A DNA stretch of 64,000 nt from Halomonas sp. (GTDB lineage Bacteria > Pseudomonadota > Gammaproteobacteria > Pseudomonadales > Halomonadaceae). Made by a program: the position numbers and the translations under genes. Below, one piece after another: positions 1-64,000 of this stretch. A model generated the notes under the pieces. It did no database searches. It saw nothing but the letters and a program-made list of their open reading frames with translations, and had not been told where the DNA came from. Position 1 is the first letter of the stretch. Each line of letters opens with the position of its first letter. The stretch spans positions 1 to 64,000 of the forward strand of contig NZ_JAFWFN010000031.1 in the NCBI RefSeq assembly GCF_017515565.1, written 5' to 3'.

Positions 1-318
1 CGGGCAGTAGATGCCTTGGCCCCTGAAGCAGAGTATCTGCTGGTAGATGGCAACCGCTTGCCGGGGCACGCGCTGCCGGGCCAGGCGGTGGTAAAGGGCG
101 ATGCCCGTCATCCGGCGATTGCCGCCGCGTCTATTTTAGCCAAAGTCGTTCGGGATGCGCAGATGGTGGCGCTGGATATGCGCTATCCTGAGTATGGCTT
201 CGCCCGACATAAAGGCTATCCCACGAAAGAGCACTTGGCAGCACTGGCCGCTCATGGGCCGCTTGCCGAGCATCGTCGCAGTTTCGCGCCAGTACAGCGT
301 CAGTTAGCGCTGCTGTAA
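1..318 (+). CDS. rnhB: Ribonuclease HII, C-terminal part (cut by the window edge)
   Basis: This is the 3' part of a reading frame open from base 1, so the true start lies before the window. The visible 105 residues contain the RNase HII run [18 protein letters not shown] (about residues 29-46 of the fragment), followed by the conserved [14 protein letters not shown] stretch. RNase HII cleaves the RNA strand of RNA-DNA hybrids and removes misincorporated ribonucleotides in the cytoplasm. The gene sits 38 bases before dnaE, the usual gammaproteobacterial order in which rnhB and dnaE close the lpx cluster. A TTG at base 16 is not a credible start because the same frame continues upstream without a stop. 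Confidence 0.93.
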
Positions 319-356
319 GCCTTCTCTATTTATCTAGTTCTGTTGCTGAGAGTCCC

Positions 357-3300
357 ATGACGGTTCCGTTCGTTCATCTACGTTTGCACAGTGAATACTC
401 TCTGGTTGATGGCTTGGTAAAACTCAAGTCATTGGTCAGTACCACCGCTGAGCGCGGGATGCCGGCGCTGGCCTTGACCGACGAGACCAACCTGTTTGGC
501 TTGGTAAAGTTTTACAAAGCCGCCCAAGGAGCCGCGCTAAAACCCATCATTGGCAGTGATTTATGGCTGCATAACCCCAACGATGACGCGCATCCGTACC
601 GTATAACGCTGCTGGCCATGGACGGGGTGGGGTACCGCAACCTCACCGAGTTAATTTCCAAAGGGTGGAGTGACGGCCAGCGCCAGGGGCGCGCTATTCT
701 GGATAAGCAGTGGGTGCTAGATCAAAGCGACGGCTTGATAGTGTTGTCCGGCGGACGCGAGGGGGAGATTGGCCGCCACTTATTATCTGAGCATGAACGT
801 GAAGCGCGGCTGTTGTTGGAGGAGTGGCAGCGCGCTTTTCCTGATCGCTTCTACCTAGAGCTGATTCGTACGGGGCGGCCGCTGGAGGAGGAGTGTGTTC
901 ACGCCAGTGTTAAGCTGGCGATTGAGTCAAACACGCCTGTAGTCGCCACCAACGACGTGCGCTTTCTGGAACGCGATGATTTTTGGGCCCACGAAACCCG
1001 CGTTGCTATCGGTGAAGGCAAAGCGTTGGACGATCCGCGCCGCGAGCGCCGTTATACCGAAGAGCAGTACCTGAAAAGCCCTGAGGAAATGGCAGCCCTG
1101 TTTGCTGATATTCCTGAAGCGCTAGGAAACAGCGTCATGATCGCCGAGCGCTGCAGTGTGGATGTGCGCTTGGGTGAGATTTTCCTGCCGGAGTTCGAAA
1201 TTCCCGAGGGCATGACCCAGGATGAATTTTTCCGCAAGGTCTCCCACGACGGTCTCACAGAGCGGCTTGATTTTCTCTTTCCTGCCGAACAGTACCCACG
1301 TGACAGCGATGCCTACCGCGAGATTGACCAGCGCTACCGGGATCGCCTTGAGTTTGAGCTGAACGTTATCATTCAGATGGGGTTCCCTGGCTACTTCCTG
1401 ATCGTTATGGACTTTATTCAGTGGGCGAAGGATAACGATGTGCCGGTAGGGCCGGGGCGTGGTTCGGGGGCGGGTTCGCTGGTGGCTTACGCGCAAAAAA
1501 TCACTGACCTTGACCCTATCGGTTACGACCTGCTTTTTGAGCGCTTTCTAAACCCCGAGCGTGTCTCCATGCCCGACTTTGACGTCGATTTCTGCATGGA
1601 AAAGCGCGACAAAGTGATTGAATACGTTGCCAACCGCTACGGTCGTAATGCGGTTTCCCAGATTGTTACCTTCGGTACCATGGCTGCCAAGGCGGTGGTG
1701 CGTGACGTAGCTCGCGCCCAGGGCAGGCCCTATTCGCTGGGCGACAAGCTCTCTAAGCTGATTCCCTTTGAAGTGGGCATGACCCTTGCCAAAGCGATTG
1801 AGCAAGAGCCCGCGCTAAAAGAGTTCATCGAGAAGGACGAAGAGGCCGAAGAGATCTGGGAGATGGCGCTCAAGCTAGAGGGCACCACTCGTGGCACCGG
1901 CAAGCACGCCGGGGGCGTAGTGATTGCCCCCACCAAGCTGACCGACTTCTCTCCGCTGCTTTGTGATGAAGATGGTTCAGGCTTAGTGGTTCAGTTTGAT
2001 AAAAACGATATTGAAGAAGCGGGGCTGGTGAAGTTTGACTTCCTCGGCCTGCGTACGCTGACGATTATCGACTGGGCCCTTAAAATGGTCGATAAAGTGC
2101 GGGGTGTTAACGGCCAAGAACCGCTTAACATCGACGCTATTCCGTTAGACGACGGCAAAACCTTCGAGATGCTCAAGCGGGCTGAAACGACCGCCGTCTT
2201 CCAGTTGGAATCCCGCGGTATGAAGGAGCTGATCAAGCGTCTGCTGCCAGATTCGTTAGACGATATGATCGCTCTGGTGGCCCTGTTCCGCCCCGGGCCG
2301 CTGCAGTCGGGCATGGTAGATGATTTTATCAACCGTAAGCATGGCCGCGCTGAAGTCTCTTATCCACACCCGGATTACCAGCATGAACTGTTGAAACCGG
2401 TGCTGTCGCCTACCTACGGCATTATCCTCTACCAAGAGCAGGTCATGCAGATCGCTCAGGTGATGGCGGGATACTCCCTGGGGCAGGCGGACATGCTGCG
2501 CCGCGCCATGGGTAAGAAAAAGCCCGAAGAGATGGCCAAGCAGCGCGCAGGCTTTATGGAAGGGTGTGCCGATAACGGCATCGACAAAGATTTGGCGGGC
2601 AACATCTTCGACCTGGTGGAGAAGTTTGCGGGCTATGGTTTTAACAAATCTCACTCCGCTGCCTACGCCCTGGTGTCCTATCAAACCGCCTGGCTGAAGG
2701 CTCACTATCCAGGGCCATTTATGGCCGCGGTTATGTCCACGGAAATGGATAACCTGGATAAAGTGGTGCCGTTAATTGAGGAGTGCCGCAACCTCAAGCT
2801 CACTGTTACCCCGCCGGATGTTAACGTCGGTGGCTACAGATTCACTGTCGATACCGAAGGCCGTGTGGTGTATGGGCTGGGGGCGATACGCGGTGTAGGC
2901 GAAGGGCCGATTGGCGCCATTGTTGAGGCCCGCAATACGGATGGCCCGTTCAAAGATCTGTTTGATTTCTGTCGTCGTCTTGACCCCAAGCGGATGAATA
3001 AGCGTACCTTGGAAGCGCTGATTCGATCAGGGGCGCTGGATACGCTTGGGCCCAACAGGGCAGTGCTTGCCGCCGCCATGGAAGACGCCCTAAAAGCCGC
3101 TGCTCAAAACCACGCCAACCAGAACCTGGGCATGCTGGATATGTTCGGTGAGTCGTTCACCGCAGAAGAGGAAGCGAGCGACCCTTACGCCGAATATCAT
3201 AACGCCCGTGAATGGACCGACCGCGAGCGGCTCTCCGGGGAAAAAGATACCCTGGGCCTCTACCTGACCGGTCACCCGATTGATGAGTACGAGCGGGAGC

Positions 3301-3860
3301 TAAAACGCTTTGTCTCTACGCGGATCAGCGATCTAAAACCTTCCCGCGAGCCGCAGCGGGTGGCGGGGCTGGTCGTGGCCATGCGCACGATGAAGTCCAA
3401 GCGTGGCGATACCATGGCGTTTATCACCTTGGATGACCGTACCGGGCGCATTGAAGCCTCGTTGTTTGGTGAACTGTTTGAGCAGCTACGCGGCCAGATT
3501 GAGTCTGATCAGGTGATTATCGTCGAAGGGGAGGTCTCAAATGATGACTTTTCTGGCGGTATGCGCCTGCGCGGCAAAGACGTAACGCCCATGGTGACGG
3601 CGCGTATACGCTATGGGCAGGCAGTGGAACTGGCACTAGATGCCGAGCAGATCAACGGCCGGTTGGTGGAAAGCCTGCGCGACAGTCTCACCCCCTACCG
3701 GGATGAAGCGGGCTTGCCCGTGCGTTTGCAGTACCGCCACCCGGATGCGGTGGCATGGCTGGAGCTAGCCGATGAGTGGAAGGTAGCCCCCAGCGATGAC
3801 TTGCTGCTCGCGCTGCGCGATGTTCAAGGGCAGGCAGGTGTGCAACTGCGCTATCGATAA
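357..3860 (+). CDS. dnaE: DNA polymerase III subunit alpha
   Basis: This 1167-residue protein has the length and layout of the replicative polymerase catalytic subunit, which makes new DNA in the holoenzyme at the fork. An N-terminal PHP domain begins with [13 protein letters not shown]. The palm carries the catalytic PDFDVDFCM motif (around residue 402) and the [12 protein letters not shown] segment with the third aspartate (around residue 560). Helix-hairpin-helix and OB-fold regions follow, and [10 protein letters not shown] near residue 923 is a plausible beta-clamp-binding segment. The ATG at 357 follows rnhB closely. The tail after about residue 1150 is typical, and nothing is truncated. 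Identification rests on near-collinear similarity with E. coli DnaE as I remember it. Confidence 0.98.
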
Positions 3861-3912
3861 CGCTCGTCGATAGATAATGCACGGTTAAATAGCAGTAGGG
3901 CGAGTACCCAAC

Positions 3913-3940
3913 TTGCGTGGCAGGGTCAGGGTGCGATAAT
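3913..3940 (+). promoter_or_regulatory. Candidate sigma-70 promoter before accA
   Basis: TTGCGT at 3913-3918 and GATAAT at 3935-3940 are separated by 16 bases, and the start codon of accA is about 50 bases downstream. The match is moderate. It would let accA be expressed apart from dnaE, which ends 132 bases before accA. Confidence 0.3.
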
Positions 3941-3992
3941 GCTCTTTAATTTCTAATGACATATGCATGCTTACTTTGATCAGGCAGAGCCG

Positions 3993-4949
3993 ATGAATCC
4001 TAATTACCTCGATTTTGAACAGCCCATTGCCGAACTCCAGGCAAAAATTGAAGAGCTGCGTTTGGTCAGCTCCGATAGCCAGGTGAATCTCTCCGATGAG
4101 ATTGCTCGGCTGGAAGAGAAAAGTCGCAAGTTAACCGAATCTATCTTCAAGGATTTAACGCCCTGGCAGGTTTCGCGGATATCTCGCCATCCTCAGCGCC
4201 CATACACGCTGGATTATCTTGAGCATATTTTTACCGACTTTGACGAGCTTCACGGCGACCGCAATTTTGCTGACGACGCGGCACTGGTTGGCGGTATTGC
4301 GCGCTTGAACGATGCGCCGGTCATGGTCATCGGCCATCAAAAAGGCCGCGATGTAAAAGAGAAGGTGCGCCGGAACTTCGGCATGCCGCGCCCGGAAGGT
4401 TACCGTAAAGCCTGCCGTTTAATGGAAATGGCCGAGCGCTTTAAAATGCCGATTCTGACGTTTATCGATACACCTGGCGCTTACCCGGGTATCGATGCTG
4501 AAGAGCGCGGTCAGTCAGAAGCCATTGCGTATAACCTGGCCGTGATGTCGCGGCTGAAAACCCCCATTATCTCCACTGTTGTTGGTGAGGGTGGTTCTGG
4601 TGGCGCACTGGCGATAGGCGTGTGTGATGAGCTGCATATGCTGCAGTACTCTACCTACTCGGTAATTTCACCAGAAGGCTGCGCTTCTATCCTGTGGAAG
4701 AGCGCGGAAAAAGCCTCTGATGCCGCCCAGGCTATGGGGATTACCGCCGAACGTCTGAAAGAGTTAGGTTTTGTCGACGCGCTGATCAAAGAGCCACTGG
4801 GCGGCGCCCATCGCCACCCACTGACCACCGCCGAGCGTGTTAAGGAAGCCTTGGCAGGCAGCCTTGATCGCCTACAAAGCCTTGATGCCGATGCGCTGCT
4901 TGAGCGCCGCTACAAACGCTTGATGAGCTATGGCGCCCCAGCTGCCTAA
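3993..4949 (+). CDS. accA: Acetyl-CoA carboxylase carboxyltransferase subunit alpha
   Basis: AccA pairs with AccD to transfer the carboxyl group from carboxybiotin to acetyl-CoA, the committed step of fatty acid synthesis in the cytoplasm. From the ATG at 3993 the protein is 318 residues and begins [15 protein letters not shown], matching the family start. The in-frame ATG at 3963 would add ten residues with no family counterpart. Recognisable segments are [34 protein letters not shown] and [15 protein letters not shown]. The C-terminus RYKRLMSYG is also typical. The stop overlaps the tilS start by 20 bases, suggesting co-transcription and translational coupling. Confidence 0.97.
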
Positions 4950-6219
4950 GCCGCTGCTACGCTTGCTAAATGACGCCCTGGCGGAGACCCCGCCAGGGCG
5001 TACTATTTGGGTAGCGCTTTCCGGCGGGCTGGACTCGTCGCTGCTGCTGACGCTTGCGGCACACGTTTGCCGAGATGCGAGTCGCCCGCTGCGTGCTATC
5101 CACATAAACCATGGGCTGCAATCAGCCGCCAGCACCTTCGAGGTGCACTGCCGGTCACTGTGTGATGGTTTAGGCGTGCCGCTGACCGTGGTTCACGTGG
5201 TGGTGGAGAGCCAGGGAGAGGGCATTGAGAGCGCCGCACGGCATGCGCGTTATAGCGCCTTCAAGCAGTCTATTCCCCGCGGCGATTCGCTCTGGTTGGC
5301 CCAGCATCAGGATGACCAGGCGGAAACCCTGCTACTGGCCGCGCTGCGTGGCAGCGGTATTCGTGGCTTAGCGGGCATGCCCTACCGGCGTATGTGGCAA
5401 GGATTAACCCTGCTTCGCCCCTGGTTGAGTATTAGCAGGCGTACGTTAGCGGAGACCGCCAAGGCGCTGGCGCTGGAGTGGCATGAAGACCCCACCAACG
5501 TAGATGTGGCGTTTGACCGAAATCGCCTGCGCCTTCAAGTGATGCCGCAGCTTCAAACGCGCTGGCCAGGCGCCGCAAGCTCGCTTGCAAAGAGTGCCCA
5601 GCACGCCGGGGAAGCTGATCAGCTACTGGCCGAGTATGCGGCGAGCGAATTGGCAAGCCTTGCTGTGGGGGAGGGCTGTCTTGACACCTCCGCGCTAAGT
5701 CAGCGTAGCCACCCCCGCCAGCGCTTGCTGGTGCGTACCTTTTGCCAACAGTTAGGCTTACCTACTCCGCCCCAAAAACGCTTAGACAGCCTGTTGGCGC
5801 AGCTAGACGCCTCCACTGATGCGCAGGTGAAAGTGGTATGGCAGGGCGCTGAGGCGCGGGTATGGCGCCAGCGGCTCTACCTTATGGCCGCTTTGCCACC
5901 GCTGCCTGACTGGGAAGCGGCTTGGGAGGGTCAGCCAGGGCTTTCCACCCCGCTGGGAAAGCTGATGGTTTCAATGCCAGCCTCACGCTCGATGACGCTG
6001 CGCTGGCGTCAGGGGGGGGAAGTTATTGATCTTCCAGGCCGCGGCCGCCGGGATTTAAAGCGGCTGCTGCAAGAGAGTGGGCTGCCGCCTTGGGAACGCA
6101 AGCGCTTAATAGTGGTGTTAGAGGGAGAGACGTGCGTTGGCGTCATTCAACCGCCTGCCCAGGTGCTATGGCAGGCGAAGGACACTGTGTTTACTGTTAC
6201 TGACGTACGGCAAACGTAA
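4930..6219 (+). CDS. tilS: tRNA(Ile)-lysidine synthase
   Basis: TilS ligates lysine to cytidine 34 of the CAU-anticodon isoleucine tRNA, which switches its decoding from AUG to AUA. The 429-residue protein has the N-type ATP pyrophosphatase loop SGGLDSS near residues 31-37, the HQDDQAET motif near residue 123, and the [11 protein letters not shown] segment. A TilS substrate-binding domain and a C-terminal domain follow. Its ATG lies inside the last codons of accA, the usual accA-tilS pairing. The 3' end overlaps the convergent ppx gene by 23 bases, so the two transcripts are antisense at their ends. Confidence 0.95.
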
Positions 6220-7735
6220 ATCCAGCCGCGGCCATAAACGTCTGCTCTTGCTCCATGTCGGTGCTGAGTAGTGTGGGTTCATCGCTGGTAGGCAGTGTCA
6301 CTGTCAGTAGTGAGTCCTCCACGCTAATTTCCGGCAATGGTGGTGTGCTCTCGGGCCGTGAGTGGTTGATCAGCACGGCAAGGCGCAGCAGACGGGCCAG
6401 TTTTGCACACCCTTCCTGATGTGAAATGGGCAGTGCCTGCCACTCTTTGAGCGGGAATTTGCGCCGGTGGGCGCGTACCAAAAACGCCAATAACCGCTGC
6501 TCCGGGCGTGAAAAGCCCGCCAAGTCGGAGTGTTCTAGCAAGTAAGCACCGTGACGATGGAACTGGCTATGCGAGATGGCTAGGCCAATTTCGTGCACAT
6601 GGCTGGCCCATATGAGGTAGTGGCCCTGTGTTTTGGTTAGTCCCCATGCCTTTTTTACTTTATGGAACAAGCGAGCGGCGGTATCGGCGACGTTTTCCGC
6701 TTGTCGAGAATCAGCATCGTAAATCCGTTTTAGCGCATCCACGCTCTTGGAGCGGGTATCTTCTGCGCTGTTGCGTCCAGCCATGTCATACAGCACGCCT
6801 TCCCGCAGGGCGCCGTCGGCAAAGCGCATTTGGGAAAGGTTAAAGGCTTCAAAGATAGCGCTCAAAATGGCGATGCCTGCCGGAAAAACTTTTGCCCGGT
6901 CGGGTTTTAGGCCGTCTAGCTCAACTTTATCTAAGTGTTTGCATTTCAGCAGACGTTCACGGAGCTTTTTCAATCCACTACGGGTGATTACGCCCTCTTG
7001 AGGCGTATCGCCGTAGGCGTATAGCACGCTTGCAGCGGCTTTAATCGTTCCGCTTGAGCCTACTGGGTCGTCCCAGCCAAGGCGCTGGTAAGGACGTTGA
7101 ATGTTGGCTAATTCAGAAAACGCCGCCAGCTCGGCGCGGCGCATGCGCTTTTCACTTAGCTCATCATCGGGGAAGAAACGGCGGCTAAAGGTAACGCAGC
7201 CCATCCGCAGGCTTTCCAGCGCTTTGGGCTCAAAAGACTCGCCAATGATAAATTCGGTAGACCCGCCGCCAATATCAACAATCAAACGTCGGCCATTTTC
7301 TGCTAAAGCGTGGGCAGCCCCTAAGTAAATCAAACGGGCTTCTTCTCGGCCTGCAATAATTTCAATGGCATGGCCGAGTTGGGCTTCGGCGCGCTCGATA
7401 AAGGCTTGGCTGTTATGGGCATCGCGCAATGCATTAGTGCCCACAATGCGCAGGTTGGCGTCTTCAATATCTTTTAGAAAGGGCGCAAACCGGCCCAAGC
7501 AGTCTAGCGCTCGCTGCATAGCGGCTTCGCTTAGGTAGCCCTGGTCATCTAACCCGGCGGCTAACTGCACTTTTTCACCCAGCCGAGCGACCACCTGCAG
7601 GCGCTCGTTTTGGTAGTTAGCCACCAGTAAATGGAAGCTATTTGAACCTAGGTCGATGGCAGCTAAGCGCTGCGGATCACCATAGTCAACGTCGTCCTGA
7701 ACTGCGGTGGTAGGGAGTGAAATGTCCTTGGGCAT
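6197..7735 (-). CDS. ppx: Exopolyphosphatase (Ppx/GppA family)
   Basis: This is a 512-residue member of the sugar kinase/Hsp70 fold that removes terminal phosphates from polyphosphate, or hydrolyses pppGpp in the GppA branch. The two phosphate-binding motifs are visible as AAIDLGSNSFHLLVA near residue 25 and VDIGGGSTEFIIGES near residue 150. A C-terminal HD-like domain contains HVHEIG. The length fits Ppx/GppA. Sequence alone does not separate the two activities here, but the name Ppx is the conventional one next to rho. The gene is divergent from rho, with the long rho leader region between them. Confidence 0.9.
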   Translation of the reverse strand: MPKDISLPTTAVQDDVDYGDPQRLAAIDLGSNSFHLLVANYQNERLQVVARLGEKVQLAAGLDDQGYLSEAAMQRALDCLGRFAPFLKDIEDANLRIVGTNALRDAHNSQAFIERAEAQLGHAIEIIAGREEARLIYLGAAHALAENGRRLIVDIGGGSTEFIIGESFEPKALESLRMGCVTFSRRFFPDDELSEKRMRRAELAAFSELANIQRPYQRLGWDDPVGSSGTIKAAASVLYAYGDTPQEGVITRSGLKKLRERLLKCKHLDKVELDGLKPDRAKVFPAGIAILSAIFEAFNLSQMRFADGALREGVLYDMAGRNSAEDTRSKSVDALKRIYDADSRQAENVADTAARLFHKVKKAWGLTKTQGHYLIWASHVHEIGLAISHSQFHRHGAYLLEHSDLAGFSRPEQRLLAFLVRAHRRKFPLKEWQALPISHQEGCAKLARLLRLAVLINHSRPESTPPLPEISVEDSLLTVTLPTSDEPTLLSTDMEQEQTFMAAAGFTFAVRQ

Positions 7736-8191
7736 GAGCTATCCTTCCTGTTGGCTATGCCAAGGTTGCGGCGCCCTCTGACTATTGTCAATTGTCAAAG
7801 GCTTGCGTTTATCGCAGCCCTTGACTACCATCGAGCTACTGGCTTGATCCGAGTTGGCTTGTTCGTCTAATTAACAAGCGTAGTGACTCGGTTATCCCGA
7901 GCAGTACGTATCCAGATGGCATCAGCCAGATGTCCAAGTCGTCAGATAACCCGCTGAAACAGCATTTTTCTGTGCCGATCAGATTAACTAGTTTATTAGC
8001 ACCCTCTCGCTAAGCAGTCATTGATGCCGTCATTTCTTAAGTTGGTATCTGATTCAAGACTGCCCAGCCTTCAGTATTCGAGTGTGTGCCTAGATGGGTT
8101 CTGAACGCATCACTCGGCGGAATGACCACGCCTCCTGTCTTATTCCCGGCGCCTAGCGCCCAGCTTTCATGAGCAACTTTCTAACACACCG
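7736..8191. other. 456-base non-coding region: divergent ppx/rho promoters and long rho leader
   Basis: No credible ORF lies between the divergent ppx and rho genes. In particular there is no thioredoxin gene here, although one is a frequent neighbour of rho. The best promoter-like match is TTGATC at 7844-7849 and TCTAAT at 7866-7871 with a 16-base spacer, reading towards rho. A transcript from it would have a leader of more than 300 bases. An imperfect hairpin lies at about 7796-7826. A long leader suits the Rho-dependent self-attenuation known for E. coli rho, but I cannot see the Rho-binding elements with certainty. Confidence 0.5.
7844..7871 (+). promoter_or_regulatory. Candidate rho promoter
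   Basis: TTGATC and TCTAAT are spaced by 16 bases. The -10 matches the sigma-70 consensus at five of six positions. The predicted start near 7878 would leave a leader of about 314 bases before the rho ATG at 8192. Confidence 0.35.
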
Positions 8192-9451
8192 ATGAATCTC
8201 ACTGAACTCAAGCAAAAATCCGTTCCCGAGCTGCTCGATATCGCCCGCGAAATGGGTATCGACAACTTAGCCCGTTCGCGCAAGCAGGACATCATTTTCG
8301 CTATCCTCAAGAAACACGCTAAAAGCGGTGAGGATATTTATGGCGATGGTGTGCTGGAAATTCTCCAGGATGGCTTTGGCTTCCTGCGCAGCGCCGACAG
8401 CTCCTACCTCGCCGGACCGGACGATATCTACGTATCGCCGTCACAGATTCGTCGTTTCAATCTGCGTAAAGGCGACTCCATTTCCGGCAAAATCCGCCCG
8501 CCAAAAGAAGGTGAGCGCTACTTTGCTCTGCTCAAAGTTAGTCAGATCAACTTTGATCGTCCCGAAAACGCCAAGCATAAGATTCTCTTTGAGAACTTAA
8601 CGCCGCTGTTTCCGGACGACCGCATGCGCATGGAGATTGGCAACGGGTCCACTGAAGACCTTACCGCTCGGATCATTGATCTGACCGCGCCGATCGGCAA
8701 AGGCCAACGTGGCCTGCTGGTGTCGCCGCCGAAAGCGGGTAAGACACTGATGCTGCAGAACATCGCGACATCGATTACGCGTAACAACCCAGAGTGTCAT
8801 CTGATCGTTCTGCTGATCGATGAGCGCCCTGAGGAAGTGACCGAGATGTCGCGCACCGTGCGCGGTGAAGTAGTTGCCTCTACGTTTGATGAGCCACCGG
8901 CCCGCCACGTGCAGGTGGCCGAAATGGTCATCGAAAAGGCTAAGCGTCTGGTTGAGCACAAAAAGGACGTGGTGATTCTGCTTGATTCTATCACCCGTTT
9001 GGCCCGTGCTTACAACACCGTAGTACCCAGCTCCGGCAAGGTACTGACCGGTGGTGTGGATGCCCACGCGCTTGAGAAGCCAAAACGCTTCTTCGGTGCT
9101 GCGCGTAATATCGAAGAGGGCGGCAGCCTGACGATTATTGCCACTGCGCTAGTTGATACCGGTTCGAAAATGGACGAGGTCATCTTCGAGGAGTTCAAGG
9201 GTACCGGCAACATGGAAGCGCACCTTGACCGCAAGCTAGCTGAGAAGCGTGTTTTCCCGGCGATCAATATTCGTCGCAGTGGTACCCGCCGTGAAGACCT
9301 GCTGGCCTCTGAAGATGAAATGCAGCGCATGTGGATTTTGCGCAAGCTGCTCAACCCGATGGAAGATACGGCTGCCACCGAGTTCCTGATTGATCGTCTG
9401 AAAGATACCAAGACGAACCTGGAATTCTTTGAAGCAATGAAGCGCCGTTAG
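8192..9451 (+). CDS. rho: Transcription termination factor Rho
   Basis: Rho is a hexameric RNA-dependent ATPase that loads on untranslated RNA and dissociates RNA polymerase. The 419-residue protein begins [15 protein letters not shown], the classic Rho start. It has the cold-shock-like RNA-binding domain with GFGFLRS near residue 63. The Walker A loop PPKAGKT is near residue 178, and the [10 protein letters not shown] and [11 protein letters not shown] segments follow. The length equals that of E. coli Rho. No strong ribosome-binding site precedes the ATG, which is consistent with a gene controlled through its long leader. Confidence 0.98.
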
Positions 9452-9524
9452 GCGCTGCATTACGGCTAAGCACTAGCGATAGCAACGCCTGACAGCCGGG
9501 GTGAAGTGCCTTGAGGAGAGAGCC

Positions 9525-11018
9525 TTGAAGTACCACGACTTGCGCGATTTTATTGCGGCCCTAGAAGCGCAGGGTGAACTCAAGCGAATTAAAGCTGAAG
9601 TTGACCCCTACCTGGAAATTACTGAAATCTGCGACCGCACGCTGCGTGCCGGTGGCCCTGCATTACTTTTTGAGAATGTGAAGGGGCACGACATGCCGCT
9701 GTTGGGCAATCTGTTTGGTACACCCAAGCGGGTAGCACTGGGCATGGGGCAGGATTCCGTAGAGGCGCTGCGCGAAGTAGGTAAGCTACTGGCATTCTTA
9801 AAAGAGCCAGATCCGCCCAAAGGGCTAAAAGACGCCTGGGATAAGCTGCCAATCTTCAAGCAAGTGCTTAGCATGGGCCCAAAAAGTGTCAAGCGCGCGC
9901 CGGTGCAGGACGTCGTTTATGAAGACGATGAGGTTGATCTAGGCCGATTGCCCATTCAGCACTGCTGGCCTGGCGATGCAGCCCCCCTGGTGACGTGGCC
10001 GCTGGTGATTACCAAAGGCCCTCACAAAAAGCGTCAAAACCTGGGGATTTACCGTCAGCAGAAAATCGCCAAAAACCGCCTGATTATGCGCTGGCTCTCC
10101 CATCGCGGCGGCGCTTTGGACTTTCTTGAGTTTCAAAAAGCTCATCCTGGCGAGCCGTTTCCGGTCGCCGTAGCGCTAGGCGCTGACCCGGCAACGATTT
10201 TGGGTGCAGTGACTCCAGTGCCAGATTCGCTCTCTGAATATGCCTTTGCCGGGCTACTGCGCGGTTCACGCACTGAGCTGGTGAAGTGTGGCCACGCTGA
10301 TCTTGAAGTGCCCGCCTCCGCTGAGATTATTCTTGAAGGCTTTATTTACCCGGATGATATGGCACCAGAAGGGCCGTTTGGTGACCATACCGGTTATTAC
10401 AATGAGGTCGATCACTTCCCGGTGTTCACCGTTACGCGGATGACCATGCGCCGCGACGCCATTTATCACTCCACCTATACAGGCCGCCCACCCGACGAGC
10501 CCGCCATTTTAGGCGTCGCGCTTAACGAAGTGTTTGTGCCGATTTTGGCTAAGCAGTCTCCTGAAATTGTCGATTTCTACCTGCCGCCAGAAGGGTGCTC
10601 CTACCGCATGGCCGTAGTGACGATGAAAAAGCAGTACCCCGGACACGCTAAGCGCGTGATGATGGGTGTATGGAGCTTCTTACGCCAGTTTATGTACACC
10701 AAGTTTGTCATTGTGCTGGACGACGACGTGGATGCGCGCAACTGGGAAGATGTCATGTGGGCGATCACCACCCGGATGGACCCGGCGCGGGATACGGTGA
10801 TGATAGAAAATACCCCCATCGACTATCTCGATTTTGCGTCGCCTGTATCTGGGCTAGGGTCCAAGATGGGGCTGGATGCGACCAATAAATGGCCAGGCGA
10901 AACCGACCGCGAGTGGGGCACGCCGATTGTGATGGACGAAGCGGTGAAGACGCGAGTCGATGAGCGTTGGGATGAGTTGGGCATCGATATTCCGTTACCC
11001 GCACCTCGCCACAGTTGA
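9525..11018 (+). CDS. ubiD: 4-hydroxy-3-polyprenylbenzoate decarboxylase
   Basis: UbiD removes the ring carboxylate from the prenylated hydroxybenzoate intermediate of ubiquinone synthesis, using the prenylated FMN made by UbiX. A GTG at 9501 opens the frame, but the TTG at 9525 is preceded by GAGGAGAG at a six-base spacing. It gives 497 residues beginning [10 protein letters not shown], the family's usual length and start. Recognisable regions are [12 protein letters not shown] near residue 285 and [10 protein letters not shown] shortly after, which form part of the prFMN and metal site. The next gene is fre, the same order as in E. coli. Confidence 0.95.
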
Positions 11019-11060
11019 CCTGACGGTGCGGATCAAACGACTTTCCACAAAGAGGCTTTA

Positions 11061-11840
11061 ATGAGCGCAACGACGTTAACGTGTAAAACGCTAACCTGCC
11101 AAGTCACCGCTGTTGAGGATTTAAATCCTGACGTATTTGGGGTGACCGTCGAAGGGCGCGCTGAAGCCATGCAGCATGCACCAGGACAATATCTAGAACT
11201 CAAACTAGACGACCAAACCTGGGTGCCGTTTTCCATTGCCAGCGCCGACCGTCGAGATGGCACCATAGAGCTGCATATTCAGCACTGGCCAGAGCGCGAT
11301 AATTCAGCGCGCCTGCGTGACCTGCTGCAAGTGGCTAATCAGTTAACGGTGCGCCTGCCCAGCGGCGAGTGTGTACTGAATACCGAAAGTGAGCGCCCGT
11401 TGCTGCTGATTGCTGCAGGCACCGGATTCGCTCAAATGAAAGCGATTATGGAAGCTTCCCTGCAGAGCCAACCAGAACGGCCTATCTCGCTCTGGTGGGC
11501 AGCGCGTGAACACCGCGATCTTTATGCTGAAAACCTAGCCACCCAGTGGGCACAGCAGCACGCCAATGTCTCTTTTCAAGCAGTGACCGAATTTCCGCTG
11601 ACTGAACCACTAGCGCCGGGTGAACGTATCTCCCACTACCAGGGGCGGGTTGATCTGGTATTGGAAAAGGCGTTGATGAAAGCTTCCGAGAAAGCACCTG
11701 TTCGGCCCAGCGATTGTGATATTTACCTCTCAGGCTCTCCAGGAATGGTGTATGCCTGTGTCGCTATCCTTGAACGCCAAGGTGTGGGCATTGAACGTAT
11801 GTTTTCGGATGTATTTGCCTATGCACCGCGCCCTCAATAA
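11061..11840 (+). CDS. fre: NAD(P)H-flavin reductase
   Basis: A ferredoxin-reductase-fold protein of 259 residues that transfers hydride from NAD(P)H to free flavins. The FAD/flavin domain has the RxxS-type motif as WVPFSIASA near residue 54. The nicotinamide domain carries LLLIAAGTGFAQMKAI near residue 115, and the C-terminus has the YLSGSPGMVYA motif. Fre homologues sit next to ubiD in many gammaproteobacteria, though Fre is not itself a confirmed step of the ubiquinone pathway. AGAGG lies just before the ATG. The protein is about 25 residues longer than E. coli Fre. Confidence 0.87.
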   Translation: MSATTLTCKTLTCQVTAVEDLNPDVFGVTVEGRAEAMQHAPGQYLELKLDDQTWVPFSIASADRRDGTIELHIQHWPERDNSARLRDLLQVANQLTVRLPSGECVLNTESERPLLLIAAGTGFAQMKAIMEASLQSQPERPISLWWAAREHRDLYAENLATQWAQQHANVSFQAVTEFPLTEPLAPGERISHYQGRVDLVLEKALMKASEKAPVRPSDCDIYLSGSPGMVYACVAILERQGVGIERMFSDVFAYAPRPQ

Positions 11841-11905
11841 AATGGCCAACTAACGCACGCTATTTCTGTCTCGTTAATCCCCTATCCCGATAAACAGGAG
11901 GCTTT

Positions 11906-12034
11906 ATGGCCGATCATGACGACAACTTTAAAGATGAATCTGGTTTGCTTGCCATTGTCCTTGGCGTTGTGGTGCTGGTAAGCATGAGCGCGCTGCCTGC
12001 AACGATTGGTTGGATACAAGCATTTAGTGGCTGA
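11906..12034 (+). CDS. Unrecognised 42-residue single-span membrane protein
   Basis: A short frame with an excellent ribosome-binding site, AGGAG at 11896-11900, five bases before the ATG. It encodes a charged, acidic N-terminus (MADHDDNFKDESG) and then one hydrophobic segment of about 22 residues (LLAIVLGVVVLVSMSALPATIG). It ends in IQAFSG. I do not recognise a family. The layout is that of a small inner-membrane protein, like many bacterial proteins under 50 residues that annotation misses. It follows fre by 65 bases and may be read from the same transcript. Confidence 0.55.
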   Translation: MADHDDNFKDESGLLAIVLGVVVLVSMSALPATIGWIQAFSG

Positions 12035-12118
12035 TAGTTGCCATTTTGCCCGTATACAGGCAGGATTAAGCCAATAGACCCAACGTGTTCGGCGAATTTA
12101 TTTAACTGAGATAATGTC

Positions 12119-12262
12119 ATGCACAACGCACTCACCACACAGCGCCCTAACGCCAAGCCGGAAACGGCGTTTAGCGCGTGGGTATCTGAGTGTGTAAGTG
12201 CGCTTGCATTTGTTTATGCTGCTTATTGGTTTAGCCACGGTGTGCCCCTGGCCGACCGATAA
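12119..12262 (+). CDS. Candidate leader peptide 1 (47 residues, aromatic-codon cluster)
   Basis: A 47-codon frame whose residues 31-38 read FVYAAYWF, encoded at 12209-12232. That is five aromatic codons (Phe, Tyr, Tyr, Trp, Phe) out of eight. It stops 46 bases before a strong intrinsic terminator and lies on the strand of the DAHP synthase downstream. The codon cluster ends six bases before the left arm of a perfect 8-base stem, as expected if a stalled ribosome decides which RNA stem forms. The ribosome-binding site is weak (TGAG, eight bases upstream). The segment around the cluster is also mildly hydrophobic, so a small membrane protein is the alternative reading. Confidence 0.5.
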   Translation: MHNALTTQRPNAKPETAFSAWVSECVSALAFVYAAYWFSHGVPLADR

Positions 12263-12350
12263 CGTCGCGCTAACAGGCACACCACCTCGGTTGCCTGCCG
12301 CATGCAAAGAAGCCTCGGTTGGCAACCCAACCGAGGCTTCTTTTGTTTTA
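12239..12350 (+). promoter_or_regulatory. Candidate transcription attenuator before the DAHP synthase gene
   Basis: Three structures can be drawn. Stem A pairs GGTGTGCC (12239-12246) with GGCACACC (12276-12283). The terminator pairs 12309-12322 with 12327-12340. A competitor segment, CCTCGGTTGCC at 12285-12295, copies the left arm of the terminator. It can pair with GGCAACC at 12321-12327 (7 bp) or with CAACCGAGG at 12328-12336 (9 bp), and either pairing disrupts the terminator. The aromatic codons of leader 1 lie just 5' of stem A. The logic resembles amino acid attenuators such as trp and phe, but no folding energy was computed. Confidence 0.45.
12309..12350 (+). terminator. Strong Rho-independent terminator (possible attenuator)
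   Basis: The 14-bp perfect stem GAAGCCTCGGTTGG / CCAACCGAGGCTTC has a CAAC loop (12323-12326) and is followed by TTTTGTTTTA at 12341-12350. It is the strongest intrinsic terminator I see in the window. It lies 228 bases before the DAHP synthase ATG, in the same orientation, so it must be either bypassed conditionally or followed by a promoter in the 45 bases before leader 2. Confidence 0.88.
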
Positions 12351-12394
12351 AGCCTATCAAAACGTCTACAGAACATTCATCAAGGAGCTGCACC

Positions 12395-12574
12395 ATGTCT
12401 TACCGCGTACACGCTATCGCCTCTTCCATTGCCCCCCGCTATATCGGTTATGGCTATGGCTGGCGATTTAGCGGCGCGCGGTCGGTGCAAGCTGCCACCT
12501 CCGACCGTGCCTGCTTGGGTGGCCAGTTAGTCACGCGAAGTCATACGCGATGTCACACGCTTTCGGAGAGATAA
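12395..12574 (+). CDS. Candidate leader peptide 2 (59 residues, aromatic-rich)
   Basis: A 59-codon frame with a strong ribosome-binding site, AAGGAG at 12382-12387, seven bases from the ATG. Residues 16-25 read YIGYGYGWRF, with Tyr, Tyr, Tyr, Trp and Phe codons within 30 bases (12440-12469). Six bases later comes a 10-bp stem, and a second stem overlaps it. The stop codon is only three bases before the DAHP synthase ATG, and that gene's ribosome-binding site (GGAGAG) is inside the last codons. Translation of the two is therefore probably coupled. The rest of the peptide is basic and unlike any family I know. A regulatory rather than structural role is inferred. Confidence 0.5.
   Translation: MSYRVHAIASSIAPRYIGYGYGWRFSGARSVQAATSDRACLGGQLVTRSHTRCHTLSER
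12476..12523 (+). promoter_or_regulatory. Mutually exclusive RNA stems inside leader 2
   Basis: Stem 1 pairs GCGCGGTCGG (12476-12485) with CCGACCGTGC (12501-12510): ten pairs including one G-U. Stem 2 pairs GCCACC (12494-12499) with GGTGGC (12518-12523). They interleave, so only one can form in a simple fold. A ribosome paused on the Trp23-Phe25 codons would cover the left arm of stem 1 and favour stem 2. No U-run follows, so any control would act on translation or through Rho rather than an intrinsic terminator. Confidence 0.4.
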
Positions 12575-12577
12575 ATA

Positions 12578-13648
12578 ATGAATGCCCATGCCACTCCTGC
12601 AAAATCACCGCTATCGTCATTAACTAACGGCCCTACCGGTACGACCCAGCCGTTGCCGCTGCCTGCAGAGCTTCGCCGCCGTATCGGCATTAGTGCGCCG
12701 CTGAGCGAACAAATTACCCAGCAGCGTCTGGCGGTTCAGCGCGTTCTCAATGGTCAAGACAACCGGCTATTGGTCGTTGTTGGTCCATGCTCTATTCATG
12801 ACCCGGATGCGGCCCTTGAGTACGCCGACAGGCTAGCGGCACTTAGCGAGGAAATCAGCGAGCAAATTCTTCCGGTCATGCGTGTTTATGTCGAAAAGCC
12901 TCGCACCACTGTCGGCTGGAAAGGACTCGCCTACGACCCAGATCTAGACGGTAGCGGTGATATGCCCCGCGGTATCGCACTCTCCCGTGAGCTAATGCAC
13001 GCAGTGGCAGCACGAGGCCTGCCTGTGGCCACCGAGCTTTTGCAGCCAATGTTAGCGCCCTACCTGGATGACCTGCTGAGCTGGGTAGCGATTGGCGCGC
13101 GCACCACAGAGTCCCAGCTGCACCGGGAGCTGGCCAGCGACTTAAGCGCAGCCGTTGGGTTTAAAAATGCCACTAGCGGCGATGTGCAGGTTGCAATTGA
13201 TGCCATGCAGGCAGCGGCTCATTCCCATCAGCGTTTTGCCATCGATAGTGAAGGCCGGCCAGTCATGCAGGAAAGTGCTGGCAATCCTCATACCCATCTC
13301 GTACTGCGAGGCGGCCACGGCGAGCCCAATTACCAGGCCCATCATGTGCGCTCATCGGTAAATGCCCTGCAAAAAGCAGGTCAAAACCCGCGTTTGATGG
13401 TGGACTGCAGTCACGCCAATGCGCGTAAGGATCATCGCCGCCAAAGCGAGGTTATGCTGGACGTGCTTGCTCAGCGCAAGGCGGGCGATGCCAACCTAGT
13501 TGCGTTGATGCTCGAAAGTTACCTGTTTGAAGGTAAGCAAGCGCTTAAACCCAGCAGTATGCGCTACGGAGTGTCGGTGACTGACGCCTGCGTTAGCTGG
13601 GAAGCAACGGAGCGGCTGCTTAAAACGGCCGCCGAGCGAATGGGGTAA
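12578..13648 (+). CDS. aroG: 3-deoxy-7-phosphoheptulonate (DAHP) synthase, class I
   Basis: This enzyme condenses phosphoenolpyruvate with erythrose 4-phosphate, the first step of the shikimate pathway to Phe, Tyr and Trp. The 356-residue protein shows the class I signatures VVGPCSIHDP near residue 67, EKPRTTVGWKG near residue 106, GARTTESQLHRE near residue 175, GFKN near residue 195, LRGG near residue 244 and DCSHANARKDH near residue 274. The symbol aroG is for the class; aroF and aroH isoenzymes cannot be told apart by eye. Two aromatic-codon-rich short ORFs and a terminator precede it, so control by aromatic aminoacyl-tRNA supply is plausible in addition to feedback inhibition. Confidence 0.93.
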   Translation: MNAHATPAKSPLSSLTNGPTGTTQPLPLPAELRRRIGISAPLSEQITQQRLAVQRVLNGQDNRLLVVVGPCSIHDPDAALEYADRLAALSEEISEQILPVMRVYVEKPRTTVGWKGLAYDPDLDGSGDMPRGIALSRELMHAVAARGLPVATELLQPMLAPYLDDLLSWVAIGARTTESQLHRELASDLSAAVGFKNATSGDVQVAIDAMQAAAHSHQRFAIDSEGRPVMQESAGNPHTHLVLRGGHGEPNYQAHHVRSSVNALQKAGQNPRLMVDCSHANARKDHRRQSEVMLDVLAQRKAGDANLVALMLESYLFEGKQALKPSSMRYGVSVTDACVSWEATERLLKTAAERMG

Positions 13649-13681
13649 ACCTGCGATCTCTTCGCATTGCTTGATAACCTC

Positions 13682-13709
13682 TTGTCTGACCGGGTCAGCC
13701 CCGTATCAT
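13682..13709 (+). promoter_or_regulatory. Candidate promoter for the DUF3087 gene
   Basis: TTGTCT (13682-13687) and TATCAT (13704-13709) are spaced by 16 bases, about 30 bases before the ATG at 13740. Confidence 0.35.
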
Positions 13710-13739
13710 AAGAGCCTTCTATTGATAATGAGGTTGGCC

Positions 13740-14252
13740 ATGGCTTTCACGCTTGAACAACATAGTCCAGATGCTTACCGGCGCAAAGCGCGCATGATCA
13801 GTATCGTGATGGCAGGGCAGCTAGTGGTTTTTGGGCTGCTGTTTTCAATGCTATTAGCCGCCACCTTTGGCGGCAGCTTCTGGATGAATGCCCTGGGCGT
13901 GTTGCTTGGGTTGCTGGCCACCAGCGCGATGTTCGCGGTGCTGCGTGATCGACCCTGGATGACTGAAATGCGTTACGTCTGGCAGCTCAAACATCACCTT
14001 TCGCATATTAGTGGCTACTTGCAGCCTCTACGCCGAGGTGTGGAAGAGAACAATCGCGTAGCGCTGGATATCGTGACGTTCTACCACCAGGGAATGACCC
14101 AGCTGGCTGAGCTAAATGGCCGTACCACAGATGATGATGCTGAGCGCCTTGCTGAAAAAATGCAGATAAAATTAAAGCGCGAAGAATTAGGGCTTCCAGA
14201 GCAGGTAGACCGCTTTGATCCGCAGGACTTGAGTGCTTTTAAACGCCGTTAG
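13740..14252 (+). CDS. DUF3087 family membrane protein
   Basis: A 170-residue protein of unknown function that resembles the gammaproteobacterial DUF3087 family as I remember it. Two hydrophobic segments (about residues 25-45 and 50-70) anchor the N-terminus. The conserved stretch RDRPWMTEMRYVWQLKHHLSHI follows, and then VTFYHQGMTQLAELNG. The C-terminal half is soluble and charged. The ATG at 13740 was chosen over the upstream in-frame ATG at 13671 because the protein then starts MAFTLEQHSPDAYRRKA, the family pattern, and because a promoter-like sequence lies between the two. Confidence 0.78.
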   Translation: MAFTLEQHSPDAYRRKARMISIVMAGQLVVFGLLFSMLLAATFGGSFWMNALGVLLGLLATSAMFAVLRDRPWMTEMRYVWQLKHHLSHISGYLQPLRRGVEENNRVALDIVTFYHQGMTQLAELNGRTTDDDAERLAEKMQIKLKREELGLPEQVDRFDPQDLSAFKRR

Positions 14253-14300
14253 ACGAAGCGTTCAATGCCGATATGATTATTTAGAGGGGAGCGTTGATTA

Positions 14301-15035
14301 ATGACCCATTCAAACACACCGTTATCGGCCATTGCGTTGGCTGTAATGGCCGTTGCTATAACCGGCTGTGCCGCTTCTGCGCCGTCTCCCGCTGAGCCTG
14401 GCAAAGCCCAGGGCAGTGTCAACACTACTGCGCCATTACTACCCGCAGCTCTTTTTCCTGGCAGCGCAGAAAAATTTGATGCCTGGGAGTGTCAACCAGC
14501 GAACCAGAACCTAGTCACTGCGGTAAACGACGATAATCTCCGCCTCTGGTCGTTGCACGGCGCCTGGCGCTTACCTGAAGCCGTGGTTGCCAGCGGTGCA
14601 CGCTATCAGGACGGCGAAATCAGCTTCTGGAACCGGGGTGACCAAGCCCAGGTAGAAACGCCGCGAGGTCAGCTACAGTGTCAGCAAGGACTCGTGCGAG
14701 AAGCATCAACCCGCGCCAATCACCCCGGCGTGATGTTCCTAGGGCGTGGCAATGAGCCGGGCTGGTCGATTGAGCTAGCTCACGACGCCCCTGTGATGAC
14801 CTGGACGACCGCCTACGGCACTGAAACGCAAACCCTGCCTTATATGGTGAGCGTGATGGATAACGAGGCGGGCCGTGTCGTTATCGAAAACGCCAACGCC
14901 GAGCACTTTTTCCGTGTCCGTATCGAAGCCGGCGCATGTTTTGATGACATGAAAGGTCAGCCTTATCCTGCCCGCGTCACCTTGACGATAGACGGCGAAC
15001 AGTACAACGGCTGTGGTCAAGGCATCGCCCCGTAA
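14301..15035 (+). CDS. Lipoprotein with MliC-like and COG3650-like domains
   Basis: A 244-residue envelope protein. Residues 1-23 form a lipoprotein signal with a lipobox ending TGC. After a Ser/Ala/Pro-rich linker, residues 55-130 resemble MliC, the membrane-bound inhibitor of c-type lysozyme: a Cys-containing start (WECQP), SGARYQDGEISFWNRGD and a closing Cys. Residues 150-244 resemble COG3650, with RGNEPGWSIEL, CFDDMKGQPYPARVTLTIDG and YNGCG. An anti-lysozyme or general envelope role is inferred from the first domain only. Both calls are by pattern memory and need a domain search. Confidence 0.68.
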   Translation: MTHSNTPLSAIALAVMAVAITGCAASAPSPAEPGKAQGSVNTTAPLLPAALFPGSAEKFDAWECQPANQNLVTAVNDDNLRLWSLHGAWRLPEAVVASGARYQDGEISFWNRGDQAQVETPRGQLQCQQGLVREASTRANHPGVMFLGRGNEPGWSIELAHDAPVMTWTTAYGTETQTLPYMVSVMDNEAGRVVIENANAEHFFRVRIEAGACFDDMKGQPYPARVTLTIDGEQYNGCGQGIAP

Positions 15036-15065
15036 TCAGCGGCTTATCGTAATAGCGCTAGCGTT

Positions 15066-16145
15066 TTAACAGTGGTAAAGGAAAGGTTCTGCACGCCACT
15101 GGGGCTCAATAAAATCGCTAGCGCAAAGCGCGGTGACATCACCTGCCGCCCTGGAGGCAAGTCTAGAGAGCGTTTCCAGGCGGAGGTCTCGCGAGGTTTC
15201 GAGTTGCTCGCTCGTTTCCACCGGTTGCCATGTGTCGCCATCCCGCGTTGCCAACGTAAAGCTGAAGGGGTGGAAACCTGGAAAGCCGAGGCGAATATCC
15301 GTGGCGATCAGCGTTTCCTGGCCATCTATAAGCAGTGTGTCATAGCGCAAAAAAGGGCCGGTAAACCACGCCAACCGCTGGCCACGCGGGCCCGCCAGTG
15401 CATGCTCCTCAAGGGCTACATTGCGCTTAAGCGGCTCAAGCGTTAAGGAGCGCTGGCCATCGAATAAGCCCACTAGGCTCTCGTAGTAGCGGTCGTCATC
15501 GATAATGGTGGCGCGCCAAAGCGCAATATTAAACGGCGTGGGCTGAATCAGTATGGGCGCTTGCCCAAGCCCTTGCTCAGCCAGTACCGGCGCGAGACGC
15601 TGTTCAACGCTCCACTTTGCCCCCGCAGCTAACAGTAGGTAAACGCTCGATAGTGCGAGGCCTATGGCGCAGGCATTACGCACCTTTTTAGTGGTAATAC
15701 CGATAAGCAAGGCAATAAGCAGCGGTAGCGTGTAAAAAGGATCGATAATAAACACGATAGGCCACGACACGGGCGGCACGTCTAGCGGCCAAAATAGCTG
15801 AGTTCCGTAAGTAGTAAAGGAATCAAGCAGCGGGTGAGTGGTCAGACAAAGCACGAAAAACCACCACCAATGGTGAAAGTGAACAGGCCGTGCTGATGTT
15901 GCTGGGAAAAAGCGTGTAGCCAGTAGGGCAAATAGAGTACCCAGGCCAGTCAGTACAAACAGTGAGTGGGTGAAGCCCCTGTGCTCTGTGACGTTCGCCA
16001 CGGCATCGCCGTAGTCGAGTACGACGTCTAGGTCGGGCAGCGTGCCGAGCAGTGCACCAATCAACACGGCTTTACGGCCCAGGCGGCGGCCTAAAATGGC
16101 GCCGCCAACGGCAGCCCCTAATGCTGCTTGGGTGATCGAATCCAC
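15066..16145 (-). CDS. YdjM-like membrane-bound metal-dependent hydrolase family protein
   Basis: The protein belongs to the DUF457/YdjM group of inner-membrane proteins. It opens (V)DSITQAALGAAVGGAILG, then has the histidine- and aspartate-rich patches LPDLDVVLDYG and TEHRGFTHSLF, and several hydrophobic segments (about residues 60-85, 105-125, 140-160, 170-190). A soluble C-terminal part of about 170 residues follows. The GTG at 16145 is preceded by AAGGAG at six bases and gives 359 residues; the ATG ten codons earlier lacks such a site. Catalytic activity has not been shown for the group as far as I know, so the hydrolase name is nominal. Confidence 0.72.
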   Translation of the reverse strand: MDSITQAALGAAVGGAILGRRLGRKAVLIGALLGTLPDLDVVLDYGDAVANVTEHRGFTHSLFVLTGLGTLFALLATRFFPATSARPVHFHHWWWFFVLCLTTHPLLDSFTTYGTQLFWPLDVPPVSWPIVFIIDPFYTLPLLIALLIGITTKKVRNACAIGLALSSVYLLLAAGAKWSVEQRLAPVLAEQGLGQAPILIQPTPFNIALWRATIIDDDRYYESLVGLFDGQRSLTLEPLKRNVALEEHALAGPRGQRLAWFTGPFLRYDTLLIDGQETLIATDIRLGFPGFHPFSFTLATRDGDTWQPVETSEQLETSRDLRLETLSRLASRAAGDVTALCASDFIEPQWRAEPFLYHC

Positions 16146-16220
16146 TGATGGCTCCTTGGGGTGGCCCTTACGCAAAGTAGTCGATGTACTATTATACAGA
16201 TCTGTGAGGAGGGTGGTTGA

Positions 16221-16670
16221 ATGTCACGAAATCGTCTAATTAAATGTTTGTCAGGTGGTCTTCTGGCTGCCTATTCGTTAAGTGCTTTGGCAGCGCCTAC
16301 TATTGACGTGCACAGCGACCCTAACTGCGGCTGCTGTGGCGACTGGGTAGCCCATCTTGAAGAGGCAGGGTTTGACGTTAATCACCACCGTGACGGTGAC
16401 TTACGTGAAATTAAAATGGCCAACGGCGTTACGCCAGAATTAGCGTCATGCCACACGGCCATCGTCGATGGTTACGTGATTGAAGGCCATGTCCCTGCGT
16501 CGGATATAAAGCGCCTGCTGGAAGAGCGCCCGGACGTCGTTGGGTTAACAGTACCGGGCATGCCCCACGGTTCGCCGGGCATGGAAACAGGTCGTGTCGA
16601 TGATTACGCTGTGCTCAGCTGGACGCGCAACGACAGCCCCCCCGCTATCTTTAGCGAATATACCCAGTAA
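16221..16670 (+). CDS. DUF411 family periplasmic metal-binding protein
   Basis: A 149-residue exported protein with a signal peptide (about residues 1-24, cut after ALA). The DUF411 signature is SDPNCGCCGDWVAHLEEAGF, in which the clustered cysteines and later histidines (ASCHTAIVDGYVIEGHVP) suggest copper or another soft metal. Homologues often lie in copper-resistance regions; here the neighbours are unrelated. GAGGAGGG precedes the ATG and a TTACGC/TATTAT pair about 40-60 bases upstream could be its promoter. Metal specificity cannot be told from the sequence. Confidence 0.82.
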   Translation: MSRNRLIKCLSGGLLAAYSLSALAAPTIDVHSDPNCGCCGDWVAHLEEAGFDVNHHRDGDLREIKMANGVTPELASCHTAIVDGYVIEGHVPASDIKRLLEERPDVVGLTVPGMPHGSPGMETGRVDDYAVLSWTRNDSPPAIFSEYTQ

Positions 16671-16688
16671 TCACAAACGGAGAGTGAC

Positions 16689-17129
16689 ATGCAGTTTTTG
16701 CACACCATGGTACGGGTAACCGACCTGGACGCGTCTCTGACGTTTTACTGCGACCTGTTGGGGCTGAAAGAAGTACGTCGTAAAGAGAATGAAAAAGGCC
16801 GTTTTACGCTGGTCTTTCTCGCCGCACCCCAGGATGAAGCGCGCTCAGAACGCTTAACGGCCCCGGAGTTAGAGCTAACCTATAACTGGGACCCCGAAGG
16901 GGTTGCCGGTGGGCGCAACTTCGGCCATTTAGCCTATCGCGTTGACGATATTTACGCGCTATGCAAAAAGCTTCAAGATAATGGCGTCACCATAAACCGC
17001 CCGCCCCGGGATGGGCATATGGCGTTCGTAAAGTCGCCCGACGGAATCTCTGTCGAGTTACTGCAAAAAGGCGATGCGCTCTCGCCCCAGGAGCCATGGG
17101 CGTCAATGGAAAACAGCGGAAGCTGGTAA
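16689..17129 (+). CDS. gloA: Lactoylglutathione lyase (glyoxalase I)
   Basis: GloA isomerises the hemithioacetal of methylglyoxal and glutathione to lactoylglutathione, the first detoxification step. The 146-residue protein has the two-module vicinal-oxygen-chelate layout. The metal ligands appear as the N-terminal FLHTMVRV, the glutamate of LELTYNWD, the histidine of NFGHLAYRV and the glutamate of GISVELLQK. The family motif TFYCDLLGLKEVRRKEN is present. A GGAGAG-type site precedes the ATG. It is slightly longer than E. coli GloA (135), with extra residues at the C-terminus. It probably shares a transcript with the DUF411 gene 18 bases upstream. Confidence 0.9.
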   Translation: MQFLHTMVRVTDLDASLTFYCDLLGLKEVRRKENEKGRFTLVFLAAPQDEARSERLTAPELELTYNWDPEGVAGGRNFGHLAYRVDDIYALCKKLQDNGVTINRPPRDGHMAFVKSPDGISVELLQKGDALSPQEPWASMENSGSW

Positions 17130-17137
17130 CGTTAAAT

Positions 17138-17608
17138 ATGAGGAGTAACCGTAAGGTGAAAGGACTACCCCGTAATGCCCTGGTAGGAATAGGCTTGGCG
17201 CTTCTGATTAGTGCGTGTAGCAGCGCCCCCCAGCAAGAGCGTGCGGATGCCCCGAAAAGCACTGAATTATCCGGCCCGATTGTCGAGCAGCGCTGGAACT
17301 TGCTGCTGGTAGGCACCGACGAGCGGCTATCCATGCAGGAAGCCCCGTTTTTCCGCATTGAGCGCGACGGTAAAGTAAGTGGCTCAGATGGCTGTAACCG
17401 CTTTACCGGTAGCGTGAGCTTAGGCGAAAGTCAGCGGATTGAGTTTAGCGAGCTGGCGTCCACCCGCATGGCCTGCCCTAATATGGAAGATGCCAAACGG
17501 GTAACCGATATGCTCGACACGGCTTACCGTTACCTGATCGACCACGACCGACTGGTGTTCTTTGGCCCGGATAGTCGCGTGTTAGGCGGCTGGCGCGAAG
17601 CCAATTAA
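17138..17608 (+). CDS. META/HslJ-domain lipoprotein
   Basis: A small envelope protein whose lipobox ISAC lies near residue 26. The rest is a META domain, as in E. coli HslJ, with RIERDGKVSGSDGCNRFTGSV, STRMACP and the closing VFFGPDSRVLGG. HslJ is linked to novobiocin resistance and heat shock; the precise role is unknown. Two starts are possible: the ATG at 17138 (156 residues) and the GTG at 17156, which has AGGAG ten bases upstream and gives a cleaner 150-residue lipoprotein beginning MKGLPRNAL. It follows gloA by eight bases and is convergent with the next gene. Confidence 0.78.
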   Translation: MRSNRKVKGLPRNALVGIGLALLISACSSAPQQERADAPKSTELSGPIVEQRWNLLLVGTDERLSMQEAPFFRIERDGKVSGSDGCNRFTGSVSLGESQRIEFSELASTRMACPNMEDAKRVTDMLDTAYRYLIDHDRLVFFGPDSRVLGGWREAN

Positions 17609-17636
17609 GCTTTAGTCACAGCCAGATCGCCATCAT

Positions 17637-18824
17637 TTACGGCTTAAAAGGCGGATTGAAGCGGGCAATAAAGCGTGCATCAATCCGCTTTTTCCATTCC
17701 CATACCCAGCGGCCTGAAAAACCGATCTCGCCACGGCTGGCAATCGCGTGGCCATCGCCAGTGCCAATCAGTGCCAGCACACGTTTAGGTGGCTGCCAAT
17801 TAGCCAGCGGTTCACGGTGGCAGGCGGCGCGCAGATTGTCGGCAAGCAGCGGCCCCATGCGCACCGCATAAACGCCGGCCTTAGGCAGTGGGGATGCGGG
17901 CGGTGGTGGGTTGAAAGCGGCACAGTCGCCAGCCGCGAACAGCCCCGGCTTTCCTGTTACCTCAAGTGTCTTATTCACCTGGATAAACCCTTGCTGGTCC
18001 AGCGGCAGCGCGGTGTCTTTAAGCCACGTCTGGCCAACGGCACCGGTCGCCCACAGCACGATATCCGCGTCAATGAGCTCCCCTTCAGAGGTGTGCACGC
18101 CACCTGTTGTTAGCGTCTGACCACGCACGCCGTGAAGCACTGTAATACCTGCCCGGCGCAGCGCGCGCTTTGTTAACCAGCGTGGCAGACGACCTGCGCC
18201 GGGTAGCAGCGTTGGTGATGCGCTGACTAGCGTGCCTTCCCAGGTAATGTCGGCGCGCTGTTGACGAAGCTGCGCTAGCACACTCATTAAGGTTTCACAG
18301 CCTGCCGCGCCGCCGCCTACGCTCACCACCCGCTGGTGAGTGCCAGTAGGAAGCTGGTCGATTTTCTCTCTTAGCGCTTGCCAGCGGTGGTGCAGTGAAC
18401 TTAGCGGGCGCATCGCCAACAAGTAGGGGCGCTGTTCGTCATGCGTTTCGGAAAACGGCTGCTCTGGCAACGACTGGTCGGGCAACCGTAGCGTAGCGCC
18501 CAGGTTTAAGGAGGCCACATCAAAATGAATCACCTCGCCATTCGCTAGCGTTACTCGACGCTTAGTGGGATCGATAGCCACCGCAGGCGAGGTGATTAAA
18601 TGGGCGCCTGCCCGTTGCGATAGCGCCGCCACATCAATTTGTGTTTCGCGTAGCGTGCACTCCCCCGCCAGCCATGCTGGCACGCTGCCAGAATAGGCGG
18701 CAAGCGGGCTATCGCTAACCACGCTGATAGCGACCGTTGGGTCTGGGTGCTGGGCAAAGGCTTCCAGCACAAAGGCGTGGGCATGACCCGCGCCAATCAG
18801 CACTAAGTATTTCATGGGGGGCAT
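17637..18824 (-). CDS. Pyridine nucleotide-disulfide oxidoreductase family protein (TIGR03169-like)
   Basis: A 395-residue two-dinucleotide-domain flavoprotein. The FAD fold is at the N-terminus (YLVLIGAGHAHAFVLEAF) and the NAD fold near residue 170 (VVSVGGGAAGCETLMSVL); GLFAAGDCAAF binds FAD near the C-terminus. The pattern GAGHAH plus YSGSVPAWLAGE resembles the NDH-2-like domain that is sometimes fused to the selenophosphate synthetase SelD; there is no SelD part here. The ATG at 18824 shares one base with the stop of the upstream gene (TGATG) and has GAGG upstream, implying tight translational coupling. Electron acceptor and physiological role are unknown. Confidence 0.75.
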   Translation of the reverse strand: MPPMKYLVLIGAGHAHAFVLEAFAQHPDPTVAISVVSDSPLAAYSGSVPAWLAGECTLRETQIDVAALSQRAGAHLITSPAVAIDPTKRRVTLANGEVIHFDVASLNLGATLRLPDQSLPEQPFSETHDEQRPYLLAMRPLSSLHHRWQALREKIDQLPTGTHQRVVSVGGGAAGCETLMSVLAQLRQQRADITWEGTLVSASPTLLPGAGRLPRWLTKRALRRAGITVLHGVRGQTLTTGGVHTSEGELIDADIVLWATGAVGQTWLKDTALPLDQQGFIQVNKTLEVTGKPGLFAAGDCAAFNPPPPASPLPKAGVYAVRMGPLLADNLRAACHREPLANWQPPKRVLALIGTGDGHAIASRGEIGFSGRWVWEWKKRIDARFIARFNPPFKP

Positions 18825-20968
18825 CACTTTTCCTCGCCACGCCGCCAATTGAAGTAGCGCTTTAATAACGCCAGTACTCGCTCGGGTTTGTGGGCGTTTT
18901 TCCACACGCCTGCGGTGGCCTTGGCGGCTTCCCCTAGAGTGGGGTAGGGGTGAATGGTGCCCAACAGTTTATTCAGCCCCAGCCCATGCTTCATGGCGAT
19001 AGTAAATTCACCCAGCCACTCCCCGGCGTTTTCCGCCACGATAGTGGCACCGAGTATTTTGTCTCTACCGGGCACGGTGAGTACCTTTATAAACCCTTCC
19101 GTGGCCCCTTCGGCAATCGCGCGGTCACTTTCGCTCATCGCGTAGCGGGTGACTTCAAACGCTACTCCTTTGGCGGTGGCCTCTTTTTCGTTTAGCCCGA
19201 CCCGCGCCACTTCCGGCTGAACGTAGGTGACGGCAGGCATAAAGCGGTAATCCACTGCAAAACTTTTCAGCTCGCCAAACAGCGCGTTGACTGCCGCGTG
19301 CCAGGCCTGATGCGCGGCGGCGTGGGTGAGCTGGTAAGGGCCGGCTAGGTCGCCGCAGGCCCAAATGTTGGGCAAGCGTGTTTGCAGGCGCTCGTTTAGC
19401 GCCAGCGTGCCACCTTCTGTGGTGGTAATGCCCAGCGCTTCCAGCCCTAAGCCTTCCACGTTGGCTTGGCGGCCAACACTCACCAGCAGGTAGTCGAATT
19501 CAACAGTGAGCCGTTCGCCATTATGTTCCACCACCAGCTGGTGTGCCTGACCGTCTTGGCAGACCTCCAGCGCTTTGGCGCTGGTCATCACGGTCACACC
19601 TTCCTGGGTGAGGGTATGCTCAACGTGCTCGCCCACTTCCGTGTCTTCACGGCTAAGCAGCTGCTGCGCGCCTTCCACTAGCGTTACGTGGCTGCCTAAG
19701 CGGGCAAAGCTTTGGCTTAGCTCGCAGCCAATCGCACCGCCGCCCAGTACGACCAAGCGTTTAGGCAGCTCGGTAAGCGACCATAAGTTTTCTGAGGTGA
19801 GAATCGGTGCGTGTTCAATGCCAGGAAGCGAAGGCACACGGGGGCGTGCACCGGTGGCCAGCACGATATGGCGAGCGGTCAGGGTTTTCTCGCCCACTTT
19901 AATTTCCCAGGGAGACGTTAGGGTGGCGTGATCTTGATACACCGTAACGCCAAGCCCTGAGTAGCGCTCGACGCTATCGTGGGGTTCGATGTCGGTAATC
20001 GATTGATGAACGTGGCCCATCACATCGGCGAAATTCACTTCTGGCTCGCTGGCGCTAATGCCAAAGCGTTTTGCATTGCGGATTTCGTGGGCGGCGCGAG
20101 CCGCGCGAATCAGCGCTTTAGAAGGCACGCAGCCGGTATTTAAACAGTCGCCGCCCATTTTGTGCTTTTCTACTAACGCCACTTTGGCCTTTACGGCGCT
20201 GCCAATGTAGCTAGTAACAAGACCCGCCGAGCCACCGCCAATCACCACGATGTCGTAATCAAAGCGGGATGGGCGAGTATAACCACGGTAGGCATTGCGT
20301 TTTTGCACCAGTAGCGCAATACGACGCGCTATCCAGGGAAACATCGCCAGCAGCGCAAACGAGGCTAAAAGCCCGGGAGAAATAATCCCGCCCAAGCTTT
20401 CAAGTTCGCCGAGCTGGCCGCCTGCATTGACGTAAACCGCGGTGCCGGGCAGCATGCCAAGCTGGCTCACCCAATAAAACGTGGTGGTTTTGAGCCGCGT
20501 GAGCCCCATCACCAGGTTGATCATAAAAAACGGAAACACCGGTACCAGGCGAAGGGTGAAGAGATAGAAAGCACCATCTTTATCCACGCCACGATTGACC
20601 GTCTCGAACTGGCGGGGAAAGCGCTTTTCAATCGGCTGGCGAAACAGAAACCGCGAAACTAAAAAGGCCAGTGTGGCGCCGATGGTGCTGGCAAAGGAGA
20701 TAATCAATAGCCCCCAGCCGAGGCCAAAGAGCGCGCCACCCAGTAGGGTTAGAAGTGTCGCACCCGGTAACGACAGTGCCGTCATCACCACATATACGGC
20801 AAAGAAAATCCCCGCCACTTGCCAAGGCGACTGTTGAAATGCTGCCTGGAAATCGCTGCGGTAGGCTTGTAGGGTTTCCAAGGTGAAAAACGTGTGGGCG
20901 CCGCTCAGGTAAAAGCCGAGCACGGCCAGTAGCAGCAGGGTGATAATCAGCAGGCGCTGACGGTTCAT
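18824..20968 (-). CDS. Bifunctional TVP38/TMEM64-type membrane domain fused to FAD-dependent oxidoreductase
   Basis: A 714-residue fusion. Residues 1-230 carry about five hydrophobic segments and the TVP38/TMEM64 (SNARE-associated, DedA-like) pattern, including GATLLTLLGGALFGLGWG and the NLVMGLTRLKTTTFYW region. Residues 238-714 form a dihydrolipoamide-dehydrogenase or mercuric-reductase-like module. It has VVIGGGSAGLV, the redox-active GGDCLNTGCVPSK, the NAD loop VVLGGGAIGCE, WACGDLAG and the C-terminal HPYPTLGE, where the active-site histidine sits. The fusion ties a disulfide-type flavoenzyme to the inner membrane. The fused architecture itself is known in proteobacteria; its substrate is not. 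It overlaps the next gene by one base. Confidence 0.85.
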   Translation of the reverse strand: MNRQRLLIITLLLLAVLGFYLSGAHTFFTLETLQAYRSDFQAAFQQSPWQVAGIFFAVYVVMTALSLPGATLLTLLGGALFGLGWGLLIISFASTIGATLAFLVSRFLFRQPIEKRFPRQFETVNRGVDKDGAFYLFTLRLVPVFPFFMINLVMGLTRLKTTTFYWVSQLGMLPGTAVYVNAGGQLGELESLGGIISPGLLASFALLAMFPWIARRIALLVQKRNAYRGYTRPSRFDYDIVVIGGGSAGLVTSYIGSAVKAKVALVEKHKMGGDCLNTGCVPSKALIRAARAAHEIRNAKRFGISASEPEVNFADVMGHVHQSITDIEPHDSVERYSGLGVTVYQDHATLTSPWEIKVGEKTLTARHIVLATGARPRVPSLPGIEHAPILTSENLWSLTELPKRLVVLGGGAIGCELSQSFARLGSHVTLVEGAQQLLSREDTEVGEHVEHTLTQEGVTVMTSAKALEVCQDGQAHQLVVEHNGERLTVEFDYLLVSVGRQANVEGLGLEALGITTTEGGTLALNERLQTRLPNIWACGDLAGPYQLTHAAAHQAWHAAVNALFGELKSFAVDYRFMPAVTYVQPEVARVGLNEKEATAKGVAFEVTRYAMSESDRAIAEGATEGFIKVLTVPGRDKILGATIVAENAGEWLGEFTIAMKHGLGLNKLLGTIHPYPTLGEAAKATAGVWKNAHKPERVLALLKRYFNWRRGEEK

Positions 20969-21044
20969 GGCAGGCTCCGGTGGGGCGTGGTGGTGTTAGA
21001 AGCAGAACATTCGTTAAGTATCAGTGGCGCACAGCGCGGATTCC

Positions 21045-21677
21045 TTACACCTTGGAAGCGTTTTTCAGAGTTTGTTGCCAGCGCTGCCAGTCTTCTGGTC
21101 GGTCAATATCCCACATAGTGTCGGGAAAGATGGCTTCTAGCGCCAGCGCGGCTAGACGTTGACGGGTGACCTTGAGCACTTGCTCAGTTCCCCAGGGAAT
21201 ATCCTCAAACAGGCTAGGGTGGTCGTGGTGAGTGCCAATCAACCCGTAGCCGCCATCTTCGGCAGGCAAAATCACCACGGGTGCGCTTTCAAGGGCCGCA
21301 CTGCACTGCTTCAGCATGCCAACGGTAATGCTTGGGCAGTCGGTGCCCATCACCATCGCCGGGCCTTGCGCACTATTTAGCGCATGGCGAACGCGCATTC
21401 CCACGTCACCCTGCTGTTGAGCGGCAAGGGCTATGCCGTGGTGAGCCTGAAGCTCCAGAAACAACGGATGCTGATGCTCCAGAGAGGTCCATAGTGTGAT
21501 GTTTCGTGCTCCCAACGCTTGGCAGGCGGTAGCAACGCAGTGGCGAACCATGGTGGCATGGGCTTGCGCCGCGCCTTCTGGCCCCAGGTAAGGAATTAAG
21601 CGCGTTTTCGCCTGCCCTGGCAGTGGCGCCTTTGCCAGCAGGTGTAAATGGGGCTGCATGGTTGGCTTAACGGGCAT
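21045..21677 (-). CDS. TIGR04282/DUF2064 family glycosyltransferase-like protein
   Basis: A 210-residue nucleotidyl- or glycosyltransferase-fold protein. The family marks are LLAKAPLPGQAKTRLIPYLG near residue 12, MGTDCPSI near residue 115 and LPAEDGGYGLIG near residue 136. Homologues are named for arsenosugar biosynthesis, but no radical-SAM ArsS gene lies nearby, so the name should not be taken as function. The start overlaps the end of the upstream transferase gene by 11 bases. The two transferases commonly travel as a pair. Confidence 0.8.
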   Translation of the reverse strand: MPVKPTMQPHLHLLAKAPLPGQAKTRLIPYLGPEGAAQAHATMVRHCVATACQALGARNITLWTSLEHQHPLFLELQAHHGIALAAQQQGDVGMRVRHALNSAQGPAMVMGTDCPSITVGMLKQCSAALESAPVVILPAEDGGYGLIGTHHDHPSLFEDIPWGTEQVLKVTRQRLAALALEAIFPDTMWDIDRPEDWQRWQQTLKNASKV

Positions 21678-22374
21678 TGCGATACTCCTTGGCCAATTGA
21701 GTGGCGCTGACGCCGCGCCAGTAGCGGTAACGTAGCCGCCACATCAGGCGAATGGTTCTCCAGGCGCCGAACTGATCCCAGCGTCTGCCCGAGCTTATCA
21801 CTTTGGTGCGTAGGCAGGCGGGGGAAGAAAGTGCCTTCAGCCGCTTGCTTAACGCGATATCTTCCATTAGCGGCTGATCGGGAAAGCCGCCCACGGCGTC
21901 AAACGTCTCTCGGCGTAGAAACATGCCATGGTCGCCGGTGGCGATACCGCTCAGCCGTGAGCGTAGGTTCATCATCCGGCTAACTATGGGCAGCCAGCGG
22001 CTTTTGCCCTCCAAGTGAATATCAAACCGCCCCCAGGCATTGGTTTTTAGCGCTTGTGTTATCAGGTTAATCGCCCCTTCGGGAAGCCTAGTATCAGCAT
22101 GTAAAAACAGCAGCGCCGATGAGCGCGCGTGTTCTGCGCCCAGGTTCATTTGCCGTGCTCGCCCTGGCGTACTGCTGAGCACTCGATCCGCCAGCGGAGT
22201 GGCGATTTGAATGCTGCTATCTTGACTGCCGCCATCCACCACAATGATTTCTACGCCTGTCTCCCGCAGCGGTTGCAGCGGCGTCAACGCGGCTTCTATC
22301 CCCGCCGCCTCATTGAGCATCGGAATCACAATACTAAGCGTAGGCGGTTCAGCGCCTGGGTTAACCAAGGGCAA
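21667..22374 (-). CDS. TIGR04283 family glycosyltransferase (GT2 fold)
   Basis: A GT-A fold transferase of about 235 residues. It has LSIVIPMLNEAAGIE, EIIVVDGGSQDSS, GRARQMNLGAEHA, ALLFLHADTRLP and FLRRETFDAVGGFPD, the order expected for the family. The TTG at 22374 is preceded by GGAGGG at seven bases and gives the usual family length. An ATG at 22410 in the same frame lacks a good site and would increase overlap with the ABC ATPase gene from 14 to 50 bases. The acceptor is unknown. It is embedded between a YnjD-type ATPase and the DUF2064 partner. Confidence 0.78.
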   Translation of the reverse strand: MPLVNPGAEPPTLSIVIPMLNEAAGIEAALTPLQPLRETGVEIIVVDGGSQDSSIQIATPLADRVLSSTPGRARQMNLGAEHARSSALLFLHADTRLPEGAINLITQALKTNAWGRFDIHLEGKSRWLPIVSRMMNLRSRLSGIATGDHGMFLRRETFDAVGGFPDQPLMEDIALSKRLKALSSPACLRTKVISSGRRWDQFGAWRTIRLMWRLRYRYWRGVSATQLAKEYRNAR

Positions 22375-22996
22375 TGATTGGCCCTCCAGCGGCATTGGCA
22401 TCGGCTTCATCGTGGGTGACCAGCAGCGTGGGCAGGCCCGCGGCCCGCAACTGGCCGAACACCAGGGTGCGCATTTCCTGGCGCAGTGCCGTGTCGAGCT
22501 TGGAAAATGGCTCATCCAGCAGCACGGCGCGGGGCTGTGAAAGCAGTAGTCGCATCAGTGCCACGCGAGCTTGCTGGCCGCCGGAAAGGGTTGCGGGATC
22601 GCGGGCTTCAAAGCCTGAAAGCCCCACTTGCTCTAGCGCTTGGGCGACCTGCTGGCGCTTGTCATTGGCACGGTGTGGCAGACCAAAGCGCAAATTCCCC
22701 TCCACGCTTAAATGCGGAAATAGCATTGGGTCCTGAAACAGCAGGCCGATGCTGCGCCGTTCGGCGGGCAGTGTGTCCAGGCGTTTATCGCCAAGATAGA
22801 GTTCACCTTGGGCCTGAAAAGCAGGCGACAAAAAGCCCGCTAGATAGGCCAGCAGTGTGGATTTACCCGAGCCGGAAGGCCCCATCACGGTTACTACTTC
22901 CCCAGGCGCAATGTCACGGTGCATTGTTAGCAGCGTTTCGCCTGCCAGGGTGATAGACATCTGTTTGATATGCAGCGTTTGAAGGTTGGGGGTCAT
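22361..22996 (-). CDS. ynjD: ABC transporter ATP-binding protein, YnjD type
   Basis: The ATPase of a binding-protein-dependent importer, 211 residues. Walker A is GPSGSGKST near residue 38, the Q-loop is LLFQDPMLFPHLS, the signature is LSGGQQARVALMR near residue 132, Walker B is AVLLDEPFSKLD, and the switch histidine is in VTHDEAD. The ATG at 22996 overlaps the permease stop as ATGA, so the earlier in-frame ATG at 23029 is not used here. It energises the permease directly upstream. By family the YnjBCD system resembles the thiamine and iron importer classes, but its ligand is not known. Confidence 0.85.
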   Translation of the reverse strand: MTPNLQTLHIKQMSITLAGETLLTMHRDIAPGEVVTVMGPSGSGKSTLLAYLAGFLSPAFQAQGELYLGDKRLDTLPAERRSIGLLFQDPMLFPHLSVEGNLRFGLPHRANDKRQQVAQALEQVGLSGFEARDPATLSGGQQARVALMRLLLSQPRAVLLDEPFSKLDTALRQEMRTLVFGQLRAAGLPTLLVTHDEADANAAGGPIIALG

Positions 22997-24675
22997 GTAG
23001 CTCCTCGCATTTGGCGGCGTTTTGCCCACACAAGGCGGGGAATCAAGAGTGCCAGACTAAAGCCAATAAAGGGCAGCAGCGCTTGCAGTAGTGCCAATAC
23101 CGCCACTAGCCTGCGGTTGCCGCCAGACGCCATGGCCACGGCTTCGGTGGTGATGGTGGGAACACGCCCACCGCCAAGCAGCAGCGTTGGCAAATACTGC
23201 CCGATGCTCACGGCTAAGCTCACTGCGCAGGCGGTGAGTAACGGGGCCAATAGCAGTGGCAGGCGCACTTGCCAGAAGGCTCGCCAGGGGGGAACACCTA
23301 GCGACAGCGCCACCTGCACCCAGCGTGGGTCCAGCCGCCGGTAGGCCTCTGACAGCGATAAATAGAGATACGGCACCACAAACAGCAGGTGAACGGCCAC
23401 CACCAAGGCGTGCTGAGGGCGAATGGCAACGCTTTCAGCGGCGACCACCAAGCCAAACAGAAAGGCCACTTGCGGCACAATAAGCGGTAGATAAAGCAGC
23501 CATTGCGCACGCCGTGCAGGCAGGTGGTGGCGCGCTGCATGTTCCAATGTGGCTACGACCAGCACCGCGGCGATAAGCGTCGCGGCTAGCCCAACACTCA
23601 GCGTGTTCATCAGCGGTGTCGCTACGCTGGGCAGAATGCGCTGCCAGTGGTTCAGCGTGAACGTACCCGGCAGCGCATCCGGAAAGCGCCAAAAGCCCGC
23701 CACCGAAAACAGCGCCAGCCCGGCTAAGGCACTCATCGCCAGCAGAGTGACGGTTAACAGCAACGCGCGGCCGCCAAACGCAACCGCTGTTGACCCTGAG
23801 GCACGCGCGCCGTTGGCCAGCCAGCGTTGGCTGGCGCGTTTGACAGCCTGCTCGCCAAGCCACCAGGTCAGCAGTGCCGCCAGGGTAACGCCGAGCTGCA
23901 GCACGGCACCGGCAGAGGCCATAAAGCGACGGTTCAAATCAGGGTCGTTAAACCAAGTGAGAATCGAAACGCTCAGCGTGGGTGGTAGGGTAGGGCCAAG
24001 AATCAACGCCATATCCACCACCGAGGTGGCATAGGCAATGACGGCGTAAACCGGCAAGCGAATCAGTGGGTAAAGCGCAGGAAAAACGCACTTCAGCCAG
24101 GCAATGCTAGGCGCGTAGCCCAGCGAGCGCGCTAGGGTGACACGTTGTTCAGGGCGCAACTGAGGCAGCGCTGCCAGGCTCATCAACAGCAAAAAGGGCA
24201 CTTCTTTGAGGATTAAGCCTGCCATCAGCGCCAGGCCTAATGGGTCGTTGACGATCAACAGGTCGGGTGGGCGTTCCCATCCGGTGAGCCCAGGGGAGAT
24301 CCAGCGAACGAAGAGTCCTGAAGGTGCAATCAAAAAGGCGAGCCCAAACGCCACGGCCGCATGGGGAATAGCCAGCAGCGGTGAGACCATTCGCCGAATT
24401 GCACGGTCGATCCAGGTGCCTTGGCTGGCAGCCAGAAATAGCACCACGATAAATAGCGCCACCAGCGTGGTGATCAGCCCGCTAAAATAGCTCAGTAGTA
24501 CGGAGCGGTGCAGGCCAGCGCGCCCCCAAAGGGCTTGCCATGCTTCCAGGTGGAACGTATCCCCCCCGAGTACCGGCAAATAGCCAAATGCTGGAAGAAT
24601 CACCATGAGCAACCCTGCCGCTAGCGGCAGGGTTAACACGCTTATCATTACCCAAGGGGCTAGTCGCAGCAGCAT
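22993..24675 (-). CDS. ynjC: ABC transporter permease, YnjC type (two fused permease halves)
   Basis: A 560-residue inner-membrane protein with about twelve hydrophobic segments, arranged as two permease units (about residues 1-280 and 295-560). Each carries an EAA-like loop: AALPQLRPEQRVTLARSLGYAP in the first and SEAYRRLDPRWVQVALSLGVP in the second. This single-chain double permease is the layout of YnjC, FbpB and ThiP. It starts three bases after the binding-protein gene and overlaps the ATPase gene, so the three parts are coupled. Confidence 0.85.
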   Translation of the reverse strand: MLLRLAPWVMISVLTLPLAAGLLMVILPAFGYLPVLGGDTFHLEAWQALWGRAGLHRSVLLSYFSGLITTLVALFIVVLFLAASQGTWIDRAIRRMVSPLLAIPHAAVAFGLAFLIAPSGLFVRWISPGLTGWERPPDLLIVNDPLGLALMAGLILKEVPFLLLMSLAALPQLRPEQRVTLARSLGYAPSIAWLKCVFPALYPLIRLPVYAVIAYATSVVDMALILGPTLPPTLSVSILTWFNDPDLNRRFMASAGAVLQLGVTLAALLTWWLGEQAVKRASQRWLANGARASGSTAVAFGGRALLLTVTLLAMSALAGLALFSVAGFWRFPDALPGTFTLNHWQRILPSVATPLMNTLSVGLAATLIAAVLVVATLEHAARHHLPARRAQWLLYLPLIVPQVAFLFGLVVAAESVAIRPQHALVVAVHLLFVVPYLYLSLSEAYRRLDPRWVQVALSLGVPPWRAFWQVRLPLLLAPLLTACAVSLAVSIGQYLPTLLLGGGRVPTITTEAVAMASGGNRRLVAVLALLQALLPFIGFSLALLIPRLVWAKRRQMRGAT

Positions 24676-24678
24676 TGC

Positions 24679-25893
24679 TTAGTTCACATAGCGTTCTTGC
24701 CACGCTTCAGCAATGGCATCTACCCAGCTTGGGTGCGGCTGCCCCAGGACTTCGCCCAGCTCGTTAGGTGGCAGTGTCGCGATACCCAGATCAATATCAT
24801 CAAACAAGGCACGATCCTCAGACGAGAGCATTTCCATGGCTAAGACCGTGTTGCTACCCCACACTTCTGGGTCCTGTTTTTCCGCCTGGGCTTCTGGCGA
24901 CATTAGGTAGTTGGCCACCACCATCGCGCCTGCTTTGTGCTGGGCGTTGTAGGGAATGGCCATAAAGCTCATGTTGCCAATCATGCCGCTATCATGCACG
25001 TAGCTTCTTACTGTGTCGGGTAACTCGTAGTTAGCGATAGCACCCGAGGCTTCGGTAGTGCTAAACGACAGCGCAATACTGATTTCGCTGTCGCCCATCA
25101 GGCTTCGCAGGTCAGCGCTGTTGGAAGGGAACGCACGCCCTGAGCGCCACAGGTGAGGGTGAAGCTCATCGAGAAACTCCCATAGTGGTGCTGTCGCCGC
25201 GTCGAAATCCTCGTCCTGCATGGGGTCATAGAAGATATCCGTGGCATCGCTTAGCTCCAGCAACGCCTGAGTAATAAAGGCATTGCCCAGGAAGTTAGGC
25301 ACTTGGGCATAGGTAAACTCCCCGGGGTTCTGTTTAGTCCACTCCAGCAGTTCTGGCATGTTGTTGGGATGGTTTTCCACCAGTGCAGTGTCGTAATAGA
25401 AAACTACCTGAGAGCTGCTCCAGGGGGACTCTAAGCCGTCGACCGGAATGGTCCAGTCGTAGCGTACGGCGGGGGTGTTGTCAGGATCTGTCAGCGCGTA
25501 GTAGGGCATGGCATCTGCCCAGGGCCCAAACAGTAGGCCATTGGCTTTCATTGCGGCAAAGTTCTCGCCATTAATCCAGATCATATCCACGCTGCCCTGG
25601 TCATCGTTGCCGGCCTGCTTCTCAGCCAACACCCGCGAGACGGCTTCCGCGGTATCGCCCAGTTTGACGTGAACCAGCTCTACGCCGTATTTGGCATTCA
25701 CTTGCTGCGCCACCCAACTGATATAAGCGTTAGTACGCTCTTCACCCGCCCAAGCGTTCCAGTAAACGGTTTGACCATCGGCGGCTTCTAGCACGGCCTC
25801 CCAATCATTTGGATCTGGGGCCGCGGCGGCGGGCAGTGCCAGTGACAACATGGCAGTGGCGACAGCGGCCCCTAGAGTAGCGCGTGGTTTCAT
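24679..25893 (-). CDS. ynjB: ABC transporter substrate-binding protein, YnjB type
   Basis: A 404-residue periplasmic binding protein with a clear signal peptide (about residues 1-25, cut near AAA-AP). The mature part has WNAWAGEERTNAYISWVAQQVNAKYG, DMIWINGENFAAMKANGLLFGPWA and the late segment VANYLMSPEAQAEKQDP, typical of the YnjB/thiamine-binding group. The ligand cannot be read from sequence. It follows the phosphotransferase gene by 24 bases. A kinase-like protein next to an importer suggests that the imported compound, or a headgroup made from it, may be phosphorylated. Confidence 0.84.
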   Translation of the reverse strand: MKPRATLGAAVATAMLSLALPAAAAPDPNDWEAVLEAADGQTVYWNAWAGEERTNAYISWVAQQVNAKYGVELVHVKLGDTAEAVSRVLAEKQAGNDDQGSVDMIWINGENFAAMKANGLLFGPWADAMPYYALTDPDNTPAVRYDWTIPVDGLESPWSSSQVVFYYDTALVENHPNNMPELLEWTKQNPGEFTYAQVPNFLGNAFITQALLELSDATDIFYDPMQDEDFDAATAPLWEFLDELHPHLWRSGRAFPSNSADLRSLMGDSEISIALSFSTTEASGAIANYELPDTVRSYVHDSGMIGNMSFMAIPYNAQHKAGAMVVANYLMSPEAQAEKQDPEVWGSNTVLAMEMLSSEDRALFDDIDLGIATLPPNELGEVLGQPHPSWVDAIAEAWQERYVN

Positions 25894-25917
25894 CGTACAC
25901 CTCGTAAAATCAATTGG

Positions 25918-26868
25918 TTATAGAGACGCTTTTAGGTGGAGAAGTTCATTATGAACCAGCTCAATAATGGGCAGTGACAGATAGTGCTCAACCCGATCGC
26001 GCACGTGCTCAATGACGGCGGCATCGGTTAACTCTGCTGACCAGTCCTGGCCGCGATACTCCGTATCCTGAGTGTGCAAATGCTGGGCGCGCCACTTGGC
26101 GCACCAGGTCAACGACCACAGCCAGGTGGCACGGCGGCAGGCCACCAGGGTTTCCGCGCTGGGTGATTTGCCCATACGTGCCTGCCAGCGCTGATAAAAG
26201 GCCATTACCTGATCGTGGTTGAGCACTGCCTGGCTGTTAACGTCCCAGGTGGTTGAGGTGTAAAGCGAGGTGTGGGCGAGATCAATCCCCGGCAGACCAT
26301 AGCGGCACTTCTCTAAGTCCACCAGAATCGCACGGCCTTCAGCTGTTACCAGGAAGTTGCCGGGGTGGGTGTCAAAGCTGATTAGGCAGCGCTCGGCATC
26401 GGGTAGCGTGGTGGGCAGCGCGTTCAGTTCGTCGCGAACACGTGCAATAACAGCGCTACTCAAGTCGGCTTTTTCAAGCCACTCGGCTTGGCGGCTGACT
26501 TCCTCACGCATGGCCTGCCAAGGGTCATTGGGGGCGAGTAGAGGAGCGGGTTGGCTTGGCAGTGGCAGCTGGTGCAGGCTGGCTAGGGTGTCGGCAATAC
26601 GCGGTAAATCTTCTGGCAGCTGCGCCAGTTGGCCATCAATGGCATCCACCAGCAGCCCGCCACGGGGCAGGGCGTCGCTGACTGGCAACGTGCCGTGTAA
26701 ACGGGGCGCGTGTCCTCCCTGGCTGGCGCGCTCGTAGCACGCTGCTTCATAGGCAAGGTTCTCTGCGGGCGCTAGATCCATCTGGCTCTGTTTGGGCAGC
26801 CGTGCGACCCAGTCATCGCCATGGCGGTGCATCCACACATGGTCGTGAGCAAGCCCGGTGTCCGCCAT
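25918..26868 (-). CDS. Phosphotransferase of the aminoglycoside/choline kinase family (apparent 5' frameshift)
   Basis: A 316-residue APH-fold kinase. The catalytic loop reads ISFDTHPGNFL near residue 172, with the metal-binding DLEKC about 20 residues later. Small-molecule kinases of this fold act on choline, sugars, amino acids or aminoglycosides; the substrate here is unknown. The ATG at 26868 starts abruptly inside what looks like a conserved N-terminus. Upstream in the same frame about 24 further codons without a start read ALQQAGIAYQSLSP, while another frame begins MPTPLEVRLQALE at 26951. One base gained or lost near 26910 would join them. It opens the ynjBCD transcription unit. Confidence 0.75.
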   Translation of the reverse strand: MADTGLAHDHVWMHRHGDDWVARLPKQSQMDLAPAENLAYEAACYERASQGGHAPRLHGTLPVSDALPRGGLLVDAIDGQLAQLPEDLPRIADTLASLHQLPLPSQPAPLLAPNDPWQAMREEVSRQAEWLEKADLSSAVIARVRDELNALPTTLPDAERCLISFDTHPGNFLVTAEGRAILVDLEKCRYGLPGIDLAHTSLYTSTTWDVNSQAVLNHDQVMAFYQRWQARMGKSPSAETLVACRRATWLWSLTWCAKWRAQHLHTQDTEYRGQDWSAELTDAAVIEHVRDRVEHYLSLPIIELVHNELLHLKASL

Positions 26869-27119
26869 TGGTGAAAGCGATTGGTAAGCGATCCCCGCTT
26901 GTTGCAGGGCATTTCCAGTGCCTGCAAACGTACCTCTAAAGGTGTGGGCATAGCGTCATCCGTGTCAGTATAAGTTTAGCAATGCCGTTAGTGGCTGTTC
27001 TTGTACCAACCTTACACGGTTATGAGAAAAAAGTGATTAAGGCGTGGCAGAAGAGCGCGGTAGCCAAAACGTCGCTATCTTTACCTATCCCAATTACGCC
27101 GCAACAGGAGGCGCAGAAA

Positions 27120-27797
27120 ATGTTTGAGACGGCTATCGTGCTGGGCGCAACAGGGGCTGTAGGCACGCAGTTAGTCACCCAGTTAACCCAACGAGATGAG
27201 ATTGCCACTGTCATCGTGCTGTCGCGTCGTGAGTTAGATGTGTCGCAGGCTTTTCCAGATGCCGTTGCCGCTAACATCAGCCTGCGGGTGATTGATTTTG
27301 AGAACTTAGAAGAGCAGGCTGCGGCCTTAATACCTCCCGGTTCAGTGGCTTTTGTGGCATTAGGTACAACGAAAAAAAAGGCGGGTAGTAAAGCGGCTTT
27401 TCGCGCTATTGATCATGGTCTGGTTCTGGCATTTGCCTGTGCATGTATGTTCGCTGGTGTGAGCCAGCTAGGCGTTGTCACTGCGGCTGGTGCCAATGCG
27501 CGTTCTGCCAGTTTTTATAATCGTGTTAAAGGCGAAGTGGAGCGGGATATCCAAGCGCTGGGGTTGCCAAGTGTGTTTTTTGCACGGCCTTCGCTGCTGT
27601 TGGGACGGCCAGAGGATGGGCGGGTTGCGGAAAATATCGCGGAAAAGCTGTTTACGCCGATGGCGCCGTTGTTACCAAAAGCGGTACGTCCGATTGCGAC
27701 GCAGCGCGTTGCGGCGGCCATGATTGAGGTGGCGTTTAGCACTGAGCAGAAGCGGGCAATGTCTGTGCTATCAAATGCTGACATGCATTCACACTAA
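27120..27797 (+). CDS. NAD(P)-binding protein, atypical short-chain reductase (HTATIP2-like)
   Basis: A 225-residue Rossmann-fold protein. It begins MFETAIVLGATGAVGTQLV, the glycine-rich NAD(P) loop, followed by VIVLSRR. It contains VAFVALGTTKKKAGSKAAFRAIDH and YNRVKGEVERDI, as in the group related to human HTATIP2/TIP30. AGGAGG stands nine bases before the ATG at 27120, so the upstream in-frame ATG at 26982 is rejected. Its substrate is unknown. It stands alone between two minus-strand units, divergent from the phosphotransferase operon. Confidence 0.8.
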   Translation: MFETAIVLGATGAVGTQLVTQLTQRDEIATVIVLSRRELDVSQAFPDAVAANISLRVIDFENLEEQAAALIPPGSVAFVALGTTKKKAGSKAAFRAIDHGLVLAFACACMFAGVSQLGVVTAAGANARSASFYNRVKGEVERDIQALGLPSVFFARPSLLLGRPEDGRVAENIAEKLFTPMAPLLPKAVRPIATQRVAAAMIEVAFSTEQKRAMSVLSNADMHSH

Positions 27798-27816
27798 CGT
27801 AACCGACACGGCAGCC

Positions 27817-28710
27817 TTACTCTTGATTGGGCCTGGCGAGTCCGACTGCATCGCGTAGAAAGGCGTCGATGCCCTCGGAGTAGGTCGGTTCGCTGTCAAG
27901 AAAGCCGGTGTTATGACCGCCCTGAATCTCCAGTAGCTGCTTTGGCGCCTGGGCTGCTTGGTACACCGCTTCACCTTGAGCAAAGGGAATTATCTCGTCG
28001 TCGCGGCTGTGAATGACCAGTAGTGGAGCGGATATCTGCGTGACATAGGTATCCACTGGGTAATCAATACGTGCCAGCCATCGTGCAGGTAGGAAGGGGT
28101 AAAGCTGTTGGGCGAGTTCTGGTACCGAGCGAAACGGTGACTCAAGGATCACCGCTGCAGGAGCCGCGTGCTGCTCAAGGTTGGCGGCGAGCTCAGCGGC
28201 CACTGCCGCGCCCAGTGAACGGCCGAATAAGATGATCGCGTCGGCCTCAGTTTCAGCCTCATCACGCAGCCAGTGCCAAGCGGCGCGAGCATCCAGCGCC
28301 GTGCCTGCCTCGGATGGGCTGCCCTCGCTGCGGCCATAGCCACGGTAATCGACGATCAATACCGACAAGCCCAGCCTCTGGAACTGGACGATGCTCTCAA
28401 GCCGGTGGGAAATATTGCCCGCATTACCGTGAAAGAACAGCAGGCTAGCGCGAGGTTCCGGGGCGGGTACCCACCAAGCATCCAGGGCCACGTTGTCCTC
28501 GGTGGTCAGGGTCACCGCCTCCCATGCCAGACCTCGGTCGGCCGGCGTGGTAATATGCTCGCGGCCAGCGTTAGGCAGGTACAGCAGGCGCTCCTGGAAG
28601 GCCCACATCAGTGCCACCAACAGGGCATAGATTATCGCTAGAGACAGCACTGTTTTGGCCATAGTCCTTGCCATAGTCCTTGCAATAGGCCTCGCAACCG
28701 TTTTTGCCAT
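27817..28710 (-). CDS. Alpha/beta hydrolase (BEM46/S33-like), membrane-anchored
   Basis: A 297-residue serine hydrolase-fold protein with one N-terminal membrane segment (about residues 20-37). The oxyanion-hole segment is LLFFHGNAGNISHR near residue 90, the nucleophile elbow GRSLGAAV near residue 163, the acidic residue sits in VIHSRDDEIIPF, and the histidine in IQGGHNTGF. YRGYGRSEGSPSE is typical of BEM46-type hydrolases. The first 20 codons contain a short tandem repeat with three possible ATG starts (28710, 28674 and 28662). The N-terminal length is therefore uncertain by up to 16 residues. The substrate is unknown. Confidence 0.82.
   Translation of the reverse strand: MAKTVARPIARTMARTMAKTVLSLAIIYALLVALMWAFQERLLYLPNAGREHITTPADRGLAWEAVTLTTEDNVALDAWWVPAPEPRASLLFFHGNAGNISHRLESIVQFQRLGLSVLIVDYRGYGRSEGSPSEAGTALDARAAWHWLRDEAETEADAIILFGRSLGAAVAAELAANLEQHAAPAAVILESPFRSVPELAQQLYPFLPARWLARIDYPVDTYVTQISAPLLVIHSRDDEIIPFAQGEAVYQAAQAPKQLLEIQGGHNTGFLDSEPTYSEGIDAFLRDAVGLARPNQE
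28660..28683. repeat. 12-base tandem repeat in the start of the hydrolase gene
   Basis: CATAGTCCTTGC occurs twice in direct tandem on the + strand. On the coding strand it gives two MART/IART-like tetrapeptide units directly before the membrane segment. Each unit carries an in-frame ATG. Confidence 0.85.
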
Positions 28711-28756
28711 AGATTCGACTCGGGGTTCGTGTGCGGCGTTAGTGTGAGCAAAATGC

Positions 28757-28780
28757 AGACGGCACCCTCGGGTGCCGTCT
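28757..28780 (-). terminator. Hairpin after valS
   Basis: AGACGGCACC (28757-28766) pairs with GGTGCCGTCT (28771-28780) around a four-base loop. It lies 23 bases beyond the valS stop, in the gap before the hydrolase gene. The U-run on the minus strand (CATTTTG) is short and late, so this is a weak intrinsic terminator at best. Confidence 0.5.
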
Positions 28781-28802
28781 TTAGTCTAGCTAACCGTTCA
28801 CT

Positions 28803-31709
28803 CTACAGCGCCGCGATCTTCGCCTGTTGCTCTTCCAGCAGCTTTTTGGCGGCTTGGAATTCAGCGAGTTTGCCACGCTCTTTTTCCACCACGGAAACCG
28901 GCGCTTTGGCGATAAAGCCGTCGTTGCTGAGCTTCTTCTCAATGCCGCCGATTAGCTTGTCCTGCTTTTCAATTTCTTTGGCTAAGCGTTTGAGCTCGGC
29001 GTCTTTGTCGATCAGATCCGCCATAGGCACCAATACTTCCATGTCGCCCACTAATTGCGTTGCGCAGAGCGGTGCGTCGTCTGGGTTGGCGAGCCAAGTG
29101 GCGCTTTCCAGTTTGGCTAGCTTAGCCAGGAAGTGGCGGTTGCTTTCCAAGCGTTCGGCGTCTTCCGGCTTGCCTTTGGTGAGCAGCACGTCCAGCGGTT
29201 TGCCGGGGGCGATGTTCATCTCGGCGCGGATGTTACGAACGGCGATAATCACGCCTTTCAGCCACTCGATATCCAGGGTGGCCTGATCGTCGATTTTGCT
29301 TTCGTCGGCTTCTGGCCAAGCTTGCAGCATGATTGATGCATCGTCACCCATATAAACGCCTGCCAGCGGCGACACGCGCTGCCAAATCTCTTCGGTGATA
29401 TAAGGCATCATTGGGTGGGCAAGGCGCAGAATCGCTTCAAGTACACGCACCAGCGTGCGGCGTGTGCCACGCTTGCGTTTTGCTAGCTCCGCCGTTCCCG
29501 ACGTCCTGTCTCCCGCGGCATTAGTACTTCCCTGTACGTCATCCTCCCACAATACCGGCTTGGAAAGTTCCAGATACCAGTCGCAGTACTCGTTCCAGAC
29601 AAACTCATACAGCGCTTGGGAAGCGTGGTCGAAGCGGTACTCGTCCATCGCTTTGGTGACCTGGGCTTCGGTTTTCTGTAGCTGGGAAATAATCCAGCGG
29701 TCGGCCAGGGAAAGCTCAACCTCGCCACCGTCTGCGCCGCAATCCTCGCCTTCGGCGTTCATCAGTACGTAGCGTGAAGCATTCCACAGCTTATTGCAGA
29801 AGTTGCGGTAGCCATCCAGGCGGTTCATATCAAACTTGATATCGCGCCCGGTGGTGGCTTGGGAGAGGAACGTAAAGCGCAGCGCATCGGTGCCATGGGC
29901 TTCAATGCCGTCTTTAAATTCGTCTTTGGTGGCTTTGGCAATCGCCTTGGCCTGTTTCGGCTGCATCATATTGCCGGTGCGCTTTTCCAGCAGCTCATCT
30001 AGCGTGATGCCGTCGATCAGATCGATGGGGTCCAGTACGTTGCCCTTGGATTTGGACATTTTCTGGCCCTGACCGTCGCGTACCAAACCGTGCACATAAA
30101 CGGTTTTGAAGGGGACTTCGCCGGTGAACTTGAGGGTCATCATGATCATCCGGGCAACCCAGAAGAAGATGATGTCAAAACCGGTCACCAGTACGCTGGA
30201 GGGGTGAAAGGTTTCCAGTTCTGGGGTCTTTTCCGGCCAGCCTAGCGTGCCAAACGTCCACAGGCCCGAGCTGAACCAGGTGTCGAGGACGTCTTCGTCT
30301 TGGGTAAGCGTTACATCGTCGCCCAGGCCATGCTTCTCGCGGGCTTCCTCTTCCGTGCGGGCAACGTAAACATTGCCTTCGGCGTCGTACCAGGCCGGGA
30401 TGCGATGGCCCCACCACAGCTGGCGGGAGATACACCAGTCTTGCAGGTCACGCATCCAAGCGAAGTACATGTTTTCGTAGTTCTTCGGCACGAACTGGAT
30501 GTCGCCGTTTTCCACTGCCTCAATGGCGGGCTTGGCGAGAGACTCCACGGCCACAAACCACTGGTCGGTGAGCAGCGGCTCAATGACATCGCCAGAGCGG
30601 TCGCCATAGGGCAGGGTGTTGTTAACGGCTTCGACTTTCTCCAGCAGGCTCAAGGCGTCCATGTCGGCAACAATCTGCTTACGCGAGTCAAAGCGGTCAA
30701 GCCCTGCGTACTTGGCAGGTAGGGTTGCATCTGCATCCGGCTGCGGCTGACCTTTCAGATCGAAAATTTCAGCGCGCTCAAGGATGGTGGCATCTTTGGA
30801 GAAGACGTTGATCAGCAGGTGATTTTGGCGCTTGCCGACTTCATAATCATTGAAGTCGTGGGCGGGGGTGATCTTGACGCAGCCGGAGCCTTTTTCCATA
30901 TCGGCGTGTTCGTCAGCAACGATAGGAATACGGCGGCCGACCAGCGGCAGCTCAATAAACTTGCCGACCAAGGATGCGTAGCGCGCGTCGTCGGGGTTAA
31001 CCGCAACGCCGGTATCGCCCAGCAGGGTCTCCGGGCGGGTGGTGGCCACGACAACGTAATCTTTACCATCGGCGGTTTTGACACCATCTGCTAGCGGGTA
31101 GCGGAAGTGCCAGAAGCTGCCTTGCTGCTCCTTGTTTTCCACTTCCAGGTCGGAAATAGCGGTGTGCAGCGTCGGGTCCCAGTTGACCAAACGCTTACCA
31201 CGATAGATCAGCTTCTCTTCGTGTAGGCGCACAAACACTTCTTGCACGGCTTTGTAGAAGCCGTCATCCATGGTGAAGCGTTCGCGGCTCCAATCAACGC
31301 TGGCGCCCATGCGGCGTAGCTGGCGGGTAATATGTCCGCCAGACTCGTGTTTCCACTCCCATACTTTATCGATAAACGCATCACGGCCGAGATCGTGGCG
31401 AGTTTTGCCCGACTCTAAGGCGAGTTTGCGCTCCACCAGCATTTGCGTGGCGATGCCCGCGTGGTCGGTACCTACCTGCCACAGGGTGTTGTTACCCTGC
31501 ATTCGCTTCCAGCGCGTCAGGGTATCCATAATGGTGTCCTGGAACGCGTGGCCCATGTGCAGGCTGCCGGTCACATTGGGCGGCGGAATCATAATCGAAG
31601 ACGGCGTGCCCTGGCCGGAGGGGGCAAAACGGTTGTCGGCTTCCCAGCGCTCGTACCAGTGGGTTTCGATCTGTTCGGGTTGGTAGGTCTTTTCCATGGA
31701 ATCACTCAC
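28803..31709 (-). CDS. valS: Valyl-tRNA synthetase
   Basis: ValS charges tRNA-Val and edits misactivated threonine. The 968-residue class I synthetase has [12 protein letters not shown] (the HIGH motif) near residue 45, [13 protein letters not shown], the editing-domain [17 protein letters not shown], the KMSKSKGN motif near residue 553 and a C-terminal coiled coil with an alternating Lys/Glu pattern. The frame starts at a GTG (31709); the ATG four codons later (31697) gives [11 protein letters not shown], the usual family start, and is an equal candidate. About 18 extra residues rich in Gly, Thr and Ala sit in the anticodon-binding domain, between KPVLWEDD and RGTRRTLV. Confidence 0.97.
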
Positions 31710-31814
31710 AGCAGAGATGCCCCGCGTGGCGAGGTATCGAATTCATTGGTCGAGGATGCAAAATGGCGACAAGTATAGCGCGGGAAGGGGGGGGGCGTCA
31801 GGGGTGGGTGCGGC

Positions 31815-31839
31815 AAAAAAGCCCGCACGAGGCGGGCTT
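31815..31839 (-). terminator. Rho-independent terminator of the secreted-protein gene
   Basis: On the minus strand the stem AAGCCCGC / GCGGGCTT (31839-31832 with 31826-31819) is followed directly by a run of six Ts, 24 bases after the stop of the 1037-residue protein. This is a textbook intrinsic terminator. It closes the secretion locus and separates it from valS. Confidence 0.88.
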
Positions 31840-31862
31840 CTGTAGGGGGCGAACGCGGGAAC

Positions 31863-34800
31863 TTACACAGTCGTACTGTTGTAGCTCTGGATGTTCTCTT
31901 CGCCGAAGTCGGCCAAGGAGCCCTCCATGCCGTTAAACAGCGCCAGGGTCTCGTGGTCACTGCTACCAGCTTCAAAACGCACTAGCTGAGCACCAGATGT
32001 GCTGACTTCAGGGAGTTCATTGGAAAGCTGCTGGATAATGTTGCTGCTTCCGTTATCGGAGTTGGCGACGAAATAAATCACTTCGCCATTCTCCAGCCCT
32101 AAGCTATTCAGAGATGTGATGGCATCCTGGACGTTCCCGCTGGTGAAAACCATCAAGTTATTGTCTGCGCCCAGCGTGTCGTTGTCGCTAACAATCTGAA
32201 GTGAAAGATCGGTGTTGGCAATGCTGATCAGGTCGCCGCCATTTTCGATTGAGCCAGTATTAAAGCCCAAGATAATGTCGGTTCCGTTTTGAGATGCAGT
32301 TGGCTCAAAAACAATGGTGTTGTTGCTGATCTCGCCGAACTCTGGCTCGTCAAAAATTAGGATGAGGTCATCGCCTCCCAAGCCTCGAATGGAGTTATTC
32401 ATGTTAGGGTCATGAATCAAAATGTCGCTGAAGTGGCTTCCAATTAATTTTGTGGCGCTGCTGCCCCATTCGGCAGGCATCCTGTTGTCCTCAATAAAGA
32501 CAGCACTTCCATTTTCGACCCCCCATTGAGCAACGTCTGAGAACTCTAGGTTTGCTTCAATTCCAAAGTTGAGGCTCGAAAAGTTTGCTGTATCTCCTGA
32601 GATAAATTCGGCGGCACTGTTGAAAGAGACTTCTTCTTCGCCAATGAAGCCGGAAAAAGCAAGGCGAGCTGAAATCCAGTCAAGGTCATAGCTGCTGTCG
32701 GGGTCGATACTGCCGCTATCTGAAATGGGACTGTCGTTGGAGGGGAGATCGAGTCCATCTCCTTCGTAGATGTCAAAGGCCCGGAGAGCAGCCGCCATAT
32801 CGTCAAAAATGCCAAAACTTGTGAGGTCGATTACCTCTGTGGCCTGTCCGCTATCACTGCTGGTATCGATAGCTACTAAATAAAATGATTCATCGCCATT
32901 GGTGTCGTTTTTGGCAACCAGCAGCTTGCCGGTTTCACCATCAAAGCTCACCTTGTCGAGGAAGACATCTTCATTGTCGCCGGGGGTGAAGCCGAGATCT
33001 TCAGCGCCCAGAGTCAGCACTGCCGTTACGCTGTCTGCGCCAATCAGGCTGTTATTATCGCCTTCAACGCTGCTTAGGGTGGCAAGCAGATTGTCGCTAG
33101 AGAGGCTGTAAAGCGTGAAAAGCTTGTTCGGGTCCGGGTAAGAGATCTCTCCATTCTCAACGTCGATATGCAGAGACTGGAAGTAGACCGTGCTGGGGTC
33201 ATCATTCTGCACGGCGGCGATGATGTTTCCAGGCTCCGGGAAGAAAGAGTTGCTTTGAGTGATGAAGCCATCTTCATCAAAGACGAGCCACTGAGTATAG
33301 CCCCAGTCGGTTAGCTCCTCGGTTTCGGTGTTGGCTTCCAGGAACTCGATGGTGACAAGCGTCAGACCGTTATCCAGCGTGTGGTAGTTGATGCCATCTT
33401 CTAGGTAGACGAGATTGTCTTTCCCCGGAATCTTTTGAACCGTAACTGTCTCGTCGGTGCTGAGCGTGATGTCAGTGAGCTCGCCGTACAGGATGTTGTC
33501 GCCGTTGTCACCAATGTCTTCGTTGGTCAGCGCGGAGAGGTATTGGCGTACACTATCGATGCTCGGTGAGCCGGAGAAGTCAAAAGGAGTAAGGGGCGAG
33601 GACTCTATGCTAACCGTCTTGCCAATGCTCTCGCTAAGTGAGTTTTCCTGCTCTTTCAGGCTGTTTTCAAGAGTGCGCTGGTCAAATGTAGAGCCTGCCT
33701 CAACTTTAAAGCTGACGCTGAGCCCATCATCATCTGAGAATTTCCCGGAGAGATCCAGCGAAGAAAGCGTGTCAAGGTCCTGCTGGCTGCGGATCACGAC
33801 ATTGAACGAGCTCTCAGTGTCTGTTCCTGTAGAAATTTTCTCCAGACTCGCCAGTTGGTCAACGTTGACGATAAGACCAGAGTTCAAGGTGACGTTGTTC
33901 ACCCCAGAGAAATTCTCGGCACCCTCAATATTGGAAACGTCCAAGGTGCCGCCAGTCACGAATAGGTCGGCGCCGTCCAGTGTCATTACGCTTTCGCTTG
34001 AAAGCACTAAAGTACCACCTTCGGTGAAGGTGAAGGTAACATTGCCCCCTTCGAGTTCGATCTTTATCGTGACGTTTTCTTCAAATCCATCTTCAACTGC
34101 AATGCGAAGGTCGCCGCTTCCTTGAATAACGCCTTCAAAACCATCTAACTGATCGCTAGTTGCCGAGAGCGTGCTGCCGCTGCTGCTGATGATGGTATCC
34201 ACCCCCTCGAGGTCAAGGGTGTCAAAGTCAGCATCATCGTCGAGCCTGAGGGTGCTTTCTTGGCTGCTGGCACTACCGGAGCTATCTGAGCTGCTTGAGT
34301 TGTTGGCGGTAATGGCTATGCCACCCACCGCGATGGCGCCTGCCCCTGCCACCATGCCGGGGGTTATGTTGTAGCCTGCTTGCGTAATCACACTACCACC
34401 TGGAACCGTGGTTGCGCTGTCTGGTAAAACGCTTGCGTAGCTCTCAGCTGATAATAAACCCTGCTCGGTCAGCGCCGTGGTATCACCCACTACTTGACCG
34501 TCTGTCGTTCTGGTGGTGCCCTCTGCCAGGGTGTGCTGTGAACCGTCAGTCTGAGTAACGGTAACGCTACCATCCTGATTGAGCGCAACGTCTTCAATAT
34601 CAGGCAGCGTATCCAAGCGCACCCAGGCATCTGCTTCAGCTTGCTGAAGCGCTTGAGCGTTGACCAGGGTTTGGCCTTCGCTTTGGCTAACGTGCTGTGC
34701 TGGGATCTCTAAAATGCGGCCGTCGCTTAATTCCAGCACCAGGCTGCCATCAGCCTGGGTGCTAGCGTTGGCAACACCGTCTAGCTGTTCGATAACGATA

Positions 34801-34976
34801 TCGCCATCTTGCATCGCGGCCTGCGCCATCAGCGGCAGGGTCAAGCTGGTGGCAATCCCTCCTTTAGCAAACTTGCGCTGATGCTTTGCCATCCATTGGC
34901 GGGCAAAGTGTAAACGAGCTGTCAATGAGTGGCCGCTGTGTTTACTTGATGATTCAACAGTGTACTGCGTATCCAT
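31863..34976 (-). CDS. Predicted type I-secreted surface protein, 1037 residues
   Basis: I do not recognise a family for the whole protein. It lacks a Sec signal at the very N-terminus; a hydrophobic stretch (GGIATSLTLPLMAQAAM) lies near residues 38-55. Next comes a prefix-like region with repeated short beta units (SLVLELSDGRILEIP). A second hydrophobic patch (GMVAGAGAIAVGGIAITA, about 205-225) precedes a Ser-rich stretch, and then about 800 acidic residues rich in Asp, Ser, Gly and Asn. One RTX-like nonapeptide (GLGGDDLIL) occurs near residue 870. The acidic, cysteine-poor composition, lack of a Sec signal and adjacent exporter genes make it the likely cargo of this locus. Confidence 0.62.
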   Translation of the reverse strand: MDTQYTVESSSKHSGHSLTARLHFARQWMAKHQRKFAKGGIATSLTLPLMAQAAMQDGDIVIEQLDGVANASTQADGSLVLELSDGRILEIPAQHVSQSEGQTLVNAQALQQAEADAWVRLDTLPDIEDVALNQDGSVTVTQTDGSQHTLAEGTTRTTDGQVVGDTTALTEQGLLSAESYASVLPDSATTVPGGSVITQAGYNITPGMVAGAGAIAVGGIAITANNSSSSDSSGSASSQESTLRLDDDADFDTLDLEGVDTIISSSGSTLSATSDQLDGFEGVIQGSGDLRIAVEDGFEENVTIKIELEGGNVTFTFTEGGTLVLSSESVMTLDGADLFVTGGTLDVSNIEGAENFSGVNNVTLNSGLIVNVDQLASLEKISTGTDTESSFNVVIRSQQDLDTLSSLDLSGKFSDDDGLSVSFKVEAGSTFDQRTLENSLKEQENSLSESIGKTVSIESSPLTPFDFSGSPSIDSVRQYLSALTNEDIGDNGDNILYGELTDITLSTDETVTVQKIPGKDNLVYLEDGINYHTLDNGLTLVTIEFLEANTETEELTDWGYTQWLVFDEDGFITQSNSFFPEPGNIIAAVQNDDPSTVYFQSLHIDVENGEISYPDPNKLFTLYSLSSDNLLATLSSVEGDNNSLIGADSVTAVLTLGAEDLGFTPGDNEDVFLDKVSFDGETGKLLVAKNDTNGDESFYLVAIDTSSDSGQATEVIDLTSFGIFDDMAAALRAFDIYEGDGLDLPSNDSPISDSGSIDPDSSYDLDWISARLAFSGFIGEEEVSFNSAAEFISGDTANFSSLNFGIEANLEFSDVAQWGVENGSAVFIEDNRMPAEWGSSATKLIGSHFSDILIHDPNMNNSIRGLGGDDLILIFDEPEFGEISNNTIVFEPTASQNGTDIILGFNTGSIENGGDLISIANTDLSLQIVSDNDTLGADNNLMVFTSGNVQDAITSLNSLGLENGEVIYFVANSDNGSSNIIQQLSNELPEVSTSGAQLVRFEAGSSDHETLALFNGMEGSLADFGEENIQSYNSTTV

Positions 34977-35181
34977 GTGTTGACGTTCCCTTTGTTTTGA
35001 AGCCTTACCCAGCTCTTTCGGATAAAGCTTGGCCTAGACGTAGGCGCTTTGATGGCTTGGAACGGACGTATCCGTCCAAGAAGTTTGTATCTACCAGTAT
35101 GGTGGAGTCAGCGGTGGCGTAATGACGCCGACTCATTCTAATTAGCTTATTTTTTATGCGTTTTCAATACATGCTGATTAA
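34977..35181. other. 205-base spacer between exporter and cargo genes
   Basis: No ORF is supported here. An inverted repeat at 35056-35080 (CTTGG-a-ACGGA, loop CGTA, TCCGTCCAAG) lies in what would be the 5' untranslated region of the cargo gene. It has no U-run, so it is more likely an operator or an mRNA structure than a terminator. Confidence 0.45.
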
Positions 35182-36495
35182 TTAATCCCGCAATGCGCGA
35201 TCGCGCACTTTTACCACTGGTTCCATTAAGTATTCGAGTACGCTGCGCTTGCCGCTAAGAATATCCACTTCAGCGACCATGCCGGGGATGATAGTGAGGG
35301 GTTGGTCGTCGGCATCATAAAGATAGCCTTCAGTACGTACTTCGACTGGGTACATCAATTCACCGCTTTCGGGCATTTCCACGGCGTCGGCAGCGATAGT
35401 GATCAGTTCGCCTTCAAGACCGCCATACCGGGCAAAGTCATAGGCAGTGAGTTTTACTAACACGGGCTGTCCGGGGTAAAGAAAGGCGATATCCGCTGGG
35501 CGAATGTGTGCCTCGATGACGAGTGCATCGTCAGCGGGTACGACTTCAATGAGAGGCTCGCCAGAGGCGGCTACGCCTCCTACTGTGCTGATATGCACCT
35601 GGTTGACGATCCCTTCCACGGGGGAGCGTATATTGGTTCGTGCTACTTGGTCAGCACGACCCGGTAGCACTTTTTCCAGTTCAGCGGCCTGCGAGGTGGC
35701 GTCACTTAGCTCCGCCAAGGCATCCGCTTGGTAGGCATTTCGCGCGGCTGTTTTGCGGTCTTCAATCTCATCAATGGAGGCAATTACCCGTTGAATCGCA
35801 CTCTCTTGGCGCGCCACGTCACCGCGAAGATCGTTAAGTGTTCTCTGAACCTGAAGCAGTGATGTTTCGGGCTCAATCCCGCGCTCGGCGAGGGGCTGGA
35901 TAATCGCCCGTTCCCGGTCTGCCAACACAACACCCGAGCGGGCCGTACTGAGCGCAGCTTCCAGTTCCGCACGCTCTTGTTGGCGCTGAAAGCCTTGGCG
36001 CTCAAGTACTTGAAGCTCTGAGTTCAGCTCTATACGACGCCCATAATAAAGGCGCGTTTCGCTGGCGACGACGCTAGGTGCATTGAGCAAAAGCTCGTCA
36101 TTGAATGCTAAGTCTTCATCATTGATTTCTGCCTCCAGGCGATGCATGCGTACCTGTAAGGCACGAAAACGCTGAAGGCTCTCTTCATACTCACCTTCCA
36201 GGGTGCCACCGCTCAATACGAGTAGAATATCGCCTTCGCTCACATAGTCGCCTCGCCGGGCACGAATCTCAGTAACTACGCCACCCTCCAGGCTCTGAAT
36301 CACCTGAAGGCTACGGGAGGGCACAACTTTACCTTGGCCCCGCGTCACTTCATCGATTTCAGTGAAATACGCCCTGATGAAACCGATGACCAAAAAGGCG
36401 ATGATGCTAAAAAGGAGCACGCTGCCGGCAATGGGTCTGCGCGCTTTACCATGGCGAACAAAATGTTCGAAATCAACGTTACGTTGTCCTTTCAC
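35182..36495 (-). CDS. HlyD-type periplasmic adaptor of a type I secretion system
   Basis: A 437-residue membrane-fusion protein. One transmembrane segment lies at about residues 20-42 (SVLLFSIIAFLVIGFIRAYF), followed by a lipoyl-like half (GQGKVVPSRSLQVIQSLEGGVV). A long alpha-helical hairpin with coiled-coil pattern spans about residues 95-260. The second lipoyl half and beta-barrel (IRSPVEGIVNQVHISTVGGVA, ALVIEAHIRPADIAFLYPGQPV) complete the HlyD layout. It would bridge the ABC exporter and the TolC-like channel. Its ATG overlaps the exporter gene's stop as ATGA. Confidence 0.92.
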   Translation of the reverse strand: MKGQRNVDFEHFVRHGKARRPIAGSVLLFSIIAFLVIGFIRAYFTEIDEVTRGQGKVVPSRSLQVIQSLEGGVVTEIRARRGDYVSEGDILLVLSGGTLEGEYEESLQRFRALQVRMHRLEAEINDEDLAFNDELLLNAPSVVASETRLYYGRRIELNSELQVLERQGFQRQQERAELEAALSTARSGVVLADRERAIIQPLAERGIEPETSLLQVQRTLNDLRGDVARQESAIQRVIASIDEIEDRKTAARNAYQADALAELSDATSQAAELEKVLPGRADQVARTNIRSPVEGIVNQVHISTVGGVAASGEPLIEVVPADDALVIEAHIRPADIAFLYPGQPVLVKLTAYDFARYGGLEGELITIAADAVEMPESGELMYPVEVRTEGYLYDADDQPLTIIPGMVAEVDILSGKRSVLEYLMEPVVKVRDRALRD

Positions 36496-38675
36496 GAGGC
36501 ATCTCCCGCGCCTGTAACGCTGGTTTGGCGTGCCTCTACGGGACGCATGATGTCGCGCTTGGGGCCATCGGCAACTACTTTGCCTTGGTCTAGCACGATG
36601 ACCCTGTCTACCAGCGCAAGAAGGCTAGTGCGATGGGTGACCATGATCAATGTTTTATCTTGGCAGGCCTCTTTCAAGCGAGCGATGACCTCCTTTTCAG
36701 TTTGAATATCCATCGCGCTGGTCGGCTCATCCATTAACAGGATGGGAGGTGACCCCAGCAGTGCTCGCGCCAAACAGATAAGTTGACGTTGCCCGCCGGA
36801 TAATCCTTCACCTCTCTCGCCAATTTTCATGTCGTAGCCGTGGGGATGACGGGAGATAAACTCATGGGCCCCGGCGAGCTTAGCGGCTTTAAAGACCTGC
36901 TCATCGGTAGGATGGTGCGCACCAATAGCAATGTTTTGGCGCACGGTTCCAGAAAATAGCCACGCTTCCTGCAAAACACTACCTAGGCTGTGGCGCAAGT
37001 CCGCCGGGTCAAGTTGGCGGATGTCGGTATCATCGACTAAAACGGCACCTCGCTCCGGCTGGTAGATGCTAAGCAGAAGTCTAGCTAACGTGCTTTTGCC
37101 AGAGCCGACCTTGCCAAGCAGTGCGACTTTTTCTCCAGGTTTAATGGTGATGTTAATTCCAGTAAGAGCATCAATGGTTTGCTCTGGATAGCGGAACGAG
37201 ACATCTTGAAGTGCTATCTTGCCCGTTAGCGTGGGGCGGCTAAGGTAGTGGCGCCCTGCAGGGCGCTCTGATGGCATGGCCATTAGCTGATCCAGGGCGC
37301 GATAAGACGTGCGTGCTTGGTTAATTCGCGTCATGGTCTGAGCCAGTTGAGCAAGAGGGGCTAACGTTCTTCCGGTTAAAATTACACTCGCAATCATCGC
37401 ACCCATGGAAATAACTCCATCGCCTACCAGAAATACCCCATACACGACGATACTTACTTGGGCGACTTGCTGGGCAAACGCGGTAGCATTAAGCGCGAAT
37501 TGTTGGATTGCCCGTCCGCGACGGCCCACCTCTGATTGGTGCTTAACGCTATCCTCCCAACGCTCACGAATCATGGGAGCAGCACCACTGGCTTTAATAG
37601 TTTCTAGACCCGCGACGGCTTCAATCAACACGCCTTGCTTGGAGCGGTTCTCTTCAAAAGCTTGGCCCGATAAGCGCTTTAGGAAAGGTTGAACGGCGAT
37701 GCCGATGATTAGTACCAATGGCACAGCGATAAGCGGAATGATAAATAGCGGCCCGCCTATTAGATAAATTACCCAAATAAACAAAAAGATAAAAGGAAGG
37801 TCAACGATAGCGACCAGCGACGCTGAAGCGAAAAACTCACGTAGTGTTTCAAACTCGCGCAGTGTGTTGGCAAAACCGCCGGTGGAACCACGTTTGGCGC
37901 TCATCTGTAGGTTGAGAACGTGGTCAAAAATACGCCGGCCCATTCGTAGGTCTGCTTGCTGCCCGGCACGTTCGATAAACAGCTGTCGCAATGTTTTTAC
38001 TAAGAAATCAAATAGTAGGGCAATGCCGACACCAATAGTGAGCGCTATAAGCGACTCAATGGCCTCATTTGGCAGTACACGATCGTACACCACCATAATA
38101 AACAGCGAGGTGGAAAGGCCGAGAAAGTTAGTCAGCGCGGCGGCCATGATGACTTGGGTGTAAATCCAGCGATTGGAGGAGAGTGCGCTCCAAAACCAAT
38201 GGCCGCCCTGTATTAGCGGCTCATTGCTGTGGTCCACTGGGCGGTAACGGGCCTGTACGGCAATAATATGACCAATAAAGTCGTTATCTAGGGAGGAGAT
38301 AGGTAGCGTTATCGGATGCTCCCCCAATGATGGGTCATAGACGGCTAACTTATCTGCATTGGGGCGATCAATGATAACGACTGCACGGCCATTTTTAAGT
38401 AGTGCAACTGTCGGAAGCAATGATGAACTGAGCTGTTCTAATGAATGCTCGCCAAGCGCTGCGACCATGCCATGGCGTTCCGCGGCTTCAATAAAACTAT
38501 GAGGGTCAAGCGGGGAGTCCAGCCCTACTCTTCCTGCTCGTATGGCAGAGGAGGAAACAGGCAGCTCAAGGTGGCGTGCTATAAAAATCAAGCACTCCTC
38601 GAGTGAATCGTTTGGCAATTCGTCATCAGGCTCAGCCGCGAACGAAGGTTGAGAGTTACTCTTGTGGTTCAACAC
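36492..38675 (-). CDS. Type I secretion ABC exporter, LssB/LapB type
   Basis: A 727-residue permease-ATPase. Residues 1-150 form a C39-peptidase-like domain. The expected N-terminal catalytic cysteine motif is absent (LEECLIFIARHLELPVS stands in its place), so it is probably a substrate-docking domain rather than a protease. Six membrane segments occupy about residues 175-440. The nucleotide-binding domain has Walker A LLGKVGSGKST near residue 524, the signature LSGGQRQLICLARALL and Walker B ILLMDEPTSAMD. This layout is typical of exporters for large surface adhesins. The start lies within the last codons of the tolC-like gene. Confidence 0.92.
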   Translation of the reverse strand: MLNHKSNSQPSFAAEPDDELPNDSLEECLIFIARHLELPVSSSAIRAGRVGLDSPLDPHSFIEAAERHGMVAALGEHSLEQLSSSLLPTVALLKNGRAVVIIDRPNADKLAVYDPSLGEHPITLPISSLDNDFIGHIIAVQARYRPVDHSNEPLIQGGHWFWSALSSNRWIYTQVIMAAALTNFLGLSTSLFIMVVYDRVLPNEAIESLIALTIGVGIALLFDFLVKTLRQLFIERAGQQADLRMGRRIFDHVLNLQMSAKRGSTGGFANTLREFETLREFFASASLVAIVDLPFIFLFIWVIYLIGGPLFIIPLIAVPLVLIIGIAVQPFLKRLSGQAFEENRSKQGVLIEAVAGLETIKASGAAPMIRERWEDSVKHQSEVGRRGRAIQQFALNATAFAQQVAQVSIVVYGVFLVGDGVISMGAMIASVILTGRTLAPLAQLAQTMTRINQARTSYRALDQLMAMPSERPAGRHYLSRPTLTGKIALQDVSFRYPEQTIDALTGINITIKPGEKVALLGKVGSGKSTLARLLLSIYQPERGAVLVDDTDIRQLDPADLRHSLGSVLQEAWLFSGTVRQNIAIGAHHPTDEQVFKAAKLAGAHEFISRHPHGYDMKIGERGEGLSGGQRQLICLARALLGSPPILLMDEPTSAMDIQTEKEVIARLKEACQDKTLIMVTHRTSLLALVDRVIVLDQGKVVADGPKRDIMRPVEARQTSVTGAGDAS

Positions 38676-40143
38676 GAATCTCCATGGCGTCGAGTAGCTG
38701 ACCAGTGACGGCTAGTTTCTCGAAATTGGCTTCTTCCCAGCGTGTGCGACGATTGACAAGTTCAGCTGCCGCTTGGAAAAGGTCTCGCTGTGCATCTAGC
38801 AGGTCGTTAATGCTGCTTCGGCCGATACTAAACTGCTCTCGGTAGGCAAGCAGTGCTTGTTCCTCTGAATCAAGGGTAGCGGTTTGCGCTTTTAGCTCGG
38901 CTAAACGAGTAGTAGTGTCGGTATGCGCAGACCGAACCTCACGTTCTAACTCGCGCCTGAGCGTCTGTTGGTCAAACTCACTTTGCAGCAGGCGTTCTTC
39001 TGCTTGCGCAATACGAGAGGAGGTGGCCCCACCGCTGTAGGGGGTGTAGTCAACATTAAACAGTAGCGAGACATCGTTATCGGCATCGGAGAAGTCGTTC
39101 ACATCAAATTGACGCCCTTCAACCGCAACGCTTAAACGTGGCCAGCGAGCGTTAGACTCGGCAATTGCTTCTGCGTCACTGGCTTGGCTGGAAAGCAGAC
39201 CACTTCTCAGGGAGGCGTTGCGGGCTAATGACTCGTCCAGCAGCTGCTCTATATCCATCGAGGTTAGTAGCGCTGACGCTTGTGTTAGCGGTAACGAGGT
39301 GGGAGCGCGAAAGAAGGCTTCTTGATATACGTTAGCAGCACGAGCGAGTTCGCCTTCCAGGGATATCTGGCGCGACCGGGCATCGCTCAAGCGGCTTTTG
39401 GCGCGCAGCACATCTGCACGAGCCCCGGCACCTGCGTCGCGTCGCGCTTGGACGTCGTCAAAAATTCGTTGGTGCTGGATGAAGTTGTGCTCTGCCAGGG
39501 CAAGCTGCGTATTAATGCGTGTTACATCCAAATAGGCGCGGATAGCGTATAAGACTTCTTCTTCTATGCTGGCCTGGGTTTGCCAGAAAGCCGCATCGGC
39601 TGTGAGATTAGCAGCGCGTAGCCGCTCTCCACTGGCTCCAAAGTCGAGCAGTAGCTGGCTAAGCGTAACTACGGCATCAACCCTTGATCCACGGTCTGGA
39701 AGCGAGTCTGTTCGTTGAATATCATTGCGATACTCAAGGCCTGCGTTCACCTGCGGGCGTCGTGCGGCGCGAACTTCATCAATCTGTAAAATGGACTCCC
39801 GCTCACGGGAGCGCTGCGATTGAATGCGCGGCTGTTGCTCTAGCGCCTCGTGAAGGTGCTGCTTTAATAGGGCAAGCCCTTCTGCTGTGTTTGGAGATGC
39901 TGCTTCCTGCCAATAGAAACCATCTAACTGTTTACGCAGAGCTTCCGAAAAAACTGGTCCCTCTAACGAGGACACAGGTAGAGCAGAAGCTGTTGTTGTC
40001 ACTATAACATCAGATTCAGCGTGTAAAGTGGGCTGATAAAACATCACGACGCTTAACAAGCTAAGAGTTGCGCTAACGCGCAAGGCTGCCGTGAGTGAGG
40101 GTATTTTGCACAGAGGGGCTTGGGAAGAGTGGCTAAACGCCAT
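38656..40143 (-). CDS. TolC-family outer-membrane channel of the secretion locus
   Basis: A 495-residue outer-membrane efflux protein with an N-terminal signal (hydrophobic ALRVSATLSLLSVVMF, cut near LHA-ES). It contains the family's repeated features: long alpha-helices such as QPRIQSQRSRERESILQIDE, and beta-strand segments such as RPQVNAGLEYRND and WPRLSVAVEGRQFDVND. An internal duplication is visible around QLLLDFGASGERL and VDYTPYSGGATSSRIAQAEE. It heads the exporter genes, with a 20-base overlap to the ABC gene. Dedicated TolC homologues inside the locus are common for LapB-type systems. Confidence 0.9.
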   Translation of the reverse strand: MAFSHSSQAPLCKIPSLTAALRVSATLSLLSVVMFYQPTLHAESDVIVTTTASALPVSSLEGPVFSEALRKQLDGFYWQEAASPNTAEGLALLKQHLHEALEQQPRIQSQRSRERESILQIDEVRAARRPQVNAGLEYRNDIQRTDSLPDRGSRVDAVVTLSQLLLDFGASGERLRAANLTADAAFWQTQASIEEEVLYAIRAYLDVTRINTQLALAEHNFIQHQRIFDDVQARRDAGAGARADVLRAKSRLSDARSRQISLEGELARAANVYQEAFFRAPTSLPLTQASALLTSMDIEQLLDESLARNASLRSGLLSSQASDAEAIAESNARWPRLSVAVEGRQFDVNDFSDADNDVSLLFNVDYTPYSGGATSSRIAQAEERLLQSEFDQQTLRRELEREVRSAHTDTTTRLAELKAQTATLDSEEQALLAYREQFSIGRSSINDLLDAQRDLFQAAAELVNRRTRWEEANFEKLAVTGQLLDAMEIRVEPQE

Positions 40144-40205
40144 TCGGTTACCTATTGTATTGATCGTGTTATTAGTAAAGGTGGCTCAGGCAAAGCATCG
40201 GCGTG

Positions 40206-40988
40206 TCATAGTGTTGGCCAGTGGTAGTCCTGCTCGGTTGCCATGGCTTCTCTTAAATCGCTCAGCGGCGAGTCTGTCGCTGTCTTGACTTGTGCTTGCC
40301 CAGCCTGTGGGGAGCGCTGGCGCAGTTTCAATGTCTGCAGGTTAGGCAGAGACATCATATGTGCGTAAACTGCGGGGACTAGGCCTTTTTTCCACCAGCC
40401 CGCTATGTCTTTCCCTGTTTGGCGATTCCATTTTTTCTCATCAATGCGGTAAAGCGGGACAGCGCCAGTGTACTCATCAGGTTGCCAGGGCATTAGCAGT
40501 GCTGCTTGATCAAGCATTGCCACTTTGAGCGACAGCGTCTGGCAGCTACGCAAGCGCTGTTGCAAAAATGCATGTACTTGCTTTGGAAAATTTGCCAAAT
40601 CTCCGTTCTGATTAAAAAAAGGCTCAGCATCATACTGATCAATCACTTCCTCGGCGGTTTCGTCGATACACAGCTGATCAGGTTGCTCAGGACGAATGCC
40701 AAACGGGTGACCACGCAGAGCGGAAGGTACATAGGGGCTTCGCCATCGCCCTTGGTCGTCAATCAAGTAGTTGGTACTTTCATCCAAGCTGCACAGCGCG
40801 ACCGCCTGCCAAGAATTATCTATAAATACAAAGGCAACCGGCAGCCAAGCTGCTGCTTGGGCGATTTCAGCCTCCGCAAGCGGAATTCTAAGCTGGTGTC
40901 TAGCAAACTGATAAGAGGTGTAACGTTTCCACATCAAGCCGCCATGCCGCTCAGTGCTCAAAACGGCTAAGTTAAATGAGCTTTGCAT
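40206..40988 (-). CDS. SapC family protein
   Basis: A 260-residue protein matching the SapC pattern as I remember it: a start near RHGGLMWKRYTSYQFARHQLRIPL, then AAAWLPVAFVFID, the paired NYLIDDQGRWRSPYVPSALRGHPFGI and QLCIDETAEEV. No signal peptide or membrane segment is visible. SapC proteins are often encoded beside S-layer or surface-protein secretion genes; the mechanism is unknown. The ATG at 40988 has AAGGGG upstream, so the in-frame extension to 41159, which overlaps the MFS gene, is rejected. It lies 62 bases before the tolC-like gene and probably belongs to the secretion unit. Confidence 0.8.
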   Translation of the reverse strand: MQSSFNLAVLSTERHGGLMWKRYTSYQFARHQLRIPLAEAEIAQAAAWLPVAFVFIDNSWQAVALCSLDESTNYLIDDQGRWRSPYVPSALRGHPFGIRPEQPDQLCIDETAEEVIDQYDAEPFFNQNGDLANFPKQVHAFLQQRLRSCQTLSLKVAMLDQAALLMPWQPDEYTGAVPLYRIDEKKWNRQTGKDIAGWWKKGLVPAVYAHMMSLPNLQTLKLRQRSPQAGQAQVKTATDSPLSDLREAMATEQDYHWPTL

Positions 40989-41047
40989 GGGTAGATCCCC
41001 TTGGTGTTTCAATAAGCGAGCTACCTTAGCAAAGTTCAATACCAGGG

Positions 41048-42232
41048 TCAGTGAGATTTGAGGCTTAAATTGTGCTGCATCAACTCTTTCATCGCGATCA
41101 GCCCGAATATAGGCCCCGGCAGCAGCCACCAGATCACCCAGGGCCCTTGGGTTGCCCACAGGGCGGTGACCAAGGCGATAGAGGGAATCGTTAAGCCAAA
41201 GCCGATGGCGTTCATCATGGCAAGGGCCGAACCCAGCCGCTCGGGTGGGGCAGCGGCTGACGCCAGCGCGGAAAACTGCGCCGAGTCGGCAATTACGCTA
41301 ATGCCCCAAACCCCCAAAAGTGCCAGCAGTAGCCAGGGTGATGTGCCAGCTAAGAGTGGATAGACCAAGCAAAGCGTGCCGGAAATGGTTAGCGCCACAA
41401 AGGCTACCCGCGCGCTGCCCACGCGGCGGCTCCAGCGGCCAGCCCAAACGCAGCCGGGCAGGCCAAGGGCAATGACCGCAAAGCTCACCCATGGCTGCAA
41501 GCCGGGCGCTGCGGTGAGTCGTTCAAGCTCTCTCGCGACTAAAAACGGCACGAGCGCCCACAGGGCGTACAGCTCCCAGCAGTGACCAAAGTAGCCCAGC
41601 GACGCAGCGCGGAAGCGCTGTTGTCTGAAGGCAGCAAGCCCCGCCCAGGGGCGCCCGCCACTGGCTTTGGCAGGTAGATGCGGCCCAACGCCTAGTTTGA
41701 AAATCATGAAGGCGGCGAACAGCGCCAGGGCAGAGGCCAGCAGCAGCGGCCACTGCCACGGCAAGTGCAGCGTAAGCCCTCGCAATAGATGCGGCGAGGC
41801 AATGCCCAGGGTAAGCATGCCTACTAACCAGCCGAGGGCGGCGCCTGCGTGGGTGGGCGTCCAGCTCACCACCAACTTCATGCCCAGCGGGTAGATACCT
41901 GCAAGGCATAGCCCAACTAAAAACCGCGCCACCGCCGCTAAACTGACGCTTTCGGCCACGCCGATAAAAACGGCGTTAATCAATGCGCCCAGCACTGCCG
42001 AGGCGGCAAACAAGTGACTGGCACGGACACGGTCGGCAAGCCCGGTGGTGGCAATTAACAGGGTGCCGGTAATAAAGCCCGCCTGTACGGCAATGGTGAG
42101 CAGTCCTAAGTCGCCCTCACTGAGGCCCACGGCATCCTGAAGTGCCAAGCCAACGCCATTCACGCTAAACCACAGCGAGGTACCCAATAGCTGGGCGATG
42201 ACGATCGTAACAAGCGGGTAGCGCGTGAACAC
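41048..42232 (-). CDS. Major facilitator superfamily transporter
   Basis: A 394-residue inner-membrane protein with about twelve hydrophobic segments in two sixfold halves. The MFS loop appears as GLADRVRASHLFAASAVLG after the second helix and as WAGRWSRRVGSARVAFVAL in the second half. The start LVTIVIAQLLGTSLWFSVNGV resembles a subgroup of unknown substrate. The gene runs in the same direction as the SapC gene, 59 bases upstream of it, but nothing links its function to secretion. Confidence 0.82.
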   Translation of the reverse strand: MFTRYPLVTIVIAQLLGTSLWFSVNGVGLALQDAVGLSEGDLGLLTIAVQAGFITGTLLIATTGLADRVRASHLFAASAVLGALINAVFIGVAESVSLAAVARFLVGLCLAGIYPLGMKLVVSWTPTHAGAALGWLVGMLTLGIASPHLLRGLTLHLPWQWPLLLASALALFAAFMIFKLGVGPHLPAKASGGRPWAGLAAFRQQRFRAASLGYFGHCWELYALWALVPFLVARELERLTAAPGLQPWVSFAVIALGLPGCVWAGRWSRRVGSARVAFVALTISGTLCLVYPLLAGTSPWLLLALLGVWGISVIADSAQFSALASAAAPPERLGSALAMMNAIGFGLTIPSIALVTALWATQGPWVIWWLLPGPIFGLIAMKELMQHNLSLKSH

Positions 42233-42511
42233 GTTTACTTCTCCATGTGTGGAAATGGCGCGGCAAGGCTAATGGTAATCAACAATTTGCCGTCACAACG
42301 AATTTTTTGAAAACAGTACTGTCGGATCAGGAAGGTATCGACAGTTAGCCTGTTTTTGGCCTTGTTGATTAGCCACCTTGGGAGCCCGTAGCCAAGACGA
42401 GTCGCTACCATAAAGAGCTTTGTGGTTTCTGCTGTGTAGGTGGTTGGTCATAGGGACATATAGGGTTATCGCAAGACCCGTCAGCATTGTGTCGGGTAGG
42501 AGGAATACATT
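42233..42511. other. 279-base divergent intergenic region
   Basis: It separates the minus-strand MFS gene from the plus-strand Spy-like gene and must hold both promoters. I see no ORF, repeat or convincing operator in it. Confidence 0.5.
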
Positions 42512-42535
42512 TTGTTGTACGCAATTGGAGTTTTT

Positions 42536-43000
42536 ATGCACCTAGCTAAGCTTTTCGTTCCAGCAGTCGCAGCACTGGTATTCAGTGTTCCCGCCATGGC
42601 CCAGCAAATGGGTGGTGCCACCCCCAGTGTCGATGACCAAGTTAATCAACTTGATGAAATGGTGGATCTGAATGAAGGACAGAAAGTAGAGTTGAGCAAC
42701 CTCTTGACCCAGGTGCAAGATGAAATCAGTAGCAAGGAGCAGGAAGCCCAGCAGTTGCAACAGCAACTCGGCGAGCAGGTGGGTCCCAATTACGATGAAG
42801 CTGCCATTCGCGCGGACGCGGAGCGCCTTGGTGACCTAACGGCCGAGATGACCGCTGATAGCGTCATCATTCAGTCTCAGATCGAAGGCGTATTCACTCA
42901 GGAGCAGCGCGATCAACTGGATGAGGCCATGGCTCAACAGCAGGAGCAAATGCAACAACAGATGCAGGAGCAGATGCAGCAACAGCAACAGGGAGGCTAA
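42536..43000 (+). CDS. Spy/CpxP-like periplasmic protein
   Basis: An exported helical protein with a signal peptide (LAKLFVPAVAALVFSVPAMA). The mature part is almost all charged helix with the LTxxQ-type elements LNEGQKVELSNLL and FTQEQRDQLDEA, as in the Spy/CpxP chaperone group. The last 30 residues are a Gln/Met tract (QQQEQMQQQMQEQMQQQQQ) ending in GG. Two starts compete: the ATG at 42536 (GGAG five bases upstream, 154 residues) and the TTG at 42512 with AGGAGG seven bases upstream (162 residues). The ATG gives the more usual signal peptide. A role in envelope stress is inferred from the fold only. Confidence 0.68.
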   Translation: MHLAKLFVPAVAALVFSVPAMAQQMGGATPSVDDQVNQLDEMVDLNEGQKVELSNLLTQVQDEISSKEQEAQQLQQQLGEQVGPNYDEAAIRADAERLGDLTAEMTADSVIIQSQIEGVFTQEQRDQLDEAMAQQQEQMQQQMQEQMQQQQQGG

Positions 43001-43050
43001 GGCTAAGACTGCCTGGCCGCACTCATAGCGATTGCCTAACGTCTGTTGAT

Positions 43051-43071
43051 GGCCCCGCCAAGTGCGGGGTC
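43051..43071. terminator. Hairpin between the Spy-like gene and holC
   Basis: CCCCGC (43053-43058) pairs with GCGGGG (43064-43069) around CAAGT, extended by two outer pairs. It lies between convergent genes, but neither strand has a good U-run. Confidence 0.4.
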
Positions 43072-43103
43072 ACGTGTTTCTGGTGGAGGGTCTTCCCGGC
43101 TAT

Positions 43104-43535
43104 TTACCCCAGCTTATGCGGCACCACCTCATGCCCCATTTCTTTATAGCGCTGCCAGCAGGCGCGTTTGGCGACCAGCACTTGTTGGTGCTGATTGATG
43201 ATCTCGGCAATGCGAGCATAGCGCTCTACGCCTTCAGGGATGTCGGGATGTAAGTTCAGCAGTGCGGTTTCTGCTTTGGGCACTGGCAACTGCTGCCAGC
43301 CCAAGGTGATAGGCACGCTGGCGGCCATCTCGCTATCTTCCAACGCATGGGGCAGGTAGGCATCTTCGCGGAAATTCCACAGCGCTTCGTCGGCCTGTTC
43401 GGCCAGGGTTTTGTCTTCGCAGTGAAGGTGCAACCGATACCCTTTGCGGTGGATGGTTTCGGCGAGCTTGCAAGCAAACTGCAGGCGCGCTTCCAGGGTC
43501 GTGTCGGGAAGGATATAGAAGTCGATACGTGCCAT
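43104..43535 (-). CDS. holC: DNA polymerase III subunit chi
   Basis: HolC links the clamp-loader complex to single-stranded-DNA-binding protein through its partner HolD. From the ATG at 43535 it is 143 residues and begins MARIDFYILPDTT, matching the family start and length; the in-frame start at 43586 would add 17 residues overlapping a terminator stem. Conserved segments are LACKLAETIHRKGYRLHLHCED, LWNFREDAYLPHAL and PITLGW. It follows ilvE after a strong terminator, so it probably has its own promoter, although holC more often follows pepA directly. Confidence 0.92.
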   Translation of the reverse strand: MARIDFYILPDTTLEARLQFACKLAETIHRKGYRLHLHCEDKTLAEQADEALWNFREDAYLPHALEDSEMAASVPITLGWQQLPVPKAETALLNLHPDIPEGVERYARIAEIINQHQQVLVAKRACWQRYKEMGHEVVPHKLG

Positions 43536-43564
43536 CGGTGGCTCCAGCGGTTCCAGCTCGTCCC

Positions 43565-43597
43565 AAAAAGCCCACCGCCGCTGCAAGCGGCGGTGGG
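43565..43597 (-). terminator. Rho-independent terminator after ilvE
   Basis: A 12-bp perfect stem (CCCACCGCCGCT at 43571-43582 with AGCGGCGGTGGG at 43586-43597) has a three-base loop. On the minus strand CTTTTT follows it. It lies 37 bases beyond the ilvE stop. Confidence 0.85.
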
Positions 43598-43633
43598 GCG
43601 CTGGGCGATACTAGTTGGTTGATACTAACGGAT

Positions 43634-44755
43634 TTATACCAACCGAGTGAGCCAGCCGTACTTATCTTCGCTGCGGCCATACTGCAGGTCGAGCAGCGTT
43701 TTGCGGATACGCTTGGCGATCTCGTTGTTGCCGTCGCCTTGCAAACGAATACGCTCGTTTTCGGTGACTAGCTCGCCGACCGGGGTAATGACCGCTGCGG
43801 TGCCGCAGGCGAACACTTCGGTAATCTCACCTGACGCTGCGCCTTCACGCCATTCATCGATGCTGATCGGGCGCTCTTCTGGAGTTAAACCTGCGTCTTT
43901 GGCCAGGGTGAGTACGGAGTTACGGGTAACGCCTTCCAAGATAGTATCGGTAAGCCGGGGAGTGACAATACGGCCATCTTTATAAACAAAGAAAAGGTTC
44001 ATGCCGCCTAGCTCTTCGACCCATTTGTTTTCGGCAGCGTCTAAGAACGCTACTTGGCTGCAGTCGTTGGCGGCAGCTTCTTTTTGCGCTGCCAGCGATG
44101 CTGCGTAGTTGCCGCCACACTTGGCAAAGCCGGTGCCGCCTGGAGCCGCGCGCTTGTAATGGGACGAGAGCCAAATAGAGACCGGCTCAATGCCGCCTTT
44201 GAAGTACGCCGCTGCCGGTGAGGCAATGACGTAGTAGTCCACTTCATGAGCCGGGCGCACGCCTAGGAAAGCTTCAGAAGCGATCATAAACGGGCGCAAA
44301 TAGAGGCTGCACTCATCGGCATCGCTTGAGGGCGTGGGCACCCAGGCGTGGTCTTGGGCCAACAGTGCTTTAAGCGAGCTGATAAAGTCGTCATCGGAAA
44401 GCTCCGGCAGCGCTAAACGGCGGGCGCTACGACGGAAACGCTCAGCGTTTTTCTCTGGGCGGAAGGTCCAGATAGAGCCATCGGCATGGCGATAGGCTTT
44501 GATACCTTCAAAAATTTCCTGACCGTAGTGCAGTACCGATGCCGCTGGGTCGAGGGTTAGCGGGCCATAGGGGCGCACCTGATGGCCGTGCCAGTCAGCG
44601 TCGACTGTCCAGCGGACGTGGGCCATGTGATCAGTGAAGTGCTTGCCAAAACCTGGGTTTTGCAAAATGTTGTCACGAATTTCATCAGCCATCGGTTGAT
44701 TAGACGGCAGTGTTTCAAAATGTGATTCAAGCTGGGTATCTGAAGCTGTGGGCAC
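43634..44755 (-). CDS. ilvE: Branched-chain amino acid aminotransferase
   Basis: A 373-residue fold-type IV PLP aminotransferase of the BCAT2-like (TIGR01123) branch, which interconverts Val, Leu and Ile with their 2-oxo acids. The PLP lysine is in GFAKCGGNYAASL near residue 213. YGQEIFEGIKAYR near residue 78, LYLRPFMIASEAFLGV, EELGGMNLFFV and CGTAAVITPVG are all in family order. It is followed by a terminator and lies downstream of pepA, with a 152-base gap. The gene symbol is by function; the E. coli IlvE branch is shorter. Confidence 0.92.
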   Translation of the reverse strand: MPTASDTQLESHFETLPSNQPMADEIRDNILQNPGFGKHFTDHMAHVRWTVDADWHGHQVRPYGPLTLDPAASVLHYGQEIFEGIKAYRHADGSIWTFRPEKNAERFRRSARRLALPELSDDDFISSLKALLAQDHAWVPTPSSDADECSLYLRPFMIASEAFLGVRPAHEVDYYVIASPAAAYFKGGIEPVSIWLSSHYKRAAPGGTGFAKCGGNYAASLAAQKEAAANDCSQVAFLDAAENKWVEELGGMNLFFVYKDGRIVTPRLTDTILEGVTRNSVLTLAKDAGLTPEERPISIDEWREGAASGEITEVFACGTAAVITPVGELVTENERIRLQGDGNNEIAKRIRKTLLDLQYGRSEDKYGWLTRLV

Positions 44756-44907
44756 GGCGTATTCTCTCCGCTATAGCCTGGCCCCGAAGGGCAAGTGTTA
44801 GTGTTTGTTAGGTGTAGCATGCGCCCTGAAAATAGCGCGCATGCTAATGCCCTTAGATGTAACGTTTACGTCAACGAATGGCAACCGTTGATCGCCTGAT
44901 TGTGATG

Positions 44908-46428
44908 TTAGTCGTCGCTATTCTCTACTTGGGCGTCGGCTTCACGATCAAGCAGGTACTGGGTTAATAACCCGACCGGGCGACCGGTGGCGCCTTTTTG
45001 CTTGCCGGAGTTCCAAGCGGTACCCGCGACATCCAGATGCGCCCAGGGGAAGTGGTCGGCAAAACGCGATAGGAAGCAGGCGGCGGTAATAGTGCCCGCC
45101 GGGCGACCGCCGATGTTGGCCAGATCGGCGAAGTTAGAATCCAGCTGCTCCTGGTACTCATCCCATAGCGGTAGGTGCCAGGCACGATCCCAAGCAGCTT
45201 CGCCGGCGTCTAACAGGTCAAGCGCCAGGTCATCGTCGTTGGAGAGCAGGCCGGTGGCATGATGACCCAGACCAATAATCACGGCGCCGGTTAGGGTGGC
45301 AATATCAATCACACTGGCCGGGGTAAAACGCTCTGCGTAGGTGAGGGCATCGCAAAGCACCAGGCGGCCTTCGGCGTCGGTGTTAAGCACTTCCACCGTT
45401 AACCCTTTGAGGGTTTTGATAATGTCACCGGGCTTAGTGGCGGCACCGTCGGGCATGTTTTCGGCAGCGGCAACAATAAATACCACGTTCAGCTTGGGCT
45501 TGATGGCCAGCACCGCTTTTACGGTGCCAAACACGCTGGCAGCGCCGCCCATATCGAATTTCATTTCGTCCATGCCTTCGCCGGGCTTCAGCGAAATACC
45601 GCCGGTATCAAAAGTGATGCCTTTACCTACCAGTACATGGGGGGCTTCTTCCGGGTTTTCTGCGCCCTGGTACTTCATTACGATCAGCCGCGAAGGTTCT
45701 TGGCTGCCGCGTCCGACTGAAAGCAGTGAGTGCGCGCCAAGGGCTTCCAGCGCCTCCTCATCTAATATCTCCACCTCAAGCGCACCTTGGGAGCCGCGGC
45801 CCAACTGCTCGGCCTGCTCAGCCAAATAGCGTGGTGTGCAGACATTGCCCGGTAGGTTGCCCAGGGTGCGAGTGAGGTTAATGCCCTGACCGATCGCGAT
45901 ACCAAGCGCAGCACCTTGCTTGGCCATGGGCGCTGCATCGGCATCGCTGATAATGAGGTTTAATTTTGCCAGGCTTGGGGCTTTCTGGGGTGACGACTTG
46001 AACCGATCAAAGCGGTAAATTGCTCGCTCCGCCGCTTCAAAGGTTTTGCGTGCTTTCCAGGTTGTGTCACGATCTTCCAGCGGGACATCGGTAAATGCGA
46101 TGCAGGCTTCATCTATAGGTAGCTTGACTAGCGCCGTCAGTGCCGCGTCGAGGGCTTTGATAAACGCCGTTTCCTGGCATTTCTCGCGCTTACCCAGACC
46201 TACCAGCAGCAAGCGCTCGGCACCCAAGCCTGGTGCAAAAGGAATGAGTTGCACATTGCCAAGGGCAGCATCGAAGTCGCCGCGCTCTAATAGCTGGCCA
46301 ATCAGACGCTCACTGGCATCGTCTAATTTGGCGACAGCGGGCAATAAATCGCTACCTTTAAAGACGGGGAGAACGAGGCAAGCCGTTTCGGCTTTGGCTG
46401 GGTTCGCGGTCTGAACGGAAAATTCCAT
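44908..46428 (-). CDS. pepA: Leucyl aminopeptidase
   Basis: A 506-residue M17 metallopeptidase that removes N-terminal residues from peptides. In E. coli the same hexamer also acts as a DNA-binding factor in cer recombination and carAB control. The catalytic domain has GKGITFDTGGISLKPGEGMDEMKFDMGGAA and the M17 signature NTDAEGRLVL near residue 350, which provide the lysine and acidic metal ligands. The gene is divergent from lptF with 133 bases between, the conserved gammaproteobacterial arrangement. Confidence 0.96.
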   Translation of the reverse strand: MEFSVQTANPAKAETACLVLPVFKGSDLLPAVAKLDDASERLIGQLLERGDFDAALGNVQLIPFAPGLGAERLLLVGLGKREKCQETAFIKALDAALTALVKLPIDEACIAFTDVPLEDRDTTWKARKTFEAAERAIYRFDRFKSSPQKAPSLAKLNLIISDADAAPMAKQGAALGIAIGQGINLTRTLGNLPGNVCTPRYLAEQAEQLGRGSQGALEVEILDEEALEALGAHSLLSVGRGSQEPSRLIVMKYQGAENPEEAPHVLVGKGITFDTGGISLKPGEGMDEMKFDMGGAASVFGTVKAVLAIKPKLNVVFIVAAAENMPDGAATKPGDIIKTLKGLTVEVLNTDAEGRLVLCDALTYAERFTPASVIDIATLTGAVIIGLGHHATGLLSNDDDLALDLLDAGEAAWDRAWHLPLWDEYQEQLDSNFADLANIGGRPAGTITAACFLSRFADHFPWAHLDVAGTAWNSGKQKGATGRPVGLLTQYLLDREADAQVENSDD

Positions 46429-46561
46429 GACGTCTCCAACAAGACAAGCATCGAGTGATTCGGGATAATGCCCCGTTACTAGGGTTTTATAACAGTTGGA
46501 TTAGTGTACCCAAGCCATGGGCGCATTGCATGGCAACCTGCACCTTTAGCCGGAGAGTGCG

Positions 46562-47641
46562 TTGATTTTATTTCGGTACTTAACTCGTGAAGTGTTACTG
46601 ACCATGTCTGCTGTGGCCGGTATTCTTCTGTTGGTCATTATGGGCAGTCGCTTCATCCGTTACTTTGCGGATGCCGCCGAGGGCGATATTCCCGTTACCA
46701 TTCTGGGCAGTTTGATGGTTTTTCACCTGCCGGGGTTTATGGAGCTGATACTGCCGCTGTCGTTTTTCCTGGGCATCCTGTTGGCCTATGGCCAGCTCTA
46801 CATGAACAGTGAAATTACTGTGATGGTGGCCTGCGGCATGAGCCCCGCACGGCTTTTACGGGTAACGCTGCTGCCAGCCTCCGTGGTGGCTATGTTGGTT
46901 GGGGTGTGCAGCCTGTGGTTGACGCCCGCTGGCGCATTACTAACCGAAGCGACCCTGGAAGAGCAGCGTAGCCGATTGGATGTTTCGATTTTAGCACCAG
47001 GGCGCTTTCAGGACTTTGGTGGGGGGCGTACAGCCTATATTAGAGATTTTAGTAGTGATGGTAGGCAAATGCAGGATGTGCTGGTTCATGAACAAGCGCA
47101 GCCCAATGCAGAAAGTACCCATAGCTACGTGACCCGTGCTGGGGCAGGCTATCAGGAAACCAACCTCGCTACCGGCAGCCGCTTTTTGGTACTGGAAGAA
47201 GGGGAGCGCTATGGGGTGACGCCAGGGCGGCAAGAGGCCGAGCGTTTAACCTTTGAGCGCTATACGCTGCGCTTGGGGTTAAGCCGCAGCCGCCAGGAGC
47301 TGGATTCACTCGAGTATGCGACTACCTTTGAGCTATGGAGTGACCCCGACCCGCGCGCTCAGGCACAGTTTCAGTGGCGAATAGGCCTACCGTTCATGGT
47401 GTTTATCCTGGCGCTGCTGGCGCAGCCGCTCTCCCGCGTTAATCCTCGGCAAGGACGCTTTGCAAAGCTACTGCCTGCGGTGTTTCTTTATGTCGCCTAT
47501 TTGAGCCTACTGCTGGCCGCCGTGGATGCTATCGGCAGCGGCTCATTGTCAGCGACCATCGGCGTGTGGCCAGTGCACGCGCTATTCTTGGGGCTTGGCT
47601 GTCTGCTGCTATGGCGTTCACAACGTAAGGGGATGCGTTAA
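46562..47641 (+). CDS. lptF: LPS export permease LptF
   Basis: LptF forms, with LptG and LptB, the inner-membrane ABC complex that extracts lipopolysaccharide. The 359-residue protein begins at a TTG (46562) with GGAGAG six bases upstream: MILFRYLTREVLLT. Hydrophobic segments occur near residues 12-32, 55-75, 98-118, 275-290, 305-320 and 333-350. The periplasmic beta-jellyroll between the third and fourth contains GRTAYIRDF. lptG begins on the next base after the stop, so the two are translated together. Confidence 0.95.
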   Translation: MILFRYLTREVLLTMSAVAGILLLVIMGSRFIRYFADAAEGDIPVTILGSLMVFHLPGFMELILPLSFFLGILLAYGQLYMNSEITVMVACGMSPARLLRVTLLPASVVAMLVGVCSLWLTPAGALLTEATLEEQRSRLDVSILAPGRFQDFGGGRTAYIRDFSSDGRQMQDVLVHEQAQPNAESTHSYVTRAGAGYQETNLATGSRFLVLEEGERYGVTPGRQEAERLTFERYTLRLGLSRSRQELDSLEYATTFELWSDPDPRAQAQFQWRIGLPFMVFILALLAQPLSRVNPRQGRFAKLLPAVFLYVAYLSLLLAAVDAIGSGSLSATIGVWPVHALFLGLGCLLLWRSQRKGMR

Positions 47642-48706
47642 ATGGTGTTCGATCGTTTGGATCGCTATATCGCTCGCAATGTCCTGGCCGCCATTATTGT
47701 GGTGCAGATTGTGCTGCTGGGGCTGGATATCACCATTGCTTACATAGGGGACTTAAGCGATACCCAGGGTGATTACACCGCTTTCGACGTGCTGCTCTAT
47801 TTAGGTATGCGCTTGCCCTGGCGGTTTTACCAATACGCTCCTGTGGCGGTGCTAATTGGCGCACTGATTGGCCTCGGCAGCATGGCGTCAAGCAATGAGC
47901 TGACGGTGATGCGGGCGGCTGGGCGCTCTCTGGCCCGTATTGTGTGGGGGGTAATGAAACCAGTTTTGCTGGTGGTCGTGGTGGTTCTGTTGATTGCCGA
48001 ATTTGTCACGCCCCGCACCGAGCAGTTTGCCGAGGCGTGGCGTTTAGAGCAGCGCCAGGGTGAGGGGGCAATGCTCACCAGCCGAAGCGGGTGGCAATTT
48101 GAAGGCGATAGTGTGTATCGCTTTGGTGCAATCCGCGCGGATAATGTGGTGCTGGACTTAACCCGCTACCGCTTTGACGAACGCCGCCTTATCGAAGCTA
48201 CCCATGCCCAGCGTGCCCATTGGGAAGGGGGGGAGTGGCAGTTAGAAAACATCACCACAACACGTATTTTTGATGATCGTACAGCCTCGACGTTCCAGGC
48301 GCAGGCCAGTTGGGAGACCGCATTTACACCGACCCAGCTAGAGCGACTTTTGCGCGACATTCAAAGCCAGGCACCCAGTGAGCTGTGGGCTTATGCCAAT
48401 TTCTTGGAAAGCCAGGGGCTACAGGCTGACCAGCCGCTACTCTACTTCTGGCAAAAAATACTTATGCCGCTCACCATGGGCTCGTTGGTATTGATTGCCG
48501 CCTCCTTTGTTTTTGGCCCGCTGCGAACGGTGGCCGCGGGTACCCGCGTGTTCTACGGGGTAGTGACGGGGTTGATCTTTAAATACGTGCAAGATCTGTT
48601 AGCGCCCGCATCGACGATTTTTGGTTTCTCACCGGTATGGGCGGTATTGGTGCCCACACTTGCCTGCGCAATCGTGGGCGTCTATTTTCTGCGCCGAAAC
48701 GGCTAA
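47642..48706 (+). CDS. lptG: LPS export permease LptG
   Basis: The partner of LptF, 354 residues. It has three N-terminal membrane segments (LDRYIARNVLAAIIVVQIVLLGLDI onwards), a periplasmic domain (about residues 120-270), and three C-terminal segments ending VYFLRRNG. YLGMRLPWRFYQYAPVAVLIGALIGLGSMASSNELTVMRAAG is the characteristic N-terminal part, whose cytoplasmic coupling loop contacts LptB. It starts immediately after lptF. Confidence 0.95.
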   Translation: MVFDRLDRYIARNVLAAIIVVQIVLLGLDITIAYIGDLSDTQGDYTAFDVLLYLGMRLPWRFYQYAPVAVLIGALIGLGSMASSNELTVMRAAGRSLARIVWGVMKPVLLVVVVVLLIAEFVTPRTEQFAEAWRLEQRQGEGAMLTSRSGWQFEGDSVYRFGAIRADNVVLDLTRYRFDERRLIEATHAQRAHWEGGEWQLENITTTRIFDDRTASTFQAQASWETAFTPTQLERLLRDIQSQAPSELWAYANFLESQGLQADQPLLYFWQKILMPLTMGSLVLIAASFVFGPLRTVAAGTRVFYGVVTGLIFKYVQDLLAPASTIFGFSPVWAVLVPTLACAIVGVYFLRRNG

Positions 48707-48729
48707 TCCTTAGTTAAGAAGAGATTTAC

Positions 48730-49203
48730 ATGGCTCAACGACGTTTAACGCAGCTTGATAGCACGTGGCCTGCCGCTCTACCGCGGCGTTTGGGAGCGAT
48801 GATTTACGATGGTTTTTTAGTCGCGGCTATCTGGATCAGTATTACAGTGGCTCATGTGGCATTTTTCCGCTTTGTGCTTGGCCAAAATGCCGAGCAAATT
48901 GGTGTGAGTGCTTTAGAGGTATGGAGCTTAAGAGCGCTGCTCGTGCTGTCTGCGATGGCATTTTTTACCTTTTCGTGGACGCGTGGCGGTATGACGTTAG
49001 GCATGCAAACGTGGCGCTTACGCGTACAAACGGTTGATGGCTATACGATTACGCCGATGCAAAGTGTGATTCGCTGCTTAACCGGTTGGCTATCGCTGGC
49101 TGCTTTTGGGCTAGGTTACTGGTGGGTCTTGTTTGATCGGCAGCGTAGAAGTTGGCCAGATATCGCCTCTAATACGCAAACTGTCGTGTTACCGAAAAAA
49201 TAA
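48730..49203 (+). CDS. RDD family membrane protein
   Basis: A 157-residue protein with three hydrophobic segments (about residues 27-48, 65-85, 110-130). The RDD pattern begins PRRLGAMIYDGFLVAAIW and continues with WTRGGMTLGMQTWRLRVQT. The gene is 23 bases after lptG and may share its transcript. Some RDD proteins have been linked to ion exchange, but the function is generally unknown. The C-terminus ends in a short basic tail. Confidence 0.85.
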   Translation: MAQRRLTQLDSTWPAALPRRLGAMIYDGFLVAAIWISITVAHVAFFRFVLGQNAEQIGVSALEVWSLRALLVLSAMAFFTFSWTRGGMTLGMQTWRLRVQTVDGYTITPMQSVIRCLTGWLSLAAFGLGYWWVLFDRQRRSWPDIASNTQTVVLPKK

Positions 49204-49303
49204 TGGCAACGCCTGTTTTGCTAAAAATGTTGCTGCGCCAAGGCGTTATCGTATGGTTCATTTTTATTAAGACGAATGGATACCAAAAAGCATCCATTTC
49301 TAC

Positions 49304-49338
49304 TTGAAAAGATGTATGCGAATCATTTACATTCATCT
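49304..49338 (+). promoter_or_regulatory. Fur-type iron-responsive promoter of bfd
   Basis: TTGAAA (49304-49309) and TTACAT (49327-49332) are spaced by 17 bases. The -10 is covered by an AT-rich dyad (ATGCGAATCATTTACATTCAT, about 49316-49336; reverse strand AATGTAAATGATTCGCA) that resembles a Fur box. Repression of bfd by Fur when iron is plentiful matches its known control in E. coli and Pseudomonas. Confidence 0.6.
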
Positions 49339-49361
49339 CATGACTTTTATGAGGTGTCGCC

Positions 49362-49568
49362 ATGTACGTATGTGTGTGCAAGGGAGTTACCGACCATCAA
49401 ATTCGCCAGCAAGTTAGCGACGGAGCGCGCAGCTGGAGAGAAGTGCGCGAAGCCACAGGTTGCGCTACCCAGTGCGGCAAATGCGCTTGCTACGCAAAAT
49501 CTCTGACCCGTGAAGCGGTACAAACGGCTCGTTATGAAGCCGATATGGGCCTTGCCTACGCTGTGTGA
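49362..49568 (+). CDS. bfd: Bacterioferritin-associated ferredoxin
   Basis: Bfd is a small [2Fe-2S] protein that passes electrons to bacterioferritin to release stored iron. The 68-residue protein has the BFD-type cysteines in MYVCVCKGVTDHQI (Cys4, Cys6) and TQCGKCACYA, and the length is right. A GAGGTG site precedes the ATG. A Fur-type promoter is directly upstream and bfr is the next gene. An overlapping frame starting at 49276 is a shadow of this one. Confidence 0.95.
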   Translation: MYVCVCKGVTDHQIRQQVSDGARSWREVREATGCATQCGKCACYAKSLTREAVQTARYEADMGLAYAV

Positions 49569-49702
49569 CGCGAATCACTATTATTAGGGTTATAGTTAGC
49601 AAATATATGATTTATTTTAGTTTTTAATCGACTTCGCTATACTCCCATTCACATTGGGAGTAAGCCACTGCATGACCTATACTCCTAGATTAACGTTTAA
49701 GA

Positions 49703-49733
49703 CAGTACTTAAAGCGCTGTTTTTTAAGTACTG
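49703..49733. promoter_or_regulatory. 11-bp perfect inverted repeat in the bfr upstream region
   Basis: CAGTACTTAAA (49703-49713) and TTTAAGTACTG (49723-49733) flank nine bases, 36 bases before the bfr ATG. It lacks a following U-run. It could be an operator or a hairpin in the bfr 5' untranslated region. A TATACT-like -10 lies further upstream near 49640. Confidence 0.55.
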
Positions 49734-49768
49734 CATTTTAAGAACTGTACGCTAAGAAAGGTGACGTC

Positions 49769-50254
49769 ATGAAAGGTGATCCTAAGGTCATTCAGCATCT
49801 CAATATCGCCCTCGGCAACGAGCTGGTAGCCATTAATCAATATTTTTTGCATGCCAAAATGTACAAAGATTGGGGCTTTAAAGAGCTTGCCAAGTGGGAG
49901 TACGACGAGTCTATTGAAGAGATGCAGCACGCCGATAAATTGATCGAGCGTATTCTGTTCCTTGAAGGTATTCCCAATCTTCAGGATCTAGGCAAACTGC
50001 ATATTGGCGAAAACGTTAAAGAAATGCTCGAGAGCGATCTGAAAATCGAGCACGACGGTCGCAAGGACTACATCGAAGCGATTACCTATTGTGAAAGCGT
50101 CAAAGATTACGTGACGCGTGACCTGCTGCGCGACCTGCTGGCCGATGAAGAAGGTCATATCGACCATATTGAAACGCAGCTTGGTTTAATCGATAAAGTT
50201 GGTCTTCAAAACTACCTGCAAAAACACATGCAGTTGGCTACAGACGAAGAGTAA
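49769..50254 (+). CDS. bfr: Bacterioferritin
   Basis: Bfr forms a 24-subunit shell with haem at subunit interfaces and stores iron as a ferric mineral. The 161-residue protein aligns with E. coli Bfr from [12 protein letters not shown] onward. The haem ligand is Met52 (in EEMQHAD), and the ferroxidase ligands Glu18, Glu51 and His54 are present, with Glu94 and a C-terminal EEGH (Glu127, His130) as expected. It is therefore a haem-binding, catalytically complete subunit. Its gene follows bfd after 200 bases and a separate upstream region, so it may be regulated independently of bfd. Confidence 0.96.
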
Positions 50255-50272
50255 TTTACGCACTTTTCAGTA

Positions 50273-50307
50273 AAACGGGCAGCCTAATGGCTGCCCGTTT
50301 CGCTTTT
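50273..50307. terminator. Bidirectional intrinsic terminator between bfr and sodC
   Basis: AAACGGGCAGCC (50273-50284) pairs perfectly with GGCTGCCCGTTT (50289-50300) around TAAT. CGCTTTT follows on the plus strand. It sits between convergent genes and probably ends both. Confidence 0.85.
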
Positions 50308-50334
50308 CTACGGCTTTTAATTGGGTTCCGCTTG

Positions 50335-50886
50335 TTAAGACTCAATAACGCCGCAGGCCATACGCGCTCCGCCACCGCCAAGATGCGGCTCATCATCGTA
50401 GGTATCGCCGCCTTCATGAATGATCAGGCTACGGCCCGACATGTCGTCCATGCTTAAGCGTGGTGCCAACACGGGTAGGTTGGCTTCGCCATCGTCGTTA
50501 ACGGTGAGTACCGGTAGATCGCCAAGATGCCCTTCACCATAGGGGCCCTGGTGAGTATCCGACTCTTCGGGGTCATAGTGACCACCCGCCGATAGGGCAG
50601 CCGTGGTTTCGCCCGCGTCATTTTCAGCCGGTTCGCAGCTGGCGTTTTGGTGTAAGTGGAAACCATACACCCCAGGTTCAAGGTCGCTTAGTGACGGGGT
50701 CAGCAGTAAACCGTGCTCGGTATGCTCTATGGTAACGGTGCCAATGGAGTCTTCAATACCGTCGGTGCTGACTTTGTTCATCTCCACCTCAAGGTTCTCA
50801 CTAGCATGTGCCGCTGACGTGGCGAGCAGTAATGAGGCAGCAATGGCGGTAAGCGATGTTGAAGAGCGTATAGTTGAATAGCTCAT
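50335..50886 (-). CDS. sodC: Periplasmic Cu/Zn superoxide dismutase
   Basis: A 183-residue exported enzyme that dismutates superoxide. The signal peptide is about residues 1-29 (ends SAAHA). The metal ligands appear as GFHLHQNASCEP (two copper histidines and the disulfide cysteine), GGHYDPE with the later HQGPYGEGHLGD (bridging and zinc histidines, then the zinc aspartate), and SLIIHEGGDTYDDEP (last copper histidine). LGGGGARMACGVI carries the second disulfide cysteine. The enzyme looks complete. Confidence 0.95.
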   Translation of the reverse strand: MSYSTIRSSTSLTAIAASLLLATSAAHASENLEVEMNKVSTDGIEDSIGTVTIEHTEHGLLLTPSLSDLEPGVYGFHLHQNASCEPAENDAGETTAALSAGGHYDPEESDTHQGPYGEGHLGDLPVLTVNDDGEANLPVLAPRLSMDDMSGRSLIIHEGGDTYDDEPHLGGGGARMACGVIES

Positions 50887-51091
50887 GAAAACTTCTCCTT
50901 CCTAATCCATGGAAACGCGATGTTAGCGTTGCTTATTTAAAGTAGCTGCCAGCGAACAACTCTGCCAGCCAACCGATTGATGACATCTTAAGGCCCAGCC
51001 GCGACAATAGCGTCCTGTTTAGATTGTGAGCGACGGCTCATTAACTACTTATTCATTAGCCATTATTTATTAGCAATTGCCGGGGAGCGTT

Positions 51092-51865
51092 ATGACGCCA
51101 CTCAACATCCTCTATCAGGATGAGTATCTGGTGGCGGTGCATAAGCCGTCAGGGCTTTTAGTGCATCGCTCGGCGTTGGCGCGTGGCGAAACTGAGTTTT
51201 TACTCCAGCGTTTGCGGGATCAGCTCGGCAAACGGGTTTACCCCGTTCATCGGCTGGACCGGCCGACGTCGGGCGTTATCGTATTTGCGCTCTCTTCAAC
51301 GGTGGCTGGCCTGCTCAGTGAGGCGTTTAGTGAGCGCCAAGTGGAGAAGCGCTACCTGGCGGTAGTGCGCGGTAAAGCGCCGGAGAGCGAACGTTTGGAT
51401 TACCCATTGCGGGAAGAGGACGGCACACGACCCAAGGCGGAAATGCCCGCCATGCCCGCAATGACCGATATACGTCGCCTGGATAGCGTCGAACTACCGG
51501 TGCAGGTAGATCGCTACCAAGTCGCGCGCTACTCGCTGGTGGAGGCGCGACCACTGACTGGTCGCCGCCACCAAATTCGCCGCCACCTTTCCCGGCGGGG
51601 CTACCCGATTATTGGCGATGCCAAGCACGGCAAAAGTGTTCACAACCGATTTTTCGCCGAACAGCTAGGGGCGCCGCGTTTACTGCTGGCGGCTACCTAC
51701 TTGGCCTTCGATCATCCGCTGCTCGATAAGCGCGTACAATTAAGCTGCGCTCTGGATGACACTATGACCGCGCTGTTTAATCACCTTGGCTGGGCGGGGC
51801 ATTTGCCGCTGGATAGTATTCGTACGCCGCCGCAGAAAACGCCTTCGGCCCTGCAAGCACTATGA
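51092..51865 (+). CDS. truC: tRNA pseudouridine(65) synthase
   Basis: TruC makes pseudouridine 65 in certain tRNAs. The 257-residue RluA-family protein has the catalytic segment VHRLDRPTSGVIVFAL (aspartate near residue 54) and the ARPLTGRRHQIRRHLSRRGYPIIGD motif. Its start, LNILYQDEYLVAVHKPSGLLVHRS, is the TruC pattern. The ATG at 51092 has GGGGAG upstream, and the in-frame start at 51077 is rejected. It overlaps tcdA by four bases (ATGA), so the three genes truC, tcdA and DUF1653 form one coupled unit. Confidence 0.92.
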   Translation: MTPLNILYQDEYLVAVHKPSGLLVHRSALARGETEFLLQRLRDQLGKRVYPVHRLDRPTSGVIVFALSSTVAGLLSEAFSERQVEKRYLAVVRGKAPESERLDYPLREEDGTRPKAEMPAMPAMTDIRRLDSVELPVQVDRYQVARYSLVEARPLTGRRHQIRRHLSRRGYPIIGDAKHGKSVHNRFFAEQLGAPRLLLAATYLAFDHPLLDKRVQLSCALDDTMTALFNHLGWAGHLPLDSIRTPPQKTPSALQAL

Positions 51866-52740
51866 GTGAGTCTATTTCTATGCCCGCAGCTGAACCTTCC
51901 AACGAGCCAATTCCAGTCTCAGGGGATTACGACTTTCGCTTTGGCGGGATTCGCCGCCTTTACGGCCAGCGTGCTGCCAACGCATTTCGTCATGCCCATG
52001 TGGTGGTGGTGGGTGTTGGCGGGGTAGGGAGCTGGACGGTGGAAGCGCTGGCGCGCTCGGGCATTGGCAAGCTAACGCTAATCGATTTAGACGATGTCTG
52101 CGTTTCTAACGTGAATCGTCAGCTCCATGCGCTAGATGGCACCATTGGCCAGCCCAAGGTTGATGTGCTTGCTGAACGCTGCCGATTGATTGCTCCCGAG
52201 ATTGAGATTGTGGCCGACACCGCCTTCGTCACACCCACCAACTTGGCTGAGCGAATTCCCGACGATGCCGACCACGTTGTGGATGCTATCGACAGCGTGA
52301 TTGCTAAGGCCGCGCTGATTGCTTGGTGCAAGCGACGCAAAATACCGATTACCGTCACCGGCGCGGCGGGTGGGCAAACCGACCCGACGCGTATTCAAGT
52401 CGCGGATCTTACCCGCACCGAACACGACCCGCTGCTCTCCAAAGTGCGCTCGCGGCTGCGCCGGGATTACGGCTTCTCCCGCAACCCCAAGCGGCGCTTT
52501 TCGGTAGAGTGCGTCTACTCCGACGAGCAGTTGATATACCCTAGCGGTGATGGCGAGGTATGCCTGCAAAAGCCCGGCAGCGGTGACGCCACGCGTTTGG
52601 ATTGCGCCTCCGGCTTCGGTGCTGCCACCTTCCTGACCGGCACCTTTGGTTTTGTCGCCGCGTCAAAGGTGCTAGAGCGACTCGCTAAAAAAGCCAACCA
52701 GCTAGCTGCTACAAACGCACCTCAAGAGGAGAACCAATGA
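51862..52740 (+). CDS. tcdA: tRNA threonylcarbamoyladenosine dehydratase (TcdA/CsdL)
   Basis: TcdA uses ATP to cyclise the N6-threonylcarbamoyl group of tRNA adenosine 37 into the hydantoin ct6A. The 292-residue E1-like protein has the ATP-binding HVVVVGVGGVGSWTVEALARSG, the RRLYGQRAANAFRHA entry helix, DLDDVCVSNVNRQLHA, and the later segment RRDYGFSRNPKRRFSVECVYSDE. A C-terminal extension of about 20 residues is Ala/Asn/Gln rich. It overlaps both neighbours by four bases. Confidence 0.94.
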   Translation: MSESISMPAAEPSNEPIPVSGDYDFRFGGIRRLYGQRAANAFRHAHVVVVGVGGVGSWTVEALARSGIGKLTLIDLDDVCVSNVNRQLHALDGTIGQPKVDVLAERCRLIAPEIEIVADTAFVTPTNLAERIPDDADHVVDAIDSVIAKAALIAWCKRRKIPITVTGAAGGQTDPTRIQVADLTRTEHDPLLSKVRSRLRRDYGFSRNPKRRFSVECVYSDEQLIYPSGDGEVCLQKPGSGDATRLDCASGFGAATFLTGTFGFVAASKVLERLAKKANQLAATNAPQEENQ

Positions 52741-52955
52741 GCACCCCCGTTCCCGGTATTTATCGCCACTACAAAGGCAGCCTCTACGAAGTGCTCGGCA
52801 CCGCCCAGCACAGTGAAAGCGAAGAGCATGTCGTGGTCTATCGCGCCCTATACGGCGAATATGGCCTCTGGACGCGCCCGCTTGAGATGTTTACGGAAAC
52901 CATCATCAAAGAGGGGCACACCCAGGCGCGCTTTGCGTTGGAGAAGGCGTTTTAA
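52737..52955 (+). CDS. DUF1653 domain protein
   Basis: A 72-residue protein consisting of one DUF1653 domain. It runs GIYRHYKGSLYEVLGTAQHSE, then VVVYRALYGEYGLWTRPLEMF. Function is unknown; the fold is a small beta-barrel found alone or fused to other enzymes. It starts inside the tcdA stop (ATGA), so it is co-translated with the tRNA-modification genes, which may hint at a related role. Confidence 0.88.
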   Translation: MSTPVPGIYRHYKGSLYEVLGTAQHSESEEHVVVYRALYGEYGLWTRPLEMFTETIIKEGHTQARFALEKAF

Positions 52956-52983
52956 GCCTCTGCCTTATTAATTAGGATCTGTT

Positions 52984-54999
52984 ATGCGCTCTACATCACC
53001 CCAGCAAACGCTGAAAGAAGTATTCGGTTTTGACGACTTTCGCGGCGGCCAGCAGGCGGTGGTGTCCAGAGTGCTTGAAGGGCACTCTACCGCGGCGATT
53101 TTTGCCACCGGCGCGGGGAAGTCACTCTGCTACCAGCTTCCGGCGTTGCATTTACCCCATCTCACCTTAGTGGTGTCGCCACTGCTGGCGTTGATGCAGG
53201 ATCAGCTCGCGTTTCTGACCCGCCACGGTGTGGCCGCGGCGAGTATCGATTCCACTCAAGACCGTGATGCCACCCGGGAAGTGATGGAGCGCGCCAAAAG
53301 CGGCGAGCTGAAAATCCTCATGGTGTCGGTGGAGCGGTTGAAAAATGAGCGGTTTCGCAATTTTCTCCGCCAAGTTCAGATATCGCTGTTGGTCGTGGAT
53401 GAAGCTCACTGCCTCTCTGAGTGGGGGCATAACTTCCGCCCCGATTATCTGAAGCTGCCGGACTACCAGCGCGACTTTGCCATTCCTCAAGTGCTACTAC
53501 TGACGGCCACGGCGACGCCCACCGTTATTGCCGATATGAGCGAGAAGTTTGCCATCGCACCGGATAACGTTATCACCACCGGTTTTTACCGCCCCAATCT
53601 TGAGCTGCTGGTGGCACCGGCTATGGAGGATCGCCAGCAGCAGTTGATTAACTGGCTAAAGCCGCAGATGCAGCCGGGTAGCGAAGCGCCGACGATTATC
53701 TATGTCACCCTGCAGCAAACCGCCGAGCAGGTGGCGAAGGCGCTGGCGGCCCAGGGGATTGCTGCCCAGGCCTACCACGCGGGGCTGGATTCCCAGCGAA
53801 GGGATGCGATTCAACGTCAGTTTATGGGAGGTGAGTCGCCCTGCATCGTGGCCACCATTGCGTTTGGCATGGGTATCGATAAGGGCGATATTCGTAACGT
53901 GGTGCACTTTGATCTGCCCAAATCCATTGAGAACTACAGTCAGGAGATTGGCCGGGCAGGGCGCGATGGTCTGCCTTCCACCTGCCTGACCATGGCCGGG
54001 CGGGATGGCCTGCGGGTGCTGGAAAATTTTGTTTACGGCGATACCCCCGAATACGCTGGTATCTACCGCCTGTTGGAGGAGATCGCTACGGCAGGCCAAG
54101 CCCCGGATCGCCAGTGGGAAGTACTGCTCAACACGCTTTCCCGGGATACCAATATCCGCCTGCTACCGCTAAAAACGCTGCTGGTACGGCTGGAAATGCA
54201 CGGCATTATCGCCCCACGCTATGCGTTTCTGGCCGAGTATCGACTGCGCTATCACCTTGAACCTAGTGAACTAGTGGGTCGTTTTGAAGGCGAACGTGCT
54301 GCCTTTGTGCGCCTTATTATCGATAATATTCCGATTGCCCGCACCTGGGGAACGGTGGATTTTGACCGCCTGCATCATGCCGGGCAGGCTCAGCAAATTG
54401 ATGCCTCCCGCGCTCGCGTTATCACTGCGCTTGAGTATTTTCAGGATAAAGGCTGGCTGACACTGGAAGGCAAGCGGATGACCGATGTTTATGAGGTGCG
54501 TCAGCCCGGTTTTGCCATTGAGGCGCTGGCGAGTCAGCTATATGACGAGTGCCTACATCGAGAGCGTATCGAGATCGACCGGCTCCAGGCCATGCTGGCG
54601 CTGTTTGAGTCTGAGAGCTGCCTGACTAGACGGCTAGCCGAGCACTTTGGTGATAGTACCTTTGGTGACAGCACGTTTGATGCTCTACCTGATGGCGAAC
54701 AGGGCCGATGTGGACACTGCTCGGTGTGTTATGGTCGCCCTGTGCGGCTGCCCGATGCGCCGCCGCAGCCCGCATTGTCGAAGGCTGATTTTCAGCGCTA
54801 CGCCACGCCGCTGATTGAGCGCCACACAGAACAGCTCGGCCAGCCGCTCACTGCTCAGCGACTGGCGCACTTTCTGTGCGGCTTAACCATGCCGATTTTT
54901 ACCCCGCTCAAAGCCCGCACTCTTAACGGCTTCGCGGTTTTTGAGCAGCGCGCCTACCCCGAGGTGCGTGAGTGGACGCAGGCGATGCTAGGCCAGTAG
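52984..54999 (+). CDS. RecQ-family ATP-dependent DNA helicase (atypical C-terminus)
   Basis: A 671-residue superfamily 2 helicase. Motif 0 is FRGGQ, Walker A is ATGAGKSLCYQLP, the DEAH box is VVDEAHCLSEWGHNFRPDY, motif III is LLTATAT and motif VI is QEIGRAGRDG. The zinc-binding region runs SCLTRRLAEHFGD to CGHCSVC, with a doubled FGDSTF inside the loop between the first and remaining cysteines. The C-terminal 75 residues do not look like the HRDC domain of canonical RecQ. It is therefore probably a paralogue rather than RecQ proper, so no gene symbol is given. Its end overlaps the convergent flavoprotein gene by 12 bases. Confidence 0.88.
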   Translation: MRSTSPQQTLKEVFGFDDFRGGQQAVVSRVLEGHSTAAIFATGAGKSLCYQLPALHLPHLTLVVSPLLALMQDQLAFLTRHGVAAASIDSTQDRDATREVMERAKSGELKILMVSVERLKNERFRNFLRQVQISLLVVDEAHCLSEWGHNFRPDYLKLPDYQRDFAIPQVLLLTATATPTVIADMSEKFAIAPDNVITTGFYRPNLELLVAPAMEDRQQQLINWLKPQMQPGSEAPTIIYVTLQQTAEQVAKALAAQGIAAQAYHAGLDSQRRDAIQRQFMGGESPCIVATIAFGMGIDKGDIRNVVHFDLPKSIENYSQEIGRAGRDGLPSTCLTMAGRDGLRVLENFVYGDTPEYAGIYRLLEEIATAGQAPDRQWEVLLNTLSRDTNIRLLPLKTLLVRLEMHGIIAPRYAFLAEYRLRYHLEPSELVGRFEGERAAFVRLIIDNIPIARTWGTVDFDRLHHAGQAQQIDASRARVITALEYFQDKGWLTLEGKRMTDVYEVRQPGFAIEALASQLYDECLHRERIEIDRLQAMLALFESESCLTRRLAEHFGDSTFGDSTFDALPDGEQGRCGHCSVCYGRPVRLPDAPPQPALSKADFQRYATPLIERHTEQLGQPLTAQRLAHFLCGLTMPIFTPLKARTLNGFAVFEQRAYPEVREWTQAMLGQ

Positions 55000-56382
55000 C
55001 TCAGCGGCGCTTTTGCCCGCCACTGTGCCCAGCACCACGGCGCTAAGCAGCCCGTTGCCGGAAAGGTAGCCACTGTCGTTGGAACCCGACACCCCACGGG
55101 CGGCACCGCCTGCGGCAAACAGGTTGGGCAGCGCCTGACCCTGAGTATTGAGTACTCGCGCAGATGAATTCACCTCTAAACCGCCCTGGGTGTGAAACAG
55201 CGCACCGGTGACACGAATGGCGTAGTAGGGTGGTTTAAGCAGGTTCATGGGTTCAAAACGGCGGCCAAAGGTATCTGCCGTTTGCTGTTTGGCATGCTGC
55301 TGCATCTCCGTGAAGGTAGCCTGCAGTTCTGTTAGCGGAAGGTTCAAGCCAGCGGCCATCTCTTCAAGGTTGGCAAAGCTTCGCACCGCACCGCCTTCCT
55401 GGGCATTACGGTAATCCTCAAAGGCTTGGGCGGATTCATGTATGCGCGCATCAAATAGGTTCCAGGCTACCTGCTCCGGCTGAGCCAGCACTTTGGCCGC
55501 CTGCTCGGAGTAGCCGCCGTGCTCGTTGGAGAAACGCTCGCCGTTTAGATTGACCTGAATGCCGCCCTGCATCATCAGTGCCCAACTTATTAACGTCTGA
55601 TGGGGCGTCGCTAACGAGCCGTGCCCTTGGCAGGCTCCTAGATCTTTTGTACTGGCGCCCATGGCCTGACCCCACAGTAGCGCGTCGCCTTGGTTGCCTT
55701 CATGGCCATAGTAGAGTGCGTGTTTGAGTGTCGGCAGGTAGCGTTCAACCAGCTCCACGTTACCGCCATAGCCATTGCAGGCCAGAATCAGCGCGTTGCA
55801 GCCAATGCTTTCGCGGCTGCCGTCCGGGCGCTCAAGGGTGATGCCCCGCACTCGCTGAGTGTCATCAACGTGCAAATCCACTACCCGCGCCTGGGTTAAA
55901 ATATCGATGCCCGCGGCTTCTGCAGCGTTGAGCAGTGCGCCCATTAGCTCTTCACCGGTGCGCCGTGGGGTTGCGTGCATGCGCAGGTGGCGATGGCCTG
56001 GGTAGAGAAAGCCTTCCACTAACTCAAAGGGGACGCCGTGCTGATCCGCCAGCCACTCAATGGTCGGGCCAGATTGGCTGGCGAGTAGCTCGACAATCGC
56101 CGGGTCTGCTTCAAAGCCGTTCTTCTTTTGTATATCTTCCGCCATGGCCTCGGCAGAGTCCGTGACGCCCAGCTCATGTTGAAAGCGTGTATTAGCGGCG
56201 GGAATAAAGCCCGACGACATCGCCGTGCTGCCACGGGGCAGGGCGTCGCGCTCTAAAACGACAAGCTCAATGCCCGCTTCCTGGGCGGCCAGCGCTGCGA
56301 CCAGGCCGCAGGCTCCCGCACCGATAATCACCAGCGGCAGGTGGGCATCAAAGCTATCGTGGGTATAGGGGATAATCGCCAT
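54988..56382 (-). CDS. FAD-dependent oxidoreductase, fumarate reductase/KstD-like
   Basis: A 464-residue flavoprotein of the succinate dehydrogenase/fumarate reductase superfamily, without haem or signal parts. The FAD loop is LVIIGAGACGLVAALAAQEAG near residue 17. The capping region holds RRTGEELMGALL. The C-terminal SGSNDSGYLSGNGLLSAVVLG closes the FAD site. Relatives reduce or introduce double bonds next to carbonyl groups (fumarate, urocanate, steroids). As the last gene of the six-gene minus operon it could interconvert a saturated and unsaturated diacid, imide or ring. Its ATG shares one base with the preceding stop (TAATG). Confidence 0.82.
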   Translation of the reverse strand: MAIIPYTHDSFDAHLPLVIIGAGACGLVAALAAQEAGIELVVLERDALPRGSTAMSSGFIPAANTRFQHELGVTDSAEAMAEDIQKKNGFEADPAIVELLASQSGPTIEWLADQHGVPFELVEGFLYPGHRHLRMHATPRRTGEELMGALLNAAEAAGIDILTQARVVDLHVDDTQRVRGITLERPDGSRESIGCNALILACNGYGGNVELVERYLPTLKHALYYGHEGNQGDALLWGQAMGASTKDLGACQGHGSLATPHQTLISWALMMQGGIQVNLNGERFSNEHGGYSEQAAKVLAQPEQVAWNLFDARIHESAQAFEDYRNAQEGGAVRSFANLEEMAAGLNLPLTELQATFTEMQQHAKQQTADTFGRRFEPMNLLKPPYYAIRVTGALFHTQGGLEVNSSARVLNTQGQALPNLFAAGGAARGVSGSNDSGYLSGNGLLSAVVLGTVAGKSAAELLA

Positions 56383-57314
56383 TACGCCTGCTCCGCTGAA
56401 TGGTGGAAGGCATTCAAAATCTCACCCGCCGGGGCCTGCCACACATCCGGATGTCCGCTGATATGCGCCAACACGTCTTCCAGGCAAGCAATGCGATGGG
56501 GCTGGCCCACCAGCCAAGGATGCAGGTTCAGCGCAAACAGGCGGCCACCTTGTTCGCGGGACTCTTCGAGCAGAAAATCGAAGGCGTCTTTAACCTGGGT
56601 CACCCAGGAGTCTTCCGAGTGCAGGTTTTGGCTCATCACGAACTGGTCTTCGATCTCGGTGGCCAGCGGCATCATGGTTAAACTGCCTGTCTTGGTTTCA
56701 CACGAATAAGGCATATCGTCATTCACCCAGTCGGCGCAGTACTCAATGCCGTTTTCTGCCAGCAGGTCAGGGGTGTTGAAGCTTTGGTGTTTGGCGGGGC
56801 TTAGCCAACCGCGAACAGGCTGACCAGTCACTCGGCGCAGAGTATCCACAGAGCGTTTGACCAGCTCAGCCTCCTCTTCAATCGGCTGGCCGCCATAGTG
56901 CAGGTGATCCATGTTCCAGCCGTGGGCGATAAATTCACCGCCATGCTCTTTTAAGCGCTGCACCAGATAGGGCGTCTGCTCCGCCAGCTGTGCGTTGATC
57001 GCAAAGGTCGGCGTGATGCTGTGTGCCGCCAGCGCTTTTAAAACGCGATAAATGCCCACGCGGTTGCCGTAATCCCGCAACGAGAAGTGGCGTAGGTCTG
57101 GGTAGGGCATGGTCATGCCGTTAGGTACTTTAAACGGCTTGCCGCGCTGGTTTAGCGGGTAGAACTGCAGCGAAATATTGATCCACACCGCCAGGGTTTT
57201 GCCTTCGGGCCAAGTGACTGGCGCGCGCTCACTCAGCATCGACCATTCATAGCGATCATGGTCGTAGCCGTGGCGGCGGTAAGGGTAGTCGAGATAGTCG
57301 TCGTTAAGCGCCAT
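56382..57314 (-). CDS. PuuE-type polysaccharide deacetylase family protein, paralogue 2
   Basis: A 310-residue NodB-fold protein. It has the NodB-like core (LAVWINISLQFYPLN, LRDYGNRVGIYRVLKAL, FAINAQLAEQTP, EFIAHGWNMDHLHYG). It lacks the Asp-Asp pair and the HxxxH zinc motif of true polysaccharide deacetylases. This is the state of the PuuE allantoinase and cyclic-imide hydrolase subgroup, which open cyclic amides. The ATG at 57314 follows a GGGGGAA site and overlaps the upstream paralogue by 11 bases; the frame's in-frame start at 57467 lies inside that gene and is rejected. It differs clearly from paralogue 1, so the two may act on different rings or as a pair. Confidence 0.78.
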   Translation of the reverse strand: MALNDDYLDYPYRRHGYDHDRYEWSMLSERAPVTWPEGKTLAVWINISLQFYPLNQRGKPFKVPNGMTMPYPDLRHFSLRDYGNRVGIYRVLKALAAHSITPTFAINAQLAEQTPYLVQRLKEHGGEFIAHGWNMDHLHYGGQPIEEEAELVKRSVDTLRRVTGQPVRGWLSPAKHQSFNTPDLLAENGIEYCADWVNDDMPYSCETKTGSLTMMPLATEIEDQFVMSQNLHSEDSWVTQVKDAFDFLLEESREQGGRLFALNLHPWLVGQPHRIACLEDVLAHISGHPDVWQAPAGEILNAFHHSAEQA

Positions 57315-58272
57315 AGCGTTCCCCCTGTTTGCGCGCGGAGGCGGCCTGGGCCGCCATGCTGTCGAGGGCGGCATCGTAATAGTTGGCCAAGTAAAAATCG
57401 GCAATTTCGCGCCCGGTGGCGACCCACACATCCGGGTGGCCGGTGATGTACTCAAGCGCCTCTTCAAACGCTTTAATACGGTGAGGGCAGCTCACTTGGT
57501 AATTGTGGGTGGGAATGCACATCACCGTGCCGGACTCTGCGCCCTCGGCATACAGGCGGTCAAAGTGGCGCTTGAGCATGGTGGCGTATTGGCGCGGCTC
57601 TACTTTGTTCACTGCGTAGACGATAGTGTCGTTCATCTCCAGCGAGTAGGGCATGGAGATAAACCGCTTGCCGGAGCGAACGCTGATCGGCGTCGGCTGG
57701 TCGTCGTGGAATAGGTCGCAGGTATAAAGCCCGCCCTTATCACCAAATAGTTCTTCGCCTACTTCGGCAAATAGATCCAGGGTGCGCTCTGAGTGGGAGA
57801 GTGCTGGCGCCAGGTATCCCGCGCAGGCCTGGCCGGTATAGCGGTGAATGGTTTCCATACTGTCGCGGATCATCGCCCGCTCTTGGGCTTCGCTAAGGCC
57901 GTAGGTGTAGCGGGTGTTGTAAATGCCGTGGCTGAAAAACTCCCAGTCACGCTCGCGGCACATCTCAATGATCTCGGGATGGTGCTCGCAGAGCGCTACG
58001 GAAAGCGACACCGAGCCGCGAATGCCGTATTTATCCAGCAGCGCCATCTGACGCTGGTGGCCAACCCGGTTGCCATAGTCGCGAATGCTGTAGCCGGGCA
58101 CCGAAGGGTGCGGGTGTGGCCAAGGGTTACGCTGTGGGTTCGGCGGTGGGTCAAGCTCGTAATACTCAATATTGGGGGCTACCCAGAAGGCCACCTTGGC
58201 GCCTCCGGGCCAAGTGATTTTGGGCCGCTGGTCGTAGGCCCAGTAATCGTAAACGCCAAGTGACTCTTTCAT
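57304..58272 (-). CDS. PuuE-type polysaccharide deacetylase family protein, paralogue 1
   Basis: A 322-residue NodB-fold protein with the same layout as its neighbour: AKVAFWVAPNIEYYELDPP, IRDYGNRVGHQRQMALLDKYGI, EFFSHGIYNTRYTYG near residue 112, and the later PTHNYQVSCPHRI. As in the paralogue, the zinc-binding HxxxH of NodB enzymes is not present (His115 is followed by Asn at the fourth place). A cyclic-amide hydrolase activity, as in PuuE, is therefore more likely than sugar deacetylation. It starts 12 bases after the amidohydrolase gene. Confidence 0.78.
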   Translation of the reverse strand: MKESLGVYDYWAYDQRPKITWPGGAKVAFWVAPNIEYYELDPPPNPQRNPWPHPHPSVPGYSIRDYGNRVGHQRQMALLDKYGIRGSVSLSVALCEHHPEIIEMCRERDWEFFSHGIYNTRYTYGLSEAQERAMIRDSMETIHRYTGQACAGYLAPALSHSERTLDLFAEVGEELFGDKGGLYTCDLFHDDQPTPISVRSGKRFISMPYSLEMNDTIVYAVNKVEPRQYATMLKRHFDRLYAEGAESGTVMCIPTHNYQVSCPHRIKAFEEALEYITGHPDVWVATGREIADFYLANYYDAALDSMAAQAASARKQGERYGA

Positions 58273-58284
58273 TGCTGGCTCCTA

Positions 58285-58953
58285 TTACCCATTACCGTCC
58301 AGCCACGCTAACACCTCGGCAACCGGCAGCACGTCGGCATACTTGAGGTGCAGGTCGGTCAGGTTGGCGTAGTGGTAGCTTTCGTGTTTATCCGCGACGC
58401 ATTCCATCGGCACGATGGTGCGGTAGCCCCGGGACAGGCTCTCTACAGCGGTGGCGCGAATGCAGCCAGAGGTAGAGCCGCCGGTAATAATTACCGTGTC
58501 GACCTGATGCCACACCAGTAGCGACTGCAGCGGCGTTTCAAAAAAGGCTGAGGGCATACGCTTGGTGTAGATCACATCGCGGCTGCGGTCGATCTCGCAG
58601 CGCTCGTCGAACTCGGCGCGCTCGGAGCCATACTTAATGTTTTGCAGCGAGTCAGGCGTATCGGTGCGGGTACCCCAAACGCCAGCGTCTTCGGCGGAGT
58701 CTAAAAAAGCGACGTGGGTCCAAACCACCGGCCAGCCTTTCTCCCGAAAACCGCGCGCCAATTGGTTGGTGTAAGCCAACTGCTTGGGGTCGGTTTCGTA
58801 AGCAGTTTTGAAGAGATCGGTGCGGGTGTAGGCTTTTTGCGGGTCGACGTTCACCAACACCGCTTTATTGCCAAAGCCAAATGGCACCCGCTGCGGGTTG
58901 GCCATTACCTCGGAAAAAATCTCTTTCGCCGTTTTGTCGGTGGTCAGCATCAT
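58285..58953 (-). CDS. Isochorismatase-fold amidohydrolase
   Basis: A 222-residue cysteine hydrolase. The Asp-Lys-Cys triad is visible as VNVDPQKAYT (Asp37), YTKRMPSAF (Lys131) and GGSTSGCIRATAV (Cys164). Members with this pattern hydrolyse N-carbamoyl groups (N-carbamoylsarcosine amidase) or half-amides (maleamate amidohydrolase); isochorismate hydrolysis is unlikely outside a siderophore cluster. Two ATGs stand in tandem; the second (58950) has the better distance from AGGAG. Its place beside ring-opening hydrolases suggests that it removes the ammonia or carbamate left after ring opening. Confidence 0.82.
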   Translation of the reverse strand: MMLTTDKTAKEIFSEVMANPQRVPFGFGNKAVLVNVDPQKAYTRTDLFKTAYETDPKQLAYTNQLARGFREKGWPVVWTHVAFLDSAEDAGVWGTRTDTPDSLQNIKYGSERAEFDERCEIDRSRDVIYTKRMPSAFFETPLQSLLVWHQVDTVIITGGSTSGCIRATAVESLSRGYRTIVPMECVADKHESYHYANLTDLHLKYADVLPVAEVLAWLDGNG

Positions 58954-59013
58954 CGTCTCCTGAATTTATTTATTGGTATTTATAAATAACGGGCACGGTT
59001 TGATAAATGAGCG

Positions 59014-59931
59014 CTAGCGATTGTCGTACTGTTCGCCAAGCTCCAGCATCGCTTGGGTGCCTAAGTAGTCGTTAAGCTGTTTGAAATCGAGCATCTGGTC
59101 GCGGAAGGCGTCGGTGGTGCCATCCTGTTTTAGCGTGGCAAAGAAACGGCTGGCCATGTGGGTAATCGCCCGCACCAGCGCGCCGGGGAAAATCACCAGC
59201 GAGAAGCCAAGGTCTTCCAGCGCCTGGGCGTTCTGCAGCGGCGTGTCGCCGCCTTCGACCATATTGGCCATGATGGGCACCTTGCCTTTGAACTGCGTCA
59301 TGATCTTGCGGATGTCTTCGTCGCTACGGATACCTTCGATAAACAGCATATCTACGCCCGCTTCATAATAGGCCTGGGCGCGCTCAATAGCGCTGTCAGT
59401 GCCTTCCACGCCCAGCGCATCGGTTCGGCCAATAATGAGCGTGCTGTCGCTTTCTCTGGCGTCTAAGGCAGCATGCAATTTGCCAACCATTTCGCTTTTG
59501 GAGACCAGGGTTTTACCGCGCAGATGGCCGCAGCGCTTCGGGTAGGTTTGGTCTTCAAGTTGAATAGCGTTGGCGCCAGCGCGCTCCAACAGGCGCACGC
59601 TGCGCATCACGTTCATGGCGTTGCCAAAACCGGTGTCGCAATCCACGACCACGGATAAGTTGGTGCGCTCGCGAATGTGCGACATGGCGGTGCAAATTTC
59701 AGTAATACTGAGCAGGCCAATATCCGGTCGCCCCAGTTGGGTGTAGGCCAGGCTGGCGCCGGAAAGGTAGACCGTATCAAAGCCTGCCTGCTCGGCAAGA
59801 GACGCGCCTAGGGCGTCAAACACGCCGGGGGCAACCACAATGGAGCTGTCGTTCAACTGCTGTTTAAGTTGGGTGGGGCGGTGTGCAGCCTGCGGTGAGT
59901 CCGGTTGAGACGTAACGTGTTGGCGTGTCAT
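59014..59931 (-). CDS. Isocitrate lyase/PEP mutase superfamily lyase
   Basis: A 305-residue TIM-barrel enzyme. The metal site is VVDCDTGFGN (Asp97, Asp99). KRCGH at about residues 132-136 is the mobile-loop motif with the catalytic cysteine, found in C-C lyases (isocitrate, 2-methylisocitrate and dimethylmalate lyases) rather than in mutases. GRTDALGVEGTDSAIERAQAYYEAGVD follows, as usual. Candidate substrates are malate- or citramalate-type acids cleaved to pyruvate plus a short carboxylate. A LeuCD-type hydratase in the same regulon could make such a substrate. The exact acid cannot be read from the sequence. Confidence 0.82.
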   Translation of the reverse strand: MTRQHVTSQPDSPQAAHRPTQLKQQLNDSSIVVAPGVFDALGASLAEQAGFDTVYLSGASLAYTQLGRPDIGLLSITEICTAMSHIRERTNLSVVVDCDTGFGNAMNVMRSVRLLERAGANAIQLEDQTYPKRCGHLRGKTLVSKSEMVGKLHAALDARESDSTLIIGRTDALGVEGTDSAIERAQAYYEAGVDMLFIEGIRSDEDIRKIMTQFKGKVPIMANMVEGGDTPLQNAQALEDLGFSLVIFPGALVRAITHMASRFFATLKQDGTTDAFRDQMLDFKQLNDYLGTQAMLELGEQYDNR

Positions 59932-59974
59932 AACTATCTCGTCATTATAAGGTGAGCGAATGGTAGGGTAAGCG

Positions 59975-60403
59975 TTAGCGGTGGCTGCCTGTGTTAGCGA
60001 CCAGCGCTAAATCGTTCCAAACGTCTTGGCGGGTAATCAAACCATCGGTTAATTCAAAGCGGTCAATGAAGCGCACACCAGTAGATGTGCTGCCATCCAA
60101 CCACTCCACCGCCAGCTCGCCATGGCAAACCACTACGCAGCGGGTGGTGGAAGTGCCATGGCTTGGATAGCGGCAGAGATCCACGGCATGAAAGGTTTTG
60201 CTCACTCGGCGGTAGCGGGTTTTTGCCCACTCAACGACCTCGCTTAATCGCTGGATAGCCGGTGCGCCAGGGAACTGCATCACCACATTAGCCGCCAGGT
60301 ATCGCTCTGCGCTGACAAGGTCGCGGGCTTCCATGGCACTTAGAAAAGCGCGCACCTGCTTTACATCGTGGCTTTCTAAGTCAGTCATCTCTGCGTTAGG
60401 CAT
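59975..60403 (-). CDS. NTF2/SnoaL-like protein
   Basis: A 142-residue cone-fold protein. It runs VRAFLSAMEARDLVSAERYLAANVVMQFPGAPAIQ, then VEWAKTRYRRVSKTFHAVDL, and ends RFELTDGLITRQDVWNDLALV, a typical nuclear-transport-factor-2-like sequence. Such proteins can be small isomerases, hydrolases or subunits, and the sequence does not decide. It is the first gene of the minus-strand operon, starting about 120 bases from the palindromic operator that it shares with the divergent GntR gene. Confidence 0.72.
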   Translation of the reverse strand: MPNAEMTDLESHDVKQVRAFLSAMEARDLVSAERYLAANVVMQFPGAPAIQRLSEVVEWAKTRYRRVSKTFHAVDLCRYPSHGTSTTRCVVVCHGELAVEWLDGSTSTGVRFIDRFELTDGLITRQDVWNDLALVANTGSHR

Positions 60404-60616
60404 TTCGACTCTCTTGCAACTAGCTGCTCACGTGAGGCCACATCGTTAGCGATACGAAACAGCGCTGGTTCTGTGATAATGGCTTTCAAGGGGCAGTGGT
60501 TGTGTTATTGATTAGCTGTCGATATGTATTATATATAATACATTTTTATGTCTATTATTATCCCTACGTCAAGCCTGACACGAATTTTTTGAACAATATC
60601 CTAAGGAGAGGCGTGG
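60404..60616. promoter_or_regulatory. Divergent promoter region of the catabolic operon and the GntR gene
   Basis: This 213-base gap between the NTF2-like gene (minus) and the GntR gene (plus) is AT-rich around 60505-60600. It contains the perfect palindrome at 60524-60543. TTGATT at 60508-60513 and TATAAT within the palindrome could be promoter parts, with a longer than ideal spacer. Confidence 0.6.
60524..60543. promoter_or_regulatory. GntR operator site 1
   Basis: ATGTATTATATATAATACAT is a perfect 20-base palindrome. Its core TGTATTA-N4-TAATACA recurs at 61446-61463. It lies between the divergent catabolic operon and the GntR gene, the expected place for autoregulation by a GntR dimer. 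Confidence 0.78.
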
Positions 60617-61423
60617 ATGAGTGAGGCACAAACCTCCGCGGTGGGGGGCACTAAATCACATCGCATCTACCTGCTGTTGAAAGACGCTATCTTGAGCGGA
60701 CGGCTGCCCGCAGGCAGTAAATTGCCGGGTGAAAATAAACTGGCGGAGCAGCACGGGGTGTCCCGAGTCACTGTTCGGCGTGCGATGGAAGCGCTGCAAG
60801 CGACAGGCATGGTAGAGCGTAAAGCGGGTGTGGGTACGGTGGTGCTGGAGCAGCCGTTGGACGCCACGGTGATGACCGCCAGCGTGTCTAACCTAATGCC
60901 TAATATGGTCAAGATGAGCCAGGCTTCTCAGGTTCGGTTGCTGGAGTTTGCCTATGTGCTGCCGCCGGAAATGATCCGCGAACGGCTGGGTATGGGGCCG
61001 AGTGGGAAGGTGCAGCGTTCGGTGCGGGTGCGCATGGTTGACGATAAGCCGTTTTCCCATCTGGTGACCCATGTGCCTGAGCCTATCGCTCTGCACTACA
61101 ACGAGATGGATTTAGCCAATACGCCGCTGTTTGTGCTGCTTGAGCGCAGCGGGGTGAAGGTCGACCACGCCTCCCAATCGATTTCAGCCACTTTGGCCAG
61201 CCATGAGGTGGCCAAGGCGCTGGATGTTGCCGTTGGCTCGCCGCTGATTTCACTGACCCGCGTGGTGTTTGATGAGCAGGGTCGAGGAGTTGAACACCTG
61301 GATGCGCTCTATCGTCCGGATCGCTATCGCTTCCAAATTGACCTAGAACGCAACGGCGATGATAACTCCCGCTACTGGGAGCCAAAGGTGGGTGGAATGC
61401 CCACCGATGGGAAGGGTAAGTAG
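60617..61423 (+). CDS. GntR-family regulator with UTRA domain
   Basis: A 268-residue regulator of the HutC subfamily. Residues 15-75 are the winged helix (YLLLKDAILSGRLPAGSKLPGENKLAEQHGVSRVTVRRAMEAL, with the recognition helix at the end). Residues 95-250 are a UTRA effector domain (SNLMPNMVKMSQASQVRLLEF, RSVRVRMVDDKPFSHLVTHVPE, LISLTRVVFDEQGRGVEHLDALYRPDRYRF). The ATG follows AAGGAGAGG. UTRA domains bind small metabolites, so an intermediate of the neighbouring pathway probably releases it from the two palindromes that flank its gene. Confidence 0.9.
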   Translation: MSEAQTSAVGGTKSHRIYLLLKDAILSGRLPAGSKLPGENKLAEQHGVSRVTVRRAMEALQATGMVERKAGVGTVVLEQPLDATVMTASVSNLMPNMVKMSQASQVRLLEFAYVLPPEMIRERLGMGPSGKVQRSVRVRMVDDKPFSHLVTHVPEPIALHYNEMDLANTPLFVLLERSGVKVDHASQSISATLASHEVAKALDVAVGSPLISLTRVVFDEQGRGVEHLDALYRPDRYRFQIDLERNGDDNSRYWEPKVGGMPTDGKGK

Positions 61424-61445
61424 CGTGATTGGGTTATCTTTTTAA

Positions 61446-61463
61446 TGTATTAAATTTAATACA
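61446..61463. promoter_or_regulatory. GntR operator site 2
   Basis: TGTATTAAATTTAATACA is a perfect 18-base palindrome with the same outer arms as site 1. It lies 23 bases after the GntR stop and 107 bases before the LeuC-like ATG, next to a TTGACC that could be the -35 of that gene's promoter (about 61488). It places the hydratase and TRAP genes under the same regulator. Confidence 0.78.
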
Positions 61464-61569
61464 GATTTAAAATTAAAAAAAATACATTTGACCTGTGTTG
61501 TAAAATTGCGCTAGTTGTATTGGGTAAGAACGATAAGTCTAACGAAGGCCGAGGCAACGAGCGACGACC

Positions 61570-63009
61570 ATGAGCACCCCCACAACGCTGTTTGACAAAG
61601 TTTGGCAAGCCCACGAGGTTCACCGCAGCGAAAGCGGTCAGAGCCTGCTGTGGATTGACCGTCACTTTGTTCACGAAGGCTCCTTCCATGCGTTCAACAA
61701 ACTCGCTGAACGCGCGCTACCCGTTGCCAGGCCCGATTTAACCTTCGGTATTGCCGATCACTATGTACCAACCCTAGCCCGCGATCTGGCAGGCGTTGCT
61801 GATCCCAAGGTGCGCTCGATGATTGAGCAGCTCACCCGCAATACTCAGCAGCATGGGGTGACGCTGTTTGGTTTGGATGACCCGCGCCAGGGCATAGTGC
61901 ATGTGCTAGGCCCCGAACAGGGGCTTACCCAGCCCGGCATGGTGATGGTGTGCGGCGATAGCCACACCGCCACCCACGGCGCCTTTGGCAGCATTGCCTT
62001 TGGCATTGGCGCCTCGGAAGTGGCCCACGTGCTGGCGACGCAAACCCTGTGGCAAAGCAAACCCAAAGTGATGCGGATCACCGTTGATGGCCAACTGGCC
62101 GAAGGCATCACTGCTAAAGATATTGCGCTGACCTGGATTGCGCGCTTAGGCGCCGACGGTGCACGGGGTTACGCCATTGAGTACGCTGGCGAGGCAATCC
62201 GTTCACTCTCCATGGAGGCACGGCTCACGCTGTGTAATCTCTCCATTGAGGGCGGTGGCCGCTGCGGCATGATTGCCCCGGACCCAACGACCTTTGAGTA
62301 TCTGCGTGACCGCCCCTGGAGCCCAAAGGGGGAGGCCTTCGAGCAAGCCTGCGCTTACTGGTCCACGCTCTACAGCGATCCAGGCGCTAATTTTGATCTT
62401 GAAGTAACGCTGCATGCGAATGACATCGCACCGACGGTGACCTGGGGTGTTTCCCCTGAAGAGGCGCTGCCGATTGATCGCTCAGTGCCTGATCCTGACC
62501 AACTGAGTGATCCGGCGAAAGCACGCCAAGCCCGGGATAGTCTGACTTATATGGGATTAATGCCCGGACAAAAGCTTACTGATATCACCATTGATCGAGT
62601 CTTTATCGGTTCTTGCACCAATGCGCGCATTGAAGATTTGCGCGCCGCTGCCGCCGTGCTGGCCGGGCACAAAAGCCGTGTGCCCGGCATGGTATCGCCC
62701 GGCTCAACGCTGGTGAAAACCCAAGCCGAAGCCGAAGGGCTAGACCGCATCTTTATCGACGCAGGGCTCGAGTGGCGACACTCAGGCTGCTCCATGTGCG
62801 TCGGCATGAACGGCGATTTAGTGGCCAGCGGTGAGCGCTGCGCTTCGACCACCAATCGCAACTTCAAGGGCCGCCAAGGGCCAGGCGCACGTACCCATTT
62901 GATGTCGCCTGCCATGGTAGCCGCCGCAGCGGTGAGTGGTCGGCTAGCCGATGTCCGCACGCTAAATGGCAGCGCTGGCTCAACCGTTCAGCCTGCAGGA
63001 GCACCGTAA
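61570..63009 (+). CDS. Aconitase-family hydro-lyase large subunit (LeuC-like)
   Basis: A 479-residue [4Fe-4S] protein close to LeuC. The cluster cysteines lie in IGSCTNARIEDLRAA and HSGCSMCVGMN; VCGDSHTATHGAFGSIAFGIGASEV and STTNRNFKGRQGPGARTHLMSPAMVAAAAV are present. LeuC/LeuD isomerise isopropylmalate, but this subfamily also includes citraconate/maleate and dimethylmaleate hydratases. No leuA or leuB is adjacent and the operator suggests regulation with catabolic genes, so a hydratase role is inferred. The segment HSGCSMC replaces the LPGCSMC I remember for E. coli LeuC. Confidence 0.85.
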   Translation: MSTPTTLFDKVWQAHEVHRSESGQSLLWIDRHFVHEGSFHAFNKLAERALPVARPDLTFGIADHYVPTLARDLAGVADPKVRSMIEQLTRNTQQHGVTLFGLDDPRQGIVHVLGPEQGLTQPGMVMVCGDSHTATHGAFGSIAFGIGASEVAHVLATQTLWQSKPKVMRITVDGQLAEGITAKDIALTWIARLGADGARGYAIEYAGEAIRSLSMEARLTLCNLSIEGGGRCGMIAPDPTTFEYLRDRPWSPKGEAFEQACAYWSTLYSDPGANFDLEVTLHANDIAPTVTWGVSPEEALPIDRSVPDPDQLSDPAKARQARDSLTYMGLMPGQKLTDITIDRVFIGSCTNARIEDLRAAAAVLAGHKSRVPGMVSPGSTLVKTQAEAEGLDRIFIDAGLEWRHSGCSMCVGMNGDLVASGERCASTTNRNFKGRQGPGARTHLMSPAMVAAAAVSGRLADVRTLNGSAGSTVQPAGAP

Positions 63010-63647
63010 TGCAACCAATTACCGTATTGGATTCCCTTGGCGTTGCCCACGCCGTAGCGAACGTAGACACCGACCAACTGATACCCGCTCGCTTTATGAA
63101 AGAGCCGCGCAGCGTTGGCTACGGTCAGTTTTTACTTTATGACGTTCGCCACGATGAGCAGGGCACACCAGACGCCGAGTTTATTCTTCATCGCCCCAAT
63201 GCTGCCGACGCTGAAGTGATGGTCAGCCGCCGCAATTTCGGAGCAGGGTCTTCCCGGGAAGCGGCGGTGTATGCCCTGGTTGATTACGGCTTTCGCTGCG
63301 TGGTGGCGCCAAGCTTTGGCGATATTTTTGCGTCTAATGCCGTTAATAATGGTTTGCTGCCTGCAGTCGTAGAAGAGGATGACGCCGAGCGTTTGCTGGC
63401 AGCCCTGGGCGATGCACCTGCCGCCATCTATGTTGATTTAGAGAAGCAATTAATTCGTGTCGCCGAAGTAGAGGTTAGTTTTTCAATTAGCCCCGTTTGG
63501 CAAACCAAGCTACTGAACGGTTGGGATGATATCGATATGACCCGCCAGCACGCTGACACCATTACCAATTTCGCAGCGCAGTACGTACAGCAGTTTCCTT
63601 GGACGGCGGCGCAGCCGCCGGAAAGCTCCATTATAAGTAAAGGTTAA
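63009..63647 (+). CDS. Aconitase-family hydro-lyase small subunit (LeuD-like)
   Basis: A 212-residue swivel-domain subunit that completes the active site of the large subunit. It has NVDTDQLIPARFMK, SRRNFGAGSSREAAVYALVDYGFRCVVAPSFGDIF and ASNAVNNGLLPAVV. The substrate loop after NVDTDQLIP reads RFMKEPRSVGYGQFLLYDVR and differs from E. coli LeuD, consistent with another substrate. Its ATG overlaps the large subunit's stop by one base (TAATG), so the two are made together. Confidence 0.85.
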   Translation: MQPITVLDSLGVAHAVANVDTDQLIPARFMKEPRSVGYGQFLLYDVRHDEQGTPDAEFILHRPNAADAEVMVSRRNFGAGSSREAAVYALVDYGFRCVVAPSFGDIFASNAVNNGLLPAVVEEDDAERLLAALGDAPAAIYVDLEKQLIRVAEVEVSFSISPVWQTKLLNGWDDIDMTRQHADTITNFAAQYVQQFPWTAAQPPESSIISKG

Positions 63648-63691
63648 TGCCGAGCCTAAAAGATATGCCCAAACCTACTCATAACAACAAT

Positions 63692-63742
63692 ATGCACGCT
63701 TGCATCAGATGTTTTTCAAAAATGGGTTTACAAAAAAACATC
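63692..63742 (+). other. Two inverted repeats between the hydro-lyase and TRAP genes
   Basis: ATGCA (63692-63696) pairs with TGCAT (63701-63705), and GATGTTTTT (63708-63716) pairs with AAAAACATC (63734-63742). They lie in the 141-base gap and could stabilise or process the mRNA, set the relative level of the periplasmic binding protein, or serve as a weak terminator. Confidence 0.4.
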
Positions 63743-63788
63743 AACACAACAACCGCTATAAAAATCACCTAATGCAGGAGACTAACCA

Positions 63789-64000
63789 ATGAAAAAAGTA
63801 ACCCTTACTCTGGGCATGCTCACCGCCCTGGCTTCCACTCAGGCGCTGGCCGTTGACCAAATCACCGCTGTGCATGCGTTTCCGCCTTCTCTGATCTATA
63901 CCCAGAGTTTTCTGGAATTCGTCGATAAGGTAAACGAGCGCGGCGAAGGCGTGGTGCAGATCAATGTACGCGGCGGCCCTGAAGTCATCGGCCTTTCTGA
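63789..64000 (+). CDS. TRAP transporter substrate-binding protein, DctP type (cut by window end)
   Basis: The first 70 codons of an exported protein, open to the end of the window. AGGAG lies eight bases before the ATG. A signal peptide covers about residues 1-22 (MKKVTLTLGMLTALASTQALA). The mature start HAFPPSLIYTQSFLEFVDKVNERGEGVVQINVRGGPEVIG follows the DctP pattern. TRAP systems import organic acids using ion gradients and need DctQ and DctM, presumably beyond the window. Its position after the hydro-lyase genes suggests that the pathway's substrate is an acid taken up by this system. Confidence 0.78.
   Translation, partial: MKKVTLTLGMLTALASTQALAVDQITAVHAFPPSLIYTQSFLEFVDKVNERGEGVVQINVRGGPEVIGLS

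Follow-up and report, generated by a model that had tools for sequence, protein, structure and literature searches.

A candidate gene cluster of Halomonas sp. for the scavenging of maleimides derived from tetrapyrrole pigments

What compound is degraded by the enzymes encoded at the end of this window (the whole stretch of Halomonas sp. DNA that was analysed, 64,000 nucleotides)? A preliminary description had proposed a pathway from a cyclic imide or ureide to pyruvate, built from two PuuE-type hydrolases, an isochorismatase-fold amidohydrolase, a LeuCD-like hydro-lyase, an ICL/PEPM-family lyase, a fumarate-reductase-like flavoenzyme and a TRAP importer. All six families were found where it had placed them, the importer being DctPQM, although mostly just past the window end. 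We think it fairly probable that the locus is one GntR-controlled regulon scavenging substituted maleimides from chlorophyll- or bilin-type tetrapyrroles. The genes follow the order flavoenzyme, two PuuE-like hydrolases, Ich, PEPM/ICL lyase, SnoaL, GntR and LeuCD:

54988–56382, minus strand: Fad, flavocytochrome-c/TcuA-like FAD enzyme, 464 aa (below family cut-offs)
56382–57314, minus strand: PuuE2, second PuuE/cyclic-imidase-like hydrolase (sequence homology)
57304–58272, minus strand: PuuE1, first PuuE/cyclic-imidase-like hydrolase, 322 aa (sequence homology)
58285–58953, minus strand: Ich, amidase of the isochorismatase fold and presumably a half-amidase (triad residues D37, K131, C164)
59014–59931, minus strand: ICL/PEPM-family C-C lyase (KRCGH; differs from the genome's other copy)
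59975–60403, minus strand: SnoaL-like small protein, optional (present in 39/45 TRAP-type loci)
60525–60542, no strand: putative operator 1, perfect 18-base palindrome TGTATTATATATAATACA, in the intergenic region of the divergent SnoaL–GntR pair
60617–61423, plus strand: GntR/UTRA regulator (sequence; 45/45 TRAP-type loci)
61446–61463, no strand: putative operator 2, perfect 18-base palindrome TGTATTAAATTTAATACA, preceding the leuC-like gene
61570–63009, plus strand: LeuC-like large subunit of hydro-lyase (NCBIfam LeuC match)
63009–63647, plus strand: LeuD-like small subunit of hydro-lyase (NCBIfam LeuD match)
63789–64000, plus strand: start of dctP (TRAP), first 212 bases inside the window
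Contig beyond the window: dctP end at 64787; dctQ, 64825–65358; dctM, 65358–66671

The SnoaL-like gene and the two palindromes had not been listed in the preliminary description. For PuuE2, an ATG at 57314, which overlaps the end of PuuE1, is favoured as the start over a TTG at 57467.

The surroundings of Ich were compared in 80 loci, the best 80 of 397, picked by similarity to the window Ich, which served as the query. PuuE1 is present at a minimum of 60% identity in 79/80, and PuuE2 at no less than 45% in 75/80, the remaining five being cut by contig ends; Ich-PuuE1-PuuE2 is the invariant core of these loci. The TRAP-type set occurs in 45 of the 80, more than by chance, and 44 of these 45 retain the whole module except for the optional SnoaL gene. 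Ich, PuuE1, PuuE2, the lyase, GntR and DctPQM (the last by definition of the type) are present in 45/45, and Fad, LeuC and LeuD in 44/45 each, the locus lacking Fad being L086, whose sequence ends before the Fad position. Most module enzymes recur, reshuffled, in other orders (Burkholderia, Sphingomonas and Acidiphilium plasmids), and co-occurrence of the six families with the GntR gene, suggested earlier as a check, is seen in 44/45 TRAP-type loci. Core loci without TRAP genes often have as neighbours alternative genes for the cleavage of malate-type acids, either HMG-CoA-lyase-like with a family III CoA-transferase or CitE-like, which fits the hydrate-then-cleave logic first proposed; unexpectedly, RCCR/bilin reductase homologues and a Rieske oxygenase are found there as well.

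Both promoters carry the palindromic operator in the window and in 39/42 relatives, and the window contains two matches with up to two mismatches, against a mean of 0.06 in 100 shuffles. Since, among the 36 loci L069–L104, copies with no or one mismatch exist only in L072 and L086 (TRAP-type L101 has none at this level, and the other loci show two or three mismatches), the operator is mainly a TRAP-type feature. GntR presumably binds both putative operators. The operator shared by the two promoters, together with the 44/45 conservation of the module, bears out the earlier suggestion of a single regulon.

The tandem PuuE-like hydrolases match the allantoinase PuuE model TIGR03212 at 2e-34 and 3e-31, with 119 and 108 bits against a curated equivalog cut-off of 424.6. 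A search of solved structures revealed homology of both to PuuE (3cl6) and 3qbu over the catalytic domain, and by sequence they are assigned to the PuuE/cyclic-imidase branch of the polysaccharide deacetylases; the imidase HxnM is related to the same PuuE/3qbu group, according to the accessible part of PMC9304392. The intact Asp-Lys-Cys triad noticed earlier in Ich is near-invariant, Asp37, Lys131 and Cys164 each being at least 98.5% conserved in 81 aligned rows, and triad and conserved site place Ich with the isochorismatase-fold cysteine amidohydrolases (NicF, BiuH, CSHase). Eight of nine site residues given in the available text of PMC5806882 were matched in Ich by position offsets alone, the departure being Tyr42 in place of Phe. 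The best solved match of Ich is 4l07, which has no label beyond 'Hydrolase, isochorismatase family'; further solved relatives include carbamoylsarcosine amidase and the 3ot4/3uao protein (2.8e-20), 3uao being the maleamate amidohydrolase NicF in the same excerpt of PMC5806882.

Allantoinase PuuE (TIGR03212), RutB and BiuH are among the family matches, as would be expected if the cluster served ureide, hydantoin or pyrimidine catabolism, in which the PuuE-like proteins would open the ring of a ureide and a carbamoyl group would be cleaved by the isochorismatase-fold enzyme. In the Microbulbifer loci there is also a third PuuE-like protein, nearer allantoinase (255 bits, again below 424.6). The window proteins, however, lie far under the curated cut-offs, the RutB and BiuH matches reaching 20.5 of 378 and 28.9 of 370 bits, and allantoicase, ureidoglycolate and Rut genes are not named in the annotated plasmid loci. 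We know of no role for LeuCD and a malate-type lyase in these pathways. On account of the family scores this alternative was rejected as improbable.

The hydro-lyase and the lyase could also be housekeeping duplicates, serving as a further set of enzymes for the leucine or methylcitrate pathway. LeuC and LeuD pass the NCBIfam 3-isopropylmalate dehydratase cut-offs (670 vs 560 and 172 vs 116 bits), and the best solved match of the lyase is a methylisocitrate lyase. Yet the genome has separate copies, to which the window LeuC, LeuD and lyase are 53%, 40% and 38% identical, respectively. The window LeuD reads SSRE-AAVYA where the genome's other LeuD (G000:C2) has SSRE-HAPWA, taken here as the motif expected of a leucine-synthesis LeuD, and this pocket motif is altered in 14/14 aligned TRAP-type rows. 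The copies fall into separate clades (100/100 for the window lyase against the genome's other lyase), and at 295.6 bits the window lyase is under the PrpB methylisocitrate lyase cut-off of 354.4. Duplication was rejected because the genome has its separate copies, and we give it almost no credence. The window lyase also matches petal death protein and 2,3-dimethylmalate lyase 3fa3 (4.5e-47). Alignment confirmed the KRCGH motif reported for it, PKRCGH standing opposite PKKCGH in petal death protein and KRCGH in methylisocitrate lyases, as in ICL/PEPM lyases acting on malate-type acids. A role shared by all LeuC and LeuD neighbours of the core is not assured, because LeuC of the non-TRAP core loci forms a separate clade from the window LeuC, and Alkalimonas LeuC and LeuD cluster with the window genome's ordinary copy.

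For the maleimide pathway, we infer all substrates and reactions from what is observed, namely gene content, conservation, active-site residues, the operator and the linkage elsewhere of the core to RCCR/bilin reductases. Candidate maleimides are hematinic acid, methyl-ethyl maleimide and methyl-vinyl maleimide, which are monopyrrolic pigment fragments. The acid would enter the cell through the TRAP importer, PuuE1 and PuuE2 would convert the imide to a maleamate by ring opening, and Ich would free ammonia from the latter to leave 2-methyl-3-R-maleate. Hydration by LeuCD would give 2-methyl-3-R-malate, which the PEPM/ICL lyase would cleave to pyruvate and R-CH2-COOH (glutarate in the case of hematinic acid); overall, a substituted maleimide would pass through maleamate, maleate and 2-methylmalate to pyruvate and a short acid, plus ammonia. 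In pigment pyrrole rings a methyl group is adjacent to another substituent, so that the different fragments would all yield pyruvate. Saturated alkylsuccinates may be channelled into the pathway by the flavoenzyme; as a guess, Fad might oxidise alkylsuccinates to alkylmaleates, or act in reverse. Maleimides are thiol-reactive, and the module might clear these electrophiles instead of using them for growth; a regulon that combines a dedicated importer with a hydratase and a C-C lyase nevertheless points to carbon and nitrogen use, and we judge detoxification very improbable. According to the accessible part of a leaf study (PMC7318184), leaf-related samples contained hematinic acid as a product of chlorophyll, whereas simple maleimides were not detected.

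Reductases linked to the core outside the window match RCC_reductase PF06405 at 4e-13 and 1.3e-19 (49.5 and 70.8 bits against a cut-off of 24.9), and other core-linked members score under Pfam cut-offs. The predicted model has Arabidopsis RCCR as its top PDB match (E 6.7e-11; mean pLDDT 66). By profile and modelled fold, the linked gene is a putative member of the red chlorophyll catabolite reductase/FDBR family, which only these two approaches indicated; phmmer of the RCCR-like protein from L123 against PDB sequences returned no FDBR. Of 390 genomes sampled from a single order, 24 carry Ich, and these include every one of the 12 RCCR-like genomes (Fisher 1.2e-16), in a test that counts related genomes and is cleaner than the comparison of 14/33 with 2/364, for which shared habitat is a possible confounder. 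The search profile, A2, derives from the reductases of genomes that carry Ich and may favour an Ich-linked subfamily; among the 12, G064 and G083 contributed rows to it, and G060 and G063 are Microbulbifer, as are two of its rows. RCCR-like matches beside the his operon in L118 and L119 were in the first alignment and were excluded from A2 because they resemble another FDBR type. Collapsed by genus, with a rough grouping by hand, the counts are 9/22 groups vs 1/267. In the class sample, Ich was not detected in two RCCR-like genomes that belong to one genus; both are MAGs, 84% and 71% complete.

Reductase and Ich lie at most 60 kb apart in 9/12 genomes and 461–903 kb apart in 3/12. A Rieske oxygenase is located within 4 kb of the RCCR-like reductase in 5/8 fetched core-linked regions, and in L083 and L099 the Rieske gene, core and reductase fit inside ~9 kb. 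Of the eight reductase regions, three contain a relative of the window LeuC and two a relative of the window lyase; Alkalimonas L175 has a run of LeuD, LeuC, lyase, Amdase-like, one unassigned gene and reductase. The Rieske protein searched scored above cut-off for Rieske and VanA_C and weakly for KshA_C, and this one protein gave no match to the plant PaO C-terminal Pfam model. RCCR-like genes are missing from 15/15 TRAP-type genomes, from 19/33 non-TRAP core genomes and from the plasmid collection. Profile A2, which matches elsewhere, found none in the window's own genome, where PF06405 gave no match in a search whose positive control was also silent. The window is therefore tied to tetrapyrroles only via core orthologues. 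The haem or chlorophyll maleimides first suggested as a speculation gain independent support from the RCCR/bilin reductase linkage, but not from haem oxygenase: the HO type, considered as a bilin source, was rejected, with 0/16 genomes positive and a control search that matched in 3/14. Staygreen was likewise seen in 0/16 genomes, its positive control being silent too.

The same imide-to-pyruvate chemistry could act on an imide of other origin, such as a simple alkylmaleimide, citraconimide or another N-heterocycle product. The lack of RCCR-like genes in the 15 TRAP-type genomes and on plasmids would agree with this, as would the carbamoylsarcosine amidase among the solved relatives of Ich, and citraconate-type C5 acids would suit the CitE/RipC-like and CoA-transferase neighbours. 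The core amidase in 12/12 RCCR-like genomes among the 390 sampled speaks against it, and we consider such a source unlikely. With tetrapyrrole-derived maleimides as the preferred substrates, the pathway logic of the preliminary description, its speculative substrate included, has strong genomic support. More tentatively, and with doubt slightly prevailing, marine and soil proteobacteria may hold a complete route mineralising chlorophyll-type tetrapyrroles, the window being only a division-of-labour maleimide scavenger. Opening and reduction of the macrocycle would then fall to a Rieske oxygenase together with several RCCR-like reductases, further oxidases would cut it to monopyrrolic maleimides, and Ich-PuuE1-PuuE2 with LeuCD and lyase would carry these to pyruvate, a CoA-transferase and HMG-CoA/CitE-type lyase serving as an alternative to LeuCD and lyase.

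The yearly production and degradation of chlorophyll are on a 10^12 kg scale (PMC7318184, accessible part). Hematinic acid is known to be left over from it. No bacterial gene set using chlorophyll fragments is described in the open-access PMC literature, among the matches listed. If correct, the proposal would supply a missing step in the natural recycling of green pigments and genetic markers for the recycling of pigment nitrogen and carbon, and would make tetrapyrrole fate in sea and soil testable.

Among known systems, HxnM/HxnN of Aspergillus nidulans nicotinate use and the P. putida imidase share the imidase-plus-amidase route for cyclic imides; in the former, a PuuE/HpPgdA-related imidase opens the imide and an amidase frees the nitrogen (PMC9304392, as excerpted). 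The HxnM/HxnN product is alpha-hydroxyglutarate, whereas the window combines two different PuuE-like proteins with a cysteine amidase and adds a hydratase and a C-C lyase. Nicotinate fermentation employs dimethylmaleate hydratase and then 2,3-dimethylmalate lyase, and thus resembles the window in passing from an aconitase-family hydro-lyase to a PEPM/ICL lyase yielding pyruvate (3fa3 match, 4.5e-47); the window acid would instead derive from an imide, and no nicotinate genes were noticed on reading the loci, short of a dedicated search. Ich shares with NicF the fold and the Asp-Lys-Cys triad (3ot4/3uao, 2.8e-20), but its best solved match is 4l07. The pre-PcyA bilin reductase clusters likewise place the FDBR superfamily in non-photosynthetic bacteria; in the available text of PMC10151467, pre-1 and pre-3 clusters typically hold haem oxygenase, V4R and globin genes, in contrast to HO-family haem oxygenase in 0/16 genomes here. 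Finally, although their Rieske protein matches VanA_C and not the plant PaO model, the core-linked regions resemble plant PAO/phyllobilin breakdown, in which the Rieske enzyme PAO is followed by RCCR, in holding RCCR-like reductases together with a Rieske oxygenase.

On the minus strand, the locus at 54988-64000 encodes a flavocytochrome-c/TcuA-like FAD enzyme (Fad), two tandem PuuE/cyclic-imidase-like hydrolases (PuuE2, PuuE1), an isochorismatase-fold amidase (Ich), a PEPM/ICL-family C-C lyase and a SnoaL-like protein. The plus strand carries a GntR/UTRA regulator, LeuC-like and LeuD-like hydro-lyase subunits and the initial 212 bases of the TRAP importer gene dctP. The six enzyme and importer families claimed in the preliminary description for 54988-64000 are all borne out, with the three TRAP genes lying mostly beyond the window and ending at contig position 66671 (the contig runs to 108764). 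Both arms are tightly packed, with genes close or overlapping: the start of PuuE2 overlaps the 3' end of PuuE1, that of Fad is the final base of PuuE2, and leuD starts at the final base of leuC. Also beyond the window, contig 72175-75414 (L004:12175-15414) holds what we take to be a photoactive yellow protein-like gene, followed by acyl-CoA-ligase-like and aromatic ammonia-lyase-like genes, an order presumably resembling that of known PYP operons.

Two candidate operators were found in the window, against 0.06 expected:

60525-60542, candidate operator palindrome 1, TGTATTA-N4-TAATACA, perfect, upstream of one arm
61446-61463, candidate operator palindrome 2, TGTATTA-N4-TAATACA, perfect, upstream of the other arm

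The motif was surveyed in every locus of the fetched stretches L025-L068 holding DctM and GntR (42 TRAP-type loci). With up to 3 mismatches allowed, it is present at both promoters in 39 of these and not in L044, L048 and L065; five additional matches occur inside the 42 loci. The module would form a single regulon.

One genome per species was searched with Ich, giving 397 stretches with a relative; the best 80 (L025-L104) were used. Of these 80, 79 encode a PuuE1 with at least 60% identity and 75 a PuuE2 with at least 45%; the lengths and match positions indicate that the loci missing PuuE2 (L043, L079, L090, L091, L103) or PuuE1 (L103) sit at contig ends. Forty-five of the 80 are of TRAP type, defined by DctM at 70% identity or more, the other genes being scored at thresholds of 40-70% depending on the gene. 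The suggested co-occurrence of the enzyme families with the GntR gene extends to other genomes: Ich, PuuE1, PuuE2, the lyase, GntR, DctP and DctQ were found in 45/45, Fad, LeuC and LeuD in 44/45 and SnoaL in 39/45. The exception for Fad, LeuC and LeuD is L086, which has no LeuCD between dctP and GntR, and in which Fad is not visible because the contig stops within PuuE2. Record labels for the TRAP type are Halomonadaceae, Marinobacter, Alloalcanivorax, Saccharospirillum and Terasakiella, besides MAGs from taxa such as Paracoccus, Hydrogenophaga and Burkholderiaceae. Within the genus of the window, 14 of 36 other species carry Ich (94-97% identity), a patchy distribution as expected for an accessory trait. 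The case for a catabolic module is strong.

The host genome has a second leuCD, 53% (LeuC) and 40% (LeuD) identical at the protein level to the window copies, and a second PEPM/ICL lyase (38%). The LeuD motif SSRE-AAVYA occurs in 14/14 aligned TRAP-type rows, which form one clade (support 100/100), and reads SSRE-HAPWA in the other LeuD of the host. Judged by these sequences, the leuCD and lyase of the window are distinct from the housekeeping copies. LeuC and LeuD score above the leucine-pathway cut-offs; PuuE1, PuuE2 and Ich fall far short of the curated allantoinase, RutB and BiuH cut-offs. In an 81-row alignment the Ich triad D37, K131, C164 is near-invariant.

Plasmid-borne Ich in other orders keeps the company of similar enzymes (21 records; gene contexts were drawn from six, one of them unannotated). 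A Burkholderia plantarii plasmid carries PEPM lyase, FAD enzyme, LeuD, LeuC, GntR, Ich, PuuE, PuuE and an MFS carrier; Sphingomonas JE1, CaiB/BaiF, HMG-CoA-lyase-like, Ich, PuuE, PuuE, LeuC, LeuD and PEPM lyase; and Acidiphilium, a CoA-transferase and HMG-CoA-lyase pair, Ich, PuuE, PuuE, LeuC, LeuD and FAD enzyme. The Comamonas plasmid is a counter-example, having Ich-PuuE-PuuE without LeuCD or lyase, and on that of Thioclava no PuuE is annotated beside Ich (53% identical).

Among chromosomal loci where the Ich-PuuE1-PuuE2 core lacks the TRAP importer, 16 encode family III CoA-transferases and 9 HMG-CoA-lyase-like proteins. The nearest NCBIfam models are succinate-glutarate and succinyl-CoA:mesaconate transferases for the former and RipC for a CitE-like protein, all under cut-off; the HMG-CoA-lyase-like protein passes its subfamily cut-off. 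With such lyases, a CoA-transferase would allow the same hydroxy-acid to be split as its CoA ester rather than as the free acid. The LeuC of Halieaceae-type loci forms a clade apart from TRAP-type LeuC, so that the same core seems to have acquired a LeuCD-type hydratase as a neighbour on more than one occasion. Six Luminiphilus/Halieaceae core loci (L088, L089, L095, L098, L100, L102), which between them hold DUF3108-like, CopD-like membrane, nitrilase and FAD-oxidase genes, may represent a third version of the pathway; a profile search found no gene resembling red chlorophyll catabolite reductase (RCCR) in their genomes.

An RCCR/FDBR-like protein (FDBR, the bilin reductase superfamily) lies within the fetched stretch in 8/80 loci by profile search (five Microbulbifer, Litorivivens and two gamma MAGs); six of these eight had supplied the sequences for that profile. 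Independently of it, PF06405 (RCC_reductase) gave 49.5 bits in Microbulbifer and 70.8 bits in Parahaliea (cut-off 24.9); weaker members fall under Pfam cut-offs. The top PDB match of an AlphaFold2 model of the Microbulbifer reductase (mean pLDDT 66) was Arabidopsis RCCR (E 6.7e-11, probability 1.00); the matches that followed included PebB, phytochromobilin synthase, PebA and PcyA. PF05996 alone matched in 10/33 core-bearing non-TRAP genomes, 4 over cut-off. In two gamma MAGs a more distant FDBR-family gene is located directly 3' of the his operon (L118:8256-8942, L119:8873-9559); neither MAG gave an HO-type haem oxygenase match.

In a class sample of 369 genomes, that of the window included, Ich occurs in 5, the RCCR-like gene in 3 and both in one. 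Among core-bearing genomes the reductase is present in 14/33 non-TRAP and 1/3 others, and in 0/15 TRAP-type genomes (15 of the 45 were examined). The non-TRAP figure compares with 2/364 class genomes without Ich (Fisher 4e-15). Of 390 genomes sampled from one order, 24 have Ich and 12 the RCCR-like gene, and every one of those 12 also has Ich (Fisher 1.2e-16). Both probabilities are optimistic, given the relatedness of the genomes and the composition of the profile. The two genes are less than 60 kb apart in 9 of the 12 (nearest 6-45 kb) and 461, 629 and 903 kb apart in the remainder. Among the linked lineages are Microbulbifer, Litorivivens, Parahaliea, Alkalimonas, a Spongiibacteraceae, a Nevskiaceae and Chromatiales MAGs. 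RCCR-like genes with no Ich detected occur in a pair of incomplete MAGs from a single genus (G333, G429; L130, L131). The linkage gives good support to a tetrapyrrole origin of the substrate, which would extend to the window solely through orthology of its core.

Carrying genomes have two to six reductase copies. Of eight fetched reductase regions, all encode an MFS carrier relative; six each a Rieske oxygenase, nitrilase-GNAT, acyl-CoA-dehydrogenase-like protein, aldehyde dehydrogenase, CopD-like membrane protein and SDR; five an Amdase/maleate-isomerase-like protein; four each a PHBH-like FAD monooxygenase, CoA-transferase and HMG-CoA-lyase-like protein; three a LeuC relative and two a PEPM lyase relative. 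The Litorivivens and G456 stretches yielded no Rieske gene; elsewhere this gene lies within 4 kb of the RCCR-like gene in five regions (L126, L174, L175, L177, L180), and in L083 and L099 core, Rieske gene and reductase all fall within about 9 kb. Alkalimonas L175 has the row LeuD, LeuC, lyase, Amdase-like gene, one unassigned gene and RCCR-like gene; its lyase falls in the clade of the window lyase, with a long-branch warning. Since HO-type haem oxygenase was found in 0/16 genomes, a Rieske-opened chlorin or imported bilins are favoured over haem via HO.

The reductase regions also encode a second isochorismatase-fold paralogue (L169:2119-2970, L176:12855-13457, L178:7326-7919; mutual identity 64-66%), 54-62% identical to extra copies in Arenicella loci L077, L081 and L097, which may act on a different half-amide. 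Three further families (L171:3202-4170, L171:4189-5166, L169:11720-12352), each in 5/8 regions, matched no Pfam model in those members that were searched and are candidates for novel tetrapyrrole-handling families.

Among the papers listed by searches of open-access PMC, none describes such a gene set. In a leaf study, hematinic acid was found and maleimides were not detected, and earlier reports of both in senescent leaves and lake sediments are cited (PMC7318184). By the proposed route hematinic acid would yield a 2-methylisocitrate homologue and from it pyruvate and glutarate. The L093 core locus encodes an MmgE/PrpD protein, a family with one member described as a methylsuccinate isomerase (PMC12290011); its presence would suit a side branch in which the flavoenzyme deals with saturated acids.

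The proposed order of reactions is plausible. PuuE-related proteins include cyclic imidases, among them HxnM, proposed to open 3-hydroxypiperidine-2,6-dione; it is described as sharing 64% identity with a homologue of cyclic imide hydrolase from P. putida and as related to PuuE and HpPgdA (3qbu) (PMC9304392), and 3qbu is matched by both PuuE1 and PuuE2. Solved relatives of Ich include the 3ot4/3uao protein, NicF (3uao) being reported to convert maleamate to maleate and ammonia (PMC5806882). For the lyase of the window the best matches are methylisocitrate lyases, with petal death protein and 2,3-dimethylmalate lyase ranking after them.
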